NCBI GenBank assembly: GCA_947258695.1
Contig: CAMYJG010000009.1
Location: 1-64,000, forward strand
Source: an uncultured Ectothiorhodospiraceae bacterium
GTDB lineage: Bacteria > Pseudomonadota > Gammaproteobacteria > UBA6429 > Thiohalophilaceae
DNA: 64,000 bases
Reading direction: 5' to 3'
This document shows positions 1 through 64,000 of the stretch, piece after piece (position 1 is the stretch's first letter; each line of letters begins with the position of its first letter). Made by a program: the position numbers and the translations under genes. The notes beneath the pieces are model-generated. The model saw only the letters and a program-made list of their open reading frames with translations, was not told the origin of the DNA and ran no database searches.

Positions 1-315
1 GGCAACTAACTCATCGTTAACTTCAACATCTTCCAGTATTTCCAGTACCAACTGGTTACGCAGGTCGGGTATTGCATAGTCACCGATTAAAAAATCATAG
101 GTAAGATTAATAAACGCAGGATGATTACCAACCAGTTGTTGTAAACCAATTTCGGTCAGGGCATTAAGCATGACAATGGTGGTAGCATGGTTGGCGTTAT
201 GTTCGCCAACAAACGCTTCATTGCTTACTGAATTACTGCGTGATAATAACTCGTAGGCAGATACCTTTAAGTTTTTATCATAAATAGCTTGTCGACCTAT
301 AAAAATATTTTCCAT
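1..315 (-). CDS. EAL-HDOD domain protein, N-terminal part (cut by window edge)
   Basis: The first 105 codons of a gene that runs off the left edge. The start is the ATG whose complement ends at 315. The visible protein begins MENIFIGRQAIYDKNLKV and continues with AYELLSRS, ALTEIGLQQLVGNHPAFINLT and LVLEILEDVE. These are the opening motifs of the YuxH/CdgJ-type family, which has a degenerate EAL (c-di-GMP phosphodiesterase-like) domain followed by HDOD. It is clearly a paralogue of the complete gene just upstream on the same strand, with the same motifs at the same spacing, and starts only 14 bases after that gene's stop, so the two are probably co-transcribed. The HDOD half lies outside the window. 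The family is known as signalling proteins linked to motility or biofilm; whether this copy has phosphodiesterase activity cannot be judged. Confidence 0.85.
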   Translation of the reverse strand, partial: MENIFIGRQAIYDKNLKVSAYELLSRSNSVSNEAFVGEHNANHATTIVMLNALTEIGLQQLVGNHPAFINLTYDFLIGDYAIPDLRNQLVLEILEDVEVNDELVA

Positions 316-329
316 AAAGGTATTAGAGT

Positions 330-1541
330 TTATTCTGCCCGCATTAAAGCTGAGTTATCAGCGGCCCATTCAAGTGCTTTTAGATAGCACTCACGGACAG
401 TATCTATGTCTAAAGATTGATAAGTGGCATCGTCCCATTCGCAATTTTCATAAGCAGTAATACATTTTAGTATATTTCCAAAAATCCCTTCGTGCTTTAA
501 TAAAGCGGTTTTGATATTTTCGGACAATGGAATTGTCTTTATTAATTCATCCATATCCTGATCCATTAAACTATCCAGGTTAGAAAATAATCCAATAGTG
601 AAACAAACATCTTTATCGAGATTTACCAGTGCCGCAATATTTTCAGCCATTTTTGCCCGCACCATAGAAATGATCAGAAGCTCATGTGGCTTATCCTTAA
701 TGTGTGAAACGGCTACTAGATTGGCAAGGTTACGTATGGTTGTTCTGCCTAGCATCATAATTGCTTGCTGAATAGAATCGATTTCTTTGCTTAAAGAAAA
801 TTGAGCGGAGTTGATATAACGTAATACACGTAATGACATGGTGACATCTTGCATAATGGATTGCGCAAGTTCTTGATCACTGATGTCCGGATCCTGTAGT
901 TTTGCAAGCAACTGTAGAATAGCGACTTTATTAGAAGGTAATTTACGTCCCTTAACAATATTCGGCTTGCTGAAGAAGTAACCCTGAAAATAATCAAACC
1001 CGAGTTCTTTACAATGCTCAAACTCTTGCTGGGTTTCTACTTTTTCTGCAAGTAACTTACGTTTACCGTCAGAAAACTTGCCGACATAGTCACCCAGTTC
1101 ATCCTTCGAGATAGCCATTAAGTCAATCTTGATGATGTCTGACATATCAACCAGCGGTTGTAATGACTCGTGATAAATAAAATCATCAAGCGCAATGGTG
1201 TAACCGTCATTAACTAACTCGTTGACGGCAGCAACAATTTTTTCATCGGCTTTAACATCCTCGAGTATTTCTAATACCAGGCGATCTTTCATTTCAGGAA
1301 GAGGTAACTCAGACATACCAATGATGTGATTGTGGGTAAGATTGATAAATGCTTTATGGTTACCAACCAGTTTTTCCATGCCAATTTCGGTCAGCGCATT
1401 AATAAAAACATTCGAGGTGGCGCTATCGCCATCTACCACGTTTGCGTCATTTACTTCTCCTGAACGAAATAAAAGCTCATAAGCATAAACTTTTAAATTT
1501 TTATCAAAGATAGGTTGTCGCCCGATGTAGGTGTCTTCCAT
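330..1541 (-). CDS. EAL-HDOD domain signalling protein (YuxH/CdgJ-like)
   Basis: 403 residues. Residues 1-200 form an EAL-like domain: MEDTYIGRQPIFDKN, AYELLFRS in place of the classic EALLR motif, FINLTHN, LEILED, ALDDF, KIDLM, and YFQGYFFSKP near its end. Residues 200-400 are an HDOD domain (LLAKLQDPDISDQELAQSIMQD, LRYINSAQFS, IQQAIMMLG). Because the EAL motif is altered, catalysis is uncertain: some relatives are active phosphodiesterases and others act as adaptors. The protein is likely cytoplasmic, with no signal peptide or membrane segment. It is the first gene of a tandem pair, with a paralogue 14 bases downstream. A possible sigma-28 promoter lies about 50 bases upstream, which would fit a motility role. 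The ribosome binding site is weak (GAGAGAG). Confidence 0.88.
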   Translation of the reverse strand: MEDTYIGRQPIFDKNLKVYAYELLFRSGEVNDANVVDGDSATSNVFINALTEIGMEKLVGNHKAFINLTHNHIIGMSELPLPEMKDRLVLEILEDVKADEKIVAAVNELVNDGYTIALDDFIYHESLQPLVDMSDIIKIDLMAISKDELGDYVGKFSDGKRKLLAEKVETQQEFEHCKELGFDYFQGYFFSKPNIVKGRKLPSNKVAILQLLAKLQDPDISDQELAQSIMQDVTMSLRVLRYINSAQFSLSKEIDSIQQAIMMLGRTTIRNLANLVAVSHIKDKPHELLIISMVRAKMAENIAALVNLDKDVCFTIGLFSNLDSLMDQDMDELIKTIPLSENIKTALLKHEGIFGNILKCITAYENCEWDDATYQSLDIDTVRECYLKALEWAADNSALMRAE

Positions 1542-1593
1542 TAATGCTCTCTCTTTTTATTACCTGGCTGTGGGGGGTAAATTATTATCTTAT

Positions 1594-1621
1594 GTATCGG
1601 TAATAGCAGGAGAAAACTTAA
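1594..1621 (-). promoter_or_regulatory. possible sigma-28 (FliA) promoter for the EAL-HDOD pair
   Basis: Read on the minus strand: TTAAGTTT, 12 bases, ACCGATAC. The sigma-28 consensus is TAAAGTTT-N11-GCCGATAA, so the -35 matches 7 of 8 and the -10 matches 6 of 8, with a spacer one base longer than usual. It lies about 50 bases before the EAL-HDOD start codon. Weak alone, it gains weight from better matches at other motility genes in this window. Confidence 0.3.
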
Positions 1622-1724
1622 TTTATCTACAAGTTAAATCTCTTATAGAAGCACAAGCTGTGTATATTCGAGCCGAGTATTCACAATCATTTACAATTAA
1701 CAGTAAATAAAGCTCCAGGCATAA

Positions 1725-1750
1725 AAAAACCCGCAGCAATGCGGGTTTTT
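1725..1750 (-). terminator. rho-independent terminator after rpmG
   Basis: A perfect 10-bp inverted repeat (AAAAACCCGC / GCGGGTTTTT) with the 6-base loop AGCAAT. On the minus strand it ends in a T-run and begins about 28 bases beyond the rpmG stop. This is a classic intrinsic terminator for the rpmB-rpmG transcript. The A-run on the other side would also allow some function on the plus strand. Confidence 0.88.
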
Positions 1751-1777
1751 AAGAAAATTGAATAAATCAGCTTAAAT

Positions 1778-1945
1778 TTATTTAATTTTGCCTTCTTTGT
1801 ACATCACGTGTTTACGAACTACGGGATCGTATTTTTTGATTTCCATTTTTTCAGGCATGTTGCGCTTGTTTTTCATAGTCGTGTAGAAATGACCAGTACC
1901 AGCGCTAGAGTTTAAACGGATTTTTTCACATACAGACTTAGCCAT
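1778..1945 (-). CDS. rpmG: 50S ribosomal protein L33
   Basis: 55 residues, exactly the length of the E. coli protein. It reads [20 protein letters not shown], then [20 protein letters not shown] and ends [10 protein letters not shown]33 is a small basic component of the large ribosomal subunit near the E site. This copy has a single Cys and lacks the CxxC pairs of zinc-binding L33 forms, so it is the zinc-free type. It lies 10 bases downstream of rpmB in the conserved rpmB-rpmG order and is followed by an intrinsic terminator. Confidence 0.97.
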
Positions 1946-1955
1946 GATTGCTTCC

Positions 1956-2192
1956 TTATACTTTTTCGCCGCGGGCGCGCATATCAGCTAAAACAACATC
2001 AATGCCTTTTTTATCAATAATGCGCATGCCTTTTGAGCTTAAACGCAGACGAACAAAGCGTTTTTCAGATTCTACCCAAAAACGGTGCGAATGCAGGTTA
2101 GGCAGAAAACGACGACGCGTTCTGTTTTTCGCATGAGAAACATTGTTTCCCGACATTGGGCGCTTGCCAGTTACTTGACAGACTCTCGCCAT
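1956..2192 (-). CDS. rpmB: 50S ribosomal protein L28
   Basis: 78 residues starting [20 protein letters not shown], the standard L28 length and N-terminus. An in-frame ATG four codons upstream would add MENI, but the chosen ATG has the Shine-Dalgarno GGAG at proper spacing and matches the family. L28 is a basic large-subunit protein needed in ribosome assembly. The only visible cysteine is in the N-terminal VCQVTG segment, so this is the zinc-free form. It is the first gene of the rpmB-rpmG pair; the upstream region holds a MITE-like repeat and then radC on the same strand. Confidence 0.97.
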
Positions 2193-2322
2193 GATATTCT
2201 CCAAAAATTCTAAAATTCAGCTCAGCCGAGGAATACATAGGAAATAGCCTCGGCGATAAAGAGCGGGGATTTTACGTAGATCAGCCTAAAGATACAAGTG
2301 GAAAACATCAAAAACAGGCACG

Positions 2323-2489
2323 ATTTACCGCAGAGACGCAGAGTTCACCAAGAAAAATCAAAAAAGATGTAAAATGTTTTGTAGGTCGATTTTCAAGCCA
2401 AAAATGTAACCTGAAATATACACTACTTACTTGTCTTTAAGACCAATGTCGTGATTTTCTCAGTGTTCTTTGCGTCTCTGCGGTGAAAT
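2323..2489. repeat. MITE-like element with ~37-bp imperfect terminal inverted repeats
   Basis: The left arm (2323-2359) contains ACCGCAGAGACGCAGAG and the right arm (2452-2489) contains CTTTGCGTCTCTGCGGTG. The right arm reverse-complemented aligns with the left over about 37 bases with few differences. The ~90-bp centre is AT-rich and has no ORF. The core motif CACCGCAGAGACGCAGAG is familiar to me as a dispersed repeat in many proteobacteria. It sits between radC and rpmB, and its right end touches the radC stop. Confidence 0.7.
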
Positions 2490-2498
2490 TGTTTTGGC

Positions 2499-3173
2499 TT
2501 ATATCCAGCCGCGCTCGGAAAAGGCCACGCATTCCCCATCTCCCACCACGATATGATCGAGGATTCTGACATCAATCAGTGCCAGGGCATCACTTAATTG
2601 TTGCGTGATATGGCGGTCTGCCGTGCTAGGTTCAGCAATTCCCGAGGGGTGGTTGTGCGCCAATATCAGTGCCGCCGCGTTGTGTTTTAGCGTTTTTCGC
2701 ACCACTTCGCGCGGATGCACCGCTGAGCTATTAATGGTACCTTGGAATAGAATTTCGAACTCAATCACCCGGTGTTGGCTGTCTAAAAACAGGCAGGCAA
2801 AAACCTCGTAGGGCAGGTCGCGGAGTCGGGCACTCAGGTAATCCCGGGTGATTTGTGGATTTTGTAAAAAATCACCACGCTGTAGTGTTTCTTTGAGGTG
2901 GCGACGCGATAGCTCCAGCACAGCTTGTAGCTGGGCGAATTTAGCTTCCCCCAGTCCAGAGAACTGACAAAAGGCGGTTTTATCGGCCAACAGTAAATGA
3001 CGCAGGCCGCCAAAATGGGAAATAATATCTCGGGCTAAATCAACCGCGGTTTTGCCTTTTATGCCAGTACGTAAAAATATCGCAAGTAGCTCAGCGTCGG
3101 ATAAGGCGTTTGCACCGTGGTGCAGTAGTTTTTCTCGTGGCCGTTCGGTGACTGGCCAGTCGGTAATAGGCAT
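2499..3173 (-). CDS. radC: RadC family protein (JAB/MPN domain)
   Basis: 224 residues, the same length as E. coli RadC. The N-terminal helix-hairpin-helix part reads [21 protein letters not shown] with [15 protein letters not shown]. The C-terminal JAB/MPN domain carries the JAMM-type motif HNHPSG with a downstream Asp (AEPSTAD), plus LDHIVVG and the terminal FSERGWI. I chose the ATG at 3173 because GGAGG precedes it at about 6 bases; a start 12 codons upstream is possible but longer than the family. RadC was once called a DNA repair protein, but that role has been questioned and the biochemical function is unsettled. It is transcribed away from coaBC, as in related genomes. Confidence 0.93.
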
Positions 3174-3214
3174 TTGTGACCTCCGTGTCAAAAATCGTAA
3201 AATTTTCAATCTAT

Positions 3215-3243
3215 ATTATAATAGAGTGCGGTGTGAATGTTCA
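3215..3243 (-). promoter_or_regulatory. candidate sigma-70 promoter for radC
   Basis: On the minus strand: TGAACA (4 of 6 to TTGACA), 17-base spacer, then a perfect TATAAT. Transcription would begin about 35 bases before the radC ATG. The region is only 92 bases long and shared with the divergent coaBC gene. Confidence 0.45.
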
Positions 3244-3265
3244 CTAATCTGTTAAACTAATAGTC

Positions 3266-4525
3266 ATGCAACACTTAACAAATAAAAGGGTATTGCTCGG
3301 TGTGACCGGCAGTATTGCTGCCTATAAAGCGGCTGATCTAATTCGGCGCTTACGTGAAGCGGGTGCCGAGGTGCGCGTGGTGATGACCGATGGCTCGAAA
3401 GCATTTGTCACACCACTTACCTTCCAGGCTTTATCCGGTTTACCGGTACATGAGAATTTACTCGACAAAGAAGCCGAAGCGGCAATGGGACACATTGAGC
3501 TTGCGCGCTGGGCGGATGTTATATTAATTGCGCCAGCGAGTGCCAATAGCCTGGCGACTTTGGCACAAGGGCGCGCTGACGAATTATTGTATGCGATATG
3601 CCTGGCAGCGGATGTCCCATTGGCGATTGCCCCAGCGATGAATAAACATATGTGGGCCGATCAAGCGACCCAGGATAATGTACGATTATTAGCACAACGC
3701 GGTGTCTTATTTATTGGTCCTGAAAGTGGTGACCAGGCATGTGGTGATGTTGGTGAAGGCCGCATGGTGGATAGTGAAACCATACTCTCACGCTTGGCTG
3801 AACTATTTACCGTTGGGAGTTTAAGTGGCCAAACTGTTTTGATCACGGCGGGTCCTACTCGCGAAGCACTGGATCCGGTGCGTTATTTAAGCAATCATAG
3901 TTCGGGCAAAATGGGCTATGCCATTGCAGATGCGGCCGTAGAAGCAGGGGCAAAAGTCATCCTGATAAGTGGCCCGGTGAGTTTAGAAGCCCCAGACAGG
4001 GTAACCCGAATTAATGTACAAAGCGCGGCTGATATGGAAGCGGCGGTAAAAGAACAAATTAACCAGGTTGATATTTTTATCGCAACCGCCGCCGTTGCAG
4101 ACTACCGTCCGGTTACCGTACAGCAGGATAAAATTAAAAAGACAGAAACACGTTTAACCTTAGAGCTGGAAAAAAATACGGATATTCTGGCGATGGTTAA
4201 AGCAGATTATGCGAAAACATTTTGTGTTGGCTTTGCAGCAGAAACGCATGATATTGAAAACTACGCGCAGACAAAATTAAAACAGAAAAAGATTGAGATG
4301 ATCGCGGCGAACCTGGTGGGAGCGAAGGCAACAAAAACGGCGGGTACATTTAATAGTGACTTCAATGAACTCTCTGTTTACTGGCCAGGTGGTAACTTAA
4401 AGCTCGAGCTTGCTAGCAAGGCTAAGTTAGCCAGGCAGTTAGTTGCACTTATCGCACAACGCTATACGCAGTATGAAATAACGGCTCATAATGAAAACAA
4501 TGTTATTTCACTAAAAAGTAATTGA
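3266..4525 (+). CDS. coaBC: bifunctional phosphopantothenoylcysteine decarboxylase / phosphopantothenate-cysteine ligase
   Basis: 419 residues. The N-terminal CoaC half (about 1-185) is a flavoprotein decarboxylase with [18 protein letters not shown], the catalytic His76 in [10 protein letters not shown], Asn126 in APAMNKHMW and the flap Cys159 in [12 protein letters not shown]. The C-terminal CoaB half (about 190-405) is the CTP-dependent ligase: [38 protein letters not shown] and the KIKK loop. Together they convert 4'-phosphopantothenate and cysteine to 4'-phosphopantetheine in CoA synthesis in the cytoplasm. All key residues that I can check are present. It is followed 25 bases later by dut, the usual gammaproteobacterial order. 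Confidence 0.96.
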
Positions 4526-4550
4526 ATATAAAAATTGGAGCTACAACCAG

Positions 4551-5006
4551 ATGCACAACATTAAACTTAAAATTCTTGATTCGCGTATCGGCAATGAGAT
4601 TCCTTTACCGGAGTACGCAACAACCGGATCAGCGGGATTAGATTTAAGAGCATGCATCGATGACTCGCTGGAAATTAAACCGGGTGAAACACACCTGGTT
4701 CCAACCGGCATGGCAATACATATTGATGATGAGTCGATGGCGGCGGTGATTCTACCTCGCTCTGGTTTAGGACATAAGCATGGTATTGTTTTAGGTAACC
4801 TGGTTGGCTTAATTGATTCAGATTACCAGGGGCAGTTATTTGTTTCTGTCTGGAACAGGGGGCAGGATAATTTTACCATTAATGTTGGCGATCGCATGGC
4901 GCAACTGGTTTTTGTTCCGGTTGTTCAGGCGCAGTTCGATATTGTTGAAAGCTTTGATGAAAGTGAAAGAGCAGAAGGTGGTTTTGGTCATACCGGTCAT
5001 GGCTAG
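4551..5006 (+). CDS. dut: dUTP diphosphatase (dUTPase)
   Basis: 151 residues, the trimeric dUTPase family length. All five motifs are visible: [35 protein letters not shown] with the catalytic Asp and the uracil-pocket region, [12 protein letters not shown], and the glycine-rich [13 protein letters not shown] that closes over the substrate. It hydrolyses dUTP to dUMP and pyrophosphate, keeping uracil out of DNA and feeding thymidylate synthesis. It sits 25 bases after coaBC and 70 bases before algC on the same strand, probably one transcript. Confidence 0.97.
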
Positions 5007-5076
5007 CAAGGAATTTTCTGAGGTTCATATTTACTTAATTAATATGGAATAAATATAAATTGTTGGGGTAACAGTT

Positions 5077-7644
5077 TTGAGTAAAACAAAGAAAGCAGCG
5101 CAAGGTAAAAAACATACTGGTCTAAGTATTAATGCGATCAGTTTTGTTTCTTTTTTAATGTTTGTCATTGTATTAACCGCTGGACTGTATCTAGGTCAAC
5201 AGGACCCATTAAGTACCCTGGCAAATCAACGACAAAACGTCGCAGACACTATAACTAAAAATACCGCCTTAAAATTTGCTAGCCAGGTTGAGACTTATAG
5301 CCATGCGTTAAACGCGATAGCAAAAGATCCTGCTTTAATTACTTCTTTTAGAGGCAAAAATTTACAGGCCCTGGAACAAAGAGCCAGGGAGCTTAAAGTC
5401 ATTTTTCCCGAGGCACTTCGAGTCAGACTTTTACCTACAACAACTGCTCAACCGGATAAAAGCAAGGAACCTCACTTTACTTTTGCCTGCCTGGATTTGT
5501 TAAACCAAAGCCGGGAAAAAAGTAATAAAGTATCTGTTGAAATGCATGAAATAGAAGGTAAACAACAGCACATTGACATTATGCGTGCTGTGACCTCTCA
5601 CGGTGGTGTAGTCGGATTTATTCAGCTCGCGGTCGATTCTTCATTGCTGGATACCTGGACAAAAAATGTGGCCGGTGATTCTCTACTGGAAATTCATCAA
5701 AAAATTGATAACAGTAAGAACTACCTGATCGCCAAAGCAGGTAAGGGAAGTAAGTTAGGGACACATGCGGTTTTCGATATTCCAGGAACAAATTGGCAAA
5801 TGGAAACATGGGTGCCCTATCTAGGTGAGGAAAGTGCTTTCAACCTGGGTATGGTATTTGCGCTTGTGATGGGACTGACTTTATCCGGTATTGTTGTATT
5901 TGTATTACGCCAGTTGTTGCATAAAGAGTTAACCAGTGATCTGGAAAAATACCTGATGTTAATTACCGGCACATTAAAAGGGGCAAAAAAACATCAGTTT
6001 GATTTTAGTTTAACCGAGTTTAAAAAAGCAGCAAGCCAGGTGATGAATATACGTTTGGATCAAACTAATTTTGATCGTGAACGGGATACGGCAGATAAAA
6101 AAGATAGCAAGTCAACACAAGGTCTTTTACCGGAATCTGATCCGATGTTTATGTCAAAAGATTCGATTCAGTTAGAAGAGCTGGACGAAAGCGCTGCGCT
6201 TGATGAACTGGATAAAACCACAAGTCAGAATACTGCAGCACAACAAAAAGCACCACCAGCCAATTTACCCATGCTACCGGAAGAAATTTTTAAGGCCTAT
6301 GATATTCGCGGCATCGTGGGTGAAACATTAACGGTAGAAAATATCTTATTTATTGGTCATGCCATTGGTAGTGAAGCCAAGGCACGAGGACTGGATTCTA
6401 TCGTCTTTGCACGTGACGGACGTTTATCAGGTCCAGAACTGGGTAAATCCCTGGTGACAGGTTTAATGACCGCGGGTCTTAAAGTTATTGACATTGGTAT
6501 GCTACCAACGCCAACACTTTATTATGCCGCAGCTGAAATGGCGAACGGAACAGGTGTGATGTTAACCGGCAGTCATAATCCCCCCAATTACAATGGTATA
6601 AAAATGGTACTTGGTGGTGAGACATTATCGGGTGATGTTATTCAGTGCTTACGTACGCGAATAATGAATAACGATTTGAATACTGCCGAAGGGTCGTATT
6701 CGAACGAGCAGGTTCTTGATAAATATATCGAACGTATTGTCAGCGACATCACCTTAAAACGTAAAATGAAAATCGTGGTGGATTGTGGTAACGGTGTCGC
6801 CGGTACCGTGGCACCAAAATTATTTACCCAACTTGGTTGTGACGTAACACCGATATTCTGTGAAGTGGATGGTAATTTTCCAAATCACCACCCTGATCCA
6901 AGCCAGCCTGAAAACCTGGGTGACTTAATGGCTGAGGTGAAAAAACAAGGTGCTGATTTTGGCCTTGCCTTTGATGGTGATGGTGATCGTATTGGCGTTG
7001 TTAGTGGCGATGGCAAAGTCATATGGCCAGACAGGGTAATGATGTTATTTGCTAAAGATGTACTGTCACGTAATCCAGGGGCAAATATTATTTATGATAT
7101 TAAATGCAGCAGCAACTTACGCTCAGTGATTGAAGAAGAAGGTGGTCAACCCTTAATGTGGAAGACAGGTCACTCCCTGATTAAAGCCAAAATGAAAGAA
7201 TCAAATGCTTTACTGGCCGGAGAAATGAGTGGCCATATTTTCTTTAAAGAACGTTGGTATGGCTTTGATGATGCCTTGTATTCAGCGGCGCGCTTACTTG
7301 AAATTATGGCCGGACAGTTACGTAAGCCGAGAGTTGTTTTTTCAGGATTACCCGACTCGGTGAATACACCCGAGCTAAAAATAAATATGCAAGAAGGTGA
7401 AAATTTTAAATTCATGGAGCGTTTAGTCGAACAGTCAGTGGCGTTTACCGATGCAGAAGTGACCTTGATTGACGGCGTTCGTGTTGATTATGCCGATGGC
7501 TGGGGATTGGTAAGAGCTTCAAATACTACACCTTGCCTGGTATTGCGATTTGAAGGAAAGAACAAAGCGGCAATGGCTAAAGTGCAGGAAAAATTCCGTG
7601 AAGTATTATCCAGCATTCAAGCAGGTATTAACTTACCTTTCTAG
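5077..7644 (+). CDS. algC: phosphomannomutase/phosphoglucomutase, long membrane-anchored form
   Basis: 855 residues beginning at a TTG codon (MSKTKKAAQGKK). The N-terminal 400 residues are not enzymatic: a membrane segment near residues 18-40, an extracytoplasmic-looking domain of about 215 residues, a second membrane segment near 255-285 (MVFALVMGLTLSGIVVFVL), then a charged linker. Residues 402-855 are a complete alpha-D-phosphohexomutase: YDIRGIVGE, catalytic Ser499 in TGSHNPPNYNG, the metal loop DGDGDR at 633-638, GEMSGH, and the phosphate-binding RASNTTPCLVLRFE. AlgC interconverts mannose- or glucose-6-phosphate and the 1-phosphates for polysaccharide and LPS precursors. Long forms with a membrane N-terminus also occur in Pseudomonas annotations. 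It is followed by argB, as expected. Confidence 0.92.
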   Translation: MSKTKKAAQGKKHTGLSINAISFVSFLMFVIVLTAGLYLGQQDPLSTLANQRQNVADTITKNTALKFASQVETYSHALNAIAKDPALITSFRGKNLQALEQRARELKVIFPEALRVRLLPTTTAQPDKSKEPHFTFACLDLLNQSREKSNKVSVEMHEIEGKQQHIDIMRAVTSHGGVVGFIQLAVDSSLLDTWTKNVAGDSLLEIHQKIDNSKNYLIAKAGKGSKLGTHAVFDIPGTNWQMETWVPYLGEESAFNLGMVFALVMGLTLSGIVVFVLRQLLHKELTSDLEKYLMLITGTLKGAKKHQFDFSLTEFKKAASQVMNIRLDQTNFDRERDTADKKDSKSTQGLLPESDPMFMSKDSIQLEELDESAALDELDKTTSQNTAAQQKAPPANLPMLPEEIFKAYDIRGIVGETLTVENILFIGHAIGSEAKARGLDSIVFARDGRLSGPELGKSLVTGLMTAGLKVIDIGMLPTPTLYYAAAEMANGTGVMLTGSHNPPNYNGIKMVLGGETLSGDVIQCLRTRIMNNDLNTAEGSYSNEQVLDKYIERIVSDITLKRKMKIVVDCGNGVAGTVAPKLFTQLGCDVTPIFCEVDGNFPNHHPDPSQPENLGDLMAEVKKQGADFGLAFDGDGDRIGVVSGDGKVIWPDRVMMLFAKDVLSRNPGANIIYDIKCSSNLRSVIEEEGGQPLMWKTGHSLIKAKMKESNALLAGEMSGHIFFKERWYGFDDALYSAARLLEIMAGQLRKPRVVFSGLPDSVNTPELKINMQEGENFKFMERLVEQSVAFTDAEVTLIDGVRVDYADGWGLVRASNTTPCLVLRFEGKNKAAMAKVQEKFREVLSSIQAGINLPF

Positions 7645-7678
7645 GTCGTTAGTAACGTTAATTACAAATAAATTATAA

Positions 7679-8584
<906 letters not shown>

Positions 8585-8605
8585 ATATTATTAAAAGGAA
8601 ATGCG

Positions 8606-9202
8606 ATGACTGAAAAAGAAAAAAAGCCTTCACGTCGGCAGCAGATTTTAGAAGCGTTAGCGCATGAGCTGGAAGTAAACCCGGGTGAACGTATAACCAC
8701 GGCAGGTCTGGCCAAAGCAGTAGGTGTCTCTGAAGCGGCCCTGTATCGACACTTTCCCAGTAAGGCGAAAATGTTTGAAGGTTTAATTGAGTTTATCGAA
8801 GACAGCGTTTTTACTTTAATCAATCGTATATTAAAAGAAGAAACGTCGTCGCTAAAACGCTGTGAAAATATTCTTTCGTTATTACTTGGGTTCTCAGAGC
8901 GCAATCCAGGATTAACACGAATTTTAAGCGGAGATGTTTTAACCGGTGAAACAGAACGACTTCGTTTGCGGGTTGGCCAGTTTTATGAGCGTTTAGAAAC
9001 ACAATTAAAACAGGTATTACGTGAAGGTGAAATGAATAGGGAGTTAGTTATTACTATTCCTGTTCAGGCTCAGGCTAACTTACTACTTGCGGTTGTTGAA
9101 GGGCGTGTTATCCAGTTTGTGCGTTCAGGTTTTAAACGTTCTCCACTGGATAACTGGGACAACCAATGGGCCCTGTTATCAACAATATTTACTCAGGATT
9201 AA
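8606..9202 (+). CDS. slmA: nucleoid occlusion factor SlmA (TetR fold)
   Basis: 198 residues. The N-terminal TetR-type helix-turn-helix is ITTAGLAKAVGVSEAALYRHFPSK, nearly the E. coli SlmA sequence, followed by the family-specific LIEFIEDSVF and GFSERNPGLTRIL. SlmA binds dispersed chromosomal sites and inhibits FtsZ assembly over the nucleoid, preventing septation through DNA. The start is preceded by AAGGAA at good spacing, and it is 21 bases after argB. Its position between dut/argB and pyrE fits the gene neighbourhood of SlmA in other gammaproteobacteria. A generic TetR regulator is unlikely given the full-length match. Confidence 0.9.
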   Translation: MTEKEKKPSRRQQILEALAHELEVNPGERITTAGLAKAVGVSEAALYRHFPSKAKMFEGLIEFIEDSVFTLINRILKEETSSLKRCENILSLLLGFSERNPGLTRILSGDVLTGETERLRLRVGQFYERLETQLKQVLREGEMNRELVITIPVQAQANLLLAVVEGRVIQFVRSGFKRSPLDNWDNQWALLSTIFTQD

Positions 9203-9237
9203 CCGTTAGTACTGAGCAGGTTGAGCTGGTTTTTTTA

Positions 9238-9861
9238 TTATTTTTTAGTTTTTAAAAAATGAAATCTCTTCAAATCTTTTGCAAATTTCGCACGAATGAT
9301 TTCTTGTTCCTTGCGTTTAGCTTCAATTGAATCAGCGTTTTTCTTCATTGATTTAATAATTGATTTCATATCTTCTAAAAGGTTCTTAGGTGGTTTTTTA
9401 CCGCGGCGTTCAATATTCGCGGCTTTCTTCTGCAGTTTTTCTAATTTTTTTTGCAGCGCTTTGTTATTGCTTTTAGTAACAGTAATAATGCCTTCAATAA
9501 CATTAACTTTACTGTCGCGTAACATATTAATATCACGCTCACGAGTGAACGTTTTTAATAAGATGTCATCTTGTTTTTTTTGTTCAGCAATCTTTGCATC
9601 TTCAATTTCTTTTAATTTTGCTAATCGTTCAATTTCTGCCAATTCTTCTTCTGTTTTAGCACGATCTTCTACTTCCTGAACGCGACCAGATGTACCACGC
9701 GTTTCAATTCGTTTTTGTGAATATTCAGGCGGTACGTAGGTGCCGCACTCTTTGACACCTTCATTGTTAGTCCAGCATTTGAATTTTGCTGCAAATGCCG
9801 GTTGTGAGATTAAGAAAGCTGATACTGTTAAGAGTTTGATAGTTGTATTAATTTTTCTCAT
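9238..9861 (-). CDS. secreted coiled-coil protein with N-terminal DUF4124-like segment
   Basis: 207 residues. Residues 1-24 are a clear Sec signal peptide ending PAFAA. The mature N-terminus KFKCWTNNEGVKECGTYVPP resembles the DUF4124 pattern (aromatic/Trp, turn, Gly, two Cys, PP). From about residue 50 to the end the protein is a highly charged, Lys/Glu-rich probable coiled coil with no enzymatic motif. It is probably periplasmic, and the two Cys residues could form a disulfide. It is convergent with slmA (36-base gap) and divergent from the TSUP gene. I do not recognise a named family for the whole protein; a structural or envelope-associated role is only a guess. Confidence 0.7.
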   Translation of the reverse strand: MRKINTTIKLLTVSAFLISQPAFAAKFKCWTNNEGVKECGTYVPPEYSQKRIETRGTSGRVQEVEDRAKTEEELAEIERLAKLKEIEDAKIAEQKKQDDILLKTFTRERDINMLRDSKVNVIEGIITVTKSNNKALQKKLEKLQKKAANIERRGKKPPKNLLEDMKSIIKSMKKNADSIEAKRKEQEIIRAKFAKDLKRFHFLKTKK

Positions 9862-9903
9862 TTCAAATTACACTTTTGTTGTATTCATATAAAGATAAAA
9901 TCC

Positions 9904-10653
9904 GTGATCGATACCATAACACTGTTTATTATTTCATTCATTGCCAACCTGTTTTCTGCCTTCGCTGGTGGTGGCGCAGGGCTATTACAGTTACCGCTGC
10001 TTATATTTCTTGGCTTACCATTCAGTGTCGCGCTGGCAACCCATAAATTAGCCAGTGTTGCTCTAGGTATCGGCGCGACAACCCGGCACTTTAGAGAAGG
10101 CGCACTAAATTGGCGATTTTCTTTACTTATTTTAGCCAGTGGATTGCCCGGTGTCATTATCGGCGCACTTATTATCGTGCATGTACCTGAGCGCCCGGCT
10201 GAGCTGGCATTAGGCCTGTTGACCATTGGTTTAGGTGTATATTCTGTGCTTCAGAAAGAGTTGGGGCAGTCTGTTCGGGCTATACAGCAGAATTTTCAGC
10301 ATCAGTTGATTGGCGTGCTGGTGCTGTTTTTTATTGGTGCGCTTAATGGTTCCTTAACCTCGGGTACAGGTTTGTTTGTCACCTTGTGGCTGGTACGCTG
10401 GTTTGGGCTCGATTATAAACAAGCGGTGGCGTATACCCTTGTTTTAGTTGGCTTATTTTGGAATGGCACCGGTGCGTTCACGCTGGGGTTGCAAGGGCCG
10501 ATCCGCTGGGACTGGGTGCCGGTATTACTGGTTGCGTCCGCGCTAGGCGGTTATGCGGGGGCGCATTTTGCGATTATGAAGGGGAATAAGTGGATTAAGC
10601 GGGTGTATGAGGTGGTGACGTTGTTGGTTGGGGTTAAATTGATAATTGGGTAA
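9904..10653 (+). CDS. TSUP family membrane transporter (TauE/SafE-like)
   Basis: 249 residues, almost entirely hydrophobic, with about 7-8 membrane segments. The start appears to be GTG (MIDTITLFIISFIANLF). Family features are the glycine-rich repeat FAGGGAGLLQLPLL near the start and its counterpart GALNGSLTSGTGLFVTLWLVRWFG after the midpoint. TSUP proteins are thought to export sulfite, sulfoacetate or other small organosulfur or carboxylate anions; the substrate here cannot be told. Upstream is a divergent gene; downstream is the repeat-derived stretch. The SD is weak, so a slightly different start is possible. Confidence 0.85.
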   Translation: MIDTITLFIISFIANLFSAFAGGGAGLLQLPLLIFLGLPFSVALATHKLASVALGIGATTRHFREGALNWRFSLLILASGLPGVIIGALIIVHVPERPAELALGLLTIGLGVYSVLQKELGQSVRAIQQNFQHQLIGVLVLFFIGALNGSLTSGTGLFVTLWLVRWFGLDYKQAVAYTLVLVGLFWNGTGAFTLGLQGPIRWDWVPVLLVASALGGYAGAHFAIMKGNKWIKRVYEVVTLLVGVKLIIG

Positions 10654-10689
10654 TTTTGTCAGTGGTTCACTTATTAAACCTCTTCGAGT

Positions 10690-11060
10690 TTTGTCAGTAT
10701 GACCCTAACGTATTTCATACGTTCTGGCCTTCCCGACAGCAAGTCACTTTTTCTTGCGCGGCCAAGAAAAAGTAACCAAAAAGAAGGCCGCCCAGAGCCT
10801 TGACCTCGTTTTACTCGGTTACCCTCGATGCTCATATGCAACGGGCGCTGCGCAACTCGCGCTATGCTAGTCGTAGAACCACTACATGTTTCATTCGACA
10901 TGTCCTGCACACACTGTGTTCTGGCCACGCATTGATCGCGCTCAAACAGTGCTCGCTCTAGCCCCGTTACATACTGTGCGTCTCGGCTACGCCTATGGGG
11001 AAGGTTGTATTCAAACATTAGTGTTGCGTCGACCAGTTGAACTCACAGCCGAAAGCAGAC
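10690..11060. repeat. dispersed-repeat-like noncoding stretch between TSUP and mscS genes
   Basis: About 370 bases without a convincing gene, more GC-rich than the flanks. It contains a dyad-rich core (CTTTTTCTTGCGCGGCCAAG followed by AAAAAGTAACCAAAAAGAAG and GCCGCCC), which I recognise as a type of repeated sequence common in gammaproteobacterial genomes. On the minus strand it reads through as FWLLFLGRARKSD, a peptide often annotated as a small hypothetical protein. No Shine-Dalgarno site, start or codon pattern supports a real protein. The right end lies just past the mscS stop. Confidence 0.55.
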
Positions 11061-11068
11061 TTAAAAAA

Positions 11069-11581
11069 TTAGCTGTTAGAAAAGACCACAACAGGATCAG
11101 TAAAACATTTTGAGTTTGGAATTAATACCGTTCCATCTTCTGAATCGAGTTTGGTATAACGAAGATCGACCGAGATTACCTTTCCTTCATAACCAGCGAC
11201 TTTTATATTGTCGTCTATTTTAAAGGGTCGGTAGAGAAGTATTAAAACGCCGGATAAGATATTTGAAATGGTATCTTTTAATGCAAAACCCAGGGCGAAG
11301 CCGGTTAAGCCTAAACCGGCAACCAGTGCGGAGACATTAATACCTATTGTACCAAGTGCGGTCACTAAGCCAAATAACACAAAGATGATGCGACTGACTT
11401 GCGCAAAGAAAGTAGTGAGATGAGGGTCGAGTTCAAGTCTGGCTGATACTTTTATAATAATTCGTTTTACAAATTTCGCTAAAACAAAAAACAGCACAAT
11501 AATAAATAACACCGCTGCTACTTTGGGCAGCCATAGCATGCTTTTTTCAATCGCGAGCTCGGTTAGATTTGTTATATCCAT
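11069..11581 (-). CDS. small MscS-family mechanosensitive channel
   Basis: 170 residues. There are three membrane segments: 17-40 (VAAVLFIIVLFFVLAKFV), 63-85, and the pore helix 88-112, which holds the glycine/alanine pattern VAGLGLTGFALGFALKD. The beta domain follows (RPFKIDDNIKVAGYEGKVISVDLRYTKL) with VLIPNSKCF. The protein ends straight after the beta domain, without the C-terminal alpha/beta cage of E. coli MscS (286 residues). Short MscS proteins of this size exist, so this may be natural; the stop lies beside a repeat-like stretch, so later truncation is also possible. It lies 86 bases downstream of the CheY-like gene on the same strand and may share its transcript. Expected role: pressure relief in hypo-osmotic shock. 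Confidence 0.85.
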   Translation of the reverse strand: MDITNLTELAIEKSMLWLPKVAAVLFIIVLFFVLAKFVKRIIIKVSARLELDPHLTTFFAQVSRIIFVLFGLVTALGTIGINVSALVAGLGLTGFALGFALKDTISNILSGVLILLYRPFKIDDNIKVAGYEGKVISVDLRYTKLDSEDGTVLIPNSKCFTDPVVVFSNS

Positions 11582-11667
11582 ATTGAATAATTTCCCTGAA
11601 AAAAAATGCTGTTGAGTAATAAAATTAAGAATTAAATAAGTGGAATATATTATTCATTGAAAACCAT

Positions 11668-12057
<390 letters not shown>

Positions 12058-12116
12058 GTGACATCTCTACAGCAATAATTATTAAAAAGCAGATCAGGTT
12101 TATATCAACACCATAT

Positions 12117-12143
12117 ATATCGGCTTAATTTCCCATTACTTTA
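12117..12143 (-). promoter_or_regulatory. candidate sigma-28 (FliA) promoter for the lone cheY gene
   Basis: Minus strand: TAAAGTAA, exactly 11 bases, GCCGATAT. Against TAAAGTTT-N11-GCCGATAA this is 6 of 8 at -35 and 7 of 8 at -10, with ideal spacing. The -10 lies about 60 bases before the start codon of the CheY-like gene. This is one of the best motility-promoter matches in the window. Confidence 0.6.
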
Positions 12144-12180
12144 AAATGCATTTCGGTAAAATGACAGTTATAGTAGGTGG

Positions 12181-12822
12181 TTAAATACCATATTGATCCC
12201 GATATGCTCTTACCTTATCTATATACATACTAAACTCACCATTATTTTCAATGTATGTAATCAGGTGCTCGAGTTTAACGATACTCAGTACAGGTATATC
12301 ATATTCTTTTTCAACTTCCTGGATGGCCGAGGTTTCTCCGGTGCCTTTTTCCTGTCGGTCCAGGGCGATAATCACGCCGGCAGGTTTTGCTCCAGCTGCT
12401 GCAATAATATCCATGGATTCACGTATCGCGGTGCCCGCCGTAATCACATCATCAATAATTAAGATTTCACCTTCTAATGCTGCGCCAACAATATTGCCGC
12501 CTTCACCATGATCTTTGGCTTCTTTACGGTTAAAGCTGTAGGGAATATTCATGTTCTGATGTTCATACAAAGCAACGGCACAGGTGGTTGCCAGTGGAAT
12601 ACCTTTGTAAGCAGGGCCAAATAAGACATCAAATTTAACACCACTTTCTTTAATTGCCGCGGCGTAATACTGACCAAGCTTGGCAAGAGCTTCACCACTA
12701 TTAAATAATCCAGCGTTAAAAAAATAGGGGCTGATACGGCCAGATTTGAGAGTGAATTCGCCAAAGCGAAGCACGTCATTTTTAAGGGCAAATTCGATAA
12801 AGTCTTTTTGATAATCTTGCAT
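12181..12822 (-). CDS. pyrE: orotate phosphoribosyltransferase
   Basis: 213 residues, the standard length. N-terminus [23 protein letters not shown]; substrate-binding [27 protein letters not shown]; catalytic loop [17 protein letters not shown]-binding motif [14 protein letters not shown]. It transfers ribose-5-phosphate from PRPP to orotate, giving OMP in pyrimidine synthesis. It is transcribed divergently from the exonuclease III gene, with 78 bases between, an arrangement also found with pyrE and crc in Pseudomonas. That intergenic stretch holds two short dyads that might be regulatory. Confidence 0.97.
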
Positions 12823-12857
12823 GATTGTTTCCGTTAGCTACAGGTGGTCTATCAGGT

Positions 12858-12886
12858 CGTGTATGATACACGTTTTGTGAACAAAA
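12858..12886. promoter_or_regulatory. two adjacent dyads in the pyrE/xth divergent region
   Basis: CGTGTAT-G-ATACACG at 12858-12872 is a 15-base perfect palindrome with a single central base. It is followed directly by TTTTGT-GA-ACAAAA at 12873-12886. Both lie between the two divergent starts, so either could be an operator or a leader hairpin. I cannot assign a regulator. Confidence 0.35.
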
Positions 12887-12900
12887 TTGGGTAATCAGTA

Positions 12901-13677
12901 ATGCGAATTATAACGGCAAATGTGAATGGTATCCGCGCCGCGGAGCGTAAGGGCTTTTTTGACTGGATGAAAAAACAACGTGCCGACGTCATCTGCATAC
13001 AGGAAACCAAGGCACAGGAACACCAGCTGGATGATTCGGTTTTTTACCCAAAGGGTTATCACTGTTATTACTTTGACGCGGAAAAAAAGGGCTACAGTGG
13101 CGTGGCTATCTTCTGTAAAACGAAACCCAATAAAGTCTCAACGGGCTTAGGCTGGGAGCGCGCGGATTCTGAAGGTCGTTGGATCGAGGCCGAATTCGAT
13201 GGCCTGACAGTCGCATCACTTTATTTGCCGTCGGGTTCGGCTAGCCCTGAAAAGCATCAATCTAAATTAGAGTTTATGGATCAACTTACTGAAGCAATGA
13301 AAACGATGAAACGCAAACGTCGTGAGTTTGTGATTTGTGGTGACTTTAACGCGGTACATAAAGAGATTGATATTAAAAACTGGAAAAGTAATCAAAAGAA
13401 CTCGGGCTGTACCCCTGAAGATCAAGCCTGGGTTACCAGGACAATTGATGAGGTAGGTTATACCGATGCTTTTCGTGAAGTGAATAAAAAAGCGGGTGAA
13501 TATACCTGGTGGTCTAACCGCGGTAATGCCCGGGCAAATAATGTTGGCTGGCGCATCGATTACCAGTTTGTCACTCCCGGTTTAAAAGACAAGGTGAAAA
13601 AAGCTTCTGTTTATAAAGACAGCTGGTTTTCGGATCATGCGCCATTAACGATTGATTATGATTTTGAGATTAAGTAG
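12901..13677 (+). CDS. exodeoxyribonuclease III family protein at the crc position
   Basis: 258 residues. It is an endonuclease/exonuclease/phosphatase fold protein. Catalytic residues of ExoIII are present: Asn7 (ANVNGIRAA), Glu35 (CIQETKAQ), Asp148 and Asn150 (CGDFNAVH), and Asp245-His246 (FSDHAPL). Overall sequence pattern and place beside pyrE resemble Pseudomonas Crc, the catabolite repression protein that has lost these residues. This protein is therefore more likely an active AP endonuclease/3'-5' exonuclease in base excision repair. Whether it also assists Hfq-type regulation, as Crc does, cannot be seen. The gene starts 78 bases from the divergent pyrE start. Confidence 0.92.
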   Translation: MRIITANVNGIRAAERKGFFDWMKKQRADVICIQETKAQEHQLDDSVFYPKGYHCYYFDAEKKGYSGVAIFCKTKPNKVSTGLGWERADSEGRWIEAEFDGLTVASLYLPSGSASPEKHQSKLEFMDQLTEAMKTMKRKRREFVICGDFNAVHKEIDIKNWKSNQKNSGCTPEDQAWVTRTIDEVGYTDAFREVNKKAGEYTWWSNRGNARANNVGWRIDYQFVTPGLKDKVKKASVYKDSWFSDHAPLTIDYDFEIK

Positions 13678-13764
13678 TTAATAAACAAGTTTATTCACTA
13701 ATGGCTGTTTTTACTCACCTTATGTCTTCTTTTTTTATTGAATTCAAATTTTATCTAATAAATA

Positions 13765-13778
13765 TTGATCAAGATCAA
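13765..13778 (+). promoter_or_regulatory. perfect FNR/ANR-type box upstream of the amino-acid dehydrogenase operon
   Basis: TTGAT-CAAG-ATCAA, identical to the FNR consensus TTGAT-N4-ATCAA. Its centre (13771.5) is about 41 bases before the start site predicted from a -10-like TAATAA at 13800-13805, the geometry of class II FNR activation. The first start codon is 90 bases downstream of the box centre. This suggests activation under oxygen limitation. Confidence 0.65.
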
Positions 13779-13861
13779 CCACTCAAAAACATAACAATGT
13801 AATAAATAAACTGATTTTTTCAGCTATAGTTAAACTAGAGTATGTATATAGGGAAGTATTG

Positions 13862-14974
13862 ATGAATGACATTTTCTCTTTCGGGGATGAACTCGGTCCA
13901 CTCAAGATTATTCATGTTCAGGAACCTGCTATTGGACTAAAAGGGATACTGGTTGTTGATAATGTGGCAAAAGGCCCATCGATTGGCGGCGTGAGGATGG
14001 CAGCCGATGTCACCGTTGAAGAATGTGCCCGACTTGCTCGTGCCATGACCTTTAAAAATGCCGCCGCCGGGCTCCCTTATGGTGGTGGAAAAGCCGTACT
14101 GATGGGTGATCCAAAAATGCCCAAACACGAAAAACAAATATTGATCCGTGGTTTCGCTAATGCATTAAAAGAAGTCGAGCAATATATCTTTGCCCCTGAT
14201 ATGGGAACCGATGAAGAATGCATGGCCTGGGTTAAAGATGAAATTGGGCGTGTCGTTGGTTTACCGCGCGAAGTCGGTGGTATTCCGCTCGATGAGATTG
14301 GTGCGACCGGTTGGGGCTTAAGTCACGTTGTTGATGTCGCGTTAGAATTTTGTGATTTTAATATTGAAGGCACTCGTTTTGCGGTACAAGGTTTTGGTGC
14401 CGTTGGTAAAAATGTTAGTAAGTTTTTAAGCCAGGATGGTGCAATCGCTGTTGCTGTTTCCGATTCCACTGGCACTGTTTATAACCCGGATGGGTTGGAT
14501 ATTAAAAAACTGATAGCCTTAAAAGCCGAAGGTAAAAGCGTCACTGATTACCCGGATGGTGAAAAACGCGATGCCGGTGCCATTATAGATATCGAATGTG
14601 ATATCTGGATACCCGCCGCACGGCCAGATGTGATACATGAAGATAACGTGCATCGGCTTAATACTAAAATGGTTGTCGAAGGTGCCAATATTCCAGTCAC
14701 CCAGGGTGCAGAAAAAATATTACATGATAAAGGAATATTATGTGTGCCTGACTTTATCGCCAATGCCGGTGGTGTGATTTGTGCTGCTATGGAATACCAG
14801 GGGGCGAGTCAGTCAGCAGCCTTTGCTACCATTGAAGAGAAACTAAGGCGGAATACCCGTGAAGTTTTGCAAACAGCAAAACAGGAAAAAATATTACCGC
14901 GTGAGGCATCGCTAAATATGGCTCGCAAAAGAATTGATAGGGCAATGAGTTTTCGACGTTGGAATTTATTTTAA
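13862..14974 (+). CDS. Glu/Leu/Phe/Val dehydrogenase family protein
   Basis: 370 residues from the ATG at 13862, which has GGGAAG 5 bases upstream; an overlapping TTG three bases earlier would sit too close. The substrate domain carries GPSIGGVRMA, the catalytic Lys in LPYGGGKAVLMGDPK, and APDMGTDEECMAWV. The NAD(P) domain carries FAVQGFGAVGKN and VEGANIPVT, with FIANAGGVI near the end. Members reversibly deaminate amino acids to 2-oxoacids. The APDMGTD motif is closer to glutamate dehydrogenase, but the short length and the genes that follow leave branched-chain or aromatic specificity open. It is the first gene of a five-gene cluster with a 2-oxoacid oxidoreductase, under a perfect FNR box. 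Confidence 0.88.
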   Translation: MNDIFSFGDELGPLKIIHVQEPAIGLKGILVVDNVAKGPSIGGVRMAADVTVEECARLARAMTFKNAAAGLPYGGGKAVLMGDPKMPKHEKQILIRGFANALKEVEQYIFAPDMGTDEECMAWVKDEIGRVVGLPREVGGIPLDEIGATGWGLSHVVDVALEFCDFNIEGTRFAVQGFGAVGKNVSKFLSQDGAIAVAVSDSTGTVYNPDGLDIKKLIALKAEGKSVTDYPDGEKRDAGAIIDIECDIWIPAARPDVIHEDNVHRLNTKMVVEGANIPVTQGAEKILHDKGILCVPDFIANAGGVICAAMEYQGASQSAAFATIEEKLRRNTREVLQTAKQEKILPREASLNMARKRIDRAMSFRRWNLF

Positions 14975-14990
14975 ACAGGTAAATTAAAAC

Positions 14991-15929
14991 ATGTTCAGGA
15001 TTCGTTTTCATGGTCGCGGTGGTCAAGGTATGAAAACAGCAAGCCGTATTCTCGGCACGGCTTTTTTCATTGAAGGCTACGAAGTACAGGATGCGCCACG
15101 CTATGGTGCTGAGCGTCGCGGTGCACCGATATTTGCTTATGTTCGTGCCGATAAAGTCGCGGTGAATGAGCGTGGTATTATCAGCCATCCAGATCTTGTC
15201 GTGGTTTCTGATGACACACTGGTAGGCATGCCCGCAGCAGGTGTGATGCAAGGCATTGATCAAAACACCGTATTGCTAATTAATAGCCATGAAACAGCAG
15301 ATACCTGGCAACAACGTTTAAATACTCAAGCGAAAATCATTATTCTTCCCGCGCAAGAAGAAATAGAGGACCGCGCTGAACTTCCTTATATTGGTAGTCA
15401 ATGTGCCGCCGCCGCTGCAGCGCTGAGTCATGTTATTTCTAAACAGACATTCACCCAGGCATTAACGGAAGAACTGCAACATTTGGGTGATGAAGTGGTT
15501 AAGCAAAACTTAGCGGTTGCCTCAACCGCTTTTGATGCCATGGCTCCACATAGTGGCATTGTTAAAGAAAGCGCCCTGCCTTCGGCAACAGATTATATAA
15601 AACCAGAATGGATTGAATTACCATTTGAAAAAGCAGAAATTTCTGCACCCGCGATCCATTCGGGTGCGACAAGTGTAAAAGTTCGTACCGGTTTATGGCG
15701 CACCATGCGTCCGGTGATTAATTATGAAAAATGCAGTGGCTGTTGGTGGATCTGCAGTACCTATTGTCCTGATGGCGCCATCAATGTGACTGATGATAAA
15801 TTGCCGGATATTGATTACGACCATTGTAAAGGATGCCTGGTATGTGTTGCTCAATGTCCTCCACATGCGATTGAATCAATACCTGAGCATATTGCAAAAG
15901 AAAAAGAGTTGGCAGGAGCTAAATCATGA
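14991..15929 (+). CDS. 2-oxoacid:ferredoxin oxidoreductase, fused gamma-delta subunit
   Basis: 312 residues. Residues 1-185 are the gamma domain (FRIRFHGRGGQGMKTASRIL, DAPRYGAERRGAP). After a linker, residues 235-312 are a two-cluster ferredoxin domain (delta): Cys248, 251, 255, 259 and Cys279, 282, 285, 289 give two CxxCxxxCxxxC-type motifs; the first has the expanded pattern CSGCWWICSTYC. In four-subunit pyruvate/2-oxoisovalerate oxidoreductases gamma and delta are separate, so this is a fusion. It would pass electrons from the thiamine site to ferredoxin. It follows the dehydrogenase by 16 bases and overlaps the alpha-subunit gene by 4 bases. Confidence 0.92.
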   Translation: MFRIRFHGRGGQGMKTASRILGTAFFIEGYEVQDAPRYGAERRGAPIFAYVRADKVAVNERGIISHPDLVVVSDDTLVGMPAAGVMQGIDQNTVLLINSHETADTWQQRLNTQAKIIILPAQEEIEDRAELPYIGSQCAAAAAALSHVISKQTFTQALTEELQHLGDEVVKQNLAVASTAFDAMAPHSGIVKESALPSATDYIKPEWIELPFEKAEISAPAIHSGATSVKVRTGLWRTMRPVINYEKCSGCWWICSTYCPDGAINVTDDKLPDIDYDHCKGCLVCVAQCPPHAIESIPEHIAKEKELAGAKS

Positions 15930-17179
15930 CGCGTAAACTATTAACAGGTAATGGTGCAGCGGCATGGGGAGCGCGGTTGGCGTTAACCGATTATATTCCG
16001 GCATTTCCTATCACGCCACAAACAGAAATTATTGAAGACTTATCGATATGGATTGATAAGGGTGAAATGGATGCACGCATGGTGACATTGGAATCTGAAC
16101 ATTCCATGATTACCGCAGCGGGAAGTGCAGCATCCAGCGGGGTACGTGTTTTTACCGCAACTTCGAGTCAAGGTTTACTGCACGGAATGGAAATGGTTTA
16201 TACCGTTGCAGGTTGGCGCACCCCCTTCGTGATGATCAATGTCTCTCGCGGTATGTCATCACCGATTACATTAGAGTCAGATCACAATGATATTATGGCT
16301 GCGCGTGACAGTGGATTTTTACAAATTCATTGCGCCACCTGTCAGGAAATAACAGATAGTGTATTAATGGCTTATCGATTAGCGGAACATAAAGAAATTC
16401 GTGTGCCAGCCATTGTTAACCTGGATGGTTTTTATCTTTCTTTTACCCGTGAACCTGTAGACCTTCCTGATGCTGAAAAGGCCGCGGCCTTTGTTGGCGA
16501 GTTTGATCCGGAGAACCTGCAGTTTAAAGGTAGTGCGCCATTAAGCCAGGCGATGGCCGTACTCGGCGGTGGCCCTTATTCTTATTTTCGTTATGAGGCA
16601 CATTTAGCGGTGCAACATGCCTTATCAGTTTACGATGAAATTGCCGATGAGTTTGCTGATACGTTTGGTCGACGCTACGACATTATCGACAACTATCAAA
16701 TGGACGATGCTGAGTATGTCTTTGTTATGCTGGGATCATTTGCCACTAAAGCACATAATGCGGTTGATAGTTTACGCAAAGCCGGCTGGAAAGTTGGGCT
16801 GGCAAGATTACGCATATTCCGTCCTTTCCCAAAAGAAAAAATAAGACAACTATTAAAAGGCCGTCGTGCGGTCGCGGTTATTGATCAAAATATTTCGATG
16901 GGCATGGGTGGCGTGTTACACAGTGAATTTGCTACCGCGTTATATGGAATGAAAGATGCGCCGGCTGTGCTGGCAAGTTTTATTGGTGGACTGGGTGGTC
17001 GAGATATTAGTCAGCAAGAATTTTTTGAAATGATCAATGAAATTAAACAGGCGAGTGATAAGGGTGAGTCATTAGAGCCAAGATTACTTTATACCGAAAA
17101 CGAATTAACCGAGATACGTAAACTGCAGGCAATAGCACATGCAGAACATGAAGAAATTCATCAACAACGAGACGGATAA
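15926..17179 (+). CDS. 2-oxoacid:ferredoxin oxidoreductase, alpha subunit
   Basis: 417 residues, starting in the ATGA overlap with the gamma-delta gene. The N-terminal pyrimidine-binding domain has FPITPQTEIIEDL, TLESEHSMITAAGSAASSG and FTATSSQGLLHGMEM. It continues with PFVMINVSRGMSSP and the specificity segment SDHNDIMAARDSG. The second half is the transketolase C-terminal-type domain (FVMLGSFATKAHNAVDSL, AVIDQNISMGMGG). Together with the beta subunit it decarboxylates a 2-oxoacid to acyl-CoA while reducing ferredoxin. The substrate is not evident: the pyruvate and branched-chain enzymes share these motifs. Confidence 0.92.
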   Translation: MTRKLLTGNGAAAWGARLALTDYIPAFPITPQTEIIEDLSIWIDKGEMDARMVTLESEHSMITAAGSAASSGVRVFTATSSQGLLHGMEMVYTVAGWRTPFVMINVSRGMSSPITLESDHNDIMAARDSGFLQIHCATCQEITDSVLMAYRLAEHKEIRVPAIVNLDGFYLSFTREPVDLPDAEKAAAFVGEFDPENLQFKGSAPLSQAMAVLGGGPYSYFRYEAHLAVQHALSVYDEIADEFADTFGRRYDIIDNYQMDDAEYVFVMLGSFATKAHNAVDSLRKAGWKVGLARLRIFRPFPKEKIRQLLKGRRAVAVIDQNISMGMGGVLHSEFATALYGMKDAPAVLASFIGGLGGRDISQQEFFEMINEIKQASDKGESLEPRLLYTENELTEIRKLQAIAHAEHEEIHQQRDG

Positions 17180-17197
17180 TATGAAGAGGCTATTTAT

Positions 17198-18124
17198 ATG
17201 ATAGAAGGAACCCCCGTTCATTTTCATCGCATGAAAGACATGCCTTCTTCTCATTTGTTAGGCACGGGTACACCGATGTGTGCAGGTTGTGGTGGCCTGG
17301 AAACGTTACACAACATGTACGATATCCTTGGTGAAAAAACAGTCTTTGTTAATGCCGCCGGTTGTATGACCTTGTTATCGGTTTATCCCTTTACTCCTTT
17401 TCGTGGTGGTTGGTTATATACCTCGATGGCATCCGCACCGGCCGGTGCGCAAGGTGTACGCGACGCCATGGATATCATGATTAAAAAGAAAAAGCTGCCT
17501 GAAGATGAAAACATGGAAGTGGTAGTGGTTACCGGCGATGGTTCGGCTTATGGTATGGGTATGTCAGCGACATCCGGTGCCATGGATCGAAACCTGAACT
17601 TTATTTACCTGTGTTATGACAACGAGGGTTACGGTAATACCGGTCAACAATATTCGGCAGCCACACCACATGCCGCGATTACCTCAACCAGTAAAGGATC
17701 TCATGGTTATCCGGGTTTTAAAAAAGATCTGTTTTCGATCTGGGCGGCACACCATCCGGCTTATGTTGCGACTATTATTGGTGCTGAGCCACTCGATCTT
17801 GCTAAGAAAATAGAGAAACTCCAGGGTATGACAGGCCCGAGAATGTTGATTTCACTTGCACCGTGCCCAACCGGTTGGGATTATGATCCTCAACTCAGTG
17901 TAGAAATTGGTCACCTGGCAGTACAAACCGGTGTTTGGCCACTCAAGGAATACATAAATGGCAAAGTGACTCATACAAAAATACCTAAACAACGTAAGCC
18001 GGTAGAAGAGTATTTAAAATTGCAGGGACGTTTTAAACATTTATTTTATCCGCAACGTGATGAACAGGGCATTGCTGAAATTCAGGCACGTATCGATGCT
18101 TACTGGGATAATGTAACTGAATAA
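17198..18124 (+). CDS. 2-oxoacid:ferredoxin oxidoreductase, beta subunit
   Basis: 308 residues. It binds thiamine pyrophosphate through VVVTGDGSAYGMGMSATSGA and the downstream CYDNEGYGNTGQQYS. Four Cys residues that would hold the proximal [4Fe-4S] cluster are visible: Cys28 and Cys31 (MCAGCGGLE), Cys56 (NAAGCM) and Cys223 in APCPTGW. This pattern is that of pyruvate- or 2-oxoisovalerate-type enzymes. The enzyme class is usually oxygen-sensitive, in line with the FNR box before the operon. The spacing from the alpha gene is 18 bases. Confidence 0.93.
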   Translation: MIEGTPVHFHRMKDMPSSHLLGTGTPMCAGCGGLETLHNMYDILGEKTVFVNAAGCMTLLSVYPFTPFRGGWLYTSMASAPAGAQGVRDAMDIMIKKKKLPEDENMEVVVVTGDGSAYGMGMSATSGAMDRNLNFIYLCYDNEGYGNTGQQYSAATPHAAITSTSKGSHGYPGFKKDLFSIWAAHHPAYVATIIGAEPLDLAKKIEKLQGMTGPRMLISLAPCPTGWDYDPQLSVEIGHLAVQTGVWPLKEYINGKVTHTKIPKQRKPVEEYLKLQGRFKHLFYPQRDEQGIAEIQARIDAYWDNVTE

Positions 18125-18132
18125 AAAAAGTA

Positions 18133-19836
18133 ATGGCAAAAACGACGACAAGTTATTTTCATCGAGGCGGCGAAACGCCCTTACTTGGTCAAACTATCCC
18201 TGAATTTTTCTTACCCATCGTAAAGCAATTTCCTCAACAAGAAGCCGTGGTCTCGCTACCACAACAAAAACGTCTCACTTATACCGCTTTTTCAGACGCC
18301 ATAGATGAACTTGCCAGGGGCTTGTTAGGCTTAGGTTTTAAACATGGCGATCGTATTGGTGTCTGGTCAACTAATAATATCGAGTGGTTACTGATACAAA
18401 TGGCGACCGCACGCATCGGTGCTATCCTGGTAAATATTAACCCGGCCTATCGACCCAAAGAGCTCGCTTATGCACTTGAACGTTCTGAAGTACAGGGACT
18501 GTTTGTTATCCCCAAGTTTCGCAGTAGTGATTATGTCGGCATGTTGCAAGATCTCATTCCTGAACTGCAGAACAACAATACCGAACTCAGCTCAAAAGCC
18601 TTACCTCATTTAAACCGGGTTGTTATTTATCAGCCAAAGGATCCCTTGCATACAGAAGTACCTGCTCCCGGTTTTACCAGTTGGCAAGAAGTCATGCATG
18701 CGGCAGAGACGATTAAGCAAGAAGAATTAAATCAACAAACTTCAAAACTGGATCGTGATGATGTGATTAATATTCAGTACACCTCGGGCACCACCGGTTT
18801 TCCCAAAGCAGTCATGCTGACTCATCACAATATTTTAAATAATGCCTGGTTCTCGGCACAAGCCATGCATTTCACTGAACAGGATAGGCTGGTTGTGCCG
18901 GTTCCTTTTTATCATTGTTTCGGCATGGTGCTGGCAAACTTACTTTGCTTCTCGGTAGGCGCATGCCTGGTTATTAGTAGTGAACATTTTGATGCAGAAA
19001 AAGTCCTGCAAGCGGTAGCAACAGAAAAATGTACTGCGATTCATGGTGTACCAACAATGTTCATTGCTCAACTCGAACATAAAAGTTTTTCCCGTTTTGA
19101 TCTTTCAAGTTTACGTACCGGTATTATGGCTGGTGCACCTTGTCCGCCTGAACTGATGAAGCGTGTTATTAATGACATGCACTGCAATGAAATACTGATT
19201 GGTTATGGTGAAACAGAAGCTTCACCACTGACGCATTTAACGACTCGAGATGATAGTTTTGAACGACGTATTAATACAGTAGGCCATAACCTTCCTCACC
19301 AGGAAGTAAAAATTATTAATACTGATACTGACGCAACCGTTGCCTTAGGTGAAATAGGTGAAATTTGTTTTCGTGGTTATCACATCATGCGCGGTTATTA
19401 TGGGCAAGAAGAGAAAACCGCAGAGACCGTCAGTGAGTCAGGTTGGTTGTACTCTGGTGATCTCGGCACGATGGATGAATATGGTTATGTACAAATTACC
19501 GGCCGGCGAAAAGAAATGATCATACGTGGTGGTGAAAATATATATCCACGTGAAATTGAAGATTTTATTTTTACACATCCCAAGGTCGCTGAAGTAGCTG
19601 TATTTGGTGTTCCAGATGACTTCTACGGCGAACAGGTTGCCGCATGGATTGAACTACATAGTGAAGAGAGTGCAACTGAGGATGAGATACGTGAATTTTG
19701 TAAAGACCAAATCGCTCACTTTAAAATTCCTAAATATATTCAATTTGTTGAATCATTTCCGATGACCGTGACTGGTAAAGTACAAAAATTTAAAATGAGA
19801 GAACAGATGATGAAACAACTGCAGCAGGAAAGTTGA
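18133..19836 (+). CDS. AMP-forming acyl-CoA synthetase
   Basis: 567 residues. It is a full ANL-superfamily adenylating enzyme: A3/P-loop YTSGTTGFPKAVMLTHHN, the A5 motif GYGETEASP, A7 YSGDLGTMDEYGY, A8 GRRKEMIIRGGENIYP, and the catalytic A10 lysine in VTGKVQKFKMRE. Overall it resembles medium-chain ACSF2-like synthetases. It activates a carboxylic acid with ATP and CoA. It begins 8 bases after the oxidoreductase beta gene, so the two are surely co-transcribed. This suggests that the acid is the product, or in reverse the precursor, of the 2-oxoacid step. Substrate chain length cannot be read from the sequence. Confidence 0.9.
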   Translation: MAKTTTSYFHRGGETPLLGQTIPEFFLPIVKQFPQQEAVVSLPQQKRLTYTAFSDAIDELARGLLGLGFKHGDRIGVWSTNNIEWLLIQMATARIGAILVNINPAYRPKELAYALERSEVQGLFVIPKFRSSDYVGMLQDLIPELQNNNTELSSKALPHLNRVVIYQPKDPLHTEVPAPGFTSWQEVMHAAETIKQEELNQQTSKLDRDDVINIQYTSGTTGFPKAVMLTHHNILNNAWFSAQAMHFTEQDRLVVPVPFYHCFGMVLANLLCFSVGACLVISSEHFDAEKVLQAVATEKCTAIHGVPTMFIAQLEHKSFSRFDLSSLRTGIMAGAPCPPELMKRVINDMHCNEILIGYGETEASPLTHLTTRDDSFERRINTVGHNLPHQEVKIINTDTDATVALGEIGEICFRGYHIMRGYYGQEEKTAETVSESGWLYSGDLGTMDEYGYVQITGRRKEMIIRGGENIYPREIEDFIFTHPKVAEVAVFGVPDDFYGEQVAAWIELHSEESATEDEIREFCKDQIAHFKIPKYIQFVESFPMTVTGKVQKFKMREQMMKQLQQES

Positions 19837-19863
19837 GGTCATAGCCAAGTTAATATTAGTACT

Positions 19864-19883
19864 AAACGTTATCTTTAACGTTT
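19864..19883. terminator. hairpin between convergent acyl-CoA synthetase and batD genes
   Basis: An 8-bp perfect stem (AAACGTTA / TAACGTTT) with a 4-base loop. It overlaps the batD stop codon and lies 27 bases after the synthetase stop. There is only a short T-stretch, so terminator activity is uncertain. Confidence 0.4.
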
Positions 19884-21596
19884 ATTCAACGGTTCCAGCG
19901 CTGCTGAATGACTATTTTTATTCTTAGAAGAAGCGGGTTTATATTTTTGACATAGCTGGTAAATATCATCGCTTGACCAGCTTGAATCATTTGCGGCATA
20001 CAGGTGGCTGTTTAACTGGTTTATTTTTGTTGCCAGTGATTCATCCAGTTGTTTTGCCAGGTCTGACAGGTTATAAATCGGGCTATCGGGAAAGAGTGAA
20101 TTTGCCCAGTTTATTAACGCAGACTTGATTTCTTGCGGGTTATTTTTATCACAGGCTTTTTTAAGTTGCTTTAAATTTTTTGCAAGCGATAACGAATTAT
20201 CTTCGGTTTTGTCTTGCTGGGTATATCTATTTTGTTTTGCTTTCCACCATAAAAAGGTTGTGCTTAACCAGAGCATTAAAAATAGCATACTTGCCCAGAA
20301 CCAGGCGGATGAAGTTTGTTCAGTTTGAATAGTAACGGTTGAGGCACTTTCAGTCTTATTTTCATTAGCTGTCAGAGTATTATTAGCAAGATTATTTATT
20401 ACCTGGTTATTGCTCGGTGCTGGGGTAAGTGCATTTTGTGGTGCGGCTTTAACCGTGAATTCACGTTTTCCAATATAGGCCGTCTCCATTTTATTGGTTT
20501 TGGTATTCCACCACTTAAGTTGCATTGCGGGTAAGCTATAGTTACCTGCACCAGTAGGAATGAATGCTACTTTTTGAGTCTTTGTTGATTTTATGCCGAA
20601 TTCAGTTTTAGATTCTTTTGCGGTTGGTTTGTCAGGGTATTGTTTTAAGCCGCTGGTTGTTGCTTGTTTTATATTTTCAAGTTGAGAAGATGTTAGTCCC
20701 TCTGCTGTTAGCGTAATGGTACGGGTAATTGGTTCGCCGGCGACAAAAGTGCTATTAGTTGGCCATTGTTCAGACAACTTTATTGATTGAGCCGGTAGCC
20801 ATTGTTTACCGTTAAAGTTTTTTGGCGGTGACTTTATGGTTAAGCGTTGGGCTTTGCTACTAATACGTTTTGTTCGCGTATTGTTATTAAATGGATCAAA
20901 GAAGCCACCACGTGAAGAACGCGTAGTAATACCAATTTCAGCAAGGAAAGGATTGATAGTAAGTTCACCTGCTTCGGGTGCAAACAGGGCAAATTTTTTC
21001 TCCACCGCGATAAACTGTTTGTTGCCTTTATAGGTTTTATATTGTTTATCTTTAGTTAACGGAATAACCAGTGCATCGGGATTACTGGTAGATAATTCGC
21101 CAAATTGATAACTGCTAATATTTTTAGATACTAATAGCCGCGCGGTGATGATAATTTGTTGCTGACTATAGGCCGTTTTATCAGATACGTCCATTTCAAC
21201 GATAAAGTCTTGTGCCGGTGTTGAGGAGGTGGAGGTTGGAATATCTTTGACGACAACTTTTACCTCGGGCGCTTGATCGGCACCAAAAGCAATTTGAGGA
21301 ATGACAAAAATACCGGTTTGTTTTGAAATTAAGGTAAGTGTCCATGTTTTTGTTTGTTTAAAATCACCATTGATCATGCTGATATTGCTGCTTTGTTGAT
21401 TTCGCAGAATAGTAAAATCCTTTTTGATAGGGCTGAAATCAGGCACGCCATCAACATTACCCGTCAAGGTATAGGTCAGCTGAAACGAATCCGTAACCAG
21501 TACGGGATTAACATCTAAACGCGCTGTTATGTTAGCGGCATAAACCTGAGTTAATGAAGCCGCGATAAATATTAGTAGACCTGTGATTATTCTCAT
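19875..21596 (-). CDS. batD: BatD-like membrane protein (oxygen tolerance family)
   Basis: 573 residues. There is a signal peptide at 1-20 (LLIFIAASLTQVYAA), a long beta-rich periplasmic region with repeated immunoglobulin-like segments (TARLDVNPVLVTDSFQLTYT, VEMDVSDKTAYSQQQIIITA), a membrane helix near 435-455 (WFWASMLFLMLWLSTTFLWW), and a cytoplasmic helical tail. This is the BatD/DUF3999-like architecture. BatD is the last gene of the MoxR-DUF58-BatA-BatB/C operon. In Bacteroides the bat genes were named for aerotolerance; the molecular role is unresolved and probably involves envelope complex assembly or stress. The gene is 7 bases downstream of batB/C. Confidence 0.87.
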   Translation of the reverse strand: MRIITGLLIFIAASLTQVYAANITARLDVNPVLVTDSFQLTYTLTGNVDGVPDFSPIKKDFTILRNQQSSNISMINGDFKQTKTWTLTLISKQTGIFVIPQIAFGADQAPEVKVVVKDIPTSTSSTPAQDFIVEMDVSDKTAYSQQQIIITARLLVSKNISSYQFGELSTSNPDALVIPLTKDKQYKTYKGNKQFIAVEKKFALFAPEAGELTINPFLAEIGITTRSSRGGFFDPFNNNTRTKRISSKAQRLTIKSPPKNFNGKQWLPAQSIKLSEQWPTNSTFVAGEPITRTITLTAEGLTSSQLENIKQATTSGLKQYPDKPTAKESKTEFGIKSTKTQKVAFIPTGAGNYSLPAMQLKWWNTKTNKMETAYIGKREFTVKAAPQNALTPAPSNNQVINNLANNTLTANENKTESASTVTIQTEQTSSAWFWASMLFLMLWLSTTFLWWKAKQNRYTQQDKTEDNSLSLAKNLKQLKKACDKNNPQEIKSALINWANSLFPDSPIYNLSDLAKQLDESLATKINQLNSHLYAANDSSWSSDDIYQLCQKYKPASSKNKNSHSAALEPLNKR

Positions 21597-21603
21597 AACA
21601 AAA

Positions 21604-23424
21604 TTACCAATTATCTTTTTCTCTTTGATGTTGTTTTTGGCGCTTATATTGATAGTTAAATTTATTTCTTAATAAGCCACCCGGATCATCCTCGATACGG
21701 CGTAGCCATTGCCTGGTTTTTGCTTCTAGTTTCTTATCTTGCACAGATTTTTCTTTTGCTTGTGCCGACTCTTTTTTATTTTCCTTTTTGCCCGCTTCTT
21801 GTTTGTTTGCTTTTTGTTGCTGTTGTTCAGGTTTTTTAGCGTCTTTATTTTTTGTTTCCTGATTTTTATTCTCAGCCTGTTGGCTCTCTTTTTCTTTATC
21901 GCTACCAGGCTTGTTTGAGTTGTTGTTACTTTTAGACTGTTTGCTGTCTTTGCTGTCTTTGCTGTCTTTGCTGTCTTTGCTGTCTTTGCTGTCTTTGCTG
22001 TCTTTGCTGTCTTTGCTGTCTTTGCTGTCTTTATTATCCTGGCTCTGATTATTTTTTTGTTGTTTTTCTAATAGTTCTTTATTGTACTTGGCATCCTCAT
22101 GTTCCGGGTTGCGATTAAGCGCTTCTTTGTATTCGTTAATAGCCTGTTCAGTATTACCCATCTTGGCATAGGCATTACCTTTATTATAGTGCGCATCGGC
22201 GGATGTCTCATCCTTAAGAAGGTCAATGGTTTTTTGATACTCTTTATTTTTGTAATGGGCCGCAGCTTTCCATTCATTGTTTTTAAAAAGTTTAGCAGCT
22301 TCAGCAGGTTGCTCTTGCTCTAGTTTTTTTACCGCGCGTTGATCTTTTGTTTGCCATAATGAATCCCAGAATGAATCGGCAATAGCCTGTTGAGGAGGCT
22401 GGACGAGTAATAAAACAAAGACAAACAATACACCTCGTCTAAAGGTATAGGCCACAAAAGGTAATATTAATAATAATATCCAGGGACCCTGCTCGTACCA
22501 GCTATCGGTTTTTATTTTCAATTTTTTCGTATCGGCTTTCCGGTCGAAGCGTGAATGCTCTAATAACTGACTGATACCTTTGATATCAGAATCATCTACG
22601 CTCAAATTTGTTAGTATACCCGGACTAAGTGCGTTAAAAGTTTTTAAACTGGCAATATCGAGTTTAGGAATAATAATATTACCGCTTCTGTCTTTCATAA
22701 AACCGCCACTGCCAAGCGGAATAGGAGCGCCTTGTTCTGTTGCCGCGGCAAAAATGGAAATACGGTGTTGTTTGGCTGTTTCAATGAACGTGCTTTTGGC
22801 TTTATCTTCAATACCATCAGTGACTAATAAAATATCTCCTCGTTTGACACCTGCATTGCTTAAAAGAGAGCGCGCAAGTCGTAACGCTTTTTCGGTGCGC
22901 GTTCCCTGTGAAGGCATAATGTCAGTGGTCAGGCTTTCGAGTAATGATGATATGGTGGAGGTATCATCGGTTAACGGGGTAACCACAAAGGAGTCAGCGG
23001 CGTAAACCAGTAGTGCTGTTTGGCCTAATTTTCTTTGTTGTAAGATATCAATAATTTTATGCTTGGCACGGGTGAGTCTCGACGGTTTAATATCGGCTGC
23101 ATCCATTGAACGTGATAAATCCAGGGCGATCACTAAAGCGGATTTTTCTTTAAACACGGGTTGCGGTCGTTTTTCCCAGGCCGGGCCGGCTAATGCCAGG
23201 ATAAGCAGAGTCCCAATGATAAATAAAAGTATGCTACCAACAGATGATTGTTTAACTGTTTTACCCACCAGTAAGTGTGGTAATAAGTTAGGATCAATAA
23301 TATTGATCCAGCTGCGTCCTGATTTTTGCAGTTTTAAAAATAAAATCGAAACAATCAGCAACGGTATAAAAGCATAAAACCAGTCAGGCCGTAAAAAATG
23401 AAATTGATTCAGTATTTGTTGCAT
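21604..23424 (-). CDS. batB: BatB/BatC fusion: VWA domain plus TPR protein
   Basis: 606 residues. The order is two membrane helices (12-30 and 60-80), a von Willebrand A domain about 85-290 with the MIDAS motif DLSRS and LLVTDGIED, another membrane stretch near 315-350, then TPR repeats about 370-455 (AHYNKGNAYAKMGNTEQAIN, EYKEALNRNPEHEDAKYNKE). The last third is low-complexity, Lys/Glu/Gln/Ser-rich, including about ten DSK repeats from a 9-bp tandem repeat. In some genomes BatB and BatC are separate; here they are one protein. It touches batA end to start. Confidence 0.9.
   Translation of the reverse strand: MQQILNQFHFLRPDWFYAFIPLLIVSILFLKLQKSGRSWINIIDPNLLPHLLVGKTVKQSSVGSILLFIIGTLLILALAGPAWEKRPQPVFKEKSALVIALDLSRSMDAADIKPSRLTRAKHKIIDILQQRKLGQTALLVYAADSFVVTPLTDDTSTISSLLESLTTDIMPSQGTRTEKALRLARSLLSNAGVKRGDILLVTDGIEDKAKSTFIETAKQHRISIFAAATEQGAPIPLGSGGFMKDRSGNIIIPKLDIASLKTFNALSPGILTNLSVDDSDIKGISQLLEHSRFDRKADTKKLKIKTDSWYEQGPWILLLILPFVAYTFRRGVLFVFVLLLVQPPQQAIADSFWDSLWQTKDQRAVKKLEQEQPAEAAKLFKNNEWKAAAHYKNKEYQKTIDLLKDETSADAHYNKGNAYAKMGNTEQAINEYKEALNRNPEHEDAKYNKELLEKQQKNNQSQDNKDSKDSKDSKDSKDSKDSKDSKDSKDSKDSKQSKSNNNSNKPGSDKEKESQQAENKNQETKNKDAKKPEQQQQKANKQEAGKKENKKESAQAKEKSVQDKKLEAKTRQWLRRIEDDPGGLLRNKFNYQYKRQKQHQREKDNW
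21942..22031. repeat. 9-bp tandem repeat inside batB/C (about 10 copies)
   Basis: Ten back-to-back exact copies of TGCTGTCTT on the plus strand, read in the gene as AAAGACAGC and giving Lys-Asp-Ser units. Because the unit is nine bases, copy-number change would lengthen or shorten the protein without a frameshift. It lies in the disordered, charged linker after the TPR region. Confidence 0.95.
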
Positions 23425-24491
23425 TACTGCTCACTCACTTTGGTTCTGGTTAGTGAAGAGAGAAGGTTAATCAATACCGGGTAAACTTTAACTATTGCAA
23501 TTATTGTTGCAAGGATAAAAGCGATAGCCAGTGGCCAATAATAAAGTGCGCTGATTGGCCTGAAATGTTGCGATTCTTTTTCCGTGGGCTCGAGTTCATT
23601 GAGTAATGAATATATCTTTTTTAATTCTTTCGTATCGCGCGCCCTGAAGTAGCGACCATCCGTTTTATCGGCAATACCTTTGAGTGTTTTTTCATCCAGG
23701 TCAGCCGATGGGTTAACACGTTGCGCACCAAAGAAAGTATTACGAATCATTTCATCCGCACCGATTCCGATGGTGTAAATTTTCAAATTGTTATCCGCGG
23801 CAAGTTCGGCAGCTTTGAGTGGTGTAAGATCGCCCGCGGTATTGGCACCGTCGGTTAATAAAATTAAGACCCTGCTTTGTTTATTATCATCTTGTTGCTG
23901 ATCAAATTTAGCTTCTTGATCAAACTTAATAAGGCGCTTTATGGCTAATCCGATCGCATCACCAATCGCGGTTTCTTTACCGGCTAAGCCGATGGCAGAT
24001 TCATTTAATAAGGTGTTAACGGTATTTCTATCAAAAGTCAGCGGTGTTTGTAAATAAGCCTGGCGACCAAACAGGATTAAACCGATACGGTCACCCTGAC
24101 GCGACTGGATAAATTCAGATGCCACGTGTTTCGTGGCTTGTAGCCGGTTAACGGTACGGCCATTAATTTTAAAGTCTTCTACCTGCATCGAACCGGAGAG
24201 ATCAACCGCCATCATTAAGTCACGACCACTCACTGGTAACTCGACGGCATCCCCGAGCCACTGAGGTCGCATCGCCGCAAGTACCAGCAATAGCCATGCT
24301 AATGAAGCCAGGATCAGTATGAATGTATTAGAGCTGGTTTTCTGTCCTTTATTTTCAATGCTTTGAAAGTCTTGCATAAAGGGTATGCGTAACGCGGCAT
24401 CATTATGTGTATTACGTGCAGGAAACAGGTAACGAATCAATAGCGGCAGTGGTAACAGTATCGCTGCCCATAACCAGACAAATTTAAGCAT
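23424..24491 (-). CDS. batA: BatA-like VWA domain membrane protein
   Basis: 355 residues from the ATG at 24491, chosen because GGGAG precedes it and the protein then opens with a membrane segment (MLKFVWLWAAILLPLPLL). An in-frame start 15 codons upstream lacks support. There are membrane helices at 1-20, about 50-70 and 305-330. The VWA domain (about 80-290) has an intact MIDAS: DLSGSM, Thr in QTPLTF, and LLTDGANTAGD. The protein likely displays its VWA domain in the periplasm or cytoplasm as a metal-dependent docking site. It overlaps the DUF4381 gene by 8 bases. Confidence 0.9.
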   Translation of the reverse strand: MLKFVWLWAAILLPLPLLIRYLFPARNTHNDAALRIPFMQDFQSIENKGQKTSSNTFILILASLAWLLLVLAAMRPQWLGDAVELPVSGRDLMMAVDLSGSMQVEDFKINGRTVNRLQATKHVASEFIQSRQGDRIGLILFGRQAYLQTPLTFDRNTVNTLLNESAIGLAGKETAIGDAIGLAIKRLIKFDQEAKFDQQQDDNKQSRVLILLTDGANTAGDLTPLKAAELAADNNLKIYTIGIGADEMIRNTFFGAQRVNPSADLDEKTLKGIADKTDGRYFRARDTKELKKIYSLLNELEPTEKESQHFRPISALYYWPLAIAFILATIIAIVKVYPVLINLLSSLTRTKVSEQ

Positions 24492-24993
24492 GTTGCTGCT
24501 CCCTTGTCTTTTTCGGTAAGGCAAGCAGCCAGTCATTCACACTCTTGATCAACTGTTGCGGATTAATCTCGGCCTGTTTTTGATAAGGTGCATTAATTAG
24601 AGATTGTTGCATTTCTTCAGAGAAAACTACTTTCTCTGAAATTTTATTTAATACCTCTATCCATTTATCGCCGGTTAACTGGGCTACCTCTTGGCGGGAA
24701 TAATAGCTCATTGCAACCTGGCGCAATAACTTAGACGTATCCGTAATTAACTGCTTTACATCGTTATTGTTGTTATACAACGAGGTGATTTCTTCAAAAG
24801 ATTGTTTTGCGACTTTTTTTAATGGTGTAAAGGTAAAGTAGTGATACAGTTTTGGAATAAAAACAATACTTAAAATGATAATGGCCAATACTAACCACCA
24901 GCCGATAGCCGGTGGCCACCATGATATCGCATCGGGTAAATGAATATCACGTAACATTTCGGTATTAGGCACGGGTGAATTTACTGCTGGCAT
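24484..24993 (-). CDS. DUF4381 domain membrane protein of the Bat operon
   Basis: 169 residues with one N-terminal membrane helix at about 25-47 (WWPPAIGWWLVLAIIILSIV). The rest is a helical cytoplasmic domain (LLRQVAMSYYSRQEVAQLTG, KWIEVLNKIS). This architecture and its place between DUF58 and batA identify it as DUF4381. Its role in the complex is unknown. It begins 4 bases downstream of the DUF58 gene and overlaps batA by 8 bases. Confidence 0.85.
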   Translation of the reverse strand: MPAVNSPVPNTEMLRDIHLPDAISWWPPAIGWWLVLAIIILSIVFIPKLYHYFTFTPLKKVAKQSFEEITSLYNNNNDVKQLITDTSKLLRQVAMSYYSRQEVAQLTGDKWIEVLNKISEKVVFSEEMQQSLINAPYQKQAEINPQQLIKSVNDWLLALPKKTREQQHA

Positions 24994-24997
24994 AACA

Positions 24998-25957
24998 TTA
25001 AAACTTGGTTCTTAGATTAAGCCCATGCTGAAGCGACTCAAGCAAAGGCTTATCGGTTGAAATATTAATATAAAACACGCCAAGTTTTGTGCAAATATCT
25101 TTCAGGTATTGTTGATGTGTTTTAAAGCGTTGTTGATATTTTGATCTCAGCTCAGGGTTCCCGGTATTGATGGACATGTTTTTACCGCCATCGGTTATTT
25201 CATAATTTCCGGCCGGAGGTAAGTTTTGTTCTAACGGATCATTAATAAATAGCATGACCAGGTCATTATGTTTAGCGAGTTTAGCCAGGCTCGATTCCAG
25301 GTCAGTTTGACCCTGCTGGTTGATATTGCGAAAGTCTGATATCAGGAATATTAAACTGCCGGGTTTCGTTACGCGTTGTAAACGTTGTAAGGCATGCTCT
25401 GCCGAGTTTTCTTCCGTCGCTGAATCGTTTTTATTATTAGTATCCCATGCAGTATGTTCAGTAATACGTTGTAGAAAATGCAGCGTGGCAGATTTTCCGC
25501 GTTGTGGGCGTAACTCGGTATGTTGATCTTCAGAGAAAATAAAACCACCGAGACGATCATTGTGCTGGGTACTACTCCAGGCCAGTAATGATGCCGCTTT
25601 TGCTGCCAGTACAGATTTAAACATTTTGCGGCTGGCAAAAAACATTGGTTTACGTAAATCAAGCCAGATTAATACCGGGCGTTCACGTTCTTCGCGATAG
25701 AGCTTGGTATGGGTTTTTCCACTTCGTGCGGTTACCCGCCAGTCAATGCTACGAATATCATCACCGGGCTGATACGGTCGTGCTTCATCAAACTCCATGC
25801 CACGGCCTTTAAAGGTGGAAATAAAGCTGCCACTTAAGCGGGACAAGATACGTTTTGATTTTAACGGTAGTTGATGAGCCTGTTGATTTAACTTGATCAG
25901 CGTTTCAAGTTTGACTCGGACAATATCATCAGCTTTTTGAGGTGTTGTTACAGCCAT
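24998..25957 (-). CDS. DUF58 domain protein (MoxR partner)
   Basis: 319 residues, soluble. The DUF58 signature RPYQPGDDIRSIDWRVTARS is present, followed by LYREERERPVLIWLDLRKPM and a VWA-like fold with ISDFRN. DUF58 proteins are always found beside MoxR AAA+ ATPases and are thought to be their clients or adaptors. The usual N-terminal membrane helices of longer DUF58 proteins are missing, as in other short versions. It begins 20 bases after the moxR stop. Confidence 0.88.
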   Translation of the reverse strand: MAVTTPQKADDIVRVKLETLIKLNQQAHQLPLKSKRILSRLSGSFISTFKGRGMEFDEARPYQPGDDIRSIDWRVTARSGKTHTKLYREERERPVLIWLDLRKPMFFASRKMFKSVLAAKAASLLAWSSTQHNDRLGGFIFSEDQHTELRPQRGKSATLHFLQRITEHTAWDTNNKNDSATEENSAEHALQRLQRVTKPGSLIFLISDFRNINQQGQTDLESSLAKLAKHNDLVMLFINDPLEQNLPPAGNYEITDGGKNMSINTGNPELRSKYQQRFKTHQQYLKDICTKLGVFYINISTDKPLLESLQHGLNLRTKF

Positions 25958-25977
25958 TATAAAAATATATAAACCGT

Positions 25978-26943
25978 TTAAGGAACTGCGATACGCGAAA
26001 TCAAGCTATCAATAAATTTATCCTTAGTAATACCTTCTGCTTCCGCTTCAAAACTTAAAATTATTCTATGACGCAATACATCGTGTGCCATTTTTTGAAT
26101 ATCTTCAGGGGCAACAAAGTCACGTTCATTCAACCAGGCATGGGCACGGGCACAACGATCTAAAGCAATACTCGCTCGCGGACTGGCGCCGTATTCAATC
26201 CAGCTTTGCAGATCATCACCATAGGCTTTGGGTTGACGTGTACTGGTGACGATTTCTAACAGGTAATCTTCCAGGTTGTCCGCCATATGCACATCGAGTA
26301 CTTGTTGGCGAGCATTAAACAGGTCGGCCTGGCTGATAGCCTGTGTTTCAGTCTGAGAGTTTTCACGTTGGTTTTTCGCTTCATTACGCGTTAACGCTAA
26401 AATTTCTTTTTCCGAGGCCGCGTCCGGGTAATCGACAAAAACATGTAATAAAAAACGATCCAGTTGCGCTTCGGGTAGCGGGTAGGTGCCTTCTTGTTCA
26501 ATCGGATTCTGTGTTGCCATTACCAGGAATAAATCAGGTAAAGGGTAAGTGGTTGAGGCAACGGTAATTTGTCTTTCGGCCATGGCCTCGAGCAAGGCGG
26601 ATTGGACCTTGGCGGGTGCTCGGTTTATTTCATCGGCCAGAACCATATTATGAAATAAGGGACCACGTTGGAAATTAAAACTGCCATCCTGTGGGCGATA
26701 AATTTCTGTACCGGTTAAGTCAGCGGGTAATAAATCAGGGGTAAACTGTATGCGTTGAAAATTTCCTTCAATCCCATCACTTAATACTTTAATTGCCCGT
26801 GTTTTGGCCAGCCCGGGCGCACCTTCGACTAACAGGTGACCATCCGCTAATAAAGCAATGAGTAGTCTGTCTACCAGGTGTTGCTGACCAATAATATTTT
26901 GATTTATATGATTTTTTAATAAATGAATAGCTTGTTGCGGCAC
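25978..26943 (-). CDS. MoxR family AAA+ ATPase
   Basis: 321 residues from a GTG start (MPQQAIHLLKNHINQN). I preferred this to an ATG 11 codons upstream because GAGG sits 7 bases before it. Walker A-like GAPGLAKTRAIKVL, Walker B LADEINRA, sensor 1 MATQNPIEQEGTYPLPEAQLDRF and sensor 2 ASPRASIALDRCARAHA are complete. MoxR ATPases act as chaperones that activate or assemble VWA-containing partners; here these would be BatA, BatB and DUF58. It is the first gene of the six-gene operon. Confidence 0.93.
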   Translation of the reverse strand: MPQQAIHLLKNHINQNIIGQQHLVDRLLIALLADGHLLVEGAPGLAKTRAIKVLSDGIEGNFQRIQFTPDLLPADLTGTEIYRPQDGSFNFQRGPLFHNMVLADEINRAPAKVQSALLEAMAERQITVASTTYPLPDLFLVMATQNPIEQEGTYPLPEAQLDRFLLHVFVDYPDAASEKEILALTRNEAKNQRENSQTETQAISQADLFNARQQVLDVHMADNLEDYLLEIVTSTRQPKAYGDDLQSWIEYGASPRASIALDRCARAHAWLNERDFVAPEDIQKMAHDVLRHRIILSFEAEAEGITKDKFIDSLISRIAVP

Positions 26944-26991
26944 TGTAAATCCTCTTTTTGTCGCAAAATTAATCAAGTTGAATGAATCTTT

Positions 26992-27035
26992 AAAACTCTA
27001 TTATATTAATTTTATAAATAGCAGGGTAGAGTTTT
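26992..27035 (-). terminator. inverted repeat downstream of the efflux operon
   Basis: Perfect 9-bp arms AAAACTCTA (26992-27000) and TAGAGTTTT (27027-27035) separated by 26 bases. It lies between the last permease stop (27088) and the moxR start. The arms are AT-rich and the loop long, so terminator activity is only possible. Confidence 0.3.
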
Positions 27036-27087
27036 TGTCTTCGATAAGACAGTGAAGAAAGTAATTAGTTTAGAAAAAAATGTGACT

Positions 27088-28287
27088 TTAGTCTGATCTT
27101 AGCGCTTCTACCGGATCGAGTTTAGCCGCGCGCCTGGCTGGGAGTACCCCGGCAACCAGGCCAATAATCACGGCCAGGCCTTCAGCAAGTAAGACAAATG
27201 TCCACGGCGTGTGAACTGGTAAGGCAGGCAGGGCAAAATGCAGTAGTTGTGCGATTCCAATTCCGGCTAATAATCCGCATGCACCGCCGATCGCAGAGAG
27301 TACAATCGCTTCGCCTAAGAAAAGTGATAACACCTGTTTTTGTTTTGCACCAAGTGCGCGGAGTAAGCCAATCTCGGTGGTGCGTTCATTTACACTGATG
27401 GTCATTATAGTAATGATGCCTATGCCACCAACAAATAGTGAGATACTACCTATAGCGCCAACCGCGAAAGTCAGTACATTTAAAATTGAACCTAGCACAT
27501 CTAACATTTGTTCCTGGGTGGTGATGGTAAAATCTTCGCGCCCATGGCGGGCTTCCAGGATACGTTTTATACCTGCGACAACGCGATCAACTTTGGTACC
27601 TTCTTTATATAATATGTCAATTTCCATTAACCCTTCACGGTTGAATAATTCCAGTCCACGTGCAGCAGGTATATACACGGTATCGTCCAGATCAAACCCG
27701 AGTATTTGTCCCTTGGGTTCCATGATGCCGATAATGCGATAACGATCACCACCTATGCGTATACGTTCACCAAGAGGATTTTTATTGCCAAAAAGTTCCT
27801 GTTTAACTTTATAACCGAGTACCGCAAAAGCACGTGGCGCGGTGGGATCATCATCCGGTAAAAACCGTCCGGCACGAACATTAATACTGAATGTTTCAGG
27901 AAATTCAGAACCTGCCCCATAAATGGTGGTACGACGGGTACGATTATTTCCTTCAACTTCTGCATTACCTTGAGTTAATGCAACAACCGACTTTGCAAAG
28001 GGGAGTCGTTTTAAGGCTTCGGCATCCTCAATCGTTAACGGTCGTACGCTGCCAAATACACCGGTGGTCATACCATGGGTTGTCACTTTCCCAGGATTGA
28101 TGGCTACCAGTGTCGTTCCAAACTGGTTAAATTCCGCTAAGACAAATTTATACAGGCCCTCACCGATTGATGTGAGTAAGACCACCGCGGTAATACCAAC
28201 AGTAATGCCAAGCATGGTTAAAAAACTACGCAACTTATGAGCGAGTAATGAAGTGCCGGTAAGTCGAATAAAGTCTTTAATGATCAT
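27088..28287 (-). CDS. MacB/FtsX-type ABC transporter permease (second)
   Basis: 399 residues. It has four membrane helices: one at 18-42 (LRSFLTMLGITVGITAVVLL), then after a large periplasmic MacB-like core domain (about 45-240) three more at about 270-300, 320-350 and 365-385. The terminal LPARRAAKLDPVEALR is the classic MacB/LolC signature. It follows its paralogue by 2 bases. With the ATPase and HlyD-type adaptor upstream it should form a tripartite efflux or envelope-export system. Unlike MacB, the nucleotide-binding domain is on a separate protein. Confidence 0.92.
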   Translation of the reverse strand: MIIKDFIRLTGTSLLAHKLRSFLTMLGITVGITAVVLLTSIGEGLYKFVLAEFNQFGTTLVAINPGKVTTHGMTTGVFGSVRPLTIEDAEALKRLPFAKSVVALTQGNAEVEGNNRTRRTTIYGAGSEFPETFSINVRAGRFLPDDDPTAPRAFAVLGYKVKQELFGNKNPLGERIRIGGDRYRIIGIMEPKGQILGFDLDDTVYIPAARGLELFNREGLMEIDILYKEGTKVDRVVAGIKRILEARHGREDFTITTQEQMLDVLGSILNVLTFAVGAIGSISLFVGGIGIITIMTISVNERTTEIGLLRALGAKQKQVLSLFLGEAIVLSAIGGACGLLAGIGIAQLLHFALPALPVHTPWTFVLLAEGLAVIIGLVAGVLPARRAAKLDPVEALRSD

Positions 28288-28289
28288 TG

Positions 28290-29501
28290 TTAATGGCTCG
28301 CCAGCGCAATAACCGGATCCAGCCGTGCTGCTTTTCTTGCTGGTAATAAACTAAACAAAACGCCGGTTACAAGAGCAATCAAGATAGAAGCCAGGGTTGC
28401 CCAGGTTGGCGGGTAAGCCGGTAAAACTGGGAATGCATAACGTATTGCCCAGCTGCCGACATGACCAATAATTAAACCGGCTATGGCACCAAGTGTAGAG
28501 AGCAGAACAGCTTCAATCAGAATCAGGTTTAGAATCGCCCTGGCTGATGCGCCGAGAGATTTTAATAAACCTATTTCACTGGTTCGTTGTGATACCGCAA
28601 CTAACATAACATTCATAATTAAAATGCCGGCAACGAATAAGCTTATTGCGGCAATACCACCTACTGCATACGTTAATGCACTTAGGATGCGATCAAATGT
28701 TTTGAGTACCGCGTCCTGGGTAATCACGGTAACATCTTCGATTCCCTGGTGACGTTCACGAATCGTGTTTTTTATAAACGTCATTACTTTTGGAATAGCT
28801 TCGCGGGTTTTCACTTCAACAAATATTCTAAACAAAGAAGGAATATTAAACAAAGACTGAGCCGATGCGACTGGGATGATTACAGCATCTTTAACATCGA
28901 AGCCCATAGACTGACCTTCGGAACCGAGTATACCGATGACACGAAAACGCCTGTCGCCGATACGTAACCATTGACCGAGTGCGGCACGTGGACCAAAAAG
29001 TTCGTTTCGAATATTAGAGCCAATCACACAAACGGAGTTTGCACGATCAATATCGGCCCTGGGTAAAAACTGTCCCTGTGTCATGGTCCATTTTCGCAGG
29101 GCAAGTAATTCATGTGTGGAACCCTGAATGGTGGTTTCTCGTTTACGTCCTTGCCAGGAAACTTCAGCAGCACCAATATTAAAAGGCGCAACACGACTGA
29201 CTTTTGGGTGACGAGTCAGTGCGATGGCATCATCTAAGGTTAAATCACGTTCTGTTATACCGATCATTGTCGCCGGATCAGCACCACTGGTTTCGCTACG
29301 ACCCGGTATAACAATAACAAGATTGGTGCCCAGTGATGAAAATTCAGCGGTGACATAATTACGGGCACCCTCACCGAGTGATGTTAATATAATGACAGAG
29401 CCTACACCGATGCTCATTGCCAGCAGCATCAACAAAGTACGGGTCGTGTTTGCACGTAATGCAAACCAGGAAAAACGGGTAGCATCACGAAGCAGTAACA
29501 T
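28290..29501 (-). CDS. MacB/FtsX-type ABC transporter permease (first)
   Basis: 403 residues. It has the same layout as the next gene: a first helix at 20-42 (LLMLLAMSIGVGSVIILTSL), the periplasmic MacB core domain, and three C-terminal helices ending in LLPARKAARLDPVIALA. The two permeases are homologous but clearly diverged, so they probably form a heterodimer. It overlaps the ATPase gene by one base, which points to translational coupling. Confidence 0.92.
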   Translation of the reverse strand: MLLLRDATRFSWFALRANTTRTLLMLLAMSIGVGSVIILTSLGEGARNYVTAEFSSLGTNLVIVIPGRSETSGADPATMIGITERDLTLDDAIALTRHPKVSRVAPFNIGAAEVSWQGRKRETTIQGSTHELLALRKWTMTQGQFLPRADIDRANSVCVIGSNIRNELFGPRAALGQWLRIGDRRFRVIGILGSEGQSMGFDVKDAVIIPVASAQSLFNIPSLFRIFVEVKTREAIPKVMTFIKNTIRERHQGIEDVTVITQDAVLKTFDRILSALTYAVGGIAAISLFVAGILIMNVMLVAVSQRTSEIGLLKSLGASARAILNLILIEAVLLSTLGAIAGLIIGHVGSWAIRYAFPVLPAYPPTWATLASILIALVTGVLFSLLPARKAARLDPVIALASH

Positions 29502-30184
29502 TATGCTAAACCTGGATTGTCATCGGATTCTATTCTTCCATCTAACATCCTGATAGAGCGTACTGAACGTGCACCAAGATCAGCGTCATGGGTGACAACT
29601 ATTAAAGTGATACCGGTATTATTAAGTTGTTCCAGTTTCTCAATAACATTGAGTCCTGATTTTTGATCCAGGTTACCGGTTGGTTCATCTGCCAGTAATA
29701 TAGAGGGTTTAGTGATGGTTGCACGAGCAATAGCGACACGCTGGCGTTGGCCACCCGAGAGTTGATCGGGTTTGTGTGATGCACGATCAATAAGATCCAT
29801 AGCAACTAATGCTTCATTAACCTGTTCTTTCCTATTTTTTTCTTCAATACCGGCAAGCACCAGTGGCAGTTCAATATTTTCTTCAGCGGTTAGCCGGGGG
29901 ATTAAATGGAAAGTTTGAAAGACAAAACCAATATTTTTATTTCGTAGTGCAGCTAGCTGATCTTCATTAAGTTCGGTAACGCTGGTGTTATTCAGAACAT
30001 ATGTGCCGGATGTTGGTGGATCTAATAACCCCAGCAAGTTAAGCAGGGTAGATTTACCTGAACCAGATGGCCCCATAATAGAAACATATTCACCGTCTTG
30101 AATAGAGAGATTAATATCATCTAAAGCGTGTACAGTTTGATCGCCAACCTGAAAGTTCCGATGAATATTTTCAAGTTTTATCAT
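29501..30184 (-). CDS. ABC transporter ATP-binding protein (MacB/LolD class)
   Basis: 227 residues. Walker A GPSGSGKSTLLNLLG, Q-loop FQTFHLIPRLTAEENIELPL, ABC signature LSGGQRQRVAIARA, Walker B ILLADEPTGNLD and H-loop VVTHD are all intact. The LDQKSG tail after the D-loop is typical of LolD/MacB-type subunits. It powers the two FtsX-like permeases downstream, which overlap by one base. The adaptor gene ends 9 bases upstream. Confidence 0.95.
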   Translation of the reverse strand: MIKLENIHRNFQVGDQTVHALDDINLSIQDGEYVSIMGPSGSGKSTLLNLLGLLDPPTSGTYVLNNTSVTELNEDQLAALRNKNIGFVFQTFHLIPRLTAEENIELPLVLAGIEEKNRKEQVNEALVAMDLIDRASHKPDQLSGGQRQRVAIARATITKPSILLADEPTGNLDQKSGLNVIEKLEQLNNTGITLIVVTHDADLGARSVRSIRMLDGRIESDDNPGLA

Positions 30185-30193
30185 AATAAAATA

Positions 30194-31354
30194 TTATTTT
30201 TTATCAGCTGTTGCTTCGACTTTAACCCGGGCACCGTCACTAACACCATCACGATCTATTGAGGTAACGATTTGTTCTTTAGCTTTGAGTCCTTCAAGTA
30301 TTTCAGTGTACTTCCAGTTACTGAGTCCGGTTGAAACCTGTCGTTCCTCAATGGTTTTCTTATCTTGTTCTAAAACAAATACTTTCTGACCTTCAAGTAA
30401 TGCTTCTGTAGGAATGCGAAGAACATCGGAGTGCGAGTCTAGAATTATTTCAACATCGGCACTGTATCCGGGCAGCATGTGTATCTTGTCGTCGTCCTGG
30501 ATAAAATCAACTTCGATATCGACGGTGCGGGCTTGTTTTTCCCGATCAAGAACATAAGGCGCTATGCGTCTTACTTTACCGCTAAAGAATTTTTTCTTAT
30601 AGGCATCAAATGAAATACGGGCTGGCATAGCGGGTTTAATTTCTGGTGCATCAACTTCATCGATTGGTGCTAATACGAACAGGCAACTATTATCAATGAT
30701 ATCCACGGCAGCTGGGGTTGGCACACCAACCGGTGAAGGGGTAACAAATTCACCGAGCTCGCCGGTTACTTCTGCTACGGTGCCATCAAATGGGGCTTTC
30801 AAGAGGGTCCGATCGAGTGCAGCCTGGGCAACGGCAAGGCGGGCTTTGCTGACTTCAGCCGCTGATTTTGCCGCCTGGCAGGCAGCTTGTCTTGCTTTAG
30901 CATCACCGACAGCTCGCTCACTGGCATCATCTGAGCTTAGTCCCTTTTTACGTAAAGCAGTTAAACGATTTGCTTCACGCCTGGCAACGTCGGCAATCAC
31001 ACAGGCTTCTTTAACTCTTGCCTGGCTGGCGAGAATTTCACTTTTACTTAAGGTGAGTTGAGCATTAAGATCATCGTTCCACATTTCAAGTAAAACCTGA
31101 CCTTTTTTTACCACATCACCTTCCTTGACGGGTAAATGTGCAATTTGTCCGCCTATTGCGGGTGAAAGGCCGGCACGACGACATGCTTTCAGTGTTCCCG
31201 CACGTGTGTTGGTAACAGTACGTTGTACATCACCAACTTCAACGCTCGCAATAATAACCGCAACAGGTTTTTCTTGTTTTATCCAGCTAAAGAGTACTAC
31301 AAGTAGTGTTACTGATATGGCGCTGATAAAAATAACGCGATGACGCTTTTGCAT
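30194..31354 (-). CDS. HlyD/MacA-type periplasmic adaptor
   Basis: 386 residues. N-terminal signal anchor at 6-25 (VIFISAISVTLLVVLFSWI), a biotinyl-lipoyl-like half (GGQIAHLPVKEGDVVKKGQ), a long alpha-hairpin at about 95-190 rich in Ala/Lys, the second lipoyl half (LLKAPFDGTVAEVTGELGEFV), and beta-barrel and membrane-proximal parts to the end. The start has AAGGGA at good spacing. It links the inner-membrane ABC permeases to an outer-membrane channel; no TolC-like gene is in the window. The substrate is unknown: MacA systems export macrolides, peptides or lipids. The gene is divergent from the AmpG-like gene, with an FNR-type box in between. Confidence 0.92.
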   Translation of the reverse strand: MQKRHRVIFISAISVTLLVVLFSWIKQEKPVAVIIASVEVGDVQRTVTNTRAGTLKACRRAGLSPAIGGQIAHLPVKEGDVVKKGQVLLEMWNDDLNAQLTLSKSEILASQARVKEACVIADVARREANRLTALRKKGLSSDDASERAVGDAKARQAACQAAKSAAEVSKARLAVAQAALDRTLLKAPFDGTVAEVTGELGEFVTPSPVGVPTPAAVDIIDNSCLFVLAPIDEVDAPEIKPAMPARISFDAYKKKFFSGKVRRIAPYVLDREKQARTVDIEVDFIQDDDKIHMLPGYSADVEIILDSHSDVLRIPTEALLEGQKVFVLEQDKKTIEERQVSTGLSNWKYTEILEGLKAKEQIVTSIDRDGVSDGARVKVEATADKK

Positions 31355-31459
31355 ATGCTTATCCCTTTATTATTGTTTACATATATAGCATATTTTTATC
31401 ATTTTCTGTTAGTTTCAAATAACCTTTAAGCTGTTTAAGTGTTAAAGTAAGAAAAAATT

Positions 31460-31473
31460 TTGATCTGGATCAA
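31460..31473. promoter_or_regulatory. second perfect FNR/ANR-type box, at the AmpG-like start codon
   Basis: TTGAT-CTGG-ATCAA, a perfect FNR consensus, ends one base before the ATG of the AmpG-like gene. That position suits repression of the AmpG-like gene. If it activates, the geometry fits the divergent adaptor operon better, since 41 bases from its centre would place a start near 31425 with a ~70-base leader. No good -10 is visible there, so direction is open. Confidence 0.5.
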
Positions 31474-31474
31474 T

Positions 31475-32983
31475 ATGTCTTCGCAAATAGATTTAAAACC
31501 TGAAACAAGCTGGTCGGTTGCTTTTAAAATTTATTTAAAGCGTCGTGTTATCGCGATGTTGTTTTTAGGTTTTGCTGCAGGTTTGCCTTTATTTCTTATT
31601 TTTTCAACATTATCGTTATGGCTAAGAGACGCGGGTGTTGATCGTTCAGCGGTAACCTATTTTAGTTGGGCAGCGTTAGCTTATTCATTTAAATTTATTT
31701 GGGCGCCGGTGATCGATAAGCTACCTTTGCCATTTTTAAACAACTTATTAGGCCGACGCCGGAGTTGGTTAATAGTGGCACAACTCGCAGTAATTATGGC
31801 GATTTGTTGGATGGCGATGACAGATCCAGCTAATGGTTTAACCGGAATGGCTTTCGCAGCCGTGTTGTTGGGATTCTCTTCTGCCAGTCAAGATATAGTT
31901 ATAGATGCCTATCGTATTGAAGCAATGAAAAAAGAATTCCAGGCCGCAATGTCGGCCATGTATATCGCAGGTTATCGAATTGGTATGTTGGTCTCAGGTG
32001 CAGGTGGTTTATACCTGGCTTCTTATTTCGGGAATAAAGATCAATATAGTTATAATGCCTGGCAAACAACCTATCTGTGTATGGCAGTGATTATGTTGGT
32101 TGGCGTGGTAACCACGCTGTTAATTAAAGAACCCGATGTAAACAAAAAGGTTGAAACTTATTTGCATGACCTGTCTGATTATATACGCTTTTTTATTATG
32201 TTCGTGGTGATGGTTGTTGCATTTATTTATGGCTTTTCAATATTTAATTTTAACCTGGAATACGGCTTTATTAACGAGTTTCTCCGGATTGTGCTGTCAT
32301 TAGCCTTTTCTTTAGCTGGTATTTACTTGCTGGTAGCGATACAAGTGGTTAACCGTGAAATGGTTTACTCAACCTATATTGAGCCGGTTGTTGATTTTTT
32401 TAAACGTTACGGCAAGATCGCTTTCCTATTATTATTACTGGTAGGTTTGTATCGCATATCAGATATCGTGCTTGGTGTTATTGCCAATGTTTTTTATCAT
32501 GATATGGGCTTTAGCAAAAATGAAATCGCGACTACGACTAAAGTCTTCGGTATTATCATGACTCTGGTGGGTGGCTTTATCGGTGGCCTGATGACAATGC
32601 GTTATGGTGTTATGCCTATCTTGTTACTGGGCGCGGTGTTATCTGCAGTTACCAATTTATTGTTTATGCTATTGGCACATAACGGGCATGATATTGTTTT
32701 GCTAAGTGTTGTTATAGCAGCAGATAATCTCAGCGCGGGGTTAGCCAGCGCCGCCTTTATTGCATATCTATCGAGTTTAACCAATATATCGTTTACCGCG
32801 GTTCAATATGCTATCTTAAGCTCATTGATGACCTTACTTCCAAAATTATTAGGTGGTTATTCTGGCAGCATGGTTAACGAGCTGGGTTATTCCTCTTTCT
32901 TTTTGATGACCGCGATAATGGGATTGCCGGTTATTATTCTTATTTATTACCTGATGCGAAAAAATCCAGAATCACTAAGTTAA
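31475..32983 (+). CDS. AmpG-like MFS permease
   Basis: 502 residues from the ATG at 31475 (MSSQIDLKPETSW); an in-frame TTG at 31460 would start inside the FNR box and lacks a better ribosome site. At least 12 membrane helices follow, with FLGFAAGLPLFLIFSTLSLWL and the MFS-type loop LLGRRRSWLIVAQL. The pattern ASQDIVIDAYRIE is the hallmark of AmpG-type permeases. AmpG imports anhydro-muropeptides for cell-wall recycling; paralogues may carry other substrates. Downstream by one base is a TauE/DsbD-like gene, so they share a transcript. Confidence 0.85.
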   Translation: MSSQIDLKPETSWSVAFKIYLKRRVIAMLFLGFAAGLPLFLIFSTLSLWLRDAGVDRSAVTYFSWAALAYSFKFIWAPVIDKLPLPFLNNLLGRRRSWLIVAQLAVIMAICWMAMTDPANGLTGMAFAAVLLGFSSASQDIVIDAYRIEAMKKEFQAAMSAMYIAGYRIGMLVSGAGGLYLASYFGNKDQYSYNAWQTTYLCMAVIMLVGVVTTLLIKEPDVNKKVETYLHDLSDYIRFFIMFVVMVVAFIYGFSIFNFNLEYGFINEFLRIVLSLAFSLAGIYLLVAIQVVNREMVYSTYIEPVVDFFKRYGKIAFLLLLLVGLYRISDIVLGVIANVFYHDMGFSKNEIATTTKVFGIIMTLVGGFIGGLMTMRYGVMPILLLGAVLSAVTNLLFMLLAHNGHDIVLLSVVIAADNLSAGLASAAFIAYLSSLTNISFTAVQYAILSSLMTLLPKLLGGYSGSMVNELGYSSFFLMTAIMGLPVIILIYYLMRKNPESLS

Positions 32984-32984
32984 T

Positions 32985-33671
32985 ATGAATATTGAAGTTT
33001 CCTATCTTGCCGCTTTTATGGTGGGTTTACTTGGCGGCGTTCACTGTGTTGGTATGTGTGGCGGTATCGTCGGTGCATTGTGTATAGGCTTGGAGCAAGG
33101 CCATGAAAAAAACATAAAGAAAACGTTTCCATTTTTAATTTCCTATAACTCAGGTCGCATAGTAAGTTATACCTTAGCCGGTATTTTAATGGGAGGAATA
33201 GGCTGGTTAGGTAGCCACTTGTTTACTTTATATTCTATACAACAAGGTTTAGAAATATTTGCTGCAACTTTTATGCTGGCACTCGGATTGTACATTGCAG
33301 GCTGGTGGAAAGGGCTGGCCAATATTGAGCGCTGGGGTGGAAAGCTAATATGGAAACGATTCGAACCTTTGGGTCGACGTTTCATGCCTGTTAGTTCCTA
33401 TCGACATGCTTTTTTGTTAGGTCTGATCTGGGGTTGGTTACCCTGCGGTCTGGTATACAGTGTGATCATCTGGACTATCTCAACGCAAAGTCCCGTTGAA
33501 GGTGGCTTACTCATGCTTAGTTTTGGTTTAGGAACCTTACCAAATTTATTATTAATGGGTATCTTTGCTTCTACCTTGAACCAGTTTATTCAGCAACCCT
33601 GGGTCAGGCAATTAGCTGGTATTATGATCATGGCTTTTGCCGGTGTCATGTTTTATCGTGGTTTGATGTAG
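32985..33671 (+). CDS. TauE/SafE or DsbD-like cysteine-containing membrane protein
   Basis: 228 residues with about six membrane helices. The N-terminal motif GLLGGVHCVGMCGGIVGAL and the later GLIWGWLPCGLVYSVIIW place cysteines in a pseudo-repeat, the pattern of the DsbD_2/'sulfite exporter TauE/SafE' family. Relatives sit in cytochrome cbb3 oxidase assembly (ccoGHIS) clusters and have been linked to copper or thiol-redox transport, but no cco genes are visible here. The gene begins one base after the AmpG-like stop. The substrate is unknown. Confidence 0.85.
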   Translation: MNIEVSYLAAFMVGLLGGVHCVGMCGGIVGALCIGLEQGHEKNIKKTFPFLISYNSGRIVSYTLAGILMGGIGWLGSHLFTLYSIQQGLEIFAATFMLALGLYIAGWWKGLANIERWGGKLIWKRFEPLGRRFMPVSSYRHAFLLGLIWGWLPCGLVYSVIIWTISTQSPVEGGLLMLSFGLGTLPNLLLMGIFASTLNQFIQQPWVRQLAGIMIMAFAGVMFYRGLM

Positions 33672-33712
33672 AACGTCGCAGTTAATGTCTTTGTTTATTT
33701 ATTTTAGAAGAT

Positions 33713-33749
33713 GCTGTCATTGTTACTCCTGATTAGTAACAATGACAGC
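33713..33749. terminator. 15-bp perfect stem-loop between convergent genes
   Basis: GCTGTCATTGTTACT and its exact reverse complement flank the loop CCTGATT. It sits 42 bases after the TauE-like stop and 47 beyond the DUF4426 stop, so it may end transcription from both sides. There is no T-run on either strand, so it might instead protect mRNA ends from 3' decay. Confidence 0.6.
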
Positions 33750-33795
33750 AAATTAGCATTATGATTTTATAACATCAAAAATAGAAAAGATGAGG

Positions 33796-34233
33796 TTAGC
33801 GAGTATAAAACTCTTTTTTAAATTTAATTGTATGAGTTTTACCTGAACCGGCTGGTTGTACGTTAACTTTAAAATTAATGGTTTCTTTATTAGTGACCCT
33901 GAAGCTAGAAATATAATAAGTCACATCACCATCTTTTATTTCTTTAAATTCCAAATGCTTTAACTGGGCATTCAGGTTAGTGCCAGTACCATTGACATCA
34001 GCACCAATGCCTTTGCCTTTATGTTGCACAACAATATTAATCATGCCACGATTTTTACTACGTTTAATCTTATAGGCCCGGGCAACTTCGGGTAAAAGGA
34101 TATCAGTGGGTAGTGCAGTATGATGTATAACGTAATCTCCAAATTTCGTCACATTCTCTGCGAAACTGCTAAGCGGTATACTTAAAAGTAAAGCTAAACT
34201 CAAAAAACGAGCGATACGTCGAGATAGTGTCAT
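33796..34233 (-). CDS. DUF4426 secreted protein
   Basis: 145 residues with a signal peptide at 1-25 (FLSLALLLSIPLSSFAE). The mature part is beta-rich and contains the DUF4426 pattern: FGDYVIHHTALPTDILLPEVA, RGMINIVVQ, YYISSFRVTNKETINFKV. Role unknown; probably periplasmic. In Pseudomonas a member of this family lies near metX-metW, yggT and proC; here met genes are absent and a dynamin-like gene stands between it and yggT. Confidence 0.85.
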   Translation of the reverse strand: MTLSRRIARFLSLALLLSIPLSSFAENVTKFGDYVIHHTALPTDILLPEVARAYKIKRSKNRGMINIVVQHKGKGIGADVNGTGTNLNAQLKHLEFKEIKDGDVTYYISSFRVTNKETINFKVNVQPAGSGKTHTIKFKKEFYTR

Positions 34234-34335
34234 ATTGTTACTCCTTGTAATTGAATACCTATTAATATAGACAATAACATGCGTATTTACTGCTTGACAG
34301 AAATAAAATTTATGAAGTGTTACTTTTTATAAGTG

Positions 34336-34363
34336 AAAAGGCCCATCGATTGATGAGCCTTTA
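34336..34363 (-). terminator. intrinsic terminator after the dynamin-like gene
   Basis: Inverted repeat on the minus strand: AAAGGCTCATCAATCGATGG followed by GCCTTTT, with stem about 10 bp and a final T-run. It lies 25 bases beyond the stop of the dynamin-like gene and before the DUF4426 start. Confidence 0.75.
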
Positions 34364-34387
34364 AAAGATTAAGATATTATAAAGTAC

Positions 34388-36337
34388 TTAAGCGACTTGA
34401 ACATCTTCACTATCGGTAATGAAATCTTCGAGTGGCCTGTTTAATGTATCCATTAACATATTCAGATCAGCGAGCTGTCCATTTAATGCTTCAGCCGCCT
34501 TTTCTAACTCAGAGATTCTTGTTTGCAGTGTGTCGCGAGATTCATTAATTTTACGTAGGCTTTCCAAACGTTTTTCCATTTGGTTTCTGTGCTCTTTAAT
34601 GCGAGCTACAAGAGGTGCCATTCCTGCTTTTCCCCATGCCTCTACTTCCTGGTGTGCCTGGAAGAAGGTGTTGCGGGCATGACTAACCATTGAGATAAAG
34701 AATTTTTTTACAACAAACGCTTGTTCGGTGGCCGCCATTTTAGCACTGCCACGGTAAGCTTCCGCTTCAATGTTTAAACGCTCTAAGTCACGTTTATATT
34801 TACCCATACTAAATAGTTTAGGTTTCACATCTGCCAGGCCATGTTCTTTGTTAAATGAGCGGTAAATCGTTTGTAACAACATATTTACTTTATCCGCCTG
34901 TTGCGAACCGGTCGTAATGGTCGTTGATATGATGTCAAAGAATTCTTTCATTGAGCCTTTTAAGCCATTGGTGGTCCAGGTGCCGGTCATTTCTTTACGC
35001 GTTTTTTCCATCAGTTGATCTAGTTGAGTCAGGCTTAATGTTGCCATTAACTGCTGGTGGTTTTCGGTAAAGGATTTTTTATTCGCCTGAAAGCTTTCAA
35101 CGCTTTTGTGATAAACCGTTTGTTCTTCACGCGTTTTCTTCATTAAGTGGCCGATCACATCTTCATTTTTCCCACTTAGGCCGTTTAATTCTTCAAGTTG
35201 TTTATTGGTATCACTCAGACGAGAAGAAATCAGGTTACGTGATTCTTCAGCCATGGCACCAATTTCACCGACAATGCTGTTACGAACAAGTTGTTGTTTT
35301 TGCGGTAAAATGTCCTGTGCCAGGATGGATTCCAGTGCAAGGATATTACTCTTTTCAAGTAACTCAGTATCGTGGCGAATTTTTGCTAACAAGCCTTTTT
35401 GTGCGGAAACAGGGAAGACATTTTCAATACCCACATTCAGCATTTTAGCTGCAGAGTTACATTGGGTGGTAATACTGTTTTGAATTGAATCATCGCTTTT
35501 AAGATCATCCCATAAAGTATCGACTTTATTGAGAACAATAATACGACCGTGTTTCGCATCACCGCCTAATGGCTGAACATTTTGTGTCCACATATCCAGA
35601 TCTGATTTAGTCACGCCAGTATCTGCTGCCAGTACAAACACCACGGCTTGTGAATTCGGCAGCATATTGATGGTTAATTCAGGTTCGTTACCCAGTGCAT
35701 TTAAGCCCGGTGTATCGAGAATAGTCAGGCCTTCTTTTAATAACGGGTGTGGGAAGCTGATTAAAGCATGACGCCACATAGGAATATCAACCATGTTTTC
35801 CGTTTCATTTTCTCTGTAATCAGATAGGCCAAGTTTCTCAGCAACAGGTAAAGGAACGCGCTTGGTTTTGACAACTTCAAGAAAAGCTTCTGCCATTTTT
35901 TCAGATGAGGAGGTATCAAGTGAAATCGAAGTCCAGTTGATCGGGTTTCTTTTATGCTCCTGGATACTCATGTCTTCTAACCGGGTTTCAATGGGTAAAA
36001 GACGGATATAGCTTTGGTTTGCTTCTGTATCAAAGAAAAGCTCGGTTGGACACATGGTAGTCCGACCTGCTTCTGAAGGCAGCAAACGGCGGTCATACTC
36101 AGAGAAGAAAACCGCATTGATCAATTCAGTTTTACCACGAGCAAATTCCGCGACAAATGCAATAGTGAGGTGATCCGATTTTAAATTCTCAATAACTTCA
36201 TAGATTCGAATCTCGACTTCGGGAGTGCTCATATTGTTGCTTTCCAGCCATTTTTGGTACTTCTCAATCGCCTCGGAGATATCCGAGCGCCAGCGGCCGT
36301 AAGCTTGCATTTGATCTGTAAAGCGGTCAGTTGCCAT
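34388..36337 (-). CDS. dynamin-like GTPase
   Basis: 649 residues. The GTPase domain covers about 50-330: the P-loop at 63-70 reads AEFARGKT, where the first Gly of GxxxxGK(S/T) is Ala; G2/switch I is SEAGRTTMCPTEL; G3 is LDTPG; G4 is LNKVD. Residues 370-640 are mostly long helices and coiled coils (HRNQMEKRLESLRKINESRD, LEKAAEALNGQLADLN), like the stalk of bacterial dynamins. No classic membrane helix is visible. Bacterial dynamins often come in pairs and remodel or repair membranes, but this gene is alone, with DUF4426 downstream and yggT upstream. The altered P-loop may be a family trait or reduce GTP affinity. Confidence 0.85.
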   Translation of the reverse strand: MATDRFTDQMQAYGRWRSDISEAIEKYQKWLESNNMSTPEVEIRIYEVIENLKSDHLTIAFVAEFARGKTELINAVFFSEYDRRLLPSEAGRTTMCPTELFFDTEANQSYIRLLPIETRLEDMSIQEHKRNPINWTSISLDTSSSEKMAEAFLEVVKTKRVPLPVAEKLGLSDYRENETENMVDIPMWRHALISFPHPLLKEGLTILDTPGLNALGNEPELTINMLPNSQAVVFVLAADTGVTKSDLDMWTQNVQPLGGDAKHGRIIVLNKVDTLWDDLKSDDSIQNSITTQCNSAAKMLNVGIENVFPVSAQKGLLAKIRHDTELLEKSNILALESILAQDILPQKQQLVRNSIVGEIGAMAEESRNLISSRLSDTNKQLEELNGLSGKNEDVIGHLMKKTREEQTVYHKSVESFQANKKSFTENHQQLMATLSLTQLDQLMEKTRKEMTGTWTTNGLKGSMKEFFDIISTTITTGSQQADKVNMLLQTIYRSFNKEHGLADVKPKLFSMGKYKRDLERLNIEAEAYRGSAKMAATEQAFVVKKFFISMVSHARNTFFQAHQEVEAWGKAGMAPLVARIKEHRNQMEKRLESLRKINESRDTLQTRISELEKAAEALNGQLADLNMLMDTLNRPLEDFITDSEDVQVA

Positions 36338-36557
36338 GTTATTCCTGATATTTGTCGTTAACTTATTGATTATATTAGTTATTTTTTCGTAAAAACAAAT
36401 TTTTGTCGATATTTCAGTATCTTATGTAGCATTATCTTAACAGAAGAGGCTAACACTAAGAAATATAACGGCAAATTGAGTAATTAATTTAGCTTAATTA
36501 GATAAATAGTTGAAATAAAAACGCTACAAATTACAGGTTTTATTTTTTATAGGTCTA

Positions 36558-36578
36558 ATTTTAATAGGGAATTAAAAT
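36558..36578. repeat. AT-rich perfect dyad in the 280-base gap between yggT and the dynamin gene
   Basis: ATTTTAAT-AGGGA-ATTAAAAT. It lies 40 bases beyond the yggT stop. It is too AT-rich to be a convincing terminator. The rest of the gap (36338-36617) shows no ORF or strong motif. Confidence 0.35.
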
Positions 36579-36617
36579 GGCAGATTATGTCAGATTAAAT
36601 TCGCCGACATGACTTGC

Positions 36618-37217
36618 TTACTGGATTAATACCTTCGATGCCGGGTACATCAGGCTTTTAGCCCAGTGACTGAGGGGATCAAGTAATAGCAACTTGATTA
36701 ACCATAATCCGACCATAGCAAACAGGGGCGATAAATCTAACCCCGACATAGGAGGAAGAAGTCGACGCGCTGGGCGTAATACCGGCTCAGCCACCTGGTG
36801 TAATAAGTTACTAATGGGGTTGTATTGGCCGGGGTTGATCCAGCTTAAAATCGCTAAAATAAAAATGGAAAACAAGAACACATAAAAGCCTAATGAAACC
36901 AGTTCCATGAGTGCGTAAATCACCAGGCCTAATATTTCCGGTGCAGGAAAATTGCGCATCAATGAAATAATAAAAATTTCCAGCATTTGTAATACCAGCA
37001 TAACCAGCACCGAAGCCATATCAATGCCGGCAAAACCGGGGATAAAGCGTCGTAACGGTTTTAAAGGTGGATTGGTAATTTTGACAATAAACTGGGAAAT
37101 AGGATTATAAAAATCTGCTCTTACTATTTGCAGAATAAGCCGCAGCATGATGGCGAGTATGTATAAACCAAATACAGTCGAAACTAAAAAAACACCGGCA
37201 TTACTCAATGGGCTCAT
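36618..37217 (-). CDS. yggT: YggT family membrane protein
   Basis: 199 residues, built as two YggT repeats with two helices each. The first half has LRLILQIVRADFYNPISQFI followed by ITNPPLKPLRRFIPGFAG; the second repeats ILSWINPGQYNPISNLL and VAEPVLRPARRLLPPMSG. The family is related to Ycf19 and thought to aid membrane protein or osmotic functions; its exact role is not settled. It starts 3 bases after proC, in the standard proC-yggT pair. Confidence 0.93.
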   Translation of the reverse strand: MSPLSNAGVFLVSTVFGLYILAIMLRLILQIVRADFYNPISQFIVKITNPPLKPLRRFIPGFAGIDMASVLVMLVLQMLEIFIISLMRNFPAPEILGLVIYALMELVSLGFYVFLFSIFILAILSWINPGQYNPISNLLHQVAEPVLRPARRLLPPMSGLDLSPLFAMVGLWLIKLLLLDPLSHWAKSLMYPASKVLIQ

Positions 37218-37220
37218 TGT

Positions 37221-38036
37221 TTATTTACCTAACTCTTGTGCTAATTCTTCAGCTCTTTTTTGTGCTGCGGTCATGGCTTGATTAAAAATATCAATTAATC
37301 CTTGTTCTTCGAATACTTTGATTGCTTGTTCCGTTGTGCCACCCGGCGAGGTCACTTTTTGCCTGAGTGAAGCCGGATCCTCTTCTATTTCAAGCGCCAG
37401 TTTGGTCGCACCAAAACCGGTTTGAATAGCCAGCAAGCGTGCAGTATCGGCCGGTAGCCCCAGGTTTTCCGCTGCTTTTTCCATGGCTTCTAAAACCATA
37501 AAGAAATAGGCCGGGCCACTACCCGACAATGCGGTCACGGCATCGAGTTGGTTTTCATTATCTACCCAAACAGCAAGTCCTACCGCGCGTAAAATTGATT
37601 CAGCTATTTCTTTTTGTTCATCCGTGACCAGTGAGTTGGCATATAAGCCGCTTGCACCACTTAAGACTAATGAAGGTGTGTTGGGCATAGCACGAACAAT
37701 GGCTTTGTTTGAACCTAACCAGGTATTTAAACTTTCACTGGGTATACCGGCTGCAATGGTGAGGTAAAGAATAGTCTCTTTTGCTTTTAGTGGTGTCGCG
37801 ACAGTTTTTAAGATTTGCGGTTTAACAGCAAAAACAACTACATCACACTCATCGACCAGTTTCTGGTTATCTGCAAATGTCTGTATAGAAAAATCTTTAG
37901 TTAAGGCCGCTCGTATTTCTTCGTTGGGATCAGTGGCAAACAGCTGTGTATTTTTAATGCCACTTGAAATCAAGCCACCGATTAAACTGCGCGCCATATT
38001 GCCGGCACCGATAAATCCGATATTTATTGTATTCAT
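37221..38036 (-). CDS. proC: pyrroline-5-carboxylate reductase
   Basis: 271 residues. The N-terminal Rossmann motif is IGFIGAGNMARSLIGGL, with VFAVKPQ and RAMPNTPSLV. The C-terminal dimerisation domain has the family signature ALSGSGPAYFFMVLEAM and LRQKVTSPGGTTEQAI. It reduces pyrroline-5-carboxylate to proline with NAD(P)H. In most relatives proC directly follows yggS; here a chemotaxis gene pair separates them. Confidence 0.97.
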   Translation of the reverse strand: MNTINIGFIGAGNMARSLIGGLISSGIKNTQLFATDPNEEIRAALTKDFSIQTFADNQKLVDECDVVVFAVKPQILKTVATPLKAKETILYLTIAAGIPSESLNTWLGSNKAIVRAMPNTPSLVLSGASGLYANSLVTDEQKEIAESILRAVGLAVWVDNENQLDAVTALSGSGPAYFFMVLEAMEKAAENLGLPADTARLLAIQTGFGATKLALEIEEDPASLRQKVTSPGGTTEQAIKVFEEQGLIDIFNQAMTAAQKRAEELAQELGK

Positions 38037-38304
38037 CTTGATACTTTAACAACAAATTTCACAGATGCTAAGAGGCAAGGAGCAAATAGGAACAAAATCT
38101 TTACATTTTATATGTGATATTGAATTGAAGCTAGAAATGGTTGCGGGAACCATGGATTCATAGGTAGTGTGAGGTAATTGGATAAGTTCTAATGAAGGCT
38201 AATTTTTTCACACCAGAAATAAGATAAAATTGCTATGTAGTTACATTTTTTATATATCATTAATAGATTATTTTGATATTTTCACTGATTTTACAATCCT
38301 ATTC

Positions 38305-38331
38305 TAAAGGAAACCCCACTTCATCCGCTAA
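38305..38331 (+). promoter_or_regulatory. candidate sigma-28 promoter for the triple-CheW/MCP operon
   Basis: TAAAGGAA, exactly 11 bases, TCCGCTAA (5 of 8 and 6 of 8 to the consensus TAAAGTTT-N11-GCCGATAA). Transcription would begin about 27 bases before the ATG at 38365. The remaining proC-cheW intergenic DNA (38037-38304) is AT-rich with no gene I can support. Confidence 0.4.
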
Positions 38332-38364
38332 ATCTTTAGTATATTATAAAGTATAGAAGGGAAT

Positions 38365-39999
38365 ATGGGGCAGCCAGCTGAACAAACGAATACTACTGCA
38401 CTACAACAGAAATTTCTGGCAGTAGAAGTTTGTGGTCATGGTTATGGCATACCTATTGAAACCGTTAAAGAGATTGTTTATCACTCTCGCATTAACCCCC
38501 TTCCTCAAACTCCTGCATTTGTTCGTGGAGTCAGCCTGATTCGCAATGAAACCATGCCAGTATTAGATTTAAATATTTTACTCGGCAAAAACGAAATTAC
38601 AGAAATCCATCATGAAAGTTGCTTCATCGTTATTCAGTTGGCGGACAAAAGTGGCAAGTTAACTCATATTTGTTTATTGGCAGATCGTATTCTACAGACA
38701 TATAAGGTTGATCGTGATGATGTAGATAGCATCCCTCAAGTTGATAAACAGGTAATCGTCGAGTATGTCAGAGGTATTGCACGGTTTGATGATGATCTCT
38801 TTATAGTTATAGATCCTGCCGGATTAATTTCACCATACATGGACGAAATAAACGGTTACGATATTTATAGAGAGTCAGAAAAAAATCGCCAGGAAACCGG
38901 TGATGATCAGTATTTAGCCAAAATCAAGAATAAATCTCAGGTAAGTAAATATCTTTCAGCGAGTATTGCTGGAGAAGAATATGCCATTCCTTTAACTAAT
39001 GTATTCCAGGTAATAGGAAAAAAAGATCTAAAAAAATATTCTGATGATGATTTACCAGGCTTTTTGGCTAGTGCCACCATTATTAACAATAAAGTTGTTG
39101 GTATTGTTAAGTTAAAAGATGTATTAGCAGAGAATGAAGAGGTCACTGAGAAAGTTCATAACACAGACGAGGTGATAAACCAGGAAGTTGTTGTGTTGGT
39201 AGATTTTGATGAAAGCATGTTGGGTATTATGGTTGATAAGATCGGTCGTACTTACGAATGCCATGAAGAACTTAAGCAACATTCATTCTGTAGTAATCTC
39301 AATCGTAATCGGATAAAAAGCCTCGGATTTATTGAGAGCGAAGAAGGCTGCATTGAGGTGATTGAGCCAACGGGTGTTCTTGTGAACAGTGAGCGAAGTG
39401 AGGTTGTATCATGGATGGGGTGTGTTGAACAGATTTATAAAATGTCTGACCTGCAGAACAAAGCAGCCGATACCGAAAAACAGATTGATGAGGATAATCA
39501 TTTTGCAAAGTATGCTGGCTCTTATCTTATCGTGCAAGTTGGCAAACAACTGGTTGGAATAAAAAATGATAATGTCGATGAAGTTCTGACGTTTGATGAT
39601 CTAATCCCTTTAAGTAATAGCCCATCCTGGTTTATGGGGTTGCTGGATCTGCGACAGAATACCTATCCAGTTATTGATTTACTCTCACGTCTTGATGTGG
39701 ACAAAGACAATGCCGTAGATGAACAACGCAAAGTTCTTGTAATGGTTAAACATGACAATGAAAAAATTGCGCTTCATGTAAATCATATTGTGAACTCTTC
39801 AGCAATTAAAGAAGAACATTTACAGGGCTTAGAGGATTCAGAGCTTTTTGTAAACAATGAAGCATTATTAGCGGTTGCGAAAGTGGATGTAGGATTGGTT
39901 CATATCGTTAATATGGAGAAAATTGTTAGTGGCGAAGAAATATCAGCAAGACGATTACTGAATGAGCTACAGGCTCAATCGAATAGTAGTAAATTATAA
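38365..39999 (+). CDS. protein with three CheW domains
   Basis: 544 residues. Three CheW-like domains follow one another at about 12-165, 190-345 and 385-530: each begins with a short beta strand pair (FLAVEVCGHGYGIPIETVKE; YLSASIAGEEYAIPLTNVFQ; YLIVQVGKQLVGIKNDNVDE) and has a later FVRGVSLIRNETMPVLDLN-type segment. CheW couples receptors to the kinase CheA. A triple-CheW protein could cross-link several receptors or kinases, or act as a CheV-like buffer, though no receiver domain is present. The ATG is preceded by AGAAGGGA. An MCP gene follows after 30 bases. The gene lies between proC and yggS, a place where no chemotaxis gene is expected. Confidence 0.9.
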   Translation: MGQPAEQTNTTALQQKFLAVEVCGHGYGIPIETVKEIVYHSRINPLPQTPAFVRGVSLIRNETMPVLDLNILLGKNEITEIHHESCFIVIQLADKSGKLTHICLLADRILQTYKVDRDDVDSIPQVDKQVIVEYVRGIARFDDDLFIVIDPAGLISPYMDEINGYDIYRESEKNRQETGDDQYLAKIKNKSQVSKYLSASIAGEEYAIPLTNVFQVIGKKDLKKYSDDDLPGFLASATIINNKVVGIVKLKDVLAENEEVTEKVHNTDEVINQEVVVLVDFDESMLGIMVDKIGRTYECHEELKQHSFCSNLNRNRIKSLGFIESEEGCIEVIEPTGVLVNSERSEVVSWMGCVEQIYKMSDLQNKAADTEKQIDEDNHFAKYAGSYLIVQVGKQLVGIKNDNVDEVLTFDDLIPLSNSPSWFMGLLDLRQNTYPVIDLLSRLDVDKDNAVDEQRKVLVMVKHDNEKIALHVNHIVNSSAIKEEHLQGLEDSELFVNNEALLAVAKVDVGLVHIVNMEKIVSGEEISARRLLNELQAQSNSSKL

Positions 40000-40029
40000 T
40001 TTAAGGTTCTTAAAATAAGGCATAAGACA

Positions 40030-41760
40030 ATGGAAAATTTATCAATTAAAGCGAGACTGACCGGACTGGTCGGTATCCTGGTTGCCATGGTAGTAGGGAT
40101 TGGCATGTTTGGTATGGTTAGCACACATAATATCATTGTACATATGGAAGCAGATGCGCATAGAGAGCAGGACTTAGCACATACTTTGGAATTGGCTGAA
40201 CGCACCGAGATAGAATTTAAGACCCAGGTACAGGAATGGCAACGGATTTTGTTAAGGGGAAATAATTCTGATGCATTCTCTAAACATAAAAAGTTATTTA
40301 ATAAACAACACAAAATTGTTATCAAGGATCTCGATAAACTGACGAAAAAATATAAAAAACTTAATCTTGATACTGATGAAATTAGAAAAGTCCGTTCTTT
40401 GCATAGTGAGATTAAAGAACAATATGATAGTGCACTTAAGAAATTTAACCCTCGTAATTCAGAAGCTGGAAAATATGTTGATAAGTTAATTAATGATATT
40501 GATAAACCCGTAGTAAAAGCTTTAGATGAAATGATTCATCACCTGTCAAAAGAAATTGATCTGGTTGTAGAAGCATCAGAAGCTTATGCAGCAAAAATGG
40601 AATCTTCAACAAAAACAACAGACATCACGATAATAGTTATAGCTACAATTATTGGGTTGACTCTTGGTTGGTTATTAATAAATAGTATTAATCGTGCTTT
40701 AGAAAGCCTGGTGTTAGCTACACAACGTATTGCAGAAGGTGATATGAGTGTAGAAATTGAGGTTGTCGGTAAAAATGAAATTTCTAAAGTACAACGTTCA
40801 CTATCAGATATGAGTAAAAAATTACGTAGTGTTGTGAGGCAAGTAAGAGATGGCTCTCAAAATGTAAACCTGAGTTCTGATGAGATATCGCGTGGCAATC
40901 TTGACTTATCTAGTAGAACAGAAGAACAGGCATCATCACTTGAAGAAACAGCTTCAAGTATGGAAGAAATAACTGTGACAGTACAACAAAACAGTGATAC
41001 AGCATCACAAGCGGTTGAGCTGGCAAAAAACTCGACAAACAAAGCAGAACATGGTTTATCAATCACACAATCGACCGTGTGTGCAATCAATGAAATTAAA
41101 GAAAGCAGTGAGAAGGTAGCAGATATAATTAGCGTGATAGATGAGATTGCTTTCCAGACTAACTTGTTAGCATTAAATGCTTCTATTGAGGCTGAGCGTG
41201 CAGGCGAACAGGGACGAGGATTTTCAGTGGTAGCGAATGAAGTACAAAAACTGGCGCAACGAAGTGCAGATGCCGCTAATGAAATAAAAGCATTGATAAA
41301 AAATAGTACCCAGAAAGTTCAAGAGGGTACCGAACTGGTTATTAGCTCCAGCAATGCTCTTGATGAGATTGTTAAGGCATCGAAGGAAACGACACAATTA
41401 ATGGAATCTATTTCACAAGCTAGCCAGGAACAGTCCGTGGGTGTTTCTCAAATTAATGTTGCCATTACACAACTGGAAGAAACCACACAACAAAATGCGG
41501 CACTGGTTGAAGAGATCTCAGCTGCAAGTACTTCGATGAGTGAGCAGGCAAGTACTTTGAATAAAATTGTTTCGTTTTTTAAACTGAATAATGATGTGAG
41601 TCCTGATGTAACACAGCAGGAAGCAAAAAAGCCCGATTTGGTTGTTGATAATACCGCTCTAGTTGAAGAGGAAAATAAAACTCAAAAGCAAGCGGCTGAT
41701 AGGGTGGGTAACCTGGCACTAAAAAAAGAGTCCGGTGACAATGAATGGAAAGAGTTTTAG
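40030..41760 (+). CDS. methyl-accepting chemotaxis protein with C-terminal CheR docking tail
   Basis: 576 residues. Membrane helices at 8-31 ([20 protein letters not shown]) and 188-212 ([20 protein letters not shown]) flank a periplasmic four-helix-type sensor domain rich in Lys/Glu. A HAMP domain follows at about 212-265, then the signalling domain with the hairpin tip [20 protein letters not shown] and [20 protein letters not shown]. The last five residues are EWKEF, fitting the xWxxF pentapeptide (NWETF in Tsr/Tar) that tethers CheR. The ligand is unknown. It pairs with the triple-CheW gene, probably one transcript. Confidence 0.95.
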
Positions 41761-41764
41761 TTGC

Positions 41765-41790
41765 TTTAGCTGTGTTGTAAAAAAGCTAAA
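41765..41790. terminator. weak hairpin between convergent MCP and yggS genes
   Basis: TTTAGCT / AGCTAAA, 7-bp arms with a 12-base loop, 5 bases after the MCP stop. There is no T-run, so it is only a candidate. Confidence 0.3.
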
Positions 41791-41853
41791 TAAATAAGGT
41801 AGAGTAAAAACAAGCTGGAGTAAAAATGTATTCTGGCTACACTAACTTTTTTT

Positions 41854-42552
41854 TTACTGACGCGGTCCAAATATTGCGGTTCCTATTCTCACCATGGTTG
41901 AACCTTCGGCAATGGCTGCTTCCATATCATTACTCATGCCCATAGACAGAGTATCCAGCGCTATTGCTTGTTTTTCTATTTCAGCTTTGAGTTCATGCAA
42001 TAAATGAAAAGGTTTTCTTTGTAGTTCAAAGTTATCAGTAGCAGCAGGTATTGTCATTAAGCCACGTAAGCGTAACTGAGGTAATTGCACTATATCTTTG
42101 ACTAAAGTCAGGGTTTTTTCTGGCGGTATTCCGGATTTAGCACTTTCACCGCTGGTATTAACCTGGATGCAAATATTGAGTGGCGGTAATCCTGGATCTC
42201 GCTGTTCGCTAAGCCGCCTGGCAATTTTTAAACGGTCAATGGTATGTGCCCAGTGAAAATTTTGCGCAATTTGGCGTGTTTTATTTGATTGAATCGGCCC
42301 GATAAAGTGCCATTCGATAGCCGGCTCTGTGATCGCGTTTATCTTGGAGAGTGCATCCTGGAGATAATTTTCGCCAAAATGGGTCTGATTTACGCTAAAA
42401 GCGGCCCGAATATCTTCAATTGGGTGGGTTTTGCTGACCGCTAATAGCTGAACTGAGCCGGCTTTTCGGTCATATTTTTGTTCCAGGGCCTTAATTTGCT
42501 CCCGTAGCGACTTTATGTTTTGTGTAACTGTATTTTGACTTGCATGCAGCAT
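41854..42552 (-). CDS. yggS: PLP homeostasis protein (YggS/PROSC family)
   Basis: 232 residues forming a single TIM-barrel like the N-terminal domain of alanine racemase. The PLP-lysine motif LLAVSKTHP, HFGENYLQDA, WHFIGPIQSNKTR, QVNTSGESAKSGI and SMGMSNDMEAAIAEGSTMVR are all present. It binds PLP without clear catalysis and balances vitamin B6 and amino-acid pools. It is divergent from pilT, as in many gammaproteobacteria, and convergent with the inserted MCP gene. Confidence 0.96.
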   Translation of the reverse strand: MLHASQNTVTQNIKSLREQIKALEQKYDRKAGSVQLLAVSKTHPIEDIRAAFSVNQTHFGENYLQDALSKINAITEPAIEWHFIGPIQSNKTRQIAQNFHWAHTIDRLKIARRLSEQRDPGLPPLNICIQVNTSGESAKSGIPPEKTLTLVKDIVQLPQLRLRGLMTIPAATDNFELQRKPFHLLHELKAEIEKQAIALDTLSMGMSNDMEAAIAEGSTMVRIGTAIFGPRQ

Positions 42553-42667
42553 AATGAGATTGTACTTTGTAGATTAATACTTAAGAAATGATACCGGCTA
42601 CCGATACAGACTGTAATCAAATGGGCTTTATTGGTAGTAATTAATAACTAATATATAAAGAGATATC

Positions 42668-43705
42668 ATGGATATTACTGAATTACTTGCTTTTAGTGTA
42701 AAAAATAACGCATCCGATTTACATTTATCGGCTGATTTGCCACCAATGATTCGTGTTGACGGTGATATACGACGAATCAATGTCCCTGCTTTAGATCATA
42801 AGACAGTGCACAGCCTGGTGTACGATATTATGAATGATAAGCAGCGTAAGGATTTTGAAGAGTTTCTGGAGACCGATTTCTCGTTCGAAATTCCAGATTT
42901 AGCTCGTTTTCGTGTTAACGCCTTTAACCATAATCGGGGTGCGGGTGCAGTATTTCGTACCATCCCGTCTAAGATTTTAACCCTTGAACAACTCAATGCC
43001 CCGGCGGTATTTAAAGAAATTTCAGATGTTCCGCGCGGTATTGTACTGGTCACCGGGCCCACCGGTTCCGGTAAATCAACCACGCTGGCCGGTATGATTG
43101 ATTATAAAAATGACACTGAATACGGGCACATACTCACCATCGAAGATCCAATCGAGTTTGTTCACGAAAGTAAGAAGTGCCTGGTGAATCAACGTGAGGT
43201 TCACCGCGATACGCTAGGTTTTAGCGAAGCATTACGTTCAGCGTTACGTGAAGATCCCGATATCATCCTGGTTGGTGAGATGCGTGACCTGGAAACTATT
43301 CGCTTAGCATTAACCGCAGCCGAAACAGGTCACCTGGTTTTCGGTACCTTACATACTACCTCAGCCGCGAAAACCATTGACCGGATCATTGACGTATTCC
43401 CGGCAGCGGAAAAAGGCATGGTGCGTTCGATGTTATCAGAATCATTACGCGCAGTTATTGCACAAACGCTATTAAAGAAAATTGGTGGTGGTCGTGTTGC
43501 GGCGCATGAAATCATGATTGGTACACCGGCAATTCGTAACCTGATTCGTGAAGATAAAGTGGCACAAATGTACTCGGCTATCCAAACTGGCCAGGGCATT
43601 GGTATGCAAACATTGGATCAATGTTTACAGGACCTGGTTGCACGTGGATTGGTCAGTAAACAAGATGCGAAAATGAAAGCAATGAATAAAGACGCTTTTA
43701 ATTAA
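42668..43705 (+). CDS. pilT: type IV pilus retraction ATPase PilT
   Basis: 345 residues. It begins MDITELLAFSVKNNASDLHL and contains FRVNAFNHNRGAGAVFRTIP, Walker A GPTGSGKSTT near residue 130, the Asp box ILTIEDPIEFVH, Walker B/Glu ILVGEMRDLETIRLALTAAE and the His box GHLVFGTLHTT. The C-terminal AIRNLIREDKVAQMYSAIQ is the PilT-specific AIRNLIRE motif required for retraction. It works at the cytoplasmic base of the pilus. It is followed by pilU after 62 bases. Confidence 0.97.
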   Translation: MDITELLAFSVKNNASDLHLSADLPPMIRVDGDIRRINVPALDHKTVHSLVYDIMNDKQRKDFEEFLETDFSFEIPDLARFRVNAFNHNRGAGAVFRTIPSKILTLEQLNAPAVFKEISDVPRGIVLVTGPTGSGKSTTLAGMIDYKNDTEYGHILTIEDPIEFVHESKKCLVNQREVHRDTLGFSEALRSALREDPDIILVGEMRDLETIRLALTAAETGHLVFGTLHTTSAAKTIDRIIDVFPAAEKGMVRSMLSESLRAVIAQTLLKKIGGGRVAAHEIMIGTPAIRNLIREDKVAQMYSAIQTGQGIGMQTLDQCLQDLVARGLVSKQDAKMKAMNKDAFN

Positions 43706-43767
43706 AGCAATGTTATTTTCATTCAATTAAATGTTAAGTTAAAAGTTTAAGGATAAGGTCAGGTTTT

Positions 43768-44895
43768 ATGGAGTTTGAATCACTACTAAAATTAATGGTG
43801 CATAAAAATGGTTCTGATTTATTTATCACAGCCGGTGTTGCCCCGAGCCTGAAAGTGAATGGCAAAATTTCACCTGTCACCCAGGCCACCTTGACTCCTA
43901 TCCAGGCAAAAGAGATTGTCATGGGTATTATGACTCCCGCTCAAAAAGAAGAGTTTGAAGCCGAGAATGAATGCAATTTCGCAATCTCCGCTTCGGGCAT
44001 CGGCCGTTTTCGTGTCAGTGCATTTATGCAGCGTAATAACGCGGGCATGGTGTTACGTAAAATTGAAACCACCATTCCAACAATGGATGATCTGGGGTTG
44101 CCGGCTATCTTAAAAGAGCTGGCCATGACCAAACGGGGCTTGATTATTTTTGTCGGTGCAACCGGTTCGGGTAAATCAAGTTCGCTTGCTTCAATGATCG
44201 GTTTTAGAAATAAAAACTCAACCGGTCATATTATAACGATAGAAGATCCAATTGAATTTATTCATCACCACCAGGGTTGTATTGTTACTCAGCGTGAAGT
44301 GGGGCTTGATACCAAGTCATTTGAAGAAGCATTGAAAAACACCTTAAGGCAGGCGCCTGATGTTATTTTGATTGGTGAGATTCGTACCCGGGAAACCATG
44401 GATCATGCCATTGCCTTTGCAGAAACCGGTCATCTTTGTTTAGCAACATTACATGCAAATAATGCTAACCAGGCCATGGATCGTATTATTAACTTCTTCC
44501 CTGAAGATCGTCGTAACCAGTTGTTAATGGATTTATCTTTAAATACCCGTGCCTTCGTAGCACAGCAATTAATACCAACGCCCGATGGTAACGGCCGTGT
44601 TTTATGTGCTGAAATTATGATCAACTCGCCGTTAATGCAGGACCTGGTTCGTAAGGGTGAAATTCATAAAATGAAAAGTTTAATGGCGAAGTCCCGCAAT
44701 ATGGGTATGCAAACATTTGATCAATCATTATTTGATTTATACAAAGCAGGTCAGATTACTTACGAAGATGCAATTAATTACGCAGATTCTGCCAACGAAC
44801 TACGCTTAATGATTAAACTGGGTGACAGTAAAGGTGAAGGTGCCGAATCACTTGCCGCGTCACTTGATGGTGTGACCATACAGGAAACTGATTAA
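43768..44895 (+). CDS. pilU: type IV pilus retraction ATPase PilU
   Basis: 375 residues, homologous to PilT. Walker A GATGSGKSSSLASMIGFRN, Asp box ITIEDPIEFIHHHQ, Walker B ILIGEIRTRETMDHAIAFAE, His box GHLCLATLHANNANQAMD. The C-terminus lacks the AIRNLIRE motif and has the PilU-type tail after SPLMQDLVRKGEIHKMK. PilU works with PilT to increase retraction force. Together with the PilZ gene downstream it forms the pilT-pilU-pilZ cluster. Confidence 0.95.
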   Translation: MEFESLLKLMVHKNGSDLFITAGVAPSLKVNGKISPVTQATLTPIQAKEIVMGIMTPAQKEEFEAENECNFAISASGIGRFRVSAFMQRNNAGMVLRKIETTIPTMDDLGLPAILKELAMTKRGLIIFVGATGSGKSSSLASMIGFRNKNSTGHIITIEDPIEFIHHHQGCIVTQREVGLDTKSFEEALKNTLRQAPDVILIGEIRTRETMDHAIAFAETGHLCLATLHANNANQAMDRIINFFPEDRRNQLLMDLSLNTRAFVAQQLIPTPDGNGRVLCAEIMINSPLMQDLVRKGEIHKMKSLMAKSRNMGMQTFDQSLFDLYKAGQITYEDAINYADSANELRLMIKLGDSKGEGAESLAASLDGVTIQETD

Positions 44896-44917
44896 GCGCT
44901 AGATTAGTTATTCAACT

Positions 44918-45238
44918 ATGGAAAACGACAGAAGAAAATACAAACGTAAAAAAGTTGGTGCCAGGGTAAAAGTATTTCACCCGGTAGTTGGTTCATTTGA
45001 ATCTAAAACTATTGATATTTCTAATGGTGGTATATTGATTGGTGCTGATCAGCACAGCAAAGAAATGAATGTTAATGATGCAGTTAAAGTTATTTTTCTG
45101 AATTCGGGTGATATTGCTGTGATATTTAATATGAATATTGTGCGTAGCACAAAGGATGGTGTGGGTATGGAATTACTCAATTGTGAAAAAAATGGAAAAA
45201 CCTTTACCGTTTCGGATTTACGCGATGCTTTAGCTTAA
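44918..45238 (+). CDS. PilZ domain c-di-GMP-binding protein
   Basis: 106 residues, a single PilZ domain. Both c-di-GMP motifs are intact: R6xxxR10 (RRKYKRKKV) and D33xS35xxG38 (TIDISNGGIL). It should therefore bind c-di-GMP, unlike the canonical PilZ of Pseudomonas, which does not. It starts 22 bases after pilU, which suggests control of pilus retraction or twitching by c-di-GMP. Confidence 0.9.
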   Translation: MENDRRKYKRKKVGARVKVFHPVVGSFESKTIDISNGGILIGADQHSKEMNVNDAVKVIFLNSGDIAVIFNMNIVRSTKDGVGMELLNCEKNGKTFTVSDLRDALA

Positions 45239-45244
45239 CTATAT

Positions 45245-45298
45245 TTAGAAAACAGAATAAGCATCAAACACGGGGCCATCTACACAAACTCGTTTCAC
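45245..45298 (-). pseudogene. remnant of a second pyrK-like 3' end
   Basis: On the minus strand this stretch translates KRVCVDGPVFDAYSVF followed by a stop, nearly identical to the last residues of the adjacent intact gene (KRVCVDGPVFDAYTVFNS). The DNA differs at several third codon positions (CGA/CGG, GAT/GAC, GGC/GGG, CCC/CCA, GTG/GTA). This is therefore not a recent copy: both versions were under protein-level selection. Upstream, 45299-45370 holds unrelated hairpin-forming DNA and a GGCCCTGC matching the parent gene. It looks like the scar of a lost tandem copy or of a gene replacement. Confidence 0.75.
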
Positions 45299-45370
45299 CC
45301 AAGAACAGCTAAAGCTCTTCATCAGGCACTCCCTTAACAAGTTACCACTTGTTCTGGTCGCATGCAGGGC

Positions 45371-46240
45371 CTAACTATTAAAAACCGTATAAGCATCAAA
45401 TACTGGCCCGTCTACACAAACCCGTTTCATCGCAGGGCCTTGATCGGTTTGTACTTCGACTACGCAACCGGCGCAGCCACCGACGGCACAGGCCATAAAT
45501 TCTTCCAGTGATACCTGGCAAGGTAAATCAAATTCTTTTGCCAGTTTAGCAACTGCTTCCAACATGGGGTGTGGTCCACAGGAATACACTTCCACCTGGT
45601 TAAGTTCTTCTTCACTTAATGCGTTTAACCATTCGCGCGCAAGATCAGTCACATAACCTTCATAGGTTCCCGGGTAGCCCTGTAAACTGGCTAAGCGTGA
45701 AGCAATATTCCAGTCATCGAGTAACGGCATTGCAGCAATAACCCCATCCGGAATACCGGGCACCATAATTTCAGAGGGTTTACTGGTAAAAGGAAAAGGC
45801 ACTTCTGACCCTAAGATAACAAAAGGTTCATAGCCTGTTAGCTGCTTGCAATGTTCAGCGATAAAAATCATTGGTGGCATGCCGACACCGCCACCAATTA
45901 ATAATGGGCGTTTACGTTCAGCCTTTATATCAAAAGGTTTACCAATGGGACCAAGTATATTGATTGTTTCACCGACTTTATTTTCTGATAACAGGGCGGT
46001 GCCTTCTCCGAGTTTTTTGTATAGGAAATCGACCCAGCCTTGTTCTTTATTAATCCGCATAATAGAAATGGGACGACGCATTGGGCGAAGAGGATGTACG
46101 GTGAGGTGAGCGAAACTACCGGGTTGTGCTTTGGCGGCAATTTTAGGTGCCTGTACACGCATAATAAACTGCTCACCGTCATAGGCTTGATGCGAGAGTA
46201 TTTCGCAGTCTTCAACAAATATAGTGTTTCGATGTTTCAT
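45371..46240 (-). CDS. dihydroorotate dehydrogenase electron-transfer subunit-like protein
   Basis: 289 residues from the ATG at 46240 (GGAAG upstream); a start 12 codons earlier lacks support. The FAD domain has RPMRRPISIMRI, the NAD domain LLIGGGVGMPPMIFIAE and YSCGPHPMLEAVA. The [2Fe-2S] cluster site near the C-terminus is CAVGGCAGC plus VCVDGPVF. This is the PyrK pattern: FAD/Fe-S protein that passes electrons from dihydroorotate dehydrogenase to NAD. Most gammaproteobacteria use class 2 PyrD with quinone and need no PyrK, yet this gene sits beside pyrC'-pyrB. The partner pyrD is not in the window. Confidence 0.87.
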   Translation of the reverse strand: MKHRNTIFVEDCEILSHQAYDGEQFIMRVQAPKIAAKAQPGSFAHLTVHPLRPMRRPISIMRINKEQGWVDFLYKKLGEGTALLSENKVGETINILGPIGKPFDIKAERKRPLLIGGGVGMPPMIFIAEHCKQLTGYEPFVILGSEVPFPFTSKPSEIMVPGIPDGVIAAMPLLDDWNIASRLASLQGYPGTYEGYVTDLAREWLNALSEEELNQVEVYSCGPHPMLEAVAKLAKEFDLPCQVSLEEFMACAVGGCAGCVVEVQTDQGPAMKRVCVDGPVFDAYTVFNS

Positions 46241-46257
46241 ATATCTTCCAAATATTA

Positions 46258-46373
46258 CGTCATTGCGAGGAAGCACTAAAAATAATTATTTTTAGTGTAG
46301 ACGTGGCAATCTCATGATATTCGTGATTTATTGAGAGATTACTTCAGTCACTTTGTTCTTTCGTAATGACAGA
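46258..46373. repeat. dispersed palindromic repeat (copy 1)
   Basis: The left arm GTCATTGCGAGGAAGCAC and ACGTGGCAATCTC pairs with GAGATTACTTCAGTCAC and CGTAATGAC on the right. It contains an internal 24-base perfect palindrome at 46274-46297 (CACTAAAAATAA and its complement). It fills the gap between pyrC' and the PyrK-like gene. This pattern (CATTGCGAGG...GGCAATCT) is a familiar repeat in many bacterial genomes. A second copy lies at 50295-50374. Confidence 0.8.
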
Positions 46374-46393
46374 TGTTTAATAAACTAACGGGT

Positions 46394-47665
46394 TTAACTT
46401 GAGTAGACTACTTTGCCGTTTAATAATGTGTGTACAACCTTACCTTTAAACTCCCAGCCTTCAAAAGGGGTATTGTGCCCCGCGCTGACCAGGTTTTCTT
46501 TATTCATAATCCAGTGTGTTTGCGGGTTATAAATACAAATATCGGCTTTTTCTCCGACTGATAATGTGCCGGCATCAATACCCAGTATTTTAGCGGGTTG
46601 TGCGGTAAGACGATTTATTACATCACTGAGTGAAAGATCTTCGGTTAAGCGTAATGCTAGAGGTAACAAGGTTTCCAGGGAACTAATACCGGCTTCAGTT
46701 TCTGCAAATGGAGCGAGTTTCGCATCGGCATCATGGGGTTCGTGATCAGAACAAATGGCATTCAGGTTACCGGTTGCAAGCGCGCCAACCAGTGCTTCGC
46801 GATCTCGTTGGGTACGTAATGGAGGACGCACATGACAGTTACTATCAAAGTAGCCGATATCCATTTCGGTTAAATGTAAGTGGTGAGCAGTGACATCTGC
46901 GGTAATTGGCAAACCATCATATTGAGCACGGGCTATCATTTGAACTGCCCGGGCACTGGAAACATGACAGAAGTGGGCACGAACACCGGTTTGCTCTATT
47001 AATAGTAAGTCTCGCGAAATAGCACTGGTTTCGGCTGACTCAGGAATGCCGGGTAAACCTAAGCGGGTGCTTATGGCGCCTTCATGAGCACAACCATTAC
47101 CAGCCAGGCCCTGATCTTCTGCATGTAAAAAAATGGTCAAGCCGCAACTCGCTGCATATTCCATTGCGCGGCGCATCACTAAATTATTTGTCACCGGTGA
47201 CAAGGCATTACTAATACCGACACAGTTGCCGAATTTCTTTAATAGTGCCATTTCACTGAGTTGTTCACCTTTAAGTCCGGCGGTTAATGCCGCTAAGGTA
47301 ACTACTTTTGCATAGCCTGCTTGTTCGGCGCGTTCATGAATTAACTCAACAACTGAAGTGGTATCTATTACCGGGTTGGTGTCTGGTGGCATACACAAGG
47401 TTGTAATACCCGCCGTAGCGGCAGCGCGAGTTTCACTTGCGATAGTCGCTTTATTTTCTAAACCCGGTTCTCTAAGTCTTGCGCGTAAATCAACAATTCC
47501 AGGAATGACATGGCAACCACTGGCATCGATGGTTTGATCTAACGTAAAGCCATCGGGTTGTTTGTTAATCGCAGCAATGCGGCCTTCTGATATATAGAGG
47601 TCATGCTTTGCTTCGAGGTTATTTGCCGGATCAATGACTAAGCCATTACTAATTTTAATACGCAT
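46394..47665 (-). CDS. pyrX: non-catalytic dihydroorotase homologue PyrC'
   Basis: 423 residues, amidohydrolase fold. The metal-binding HxH of active dihydroorotases is replaced: PGIVDLRARLREPG has Arg61 and Arg63 where His would be. Other motifs remain (HAEDQGLAGNG, HFCHVSS, SDHEPHDA). In Pseudomonas an inactive PyrC' binds ATCase and is needed to assemble the holoenzyme, so this is likely structural here too. An active PyrC should be elsewhere in the genome. It begins within one base of the pyrB stop. Confidence 0.9.
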   Translation of the reverse strand: MRIKISNGLVIDPANNLEAKHDLYISEGRIAAINKQPDGFTLDQTIDASGCHVIPGIVDLRARLREPGLENKATIASETRAAATAGITTLCMPPDTNPVIDTTSVVELIHERAEQAGYAKVVTLAALTAGLKGEQLSEMALLKKFGNCVGISNALSPVTNNLVMRRAMEYAASCGLTIFLHAEDQGLAGNGCAHEGAISTRLGLPGIPESAETSAISRDLLLIEQTGVRAHFCHVSSARAVQMIARAQYDGLPITADVTAHHLHLTEMDIGYFDSNCHVRPPLRTQRDREALVGALATGNLNAICSDHEPHDADAKLAPFAETEAGISSLETLLPLALRLTEDLSLSDVINRLTAQPAKILGIDAGTLSVGEKADICIYNPQTHWIMNKENLVSAGHNTPFEGWEFKGKVVHTLLNGKVVYSS

Positions 47666-48654
47666 CAGCTTTGTCCCCGTTCCTGGCCATCGGTCAGGGA
47701 TGATCTGCCAAGCGCCATTGACATCACGGCCATTCGTACAGATATACCATGGGTGACTTGCTCGAGGATCACAGACTGAGGGCCGTCTGCAACACTGGAT
47801 TCAATTTCTACACCGCGATTAATAGGACCGGGATGCATGACGATTGCATCAGCTTTAGCCAGTTTTAGTTTCTCTTCAGTTAAGCCATACATGTGGAAGT
47901 ACTCATGTTCACTGGGTAGTAACGCGCCTTCCATACGTTCACGTTGCAGGCGCAACATGATAACGACATCAACATTTTGTAGCCCCTGGTGCATGTCGTG
48001 ATAAACATGGACACCGAGATGTGCGGCTTCTTTTGGAATAATAGTTTGTGGCCCAATGACTCTTATCTCGGGGACACCGAGGGTGTTTAAGGCGTGAATT
48101 TGTGAACGCGCCACGCGTGAGTGCATGATGTCACCGACTATCGCAACAGTAAGTTTTGTGAACTCCTGTTTGTGTCGACGAATAGTAAACATATCCAACA
48201 TCGCCTGGGTGGGGTGAGCATGACTACCATCCCCTGCATTGATAACACTAATGTGTGGGGCAACATGCTGTGCAATAAAGTGTGCAGCGCCACTGCTATT
48301 ATGTCGAACAACGAACATATCAACCTGCATGGATTCCAGGTTTTGTAACATATCCAGCAGGCTTTCACCCTTGGTCGTGGCCGAGGTGTTGATATTGATG
48401 TTGATAACATCTGCGGATAAACGTTTAGCCGCCAGTTCAAACGTGGTGCGGGTGCGGGTACTGGCTTCAAAAAATAAATTGGCAATGGTCTTGCCGCGTA
48501 GCAACGGGACTTTCTTCACTTGCCGGTTACTAACAGAAGAGAAATTTTCTGCATGATCTAAAATGCCTGTCAGCATGGGTTTTTTAAGCCCTTCAATCGT
48601 CAGAAAGTGGCGTAGTTCGCCATCCTTGTCTATTTGAATATCATGCTGCTTCAT
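47665..48654 (-). CDS. pyrB: aspartate carbamoyltransferase catalytic subunit
   Basis: 329 residues. Carbamoyl-phosphate-binding [19 protein letters not shown], the [12 protein letters not shown] motif, [10 protein letters not shown], the aspartate-loop region RLQRERM and [12 protein letters not shown] are all intact. It makes carbamoyl-aspartate, the first committed pyrimidine step. The long N-terminal extension (about 20 residues) is typical of the PyrB-PyrC' dodecamer class. It overlaps pyrR by 4 bases and touches pyrC', so the three are one translational unit. Confidence 0.97.
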
Positions 48655-49175
48655 TTCGTCTCCTCAACAGAGAGGACAAGGGCATCATTCTCTTTGTTCA
48701 GCTTTATGTGCTGATTATCATTCAGTTCAATACGGGTTGCGGCAACATCGGCAGAAACGGGTAATTCACGATTACCTCGTTCGACCAGTACCGCAAGCAT
48801 GACAGAAGCCGGTCTGCCATAATCAAAAATTTCATTTAAGGCGGCGCGAATGGTGCGGCCGGTGTGTAGTACATCATCAACCAGGATAATATGCTGATCA
48901 TCAACGTTAAATGGTAAATTAGATGGCTGTACTTGTGGATGCATGCCAATACGGGTGAAGTCATCACGGTAGAAAGTGATGTTTAAGGCGCCGAGAGGTT
49001 GCTGAATACCCAGCGTCTTATGTAACTCTTCAGCCACCCAAAGCCCACCGGTGTGTATACCGATCATTACGGGATTTTTAATATTGCGGCTTTGTAATAA
49101 ATGACGTAATTCGCTGGATAATGTATCCAGAAGGGCGGGCATATCGAGGTCTTGGTTTTGCTGACGCTCTGTCAT
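48651..49175 (-). CDS. pyrR: PyrR bifunctional regulator / uracil phosphoribosyltransferase
   Basis: 174 residues. The PRPP-binding motif is [20 protein letters not shown]; other family segments are [28 protein letters not shown], and [17 protein letters not shown]. In Bacillus PyrR attenuates pyr mRNA; in Pseudomonas the protein is also encoded before pyrB and its role is regulatory. No clear attenuator is visible between yqgF and pyrR because the gap is only 6 bases. The gene is coupled to pyrB by ATGA overlap. Confidence 0.95.
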
Positions 49176-49181
49176 TATTGT

Positions 49182-49643
49182 TTATATATCCATTGACGAT
49201 TGTGACATCCAGCTTTGCAGGATGAGCTGTGCTGATATCATATCAATTTGTGCCTTGTCTGGGAATATAGAATCACGGAATTGAGAGGAACCGGATTGCT
49301 GATTTATAATGCTTTCAGCTTCGTTTGAGCTTAAACGCTCATCGACCAGTTCAACCGGAATCTGGTAGCGGCCGTTTAACTGGTTAGCAAAGCGTTTGGC
49401 GGCCTGGGTCATTGCTTGTTCGCTGCCATCCATGTGCAATGGCAAACCAACAATAAACAGATCCGGTTGCCATTCAGCAATAATTTTAGAAATGCTATCC
49501 CAGTCAGGTTTATTTTTTACCGCGGTGACGGTGGTTAAAGGATTGGCCGTACCCGTGACTTCTTGTCCAATGGCAATGCCAATACGTTTAGTACCAAAAT
49601 CAAAACCAAGTAGTGTACGTTGGCCTTTTATAGAACCCGCCAT
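49182..49643 (-). CDS. yqgF: pre-16S rRNA nuclease YqgF/RuvX
   Basis: 153 residues. RNase H-like fold: GFDFGTKRIGIAIGQ with the catalytic Asp, LFIVGLPLHMDGSEQ, and VELVDERLSSNEAES with the second Asp. E. coli YqgF processes the 16S rRNA 5' end and also aids antitermination. The gene sits 6 bases downstream of yqgE and 6 before pyrR in the conserved algH-yqgF-pyrR-pyrB order. Confidence 0.95.
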   Translation of the reverse strand: MAGSIKGQRTLLGFDFGTKRIGIAIGQEVTGTANPLTTVTAVKNKPDWDSISKIIAEWQPDLFIVGLPLHMDGSEQAMTQAAKRFANQLNGRYQIPVELVDERLSSNEAESIINQQSGSSQFRDSIFPDKAQIDMISAQLILQSWMSQSSMDI

Positions 49644-49649
49644 GCCTGG

Positions 49650-50243
49650 TTAGCCGTGTCCTATATCGGTGGAGAGTTGTTGCAGGTTAATACCGAGCGT
49701 TGCTGCAGCGGCTGACCAGCGTTGCTCGACAGGGGTATTGAATAAAATATCATGCGTGGCGGGTACATTTAGCCAGACATTCTCTGCGATTTCATCTTCA
49801 ATCTGATCTTCACCCCAACCGGCATAGCCAAGAGTGATAATAAATTTTTCCGGTGGTTTATTATCAGCATCATAGCCCTCGGCGATGGCCTGGATAATAT
49901 CCTGTGACATTGTCAGGCCAATATCTTTTGTCACCATAAGGGTACTATCCCACTCACCAACTGGGGTATGTAAAATAAAACCGCGCTCTGTTTCTACCGG
50001 GCCACCTTCATAAATAGGGTAAGCCTCTGCTTCAGGATCAGTAATCTCGATATCAAGTTGATCACATAGATCAGTAAAAGTCAGGTCAAGCGGACGGTTG
50101 ATTACGATACCCATTGCACCTTCATTATTGTGTTCACAAATATAGCTCACACTTTTCTCAAAGTTTGGATCGTTCAAACTTGGCATTGCAATAATGAAAT
50201 GATTGGTTAATGAAAAGGTCTCAGACATTTTGTTTTTCGCCAT
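49650..50243 (-). CDS. algH: YqgE/AlgH family protein (UPF0301)
   Basis: 197 residues. Family segments: FSLTNHFIIAMPSLNDPNFE, SVSYICEHNNEGAMGIVINR, YEGGPVETERGFILH, and LGYAGWGEDQIEDEIAENVW. The structure of relatives is known but the function is not; in Pseudomonas mutants affect alginate expression. It begins the yqgE-yqgF-pyrR-pyrB-pyrC' string. Upstream lies the second copy of the palindromic repeat. Confidence 0.93.
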   Translation of the reverse strand: MAKNKMSETFSLTNHFIIAMPSLNDPNFEKSVSYICEHNNEGAMGIVINRPLDLTFTDLCDQLDIEITDPEAEAYPIYEGGPVETERGFILHTPVGEWDSTLMVTKDIGLTMSQDIIQAIAEGYDADNKPPEKFIITLGYAGWGEDQIEDEIAENVWLNVPATHDILFNTPVEQRWSAAAATLGINLQQLSTDIGHG

Positions 50244-50294
50244 GATGATTTAAGTATTGATGACGCAAACTATTATAGCAAGCGACAATTCATT

Positions 50295-50374
50295 GTCGTT
50301 GCGAGCAAAGCGCGGCAATCTTTATGGAAAACCCACATTTTTCTGCAGATTGCTTCGTTTTACTCGCAATGACT
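50295..50374. repeat. dispersed palindromic repeat (copy 2)
   Basis: Same family as 46258-46373: GTCGTTGCGAGCAAAGCG and GGCAATCT on the left, AGATTGCTTCG and CTCGCAATGAC on the right, around a ~30-base centre. About 80 bases, between the algH and tonB genes. Two copies within 4 kb in this pyrimidine/tonB region suggest many more in the genome. Confidence 0.8.
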
Positions 50375-50383
50375 GTAGACGGA

Positions 50384-51307
50384 TTATTCTGTCGATGTTT
50401 GTAAGCGGCTGCCATTTTGAAAGCGCCAAACACGTGGAATATGTAAAACATCAGTATCTTTAAGGATATCTTTTGTTAGTGGCGGGAAAGGTGCAGCCAT
50501 ATTAACGATACGTAATGCGGCTTGATCGAGCTCGCGATAGCCAGAAGAGCGGGTAATGCGGGCAGAATGAATACTGCCATCAGGATTAATGGCGACATCA
50601 AGTAACAAGCTACCGGTAATTTTTTTTCGGGTAACGATAGCCGGGTAATTAAGATTGCCAATGCGTTCTACTTTAGCTCGCCATGCATCCATGTAACTGG
50701 CAAAACGGTATTCTTTCGCATTAGCGCCATGGACCCAGTTATGCTTTGGTGTTTGTTGGTAAGCTTCTTTGAGTTTATTGATTTCGGCGCTTAGTTTTGC
50801 AATTTGCTGGCTGCGTTCAAACAATTGCGCTGCGGTTAAACTTTTCGTTGTCACCGGCGTTTCTTCTTTTAATTTTTGCTTGTTCACCAGTTGGTTAGAT
50901 TGATCAACACTCATTATTTCAGTTTGTTTTTTTGTTTCCGTTATCGGGGGCGGTGACATGGCTCTTTTGCTGTTTGGTGCGAAGCCTTTATCAGGGTGAG
51001 GCAGTGGATTAGAAAAAGGACTGCTAGGCCGACTTTTCTCTTGTTGTGTTCCGCCTCCGAGCTGGTTGGCCTGTGCCAGGTAATCGGCTTCTTCGGGTTC
51101 TTCATTGGAACGCTGATGAACCAGGGTGATTTCCATGGTGGTAATGACATCATTGTTACTGTCCATTAAATCAAAACTGATTCCGAGAATAATGATGGCA
51201 TGAATTGCCAGGGCAAAGAACAGGGTCAGGCTCATACGGTCACTTTGAGTCACCGTGGTCGGGTTTATATTTTGATTAACCCGGGAATTAATAGAAGCGC
51301 TATTCAT
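50384..51307 (-). CDS. tonB: TonB-like energy transducer
   Basis: 307 residues. There is a membrane anchor at 26-45 (LTLFFALAIHAIIILGISF), a disordered Pro/Gln/Lys-rich linker (40-190), and a C-terminal TonB domain: LNYPAIVTRKKITGSLLLDV, AINPDGSIHSARITRSSGYRELDQAALRIV and VWRFQNG. The usual long Pro-Lys spacer is short. In Pseudomonas the tonB3 gene at this spot (beside gshB and pilG) is required for twitching motility and pilus assembly, so a role in pili rather than iron uptake is plausible. No exbB or exbD is nearby. Confidence 0.9.
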   Translation of the reverse strand: MNSASINSRVNQNINPTTVTQSDRMSLTLFFALAIHAIIILGISFDLMDSNNDVITTMEITLVHQRSNEEPEEADYLAQANQLGGGTQQEKSRPSSPFSNPLPHPDKGFAPNSKRAMSPPPITETKKQTEIMSVDQSNQLVNKQKLKEETPVTTKSLTAAQLFERSQQIAKLSAEINKLKEAYQQTPKHNWVHGANAKEYRFASYMDAWRAKVERIGNLNYPAIVTRKKITGSLLLDVAINPDGSIHSARITRSSGYRELDQAALRIVNMAAPFPPLTKDILKDTDVLHIPRVWRFQNGSRLQTSTE

Positions 51308-51352
51308 ATGATTACTAAATGAATCTAATTAAAATGTCTCTTTAAAGCTGAA

Positions 51353-52432
51353 TTATAGCTCAGCTAGCTCAACTATTTTGCGATTTTGTTCCATCTTTAT
51401 ACGATCTTTCATGGCAGAAGAAAGATGTAGCTCTCCCTTGTCATCAATTAATAGAACATATTTTATATCCATGGCTTTGGCTATAGTAACCCATTGTGAC
51501 GGGCCGGCAATAAATAACGCGGTTGCCGCGGCGTCGGCAGTCGCCGCATCGTGATGTAACACTGTGACCGATTGCGTACCTTTTGCAGGGTAGCCAGTTC
51601 TGGGATCAATAATATGGTGTAAGTGCTGATCATTATTTTTTTTGTTTTTTAAATAACGTTCGTAGTCGCCCGAGGTAAAAGCGGCTTCATTATCATTTAG
51701 TTCAAGTGAAGCGACGATGGCTTTAGTATGGTCTTTTCCTGGTTCAGGGCGTGGGTCTCGAATTGCAATTTTCCAGGGGCGATCGCCGTGTTTTCCTATG
51801 ACTTTTAGATCTCCACCGGTATCAATGAGCGCATTTTGAATGCCATTTTGTTGCAAGTAGTTGAGCAGGTGATCAATCGCAAAACCTTTTGCTATTGCAC
51901 CAAGATCAATTTTAACGGCAGGATTTGTATTACTCATCCTGATACCACGGATTTTGACATCCTCTAATGTGGGTTGTTGTTTAACTAACTTTTGTATCTC
52001 TTCGTCAGAGGGAGGCGTTTCAGGTTCCTGGTGACTATGAAAACCCCATAACGCAATTAATTTACCAATCGCGGGGTTAAACAAGTGCTGGCTTTTAATA
52101 GCCAGCTTTTTAGCTTTTTGCACCGGTTCCAGCACACTCGTTGCGGCGGAAAATTCTGTTGTATAGCCGAGAAGCTGGTTCATTCTCATTAATGGACTGG
52201 GTTCCCATACATGCCATACGCTATGCATCACTTTTAGCTCTTCACGAATAAAACGAAAATATTTTTCAGCTGTTTTACTGTCTACATCGAGTAAAGTGAC
52301 ATTAATAATAGTGCCGAAAACTAAAAAACTGTCATGATGCTCGTGTTTTTTTTGTTGCAGAGTAACAGCAAAAATAACAGCTATTATAATGACAAGTAGC
52401 CATACGCTACGTTTTAAAGAAGGGTGGAGCAC
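51353..52432 (-). CDS. apbE: ApbE-like flavin (FMN) transferase
   Basis: 359 residues from the GTG at 52432, chosen because AAGGA precedes it; a TTG ten codons earlier overlaps gshB and has no ribosome site. A membrane anchor follows (about 9-27) without a lipobox Cys. Family motifs: AIAKGFAIDHLLNYLQ, ALIDTGGDLKVIGKHGDRPW, HHIIDPRTGYPAKGTQSVTV and ADAAATALFIAG. ApbE covalently attaches FMN to Thr residues of Rnf/Nqr-type proteins and other extracytoplasmic flavoproteins; no such partner is visible. It starts 10 bases after gshB and lies between gshB and tonB, which is not the order I know from Pseudomonas. Confidence 0.9.
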   Translation of the reverse strand: MLHPSLKRSVWLLVIIIAVIFAVTLQQKKHEHHDSFLVFGTIINVTLLDVDSKTAEKYFRFIREELKVMHSVWHVWEPSPLMRMNQLLGYTTEFSAATSVLEPVQKAKKLAIKSQHLFNPAIGKLIALWGFHSHQEPETPPSDEEIQKLVKQQPTLEDVKIRGIRMSNTNPAVKIDLGAIAKGFAIDHLLNYLQQNGIQNALIDTGGDLKVIGKHGDRPWKIAIRDPRPEPGKDHTKAIVASLELNDNEAAFTSGDYERYLKNKKNNDQHLHHIIDPRTGYPAKGTQSVTVLHHDAATADAAATALFIAGPSQWVTIAKAMDIKYVLLIDDKGELHLSSAMKDRIKMEQNRKIVELAEL

Positions 52433-52442
52433 GAAAATATCC

Positions 52443-53390
52443 TTAGTGTTTTTGTTCAGCAATCCAGTCCATTAATGATGCACTGATATTGATATTATAT
52501 TGTTTATCGAGTTCACGAATACAAGTAGGACTGGTGACATTGATTTCAGTCAGGTAGTCACCGATGACATCAATGCCAACAAAAATTAAGCCCTTGGCTT
52601 TTAAGGTTGGCGCCACTTGTTCGCAGATCCAACGATCCCGCTCAGTTAATTCAACACCAACACCCTCGCCACCGGCAGCCAGGTTTGCCCGTGTTTCTCC
52701 CTTGGCGGGAATACGTGCCAGTGCATAAGGGATGGGTTCACCGTTTATTAATAATATACGTTTATCCCCTTGCTTTATTTCAGGAATAAAGCGTTGTGCC
52801 ATGGTGACCGTTTTACCGTTTTTGGTCAGGGTTTCTATGATGACGCTGAGATTAGAATCGTTCTCTTTAATGCGAAAAACGGACGCCCCACCCATACCAT
52901 CTAAAGGTTTAACAATGATGTCTTTGTGTTCACGATAGAAGGCTTCGATATGCTCAGCTTGTGATGAGACCAACGTCGGAGGCATACATTGTGGAAAGTA
53001 ATTAGTGAATAATTTTTCATTGGCATCACGTAAACTTTGCGGCTTATTAATGATGATCGTGCCTTTTTCTTCCGCTTTTTCAAGTATGTAAGTACTGTAG
53101 ATGTAGTCCATATTAAAGGGAGGATCTTTGCGCATTAAAATCGCATCAAGCGAATCCAGGGGTTGGTTACTAGCTTGTTCTAATTGAAACCAGTTATCCG
53201 CATTGCTGAAAACTTTTAATGGCTGCATATTGGCTCGGGCTTCGTCATGCGCAAGGTAAAGATCCGCTTGCTGCATATAATAAAGTTGCCAGCCGCGCGA
53301 TTGTGCTTCGAGCAACATGGCCAAAGTACTGTCTTTTTTGAAATTAATGGCCTCAATCGGGTCCATTACAACGCCAATTTTTAGTGACAT
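52443..53390 (-). CDS. gshB: glutathione synthetase
   Basis: 315 residues. ATP-grasp enzyme with MRKDPPFNMDYIYSTYILE, NKPQSLRDANEKLF, KPLDGMGGASVFRI, LINGEPIPYALARIPAKG, NLAAGGEGVGVELTERD and GIDVIGDYLTEINVTSPT. It joins gamma-glutamylcysteine to glycine with ATP. The position immediately before pilG, divergent, is the same as in Pseudomonas. No regulator site for gshB itself was seen; the 395-base gap to pilG carries the motifs described separately. Confidence 0.97.
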   Translation of the reverse strand: MSLKIGVVMDPIEAINFKKDSTLAMLLEAQSRGWQLYYMQQADLYLAHDEARANMQPLKVFSNADNWFQLEQASNQPLDSLDAILMRKDPPFNMDYIYSTYILEKAEEKGTIIINKPQSLRDANEKLFTNYFPQCMPPTLVSSQAEHIEAFYREHKDIIVKPLDGMGGASVFRIKENDSNLSVIIETLTKNGKTVTMAQRFIPEIKQGDKRILLINGEPIPYALARIPAKGETRANLAAGGEGVGVELTERDRWICEQVAPTLKAKGLIFVGIDVIGDYLTEINVTSPTCIRELDKQYNINISASLMDWIAEQKH

Positions 53391-53479
53391 AAGCTTAGAT
53401 TTCTGTGTTTTCCTAAAAAGATTGCAATTATGGATGCACTATACCGCTAGTTGCTGTTCTGGTCATTGTGATTATTTTC

Positions 53480-53506
53480 TTAAGTTGGCAGTCACTATGC
53501 CGATAA
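53480..53506 (+). promoter_or_regulatory. candidate sigma-28 promoter upstream of the pilG-chp operon
   Basis: TTAAGTTG, exactly 11 bases, GCCGATAA. The -10 is a perfect consensus match and the -35 is 6 of 8. It points at pilG but lies about 280 bases before it, so the transcript would carry a long leader or include a small RNA. A sigma-54-like GG-N10-GC pair overlaps (TTGGCAG...ATGC) but lacks the rest of that consensus. The remaining gap (53391-53785) shows no ORF, only a dyad TTGGTTT/AAACCAA at 53616-53647. Confidence 0.5.
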
Positions 53507-53785
53507 ATACTGTTGCAAGTTTAGCAATGTAAGGTAAATTCTGGCTTTTTTAGTGTTTTCTGGCTGGTATTTATGTTTTTTTATGGCTTAGAGTACAGAT
53601 AATTAATAGGTGTACTTGGTTTCAGATAATGGAAACAAAAAAACCAAATATTCTATAGATTATAATTACTTATGGAATATAATTAAAATCTGTGTTAAAT
53701 ATATCTACCAAGTGTGACATAGTTTACATATTTTAACGTAAAAATATAAAAACAAGTAAAATCATATGGTTAGGTACGTATTAGG

Positions 53786-54187
53786 ATGTTGGCAGAACAA
53801 ACAATGAGTGATGGATTTCAAGATCTGAAAGTAATGGTGATTGACGACAGTAAGACAATTCGTCGAACTGCGGAGACATTATTGAAAAAAGCAGGTTGTG
53901 AGGTGTTTACCGCAACGGATGGTTTTGAAGCTTTATCAAAAATTGCCGATCATAATCCGGACATTATTTTTGTCGATATTATGATGCCGCGCCTGGATGG
54001 TTACCAAACAACAGCATTAATTAAAAATAACAAGGTATTTAAAAATACCCCTGTTGTGATGTTATCAAGTAAAGATGGCCTGTTTGACAGGGCTCGCGGT
54101 CGTATCGTTGGTTCTGAGCAGTATCTGACTAAGCCATTTACGAAAGACGAATTATTGAGTGCAATACAACAACTGGTACTGGATTAA
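53786..54187 (+). CDS. pilG: response regulator PilG
   Basis: 133 residues, single receiver domain. VMVIDDSKTIRRTAETLLKK with the acidic pair, IIFVDIMMPRLDGYQTTALI with the phospho-acceptor Asp, VVMLSSKDGLFDRARGRIVG, and YLTKPFTKDELL. This is almost the Pseudomonas PilG sequence. PilG is the CheY of the Chp system that drives pilus extension, cAMP signalling and polarity. The start could instead be the ATG at 53804, six codons in; the ribosome site of either is weak. It is first in pilGHIJK-chpA. Confidence 0.95.
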   Translation: MLAEQTMSDGFQDLKVMVIDDSKTIRRTAETLLKKAGCEVFTATDGFEALSKIADHNPDIIFVDIMMPRLDGYQTTALIKNNKVFKNTPVVMLSSKDGLFDRARGRIVGSEQYLTKPFTKDELLSAIQQLVLD

Positions 54188-54276
54188 TACACAACTATCT
54201 TTGAGTTTAGCTAAGTTGTATCGGGATAGTACTTTAAACATTTAAGACGAGATATTTAGGAATTAGGAGAAAATGA

Positions 54277-54636
54277 ATGGCTAATATATTTATCGTGGAT
54301 GACTCACCAACAGAAGTCCATGTTCTCAAAGCAATACTTGAGAAAAATGGCCACAGTGTGGAATCAGCTGATAATGCAGAAGCGGGTATCGAACAAATAA
54401 CAGCAAAACAACCTGCTCTTGTATTAATGGACGTTGTTATGCCAGGCATGAACGGTTTTCAGGCCACGCGTGCTTTAACCAAGGCTCCTGAAACCGAAAA
54501 TATTCCTATTATCATTGTAACAACGAAAGATCAGGAAACCGATAAGATGTGGGGTTTGCGCCAGGGCGCAAAAGATTACGTCACTAAACCGGTTGACGAA
54601 ACTCTTTTAATGGAAAAAATAAACGCAATTTTATAA
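54277..54636 (+). CDS. pilH: response regulator PilH
   Basis: 119 residues, single receiver. IFIVDDSPTEVHVLKAILEK, VLMDVVMPGMNGFQATRALT, IIIVTTKDQETDKMWGLRQG, YVTKPVDETLLMEKI. PilH is the second CheY-like protein of the Chp system; it is thought to antagonise PilG by acting as a phosphate sink or by favouring retraction. The start has AGGAG at good spacing, 89 bases after pilG. Confidence 0.96.
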   Translation: MANIFIVDDSPTEVHVLKAILEKNGHSVESADNAEAGIEQITAKQPALVLMDVVMPGMNGFQATRALTKAPETENIPIIIVTTKDQETDKMWGLRQGAKDYVTKPVDETLLMEKINAIL

Positions 54637-54654
54637 GCGAAGGTGTTTTGATTT

Positions 54655-55203
54655 ATGGCTGTTGTTTCTAAACCTTATGCACTGCTTCAGGATATTGAAA
54701 AAAGGAGTCGTACTAAAGCATTGGGTTTACCTCAGCAAGTTGAAGTCAGGCGAACCTGGTCCGGAGTGGGCTTCAGGCTGGGGAAAGTAAACCTTTTAAC
54801 CAAGCTGGATGAGGTGGATGAGATCCTGGTTTCACCTGAAATGACGCGGGTACCAAGTGCACTTTCCTGGGTTAAAGGTATTGCAAATATACGGGGCATG
54901 TTATTGCCGATAATGGATTTAAAAGATTTTATTGATGGCATTGCTATACAGTCAGGACGAAAAACACGCATCATATTAATTCGAAAAGGTGAGTTAGTTT
55001 CTGGCTTAATGGTAGATGAAGTCTTCGGTATGCGACATTTTTTTGAAGAAGAGCGAACCGAAGCCGTGCCAGACGTATCGGATAGTTTGAAAAAATATTT
55101 GCATGGTGCTTTTCGTAAAGGTGACATGCATTGGGGTGTTTTTAATATGGATAACCTGGCCGCAGATCCGAGCTTTTTGGAAGTTGCTGGTCGAACCGGA
55201 TAA
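54655..55203 (+). CDS. pilI: CheW-like coupling protein PilI
   Basis: 182 residues. One CheW domain: GVGFRLGKVNLLTKLDEVDE, VPSALSWVKGIANIRGMLLP, IMDLKDFIDG, and LVSGLMVDEVFGMRHFFEEE. It links the receptor PilJ to the kinase ChpA. It follows pilH by 18 bases and is followed by a 134-base gap with hairpins before pilJ. Confidence 0.95.
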   Translation: MAVVSKPYALLQDIEKRSRTKALGLPQQVEVRRTWSGVGFRLGKVNLLTKLDEVDEILVSPEMTRVPSALSWVKGIANIRGMLLPIMDLKDFIDGIAIQSGRKTRIILIRKGELVSGLMVDEVFGMRHFFEEERTEAVPDVSDSLKKYLHGAFRKGDMHWGVFNMDNLAADPSFLEVAGRTG

Positions 55204-55212
55204 ACGTTTATA

Positions 55213-55321
55213 AAACTAGTGAAAAGTATTTTGCTAGTTTGTTTTTAAGTACTACGGAATCATACATATAAATTTAATAAAAACCGTAGTGAGTATTTTT
55301 AGAGACGACATAAAATTGTCG
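55213..55321 (+). terminator. three hairpins in the pilI-pilJ gap, first terminator-like
   Basis: First, AAACTAG / CTAGTTT (55213-55240) followed by GTTTTT, an intrinsic-terminator shape. Second, ACTACGG (55251-55257) pairs with CCGTAGT (55284-55290). Third, CGACA-TAAAAT-TGTCG (55306-55321) stands directly before the pilJ ribosome site TAGGAG. In an otherwise tight operon this suggests partial termination or mRNA processing that sets PilI against PilJ levels. Confidence 0.55.
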
Positions 55322-55337
55322 ATGGTAGGAGTTAATC

Positions 55338-57152
55338 ATGAAGCTCAGTAACAAATCACTATTTTCTGGCATCAGTTCTGGCAAATTAATGGTGTATTTA
55401 ACCATCTTGCTGATAGCAACCATTATCGCTATGGGTGTGACCTATAGTTTAGTTGTTGTACAGGAAGCCAAAGATCTTGAATACATCAAGCGAATTGGTG
55501 ACCAACGCGTACTTTCGCAGCAGTTAGCTACCCAAGCTTCGCAGGCCGCGCGTGGTGATGTCAATGCGTTCCCGCCATTACAAAAAGATCGTGATGAATT
55601 TAATGAGACACTGGAATGGCACATTAGTGAGGCTGCCGGCCTGGGGATGATGAATGAGCTGGATGATACCTGGCGGAACTATAAAGCAAATATTGATACC
55701 ATTCTTAAGCGTCGTGAAGTTGTAACCAACATGCGTTCATTAGTTAGCGCAATCAATGAACAAATTCCTAACCTGTTAGCTGTATCAGATGAAGTTGTTA
55801 CCATTATGGCAGAGCAGGGTGCGCCACCCGATCAGATTTATATCGCTACACGTCAGCTGATGTTAACTCAGCGTATCTCCAGTAACGTTAACCGTGTACT
55901 CGATGGTGGTGAAACAGCGATTACCGCGGCTGACCGCTTCGGTCGAGATGCGGCATTATTCGGACGGGTTGTACAAGATATGCTACGTGGTAACCGTAAC
56001 CTCGGCATTAAACGTATTACTCATCCCGAGTCGCGTGAAAAACTAAAAGCGGTACAGGCATTATTCAAAGAATTAAGAACCCAGGTTGGTGCTATTCTTG
56101 AACGGTCTCCTGAAATGTTCCAGGTCTCTGATGCTGCTGAAAGTGTACTGGGTACATCTGCCAAACTACTGGATCAAATTGAGAATTTATCTACTTCTTA
56201 CCAGGAAGTATACGGTGAGAATATACTCAAATTCGTAGTGACATTACTTGGTTTAATTGCCCTGGTATTAATCGTGGTGTTAGCCATGATGTATTTCCGT
56301 ACCTCAAAACGTCAGTTAGCAGAAACCGAATCATCACGTGTTGAAGTTCAGGAAACGAATACTCGTAACCAGGAAGCGATTTTACGTTTACTCGATGAAA
56401 TGGGTGACCTTGCTGACGGTGACTTAACAGTAAGTGCAACGGTAACCGAGGATATTACGGGCGCCATCGCTGACTCGATTAACTACACCATTGACGCATT
56501 ACGTTCACTGGTAACATCAATCAATGATACAACTCAACAAGTATCATCAGCAGCACAACAAACACAGGCGACAGCAATACATCTTGCTGAAGCATCTGAT
56601 CACCAGGCACAACAAATTACTGGTGCATCAGCAGCAATCAACGAAATGGCGGTATCGATTGAAGCGGTATCTAACCATGCGGGTGAGCTGGCTGATGAAG
56701 CAGATAAGTCGGTTGGCATTGCAAACAAAGGTGCTGACGCGGTACAAAAAACCATTAACGGTATGGATACCATCCGTGAACAAATCCAGGAAACATCAAA
56801 ACGTATCAAACGTCTTGGTGAATCTTCACAAGAAATCGGTGATATCGTTGAGCTGATCAATGACATCGCGGAACAAACCAATATCCTGGCATTAAACGCC
56901 GCAATACAGGCAGCGATGGCCGGTGATGCGGGTCGTGGTTTCGCGGTTGTTGCGGATGAGGTACAACGACTTGCGGAACGTTCTGCCGATGCGACACGAC
57001 AAATCGAAGCACTGGTAAAAGCCACCATGAATGTTATTCAGGAAATTACCACCCAGACATCTGCGGGTACCAATGAAACCGCAGCATCAATCGGTAATCT
57101 TGCTGAATTAGCAAATGAATTACGTAACTCAGTTGCTGGTTTCCGTCTGTAA
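55338..57152 (+). CDS. pilJ: type IV pilus methyl-accepting chemotaxis protein PilJ
   Basis: 604 residues. Membrane helices at 18-39 ([18 protein letters not shown]) and near 295-317 ([20 protein letters not shown]). The periplasmic part has the PilJ-type domain, duplicated ([17 protein letters not shown] and neighbours). A HAMP-like region follows ([20 protein letters not shown]), then the signalling domain with [20 protein letters not shown] and [20 protein letters not shown]. The [14 protein letters not shown] hairpin is PilJ-specific. It senses pilus-linked signals. It starts after TAGGAG. Confidence 0.95.
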
Positions 57153-57236
57153 TTTGTTGGCTGCTTAGCTTTCAATTTATATCGAGGGTAATTAGAAAAT
57201 GAGAATCTGCTAGTGATTCAAGGGCGGGAGAATTTA

Positions 57237-58136
57237 GTGTCTCAAACTCAATGGCAATTGAATGAACTCATGCCAATGAGTGATGCTGAGTATGCTTTAT
57301 GGCTCAGTTTACTTGAAGAGCGCACCGGAATTACTCTGCCAGAATTAAGAAAAAGTTTTTTGTTATCAAAACTTTCTATTCGTATGCAGGAGCTGGGTAT
57401 AAACCAGTACAAAAGTTATTTTGCTTATGTTACTCACGGTAAAGCCGGGCGAGTTGAATGGGAAACATTAGTAGACAGGCTAACAGTGCATGAAACACGT
57501 TTTTTCCGAGACACTCAGGCCTTATCTTTTATTAAACAAGCTTATCTCGAAAAGCTGAGTTTAGATAATAACAACTCCAATATTCATATTTGGAGCGTGG
57601 GTTGTGCGACAGGTGAAGAGCCTTTTAGTTTAATGATGTATATTGATAAGTACATAACAGACAAAAATGAAAAGTGTTACCTCTCTGTAACGGCTTCTGA
57701 TATTAGTCATGATGCGTTAGCTGTAGGGAAAAAAGCGCGTTATCACAAAAACCGTTTTACGAATGTACCTGTAGACTACATGGATCATTATCTTGAAGAT
57801 GCTGATGATGATCATTACCTGGTTAATGATTCTTTACGCAAACGCATTTGTTTTAATCGCTTGAATCTGCTTGAGCTGCAAAAAAGTTCAGTCGGCAAAA
57901 TGGATATTATTATTTGTCAGAATGTTCTTATTTATTTTAAACGTGAAACACGCTTAGCTATTTTAAATCAGCTTGTAAAACACCTTGTGCCTGGTGGTTT
58001 ATTAATCCTTGGTGCAGGTGAAATTACAGGTTGGAATAATCCAGATATGAATTCAATGAAACATGATGGTGTTTTAGCTTTTCAATATAATCCCGCTGCA
58101 ACAGAAGATATGCAAAAGCAGAGGTATGACGCATGA
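57237..58136 (+). CDS. pilK: CheR-type methyltransferase PilK
   Basis: 299 residues from the GTG at 57237, which has GGGAG 7 bases upstream; an earlier GTG at 57213 lacks a ribosome site. Motifs: ERTGITLPELRKSFLLSKLS, LTVHETRFFRD, the SAM-binding IWSVGCATGEEPFSLMMY, VTASDISHDALAVGKKARY and DIIICQNVLIYF. It methylates PilJ glutamates. It also could serve the MCP with an EWKEF tail at 41746-41757. Its stop overlaps the chpA start (ATGA). Confidence 0.93.
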   Translation: MSQTQWQLNELMPMSDAEYALWLSLLEERTGITLPELRKSFLLSKLSIRMQELGINQYKSYFAYVTHGKAGRVEWETLVDRLTVHETRFFRDTQALSFIKQAYLEKLSLDNNNSNIHIWSVGCATGEEPFSLMMYIDKYITDKNEKCYLSVTASDISHDALAVGKKARYHKNRFTNVPVDYMDHYLEDADDDHYLVNDSLRKRICFNRLNLLELQKSSVGKMDIIICQNVLIYFKRETRLAILNQLVKHLVPGGLLILGAGEITGWNNPDMNSMKHDGVLAFQYNPAATEDMQKQRYDA

Positions 58137-61100
58137 GTATGGTTGATGCTAATACACTGCAATGGGTTAAATCTGAAATTGATGAAACTCTTAAGCAAGC
58201 ACAAACTTCACTCGAAGCGTATGTAGAAGATTCAGCTGATGAATCACAAATGCGCTTTTGTATTAATTATTTGCACCAGGTTCATGGCACATTGCAAATG
58301 GTGGAGTTGCATGGTGCTGCGTTAGCTATAGAGGAAATGGAAAAGCTCTCGCAAGCTATTTTTGATGATCAAGTAAATAATAAAGATGACGCATTTGAAA
58401 CATTGATGCGTGGTATTTTACAGGTGCCGGATTATCTTGAGCACCTTCTTGCTGGCAATCCGGATATGCCAGTGGTGTTATTACCATTACTAAATGATAT
58501 TCGTGCAGCAAGAAATAAAGCTTTACTAAGTGAAGGCGCATTATTTACACCGGATTTATCGGTCAGTGCCCCGCAAGTCGATTTTACAGTTAGCGGTGAA
58601 GCAGGTGGCTTACCAACTCTTGCGCGTAAATTACGTCATAACTATCACCTGGGTTTATTATCCTGGTTTAAAAATCAAAACCCAAAAGCAGGCTTACAAA
58701 AAATAGCCGATGTTATTTCAGAGTTAACCAAGGCCGCTGAATCCGAAGAAGCTAGACGTGTATTCTGGATTGCGAACGGTCTTGTTGAAAGCTTAAAAGA
58801 TGATGGCGTTGAGACCAGCGTTGCAGTAAAAATGCTGATGGGACATGTCGATCGGCAGATTAAAAAAATTATAGACGAAGGTGAGCTGGCACTGGATGAA
58901 GAGCCACCGGAAGAACTGGAAAAAAATCTTCTCTATTACGTTGCTTCATCAACAACGGCAGGTGAGTTAACCCGGGATATTAAAGACGCTTTCGATCTTA
59001 AAAATATCATGCCGGATACACAGGCGGTAGAGCAGGCAAGGGCTGATCTAACAGCACCAAATGCTGCCTTAATGGAAACCGTTTCTTCTGTCATTATCGA
59101 AGATATTCATAAAGTAAAAGATAACCTTGATGTCTTTGTACGTGCTGACGACAAAGATGTTTCTGTACTTACTGAAGTTCAGGCTTCATTAACGCAAATG
59201 GCTGACACCTTAGCCATGTTAAACCTGGGTGTGCAACGTGAAGCTGTACTGAAACAGAATGAAGTTATCAGTAAGATGGTTGAAGGTTCATCTACTCCGG
59301 ATGAAGCTGAGTTAATGAATGTTGCTGCTGCGATGATTGCAGTTGAAAATTCATTAAGCGAAATATCAACTGCGAAAGCAGCTTCAGCAATTGAAGTTGA
59401 AGAAGGGGTCGATGCTGGTGATGCTGCGCTTGCACAAATGCAGGGTGCGGAACAACAGAAATTAATGGAAACTGTTTTAGATGAAGCAAAAGTTAACCTG
59501 GCAAAAATTAAAGATGCCTTAACTGCGTATAGTCAGAACAGTGATGAAAGCGATCAATTAAAACCTGTTCCTGGTTTGCTAGAACAAATTCAGGGCAGCT
59601 TAATGATATTGTCATTAGAAAGTGCTGCAAATTTACTGGGCTTAACCAATAACTATATTCGTAGCAACCTTATCAAAGCGACGATTCCTCCATCCCCCGA
59701 TGATATGAATAACCTGGCGGATGCAATCAGTAGCCTGGAATATTACATGGAATCAATGATGGGTAGCTGGGGTCAACCAGAAGCTATTCTCAATGTTGCT
59801 GAACAAAGCATACAGGCGCTGGGTATTAACACCGAGGAAGTTGCAGAAGTTGTTGCTGATGAAAGCAAAGAGGAAATTTCTGAAACAGAACAACCCGTTA
59901 TTGAATCTGCTGGCCTTGAAGAACCAATAACAGCAGAACCAATAACAGCAGAACCAGTTACAGAAGAACCTGCTATAGAAGAGCTGGTCCTAGAAGAATC
60001 AATAATAGAAGAATCAATAATAGAAGAACCAATAATAGAAGAATCAATTATAGAAGAACCTGTTGAGCTTAGTCTCGATACTGAAGCATCTGCTGAAGAA
60101 ATTCCCGGTTCTCTTGAAGCAACCAATAATGAATTATCACTGGATGACCTAAGTCTGGAGCTTACAGATGTTGCGACTGATTCAGTTGATAGTGAAAGCG
60201 AAATTAATCTTGATGAAATAACGCTCGATGAGAGTTTTGACTTTGATGTAGAAAATACCGTTGTTGAAGAGGAGTTATCAGCTGCTATTGATATTCAGGA
60301 GGAGGAACTCAGTCTCCCCCCCGAGATAGAGGTTGAGTCAGTACAGGCACAACCTCAGGAACCTGAACCAGCTAAAGCACCTTCATTATTAGATGACACG
60401 ATTGATGATGAAATCGTAGAGATTTTTCTCGAGGAAGCTGAAGAAGCGTATGGCACTATATCCGAACTTCTTCCTCAATGGCTGACAAATACCGCAAATG
60501 AAGAACCCCTGAAAGAAATAAGACGTGCATATCATACGCTTAAAGGTAGTGGACGCCTGGTGGGTGCCGCTGATTTGGGTGAGTTTGCCTGGGCATTTGA
60601 AAATATGCTTAACCGTGTGCTTGACGGTACCATCCAGGCTTCACCGGACTTGCTTGAATTAATGGAGCTTGGCAAACAGACGTTACCAGAATTATTTGAG
60701 TTATTTAAAACCAATACCAAGCCAGGACAAAATATTCTGGTGCTGATGGAGCATGCTGATGCTTTAAGTCAGGGTAAGTCGATTGATATTAAAGCCATAC
60801 CAGATGTTGCAGCTGAAGAATCCATTGAACCTGAATCAATTGATGTTTCAGCGCCAGCAGAAAAAATTGAGCCTGTTGAATCAATTGAAATCGCAGAACC
60901 TATTCTTGTCGAAGATCCCGAGCCGGTTATTGAAATCGTAGAGCCGATTGCGGAAGACTTACCGCCGATTGAGATTGATCCAACTTTACTAGAGATCTAT
61001 CGCAAAGAAGTTTCAACTCATGTTGAAACCTTAAAGCAATATATTATTGCATGGAATAATGGTGAAAAAACAGCAGAACATAGTTTACTGAGAGCGTTGC

Positions 61101-64000
61101 ATACACTAACAGGAAGTTCTCGCACCACGGGTGTTGAATCACTGGCAACGATATGTGGCAGCTTTGAACATTACGTAAAACACTTACAAGATAATGAATA
61201 TAATTTCCCGCAGGTTGCACTAACTGAGCTGGATGAAACAATTTTACTTATTGAAAGTACCGTAGATTGCCTGGATAAACCAGGTGCCGTTCTGCCTGAA
61301 CATGAAATATTATTATCACGTATTGAAGCCTTACCTAAAGAATTTGAAGCAGCAGTAGAAGTAGCTCCTGCTCCGGAAGTTAAAAGCGTTGAAATTGAAG
61401 CGCCTGTCGTTGAAGCAGAAGCACCGTTAGCCGATTACGATGAAGAATTGCTTGAAATCTTCCTCGAAGAAGGCGTCGAAATTTTAGATGAAAGTGATCA
61501 AACGATTCATGATTGGGTTTCAAATCCGGATGACCAGGAATTTGTACAGGAATTACAACGCCAGCTACACACGTTAAAAGGTGGTGCGCGCATGGCGGGT
61601 ATTGCTGAACTCGGTGATCTGGGCCATAGCATTGAATCACTATTAACCGCTGTTGTAGATGGACATATGCAACCATCAAAACCAATGTTTGATCTTGTAC
61701 AACGTGCACAGGATCACCTGGTTAAAATGCTAGAGCTTGTACAGGCACATAAAGGTTTAACACCTGCAACTGCTCTCATTAATGAAGTTGATGCCATGCT
61801 GGAAAATCGTGGTGAGGGTGATGAGTTAGCTGTTGCAGAAAATATTTCAGTTACTGAAGAACCAGAAGCAGTGGCTGCAAAGATTACAGAACAACCTGAA
61901 TCGATCGATATAACAGATGCTGTCACTGAGACAGAAGAAGTGATTGAGCCTATTGAGATAAGTGAACCTTCTCCTGCTGTTACTTCAATAGATATTTCAG
62001 AACTCGAAGAGCTGGAAACTGAACTTCGTAGTAGTGTTGAAGCTGAAGACGAGATCACTATACCTGAACTAGAACTGCCAGAAGTTGTTGAAGAAGTTAT
62101 TGATCTTGCTGAAGTTGAAAATGATATTTCACTGGATATTCCGACAGAAGATGAAGTTTCAGAAACTCCTGAAGTAACTGAAATACAGGTTGAAGAAGCA
62201 ACACCTGCCCAGGAAGTTGCTGAAAATATTGAAGCAGATGTACCGGCTGATGTTAAGCAAGACCGGCGTCAAAGTGGCCGTGTCCAGGCAGAACAAGTTC
62301 GGGTACGTGCAGATCTGCTCGATAACCTGGTTAATTTTGCCGGTGAGGTTAGTATTTATCGCTCACGACTTGAGCAACAAACCAATACCTTCCGTTATAA
62401 CATTACTGAGTTTGATGACACGGTTAATCGTTTGCGCGAACAGTTACGTCAATTTGAAATTGAAACAGAAACCCAGATTGAATATAAGACTGAAGAATTA
62501 AGTTCAGCACAGGAAAAATTCGATCCGCTGGAAATGGATCGTTTTACTACAATGCAGCATTTATCACGTGCCATGATGGAGTCTTTGGGCGATTTAGATA
62601 GTCTGCGTGGTATCTTAAATAACTTAACACGTGAATCAGAAACCTTGTTACTACAACAATCTCGGGTAAATACTGATTTACAGGAAGGTTTAATGCGCAC
62701 GCGCATGGTTCCCTTCTCTGGACAAGCAGCTCGTTTACGCCGGATTGTTCGTCAAACCTGTGGTGAGTTAGGCAAGCATGCAGAATTACATCTGGATGGT
62801 GTAGATTCAGAACTCGATCGTACTGTTCTTGAGCGTATTATTTCACCTATCGAACACATGTTACGAAATGCAGTTGCGCATGGTATAGAGTCTCCTGAAG
62901 AACGGAAAAAAGCAGGTAAAGAAGAAAACGGGAATATTAATTTCTCGATTTCTAATGAAGGTTCTGAAATTCTAATAAAGATTAAAGATGATGGTGCGGG
63001 TATTAATCTTGATGCGATACGAAATAAAGCCATTGATAAAGGATTATTAAAAGCAGATGCGACTGCGACTAAACAACAGTTGCTGGAAATGATTATGCAA
63101 TCTGGTTTCAGTACCGCTGAAGCTGTTAGCCAGATTTCAGGTCGTGGCGTCGGCATGGATGTTGTAAATAATGAAATTAAACAACTTGGTGGCGTCTTTA
63201 CAATAGACACTGAAAAAGATCAAGGTACTACTTTTACAGTAAGTCTGCCTTTAACACTTGCTATCACACGGGCCTTGATGGTGGTGGTAGGTGAAGATAC
63301 TTATGCAGTACCTTTATTAAGTGTTGAAGGTGTTGAACGTATTAATGCCAGTAAAGTAAAAGAACTGATGGCCTCGGATGATCAGATTTTTGACTGGTTA
63401 GGCGAAGACTATAAGTTCATGCACCTGGGTACAATTATGGGTATCAACGAGATGAATCTCGCGGATGATGAACAACAGCTACCCATGCTAATGGTGAAAA
63501 GTGGTGAACACCGTTCAGCTATCCTGGTTGATTCTTTACTTGGTAGTCGTGAGATCGTTGTTAAATCTGTCGGACCACAGCTGAGCACTTTAAGAGGTAT
63601 CTCGGGTGCTACGGTTATGGGTGATGGTAGTGTCGTATTAATTATTGATTTAGCCATGTTAATCAGATTGTCAGCTGCCGCAAGTGCAGACAGTACAGAT
63701 GTTGTGGCTCCTGTGCCGGTTACCCCGGAAGTTGTTGATGAGAATGCAGCTACATTAGTTATGGTCGTGGATGACTCTATCACCGTTCGTAAAGTAACTA
63801 CTCGCTTGCTTGAACGGCATGAAATGAACGTGGTAGCTGCTAAGGATGGTGTTGACGCCCTGGCGCAATTACAGGAAACCATTCCAGATATTATGTTACT
63901 TGATGTGGAAATGCCAAGAATGGATGGTTTTGAGTTAGCAACAAATATGCGTAATGATGACAGGTTAAAAAATATCCCTATTATTATGATTACCTCAAGA
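58133..64000 (+). CDS. chpA: ChpA hybrid histidine kinase (CheA-like), C-terminus cut by window edge
   Basis: 1956 codons lie in the window, in one open frame from the ATG in the pilK overlap. The N-terminus (MSMVDANTLQWVKSEIDETL, LHQVHGTLQMVELHGA) matches ChpA. Histidine phosphotransfer domains are visible at His801 (HTLKGSGRLVGAADLG), His990 (HTLTGSSRTTG) and His1146 (HTLKGGARMAG), plus degenerate ones before these. Then come an acidic linker, the dimerisation/HATPase core (HMLRNAVAHGIESPEE, IKDDGAGIN, SGRGVGMDVV), a CheW domain, and a receiver (VVDDSITVRKV, MLLDVEMPRMDGFE) that runs into the edge. Pseudomonas ChpA is about 2470 residues, so perhaps only the receiver tail is missing. Confidence 0.95.
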   Translation, partial: MSMVDANTLQWVKSEIDETLKQAQTSLEAYVEDSADESQMRFCINYLHQVHGTLQMVELHGAALAIEEMEKLSQAIFDDQVNNKDDAFETLMRGILQVPDYLEHLLAGNPDMPVVLLPLLNDIRAARNKALLSEGALFTPDLSVSAPQVDFTVSGEAGGLPTLARKLRHNYHLGLLSWFKNQNPKAGLQKIADVISELTKAAESEEARRVFWIANGLVESLKDDGVETSVAVKMLMGHVDRQIKKIIDEGELALDEEPPEELEKNLLYYVASSTTAGELTRDIKDAFDLKNIMPDTQAVEQARADLTAPNAALMETVSSVIIEDIHKVKDNLDVFVRADDKDVSVLTEVQASLTQMADTLAMLNLGVQREAVLKQNEVISKMVEGSSTPDEAELMNVAAAMIAVENSLSEISTAKAASAIEVEEGVDAGDAALAQMQGAEQQKLMETVLDEAKVNLAKIKDALTAYSQNSDESDQLKPVPGLLEQIQGSLMILSLESAANLLGLTNNYIRSNLIKATIPPSPDDMNNLADAISSLEYYMESMMGSWGQPEAILNVAEQSIQALGINTEEVAEVVADESKEEISETEQPVIESAGLEEPITAEPITAEPVTEEPAIEELVLEESIIEESIIEEPIIEESIIEEPVELSLDTEASAEEIPGSLEATNNELSLDDLSLELTDVATDSVDSESEINLDEITLDESFDFDVENTVVEEELSAAIDIQEEELSLPPEIEVESVQAQPQEPEPAKAPSLLDDTIDDEIVEIFLEEAEEAYGTISELLPQWLTNTANEEPLKEIRRAYHTLKGSGRLVGAADLGEFAWAFENMLNRVLDGTIQASPDLLELMELGKQTLPELFELFKTNTKPGQNILVLMEHADALSQGKSIDIKAIPDVAAEESIEPESIDVSAPAEKIEPVESIEIAEPILVEDPEPVIEIVEPIAEDLPPIEIDPTLLEIYRKEVSTHVETLKQYIIAWNNGEKTAEHSLLRALHTLTGSSRTTGVESLATICGSFEHYVKHLQDNEYNFPQVALTELDETILLIESTVDCLDKPGAVLPEHEILLSRIEALPKEFEAAVEVAPAPEVKSVEIEAPVVEAEAPLADYDEELLEIFLEEGVEILDESDQTIHDWVSNPDDQEFVQELQRQLHTLKGGARMAGIAELGDLGHSIESLLTAVVDGHMQPSKPMFDLVQRAQDHLVKMLELVQAHKGLTPATALINEVDAMLENRGEGDELAVAENISVTEEPEAVAAKITEQPESIDITDAVTETEEVIEPIEISEPSPAVTSIDISELEELETELRSSVEAEDEITIPELELPEVVEEVIDLAEVENDISLDIPTEDEVSETPEVTEIQVEEATPAQEVAENIEADVPADVKQDRRQSGRVQAEQVRVRADLLDNLVNFAGEVSIYRSRLEQQTNTFRYNITEFDDTVNRLREQLRQFEIETETQIEYKTEELSSAQEKFDPLEMDRFTTMQHLSRAMMESLGDLDSLRGILNNLTRESETLLLQQSRVNTDLQEGLMRTRMVPFSGQAARLRRIVRQTCGELGKHAELHLDGVDSELDRTVLERIISPIEHMLRNAVAHGIESPEERKKAGKEENGNINFSISNEGSEILIKIKDDGAGINLDAIRNKAIDKGLLKADATATKQQLLEMIMQSGFSTAEAVSQISGRGVGMDVVNNEIKQLGGVFTIDTEKDQGTTFTVSLPLTLAITRALMVVVGEDTYAVPLLSVEGVERINASKVKELMASDDQIFDWLGEDYKFMHLGTIMGINEMNLADDEQQLPMLMVKSGEHRSAILVDSLLGSREIVVKSVGPQLSTLRGISGATVMGDGSVVLIIDLAMLIRLSAAASADSTDVVAPVPVTPEVVDENAATLVMVVDDSITVRKVTTRLLERHEMNVVAAKDGVDALAQLQETIPDIMLLDVEMPRMDGFELATNMRNDDRLKNIPIIMITSR
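59918..60062 (+). repeat. degenerate 15-bp tandem repeat inside chpA
   Basis: About ten 15-base units, consensus roughly ATAATAGAAGAACCA, encoding pentapeptides such as EEPIT, EESII and EEPII. It lies in an acidic interdomain linker between phosphotransfer-like regions. Copy number may vary without frameshift. Confidence 0.85.

Follow-up and report, generated by a model that had tools for sequence, protein, structure and literature searches.

Our analysis reveals a two-gene chemosensory module, private to the genome of an uncultured Ectothiorhodospiraceae bacterium, in which an adaptor protein with three concatenated CheW domains adjoins a membrane chemoreceptor (MCP). Triple-CheW proteins are known from chemosensory class F9 as CheW3; judged by its gene content and domain sequences, the present module is not F9. 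What remains unusual is a CheW3-like protein that occurs without DosM, is paired with an F7-type membrane receptor and carries a degenerate middle domain. We tentatively read the adaptor and receptor as an accessory pair that belongs to the flagellar array of class F7, a reading to which we give somewhat less than an even chance.

The window, i.e., the whole 64,000-nucleotide stretch analysed, carries the two genes on the same strand with 30 bp between them (Table 1). The earlier note, made from the sequence of this stretch, had described a 544-residue protein with three CheW domains and a complete MCP between proC and yggS, and the ORFs and Pfam domains are exactly as claimed. Its statement that proC and yggS are normally neighbours also holds: the gap between them is 50 to 353 bp in 24 of 24 same-family genomes in which the stretch read contained both genes, including all seven of the same genus, and here it is 3.8 kb. 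Furthermore, no cheA is present within the module, as the note had said. Searches of 40 genomes of the family, 369 of the class and 398 of the phylum yielded no ortholog of the triple-CheW adaptor, nor did an exact-peptide scan of genome contigs; as scoring in the class and phylum sets covered the best few candidates of each genome, this absence is not absolute. Since no ortholog of the pair was found, no conservation backs its function.

Table 1. Features of the module and its flanks (positions in the window)
Feature	Position	Strand	Evidence and remarks
proC, left flank of the insertion	37221..38036	-	78-81% identity to same-genus genomes
FliA (sigma-28)-like promoter, candidate, TAAAGGAA-N11-TCCGCTAA	38305..38331	+	33 nt before the adaptor start codon; consensus scan and whole-genome pattern count
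Triple-CheW (CheW3-like) adaptor gene	38365..39999	+	544 aa; ORF; PF01584 in three stretches
CheW domain 1	38413..38832	+	PF01584, 82 bits; the most canonical of the three, with E38, G57 and R62 retained (E. coli numbering)
CheW domain 2	38950..39369	+	PF01584 match at 38950-39279, 35 bits, model positions 2-100; degenerate: E38Q, G57S, R62N
CheW domain 3	39523..39933	+	PF01584, 75.5 bits; keeps E38, G57, R62; differs at G63, G99, D103, G133
Transmembrane MCP gene, 36H class	40030..41760	+	576 aa; ORF; HAMP and MCPsignal; alignment with F7 and 40H receptors; TM hydropathy
MCP signalling domain, short form, unusual hairpin tip	41017..41484	+	genome MCP-domain search; receptor alignment
C-terminal pentapeptide EWKEF (CheR-tether motif x-[HFYW]-x2-[HFYW])	41743..41757	+	sequence; EWEEF/EWDEF in genus F7 receptors
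yggS, right flank of the insertion	41854..42552	-	69-74% identity to same-genus genomes

A site matching the sigma-28-like promoter of the earlier note does precede the adaptor gene, and as a motif match it is a plausible candidate; that it is used as a promoter, we infer. The pattern TAAAG-N15-CCGMTAA has 15 matches in the genome versus 2 for a reversed control pattern, and two of the other matches immediately precede MCP genes. Most of the remaining matches have no obvious flagellar gene after them, and support for a FliA-like promoter is therefore moderate.

Pfam CheW (PF01584) matches the adaptor with a total E value of 4e-52. In CheW, E38 and R62 form a salt bridge linking the receptor and kinase sites (PMC3828127). 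Domain 2 has lost E38, G57 and R62, whereas domains 1 and 3 keep all three. The Q, S and N that domain 2 carries instead are unlike nearly all other CheW domains in our residue table. Structure prediction, as the note had suggested, was run on this domain. The AlphaFold2 model, built from five window sequences and of moderate quality (mean pLDDT 66, pTM 0.64), shows the complete set of ten strands, 4 and 5 among them. Since the 18 PDB matches of this model at E<=0.001 in Foldseek are all CheW or CheA entries, the degenerate domain is predicted to retain the CheW fold. For the whole protein, AlphaFold2 without an alignment yielded no usable model (pLDDT 31). Elsewhere in the genome, a 574-aa protein on contig C19 (L059 5531-7255) has a degenerate N-terminal CheW and, as judged by eye from the sequence, possibly a TM segment as well as a C-terminus resembling LysM.

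The MCP has two TM segments, a HAMP domain and one signalling domain (Pfam; hydropathy). By alignment, it is an F7-type 36H receptor. Receptors of the 36H class and the x-[HFYW]-x2-[HFYW] CheR tether have been linked to F7 (PMC7184735), and the window MCP has both the 36H signalling-domain length and the pentapeptide, as EWKEF. It shares 48% identity and the same methylation-region sequence with the Aer2-like receptor of the F7 cluster on contig C13. Both have a signalling domain 28 residues shorter, which is not the case for F6-type 40H receptors or PilJ; the same segments are deleted in these two and in same-genus F7 receptors, whereas the F6-type 40H receptors retain them. The NCBIfam E. 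coli-type MCP model aligns to the window MCP over near-equal lengths. Several substitutions in the tip are absent from the other F7 receptors. Its QKL is found in no other tabulated receptor, its EVQ recurs in PilJ and two F9-type receptors, and its NAS and FSV recur in one receptor of genome G013.

The source genome has F6-like (contig C1), F7-like (contig C13) and Pil-Chp systems. The F7 cluster comprises cheY, cheA, cheW, parA, aer2, cheR, cheD and cheB, beside fliA and other flagellar genes. In this assembly, its cheA lacks 34 nt at the P3-P4 junction (L057 ~8434-8455), which interrupts the reading frame; same-genus copies are intact. The deletion may be genuine or may stem from misassembly; in the former case, the expected kinase is lost. 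In the same cluster (L057 10014-13852), and likewise at L176, L178 and L179, ParA adjoins an Aer2-like receptor, a possible array-partition pair; the N-terminus of the receptor has a DPLAW motif that recurs in a small protein encoded next to parA in clusters of the same genus. Relatives (L146, L147, L148 and L149) have an additional chemosensory cluster that includes two CheW genes; the CheW matches of the source genome contain no such cluster.

Because the window MCP is a 36H receptor with EWKEF, matching F7 receptors and unlike PilJ or F6 receptors, F7 is a likelier partner than ChpA. According to our preferred reading, the pair, an insertion in this lineage, would probably be expressed with the flagellar regulon, presumably as a joint operon. 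The MCP would sense in the periplasm and signal via its F7-class 36H tip, with the adjoining three-CheW protein as its adaptor. Domains 1 and 3 would take the place of CheW in the baseplate of the array, coupling the receptor to the kinase, while domain 2, having kept its fold and lost its coupling residues, may be a spacer or an inert ring position. The signal would reach the F7 kinase of the contig C13 cluster, with F7 CheR acting through the EWKEF tether for adaptation. An array-bridging role had been envisioned in the earlier note and is reasonable, as F9 offers the precedent of CheW3-DosM baseplates for which CheA is dispensable (PMC7534058, PMC9321776); a link to ChpA, which the note named among possible distant kinases, is not supported. 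Several observations weigh against the F7 accessory pair. The F7 kinase may be inactive owing to its broken frame, the tip substitutions could alter partner choice, the promoter is a motif match, and all three CheW domains score best with CheWs other than that of F7 (see below).

Among the alternatives, a kinase-independent array modulator, in which the adaptor stabilises or breaks up receptor clusters as CheW-only rings, in the manner of FrzB and without activating a kinase, is unlikely but survives best. The module has no kinase, domain 2 has lost its coupling residues and the F7 cheA is interrupted. Besides, there is a precedent in FrzB of Myxococcus xanthus, a divergent CheW with no binding to its CheA and without strands 4 and 5 (PMC6952110), and F9 arrays assemble without CheA (PMC7534058). 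However, the E38-R62 pair is kept in domains 1 and 3, and the model of domain 2 includes the very strands missing in FrzB.

The earlier note knew of no well-described system built this way, which is wrong for the triple-CheW part. In class F9, DosM, with two signalling domains, and CheW3, with three CheW domains (VC1403 and VC1402 in Vibrio cholerae), form cytoplasmic double-layered arrays, which also assemble when CheA is deleted (PMC7534058). CheW3 has been described as occurring solely in F9 systems with DosM as its partner, and partial F9 sets without cheA have been reported in 8 of 2781 species (PMC9321776); CheA is thus no requirement for F9. The Che2 system of Rhodospirillum centenum also carries a tripartite CheW (PMC2890560). 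Our plasmid search returned triple-CheW proteins from Methylosinus, Eleftheria, Azospirillum, Agrobacterium vitis, Novosphingobium, Rhizobium and Sphaerotilus, all of them encoded beside a chemoreceptor gene and with cheB, cheR and cheA after them, in many cases along with a HEAT protein. A profile search across the 369 class genomes recovered triple-CheW proteins from 10 others, and the loci read there show the same kind of operon wherever the contig is long enough. MCPsignal matched the adjoining receptor twice in both of the two receptors checked. From CheW3 and the adjacent receptors, we infer that these operons and R. centenum Che2 are F9.

The window adaptor shares the three concatenated CheW domains of F9 CheW3 (by Pfam, and by predicted fold for domain 2) and aligns with it collinearly at ~20% identity (E 1.7e-17). 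In contrast, the adjacent MCP has one signalling domain where DosM has two, no receptor with two signalling domains in one frame occurs among the 11 MCPsignal matches of the source genome, and the module lacks the CheB, CheR, response regulator (RR), CheA and frequent HEAT protein of the F9 operon. Plain F9 membership was rejected on the absence of DosM and of these operon genes. When the window domains were placed with the F9 positional clades, the AU test gave p values of 0.17, 0.024 and 0.45 for domains 1, 2 and 3, with long branches on all three. In HMM scores, which depend on the diversity of each CheW set, all three window domains preferred the CheWs of a two-CheW system in relatives, to which we give the putative label F8-like, over the F9 positions, and ranked these CheWs best rather than F7 CheW. 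With hhalign, the F8-like CheW was favoured for domains 1 and 3 and F9 domain 2 for domain 2. Descent from F9 CheW3 or from F7 CheW was thus not settled by the long-branch trees, and the HMM scores favour another origin; an independent triplication of CheW is the origin we favour from these comparisons.

A highly diverged, partial F9 set, in which CheW3 was kept and DosM, CheB, HEAT, CheR and CheA were lost, appears quite unlikely. The collinear three-domain architecture, the existence of partial F9 sets (PMC9321776) and a tree that leaves room for domain 1 or domain 3 among the F9 positional clades are in keeping with it. On the other hand, the adjoining MCP is a transmembrane 36H receptor in a genome whose MCP matches include no double-signalling one, the grouping of domain 2 with its F9 counterpart is mildly rejected, and the HMM scores point to F8-like CheWs.

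Recently acquired genes that have no present function, or an assembly artefact, make a decidedly improbable explanation. The module occurs in a single draft genome, whose F7 cheA is interrupted, and the GC content of the module (~36%) is the lowest of the window (mean 41.6%). GC3 is 28-31% in the module versus 36-45% in yggT, proC, yggS and pilT; since chpA in the same window also has a GC3 of 29%, composition is weak evidence of acquisition. No tRNA or convincing flanking repeat was found around the module as the mark of a mobile element. Against this explanation, both ORFs are long and intact with good start context, and the flanks are continuous and genus-typical. Coupling of the MCP by the triple-CheW protein to ChpA and type IV pili, the link proposed in the earlier note, is very improbable and was rejected as a leading idea: a pilG-pilH-pilI-pilJ-chpA cluster does lie on the same contig from ~12 kb downstream of the module (chpA starts ~16.4 kb downstream), but distance alone is no link, unrelated genes lie in between, a FliA-like site precedes the module, and the 36H MCP with its CheR tether resembles the genus F7 receptors and is unlike PilJ in signalling-domain length, tip and C-terminus, so that neither a PilJ-like receptor nor chp linkage ties the module to Pil-Chp.

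A more speculative extension of the F7 reading, unlikely as a whole, is that a second triplication of CheW, independent of F9, gave rise to this three-CheW adaptor, which works for a transmembrane F7-type receptor whose tip diverged along with it. Domains 1 and 3 would couple, domain 2 would be a built-in inert ring position, and such a pre-assembled half ring might tune array cooperativity or insulate its receptor. With a CheW3-like adaptor next to an F7-type membrane receptor, concatenated CheW would be seen to occur outside the F9/DosM context, and nature would have supplied a test of how fused and inert CheW positions affect a receptor array.

The module matches F9 CheW3 (V. cholerae VC1402; R. 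centenum Che2, its class being our assignment) in that one protein with three concatenated CheW domains adjoins an MCP gene and can, in partial F9 sets, occur without CheA. In contrast to the window pair, F9 CheW3 is partnered by DosM, which has tandem signalling domains and mostly no sensory domain, and by CheB, HEAT, CheR, RR and CheA; low identity and the degenerate domain 2 set the window adaptor further apart. With the Aer2-type 36H system of F7, the window MCP shares the receptor heptad class and an EWxEF tether. However, the F7 clusters here carry a single-domain CheW, whereas the window pair lies apart from them, with a three-domain adaptor and an altered receptor tip. Like FrzB, the window protein is a divergent CheW-type adaptor that would act on receptors, and both bring up the idea of kinase-free CheW rings; FrzB is a single domain without strands 4-5, whereas window domains 1 and 3 keep their coupling residues. 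The F5-class CheA with two CheW domains (PMC10542144) likewise has duplicated CheW domains in one protein, but there the CheW pair is part of the kinase, and the window protein is free of kinase domains.
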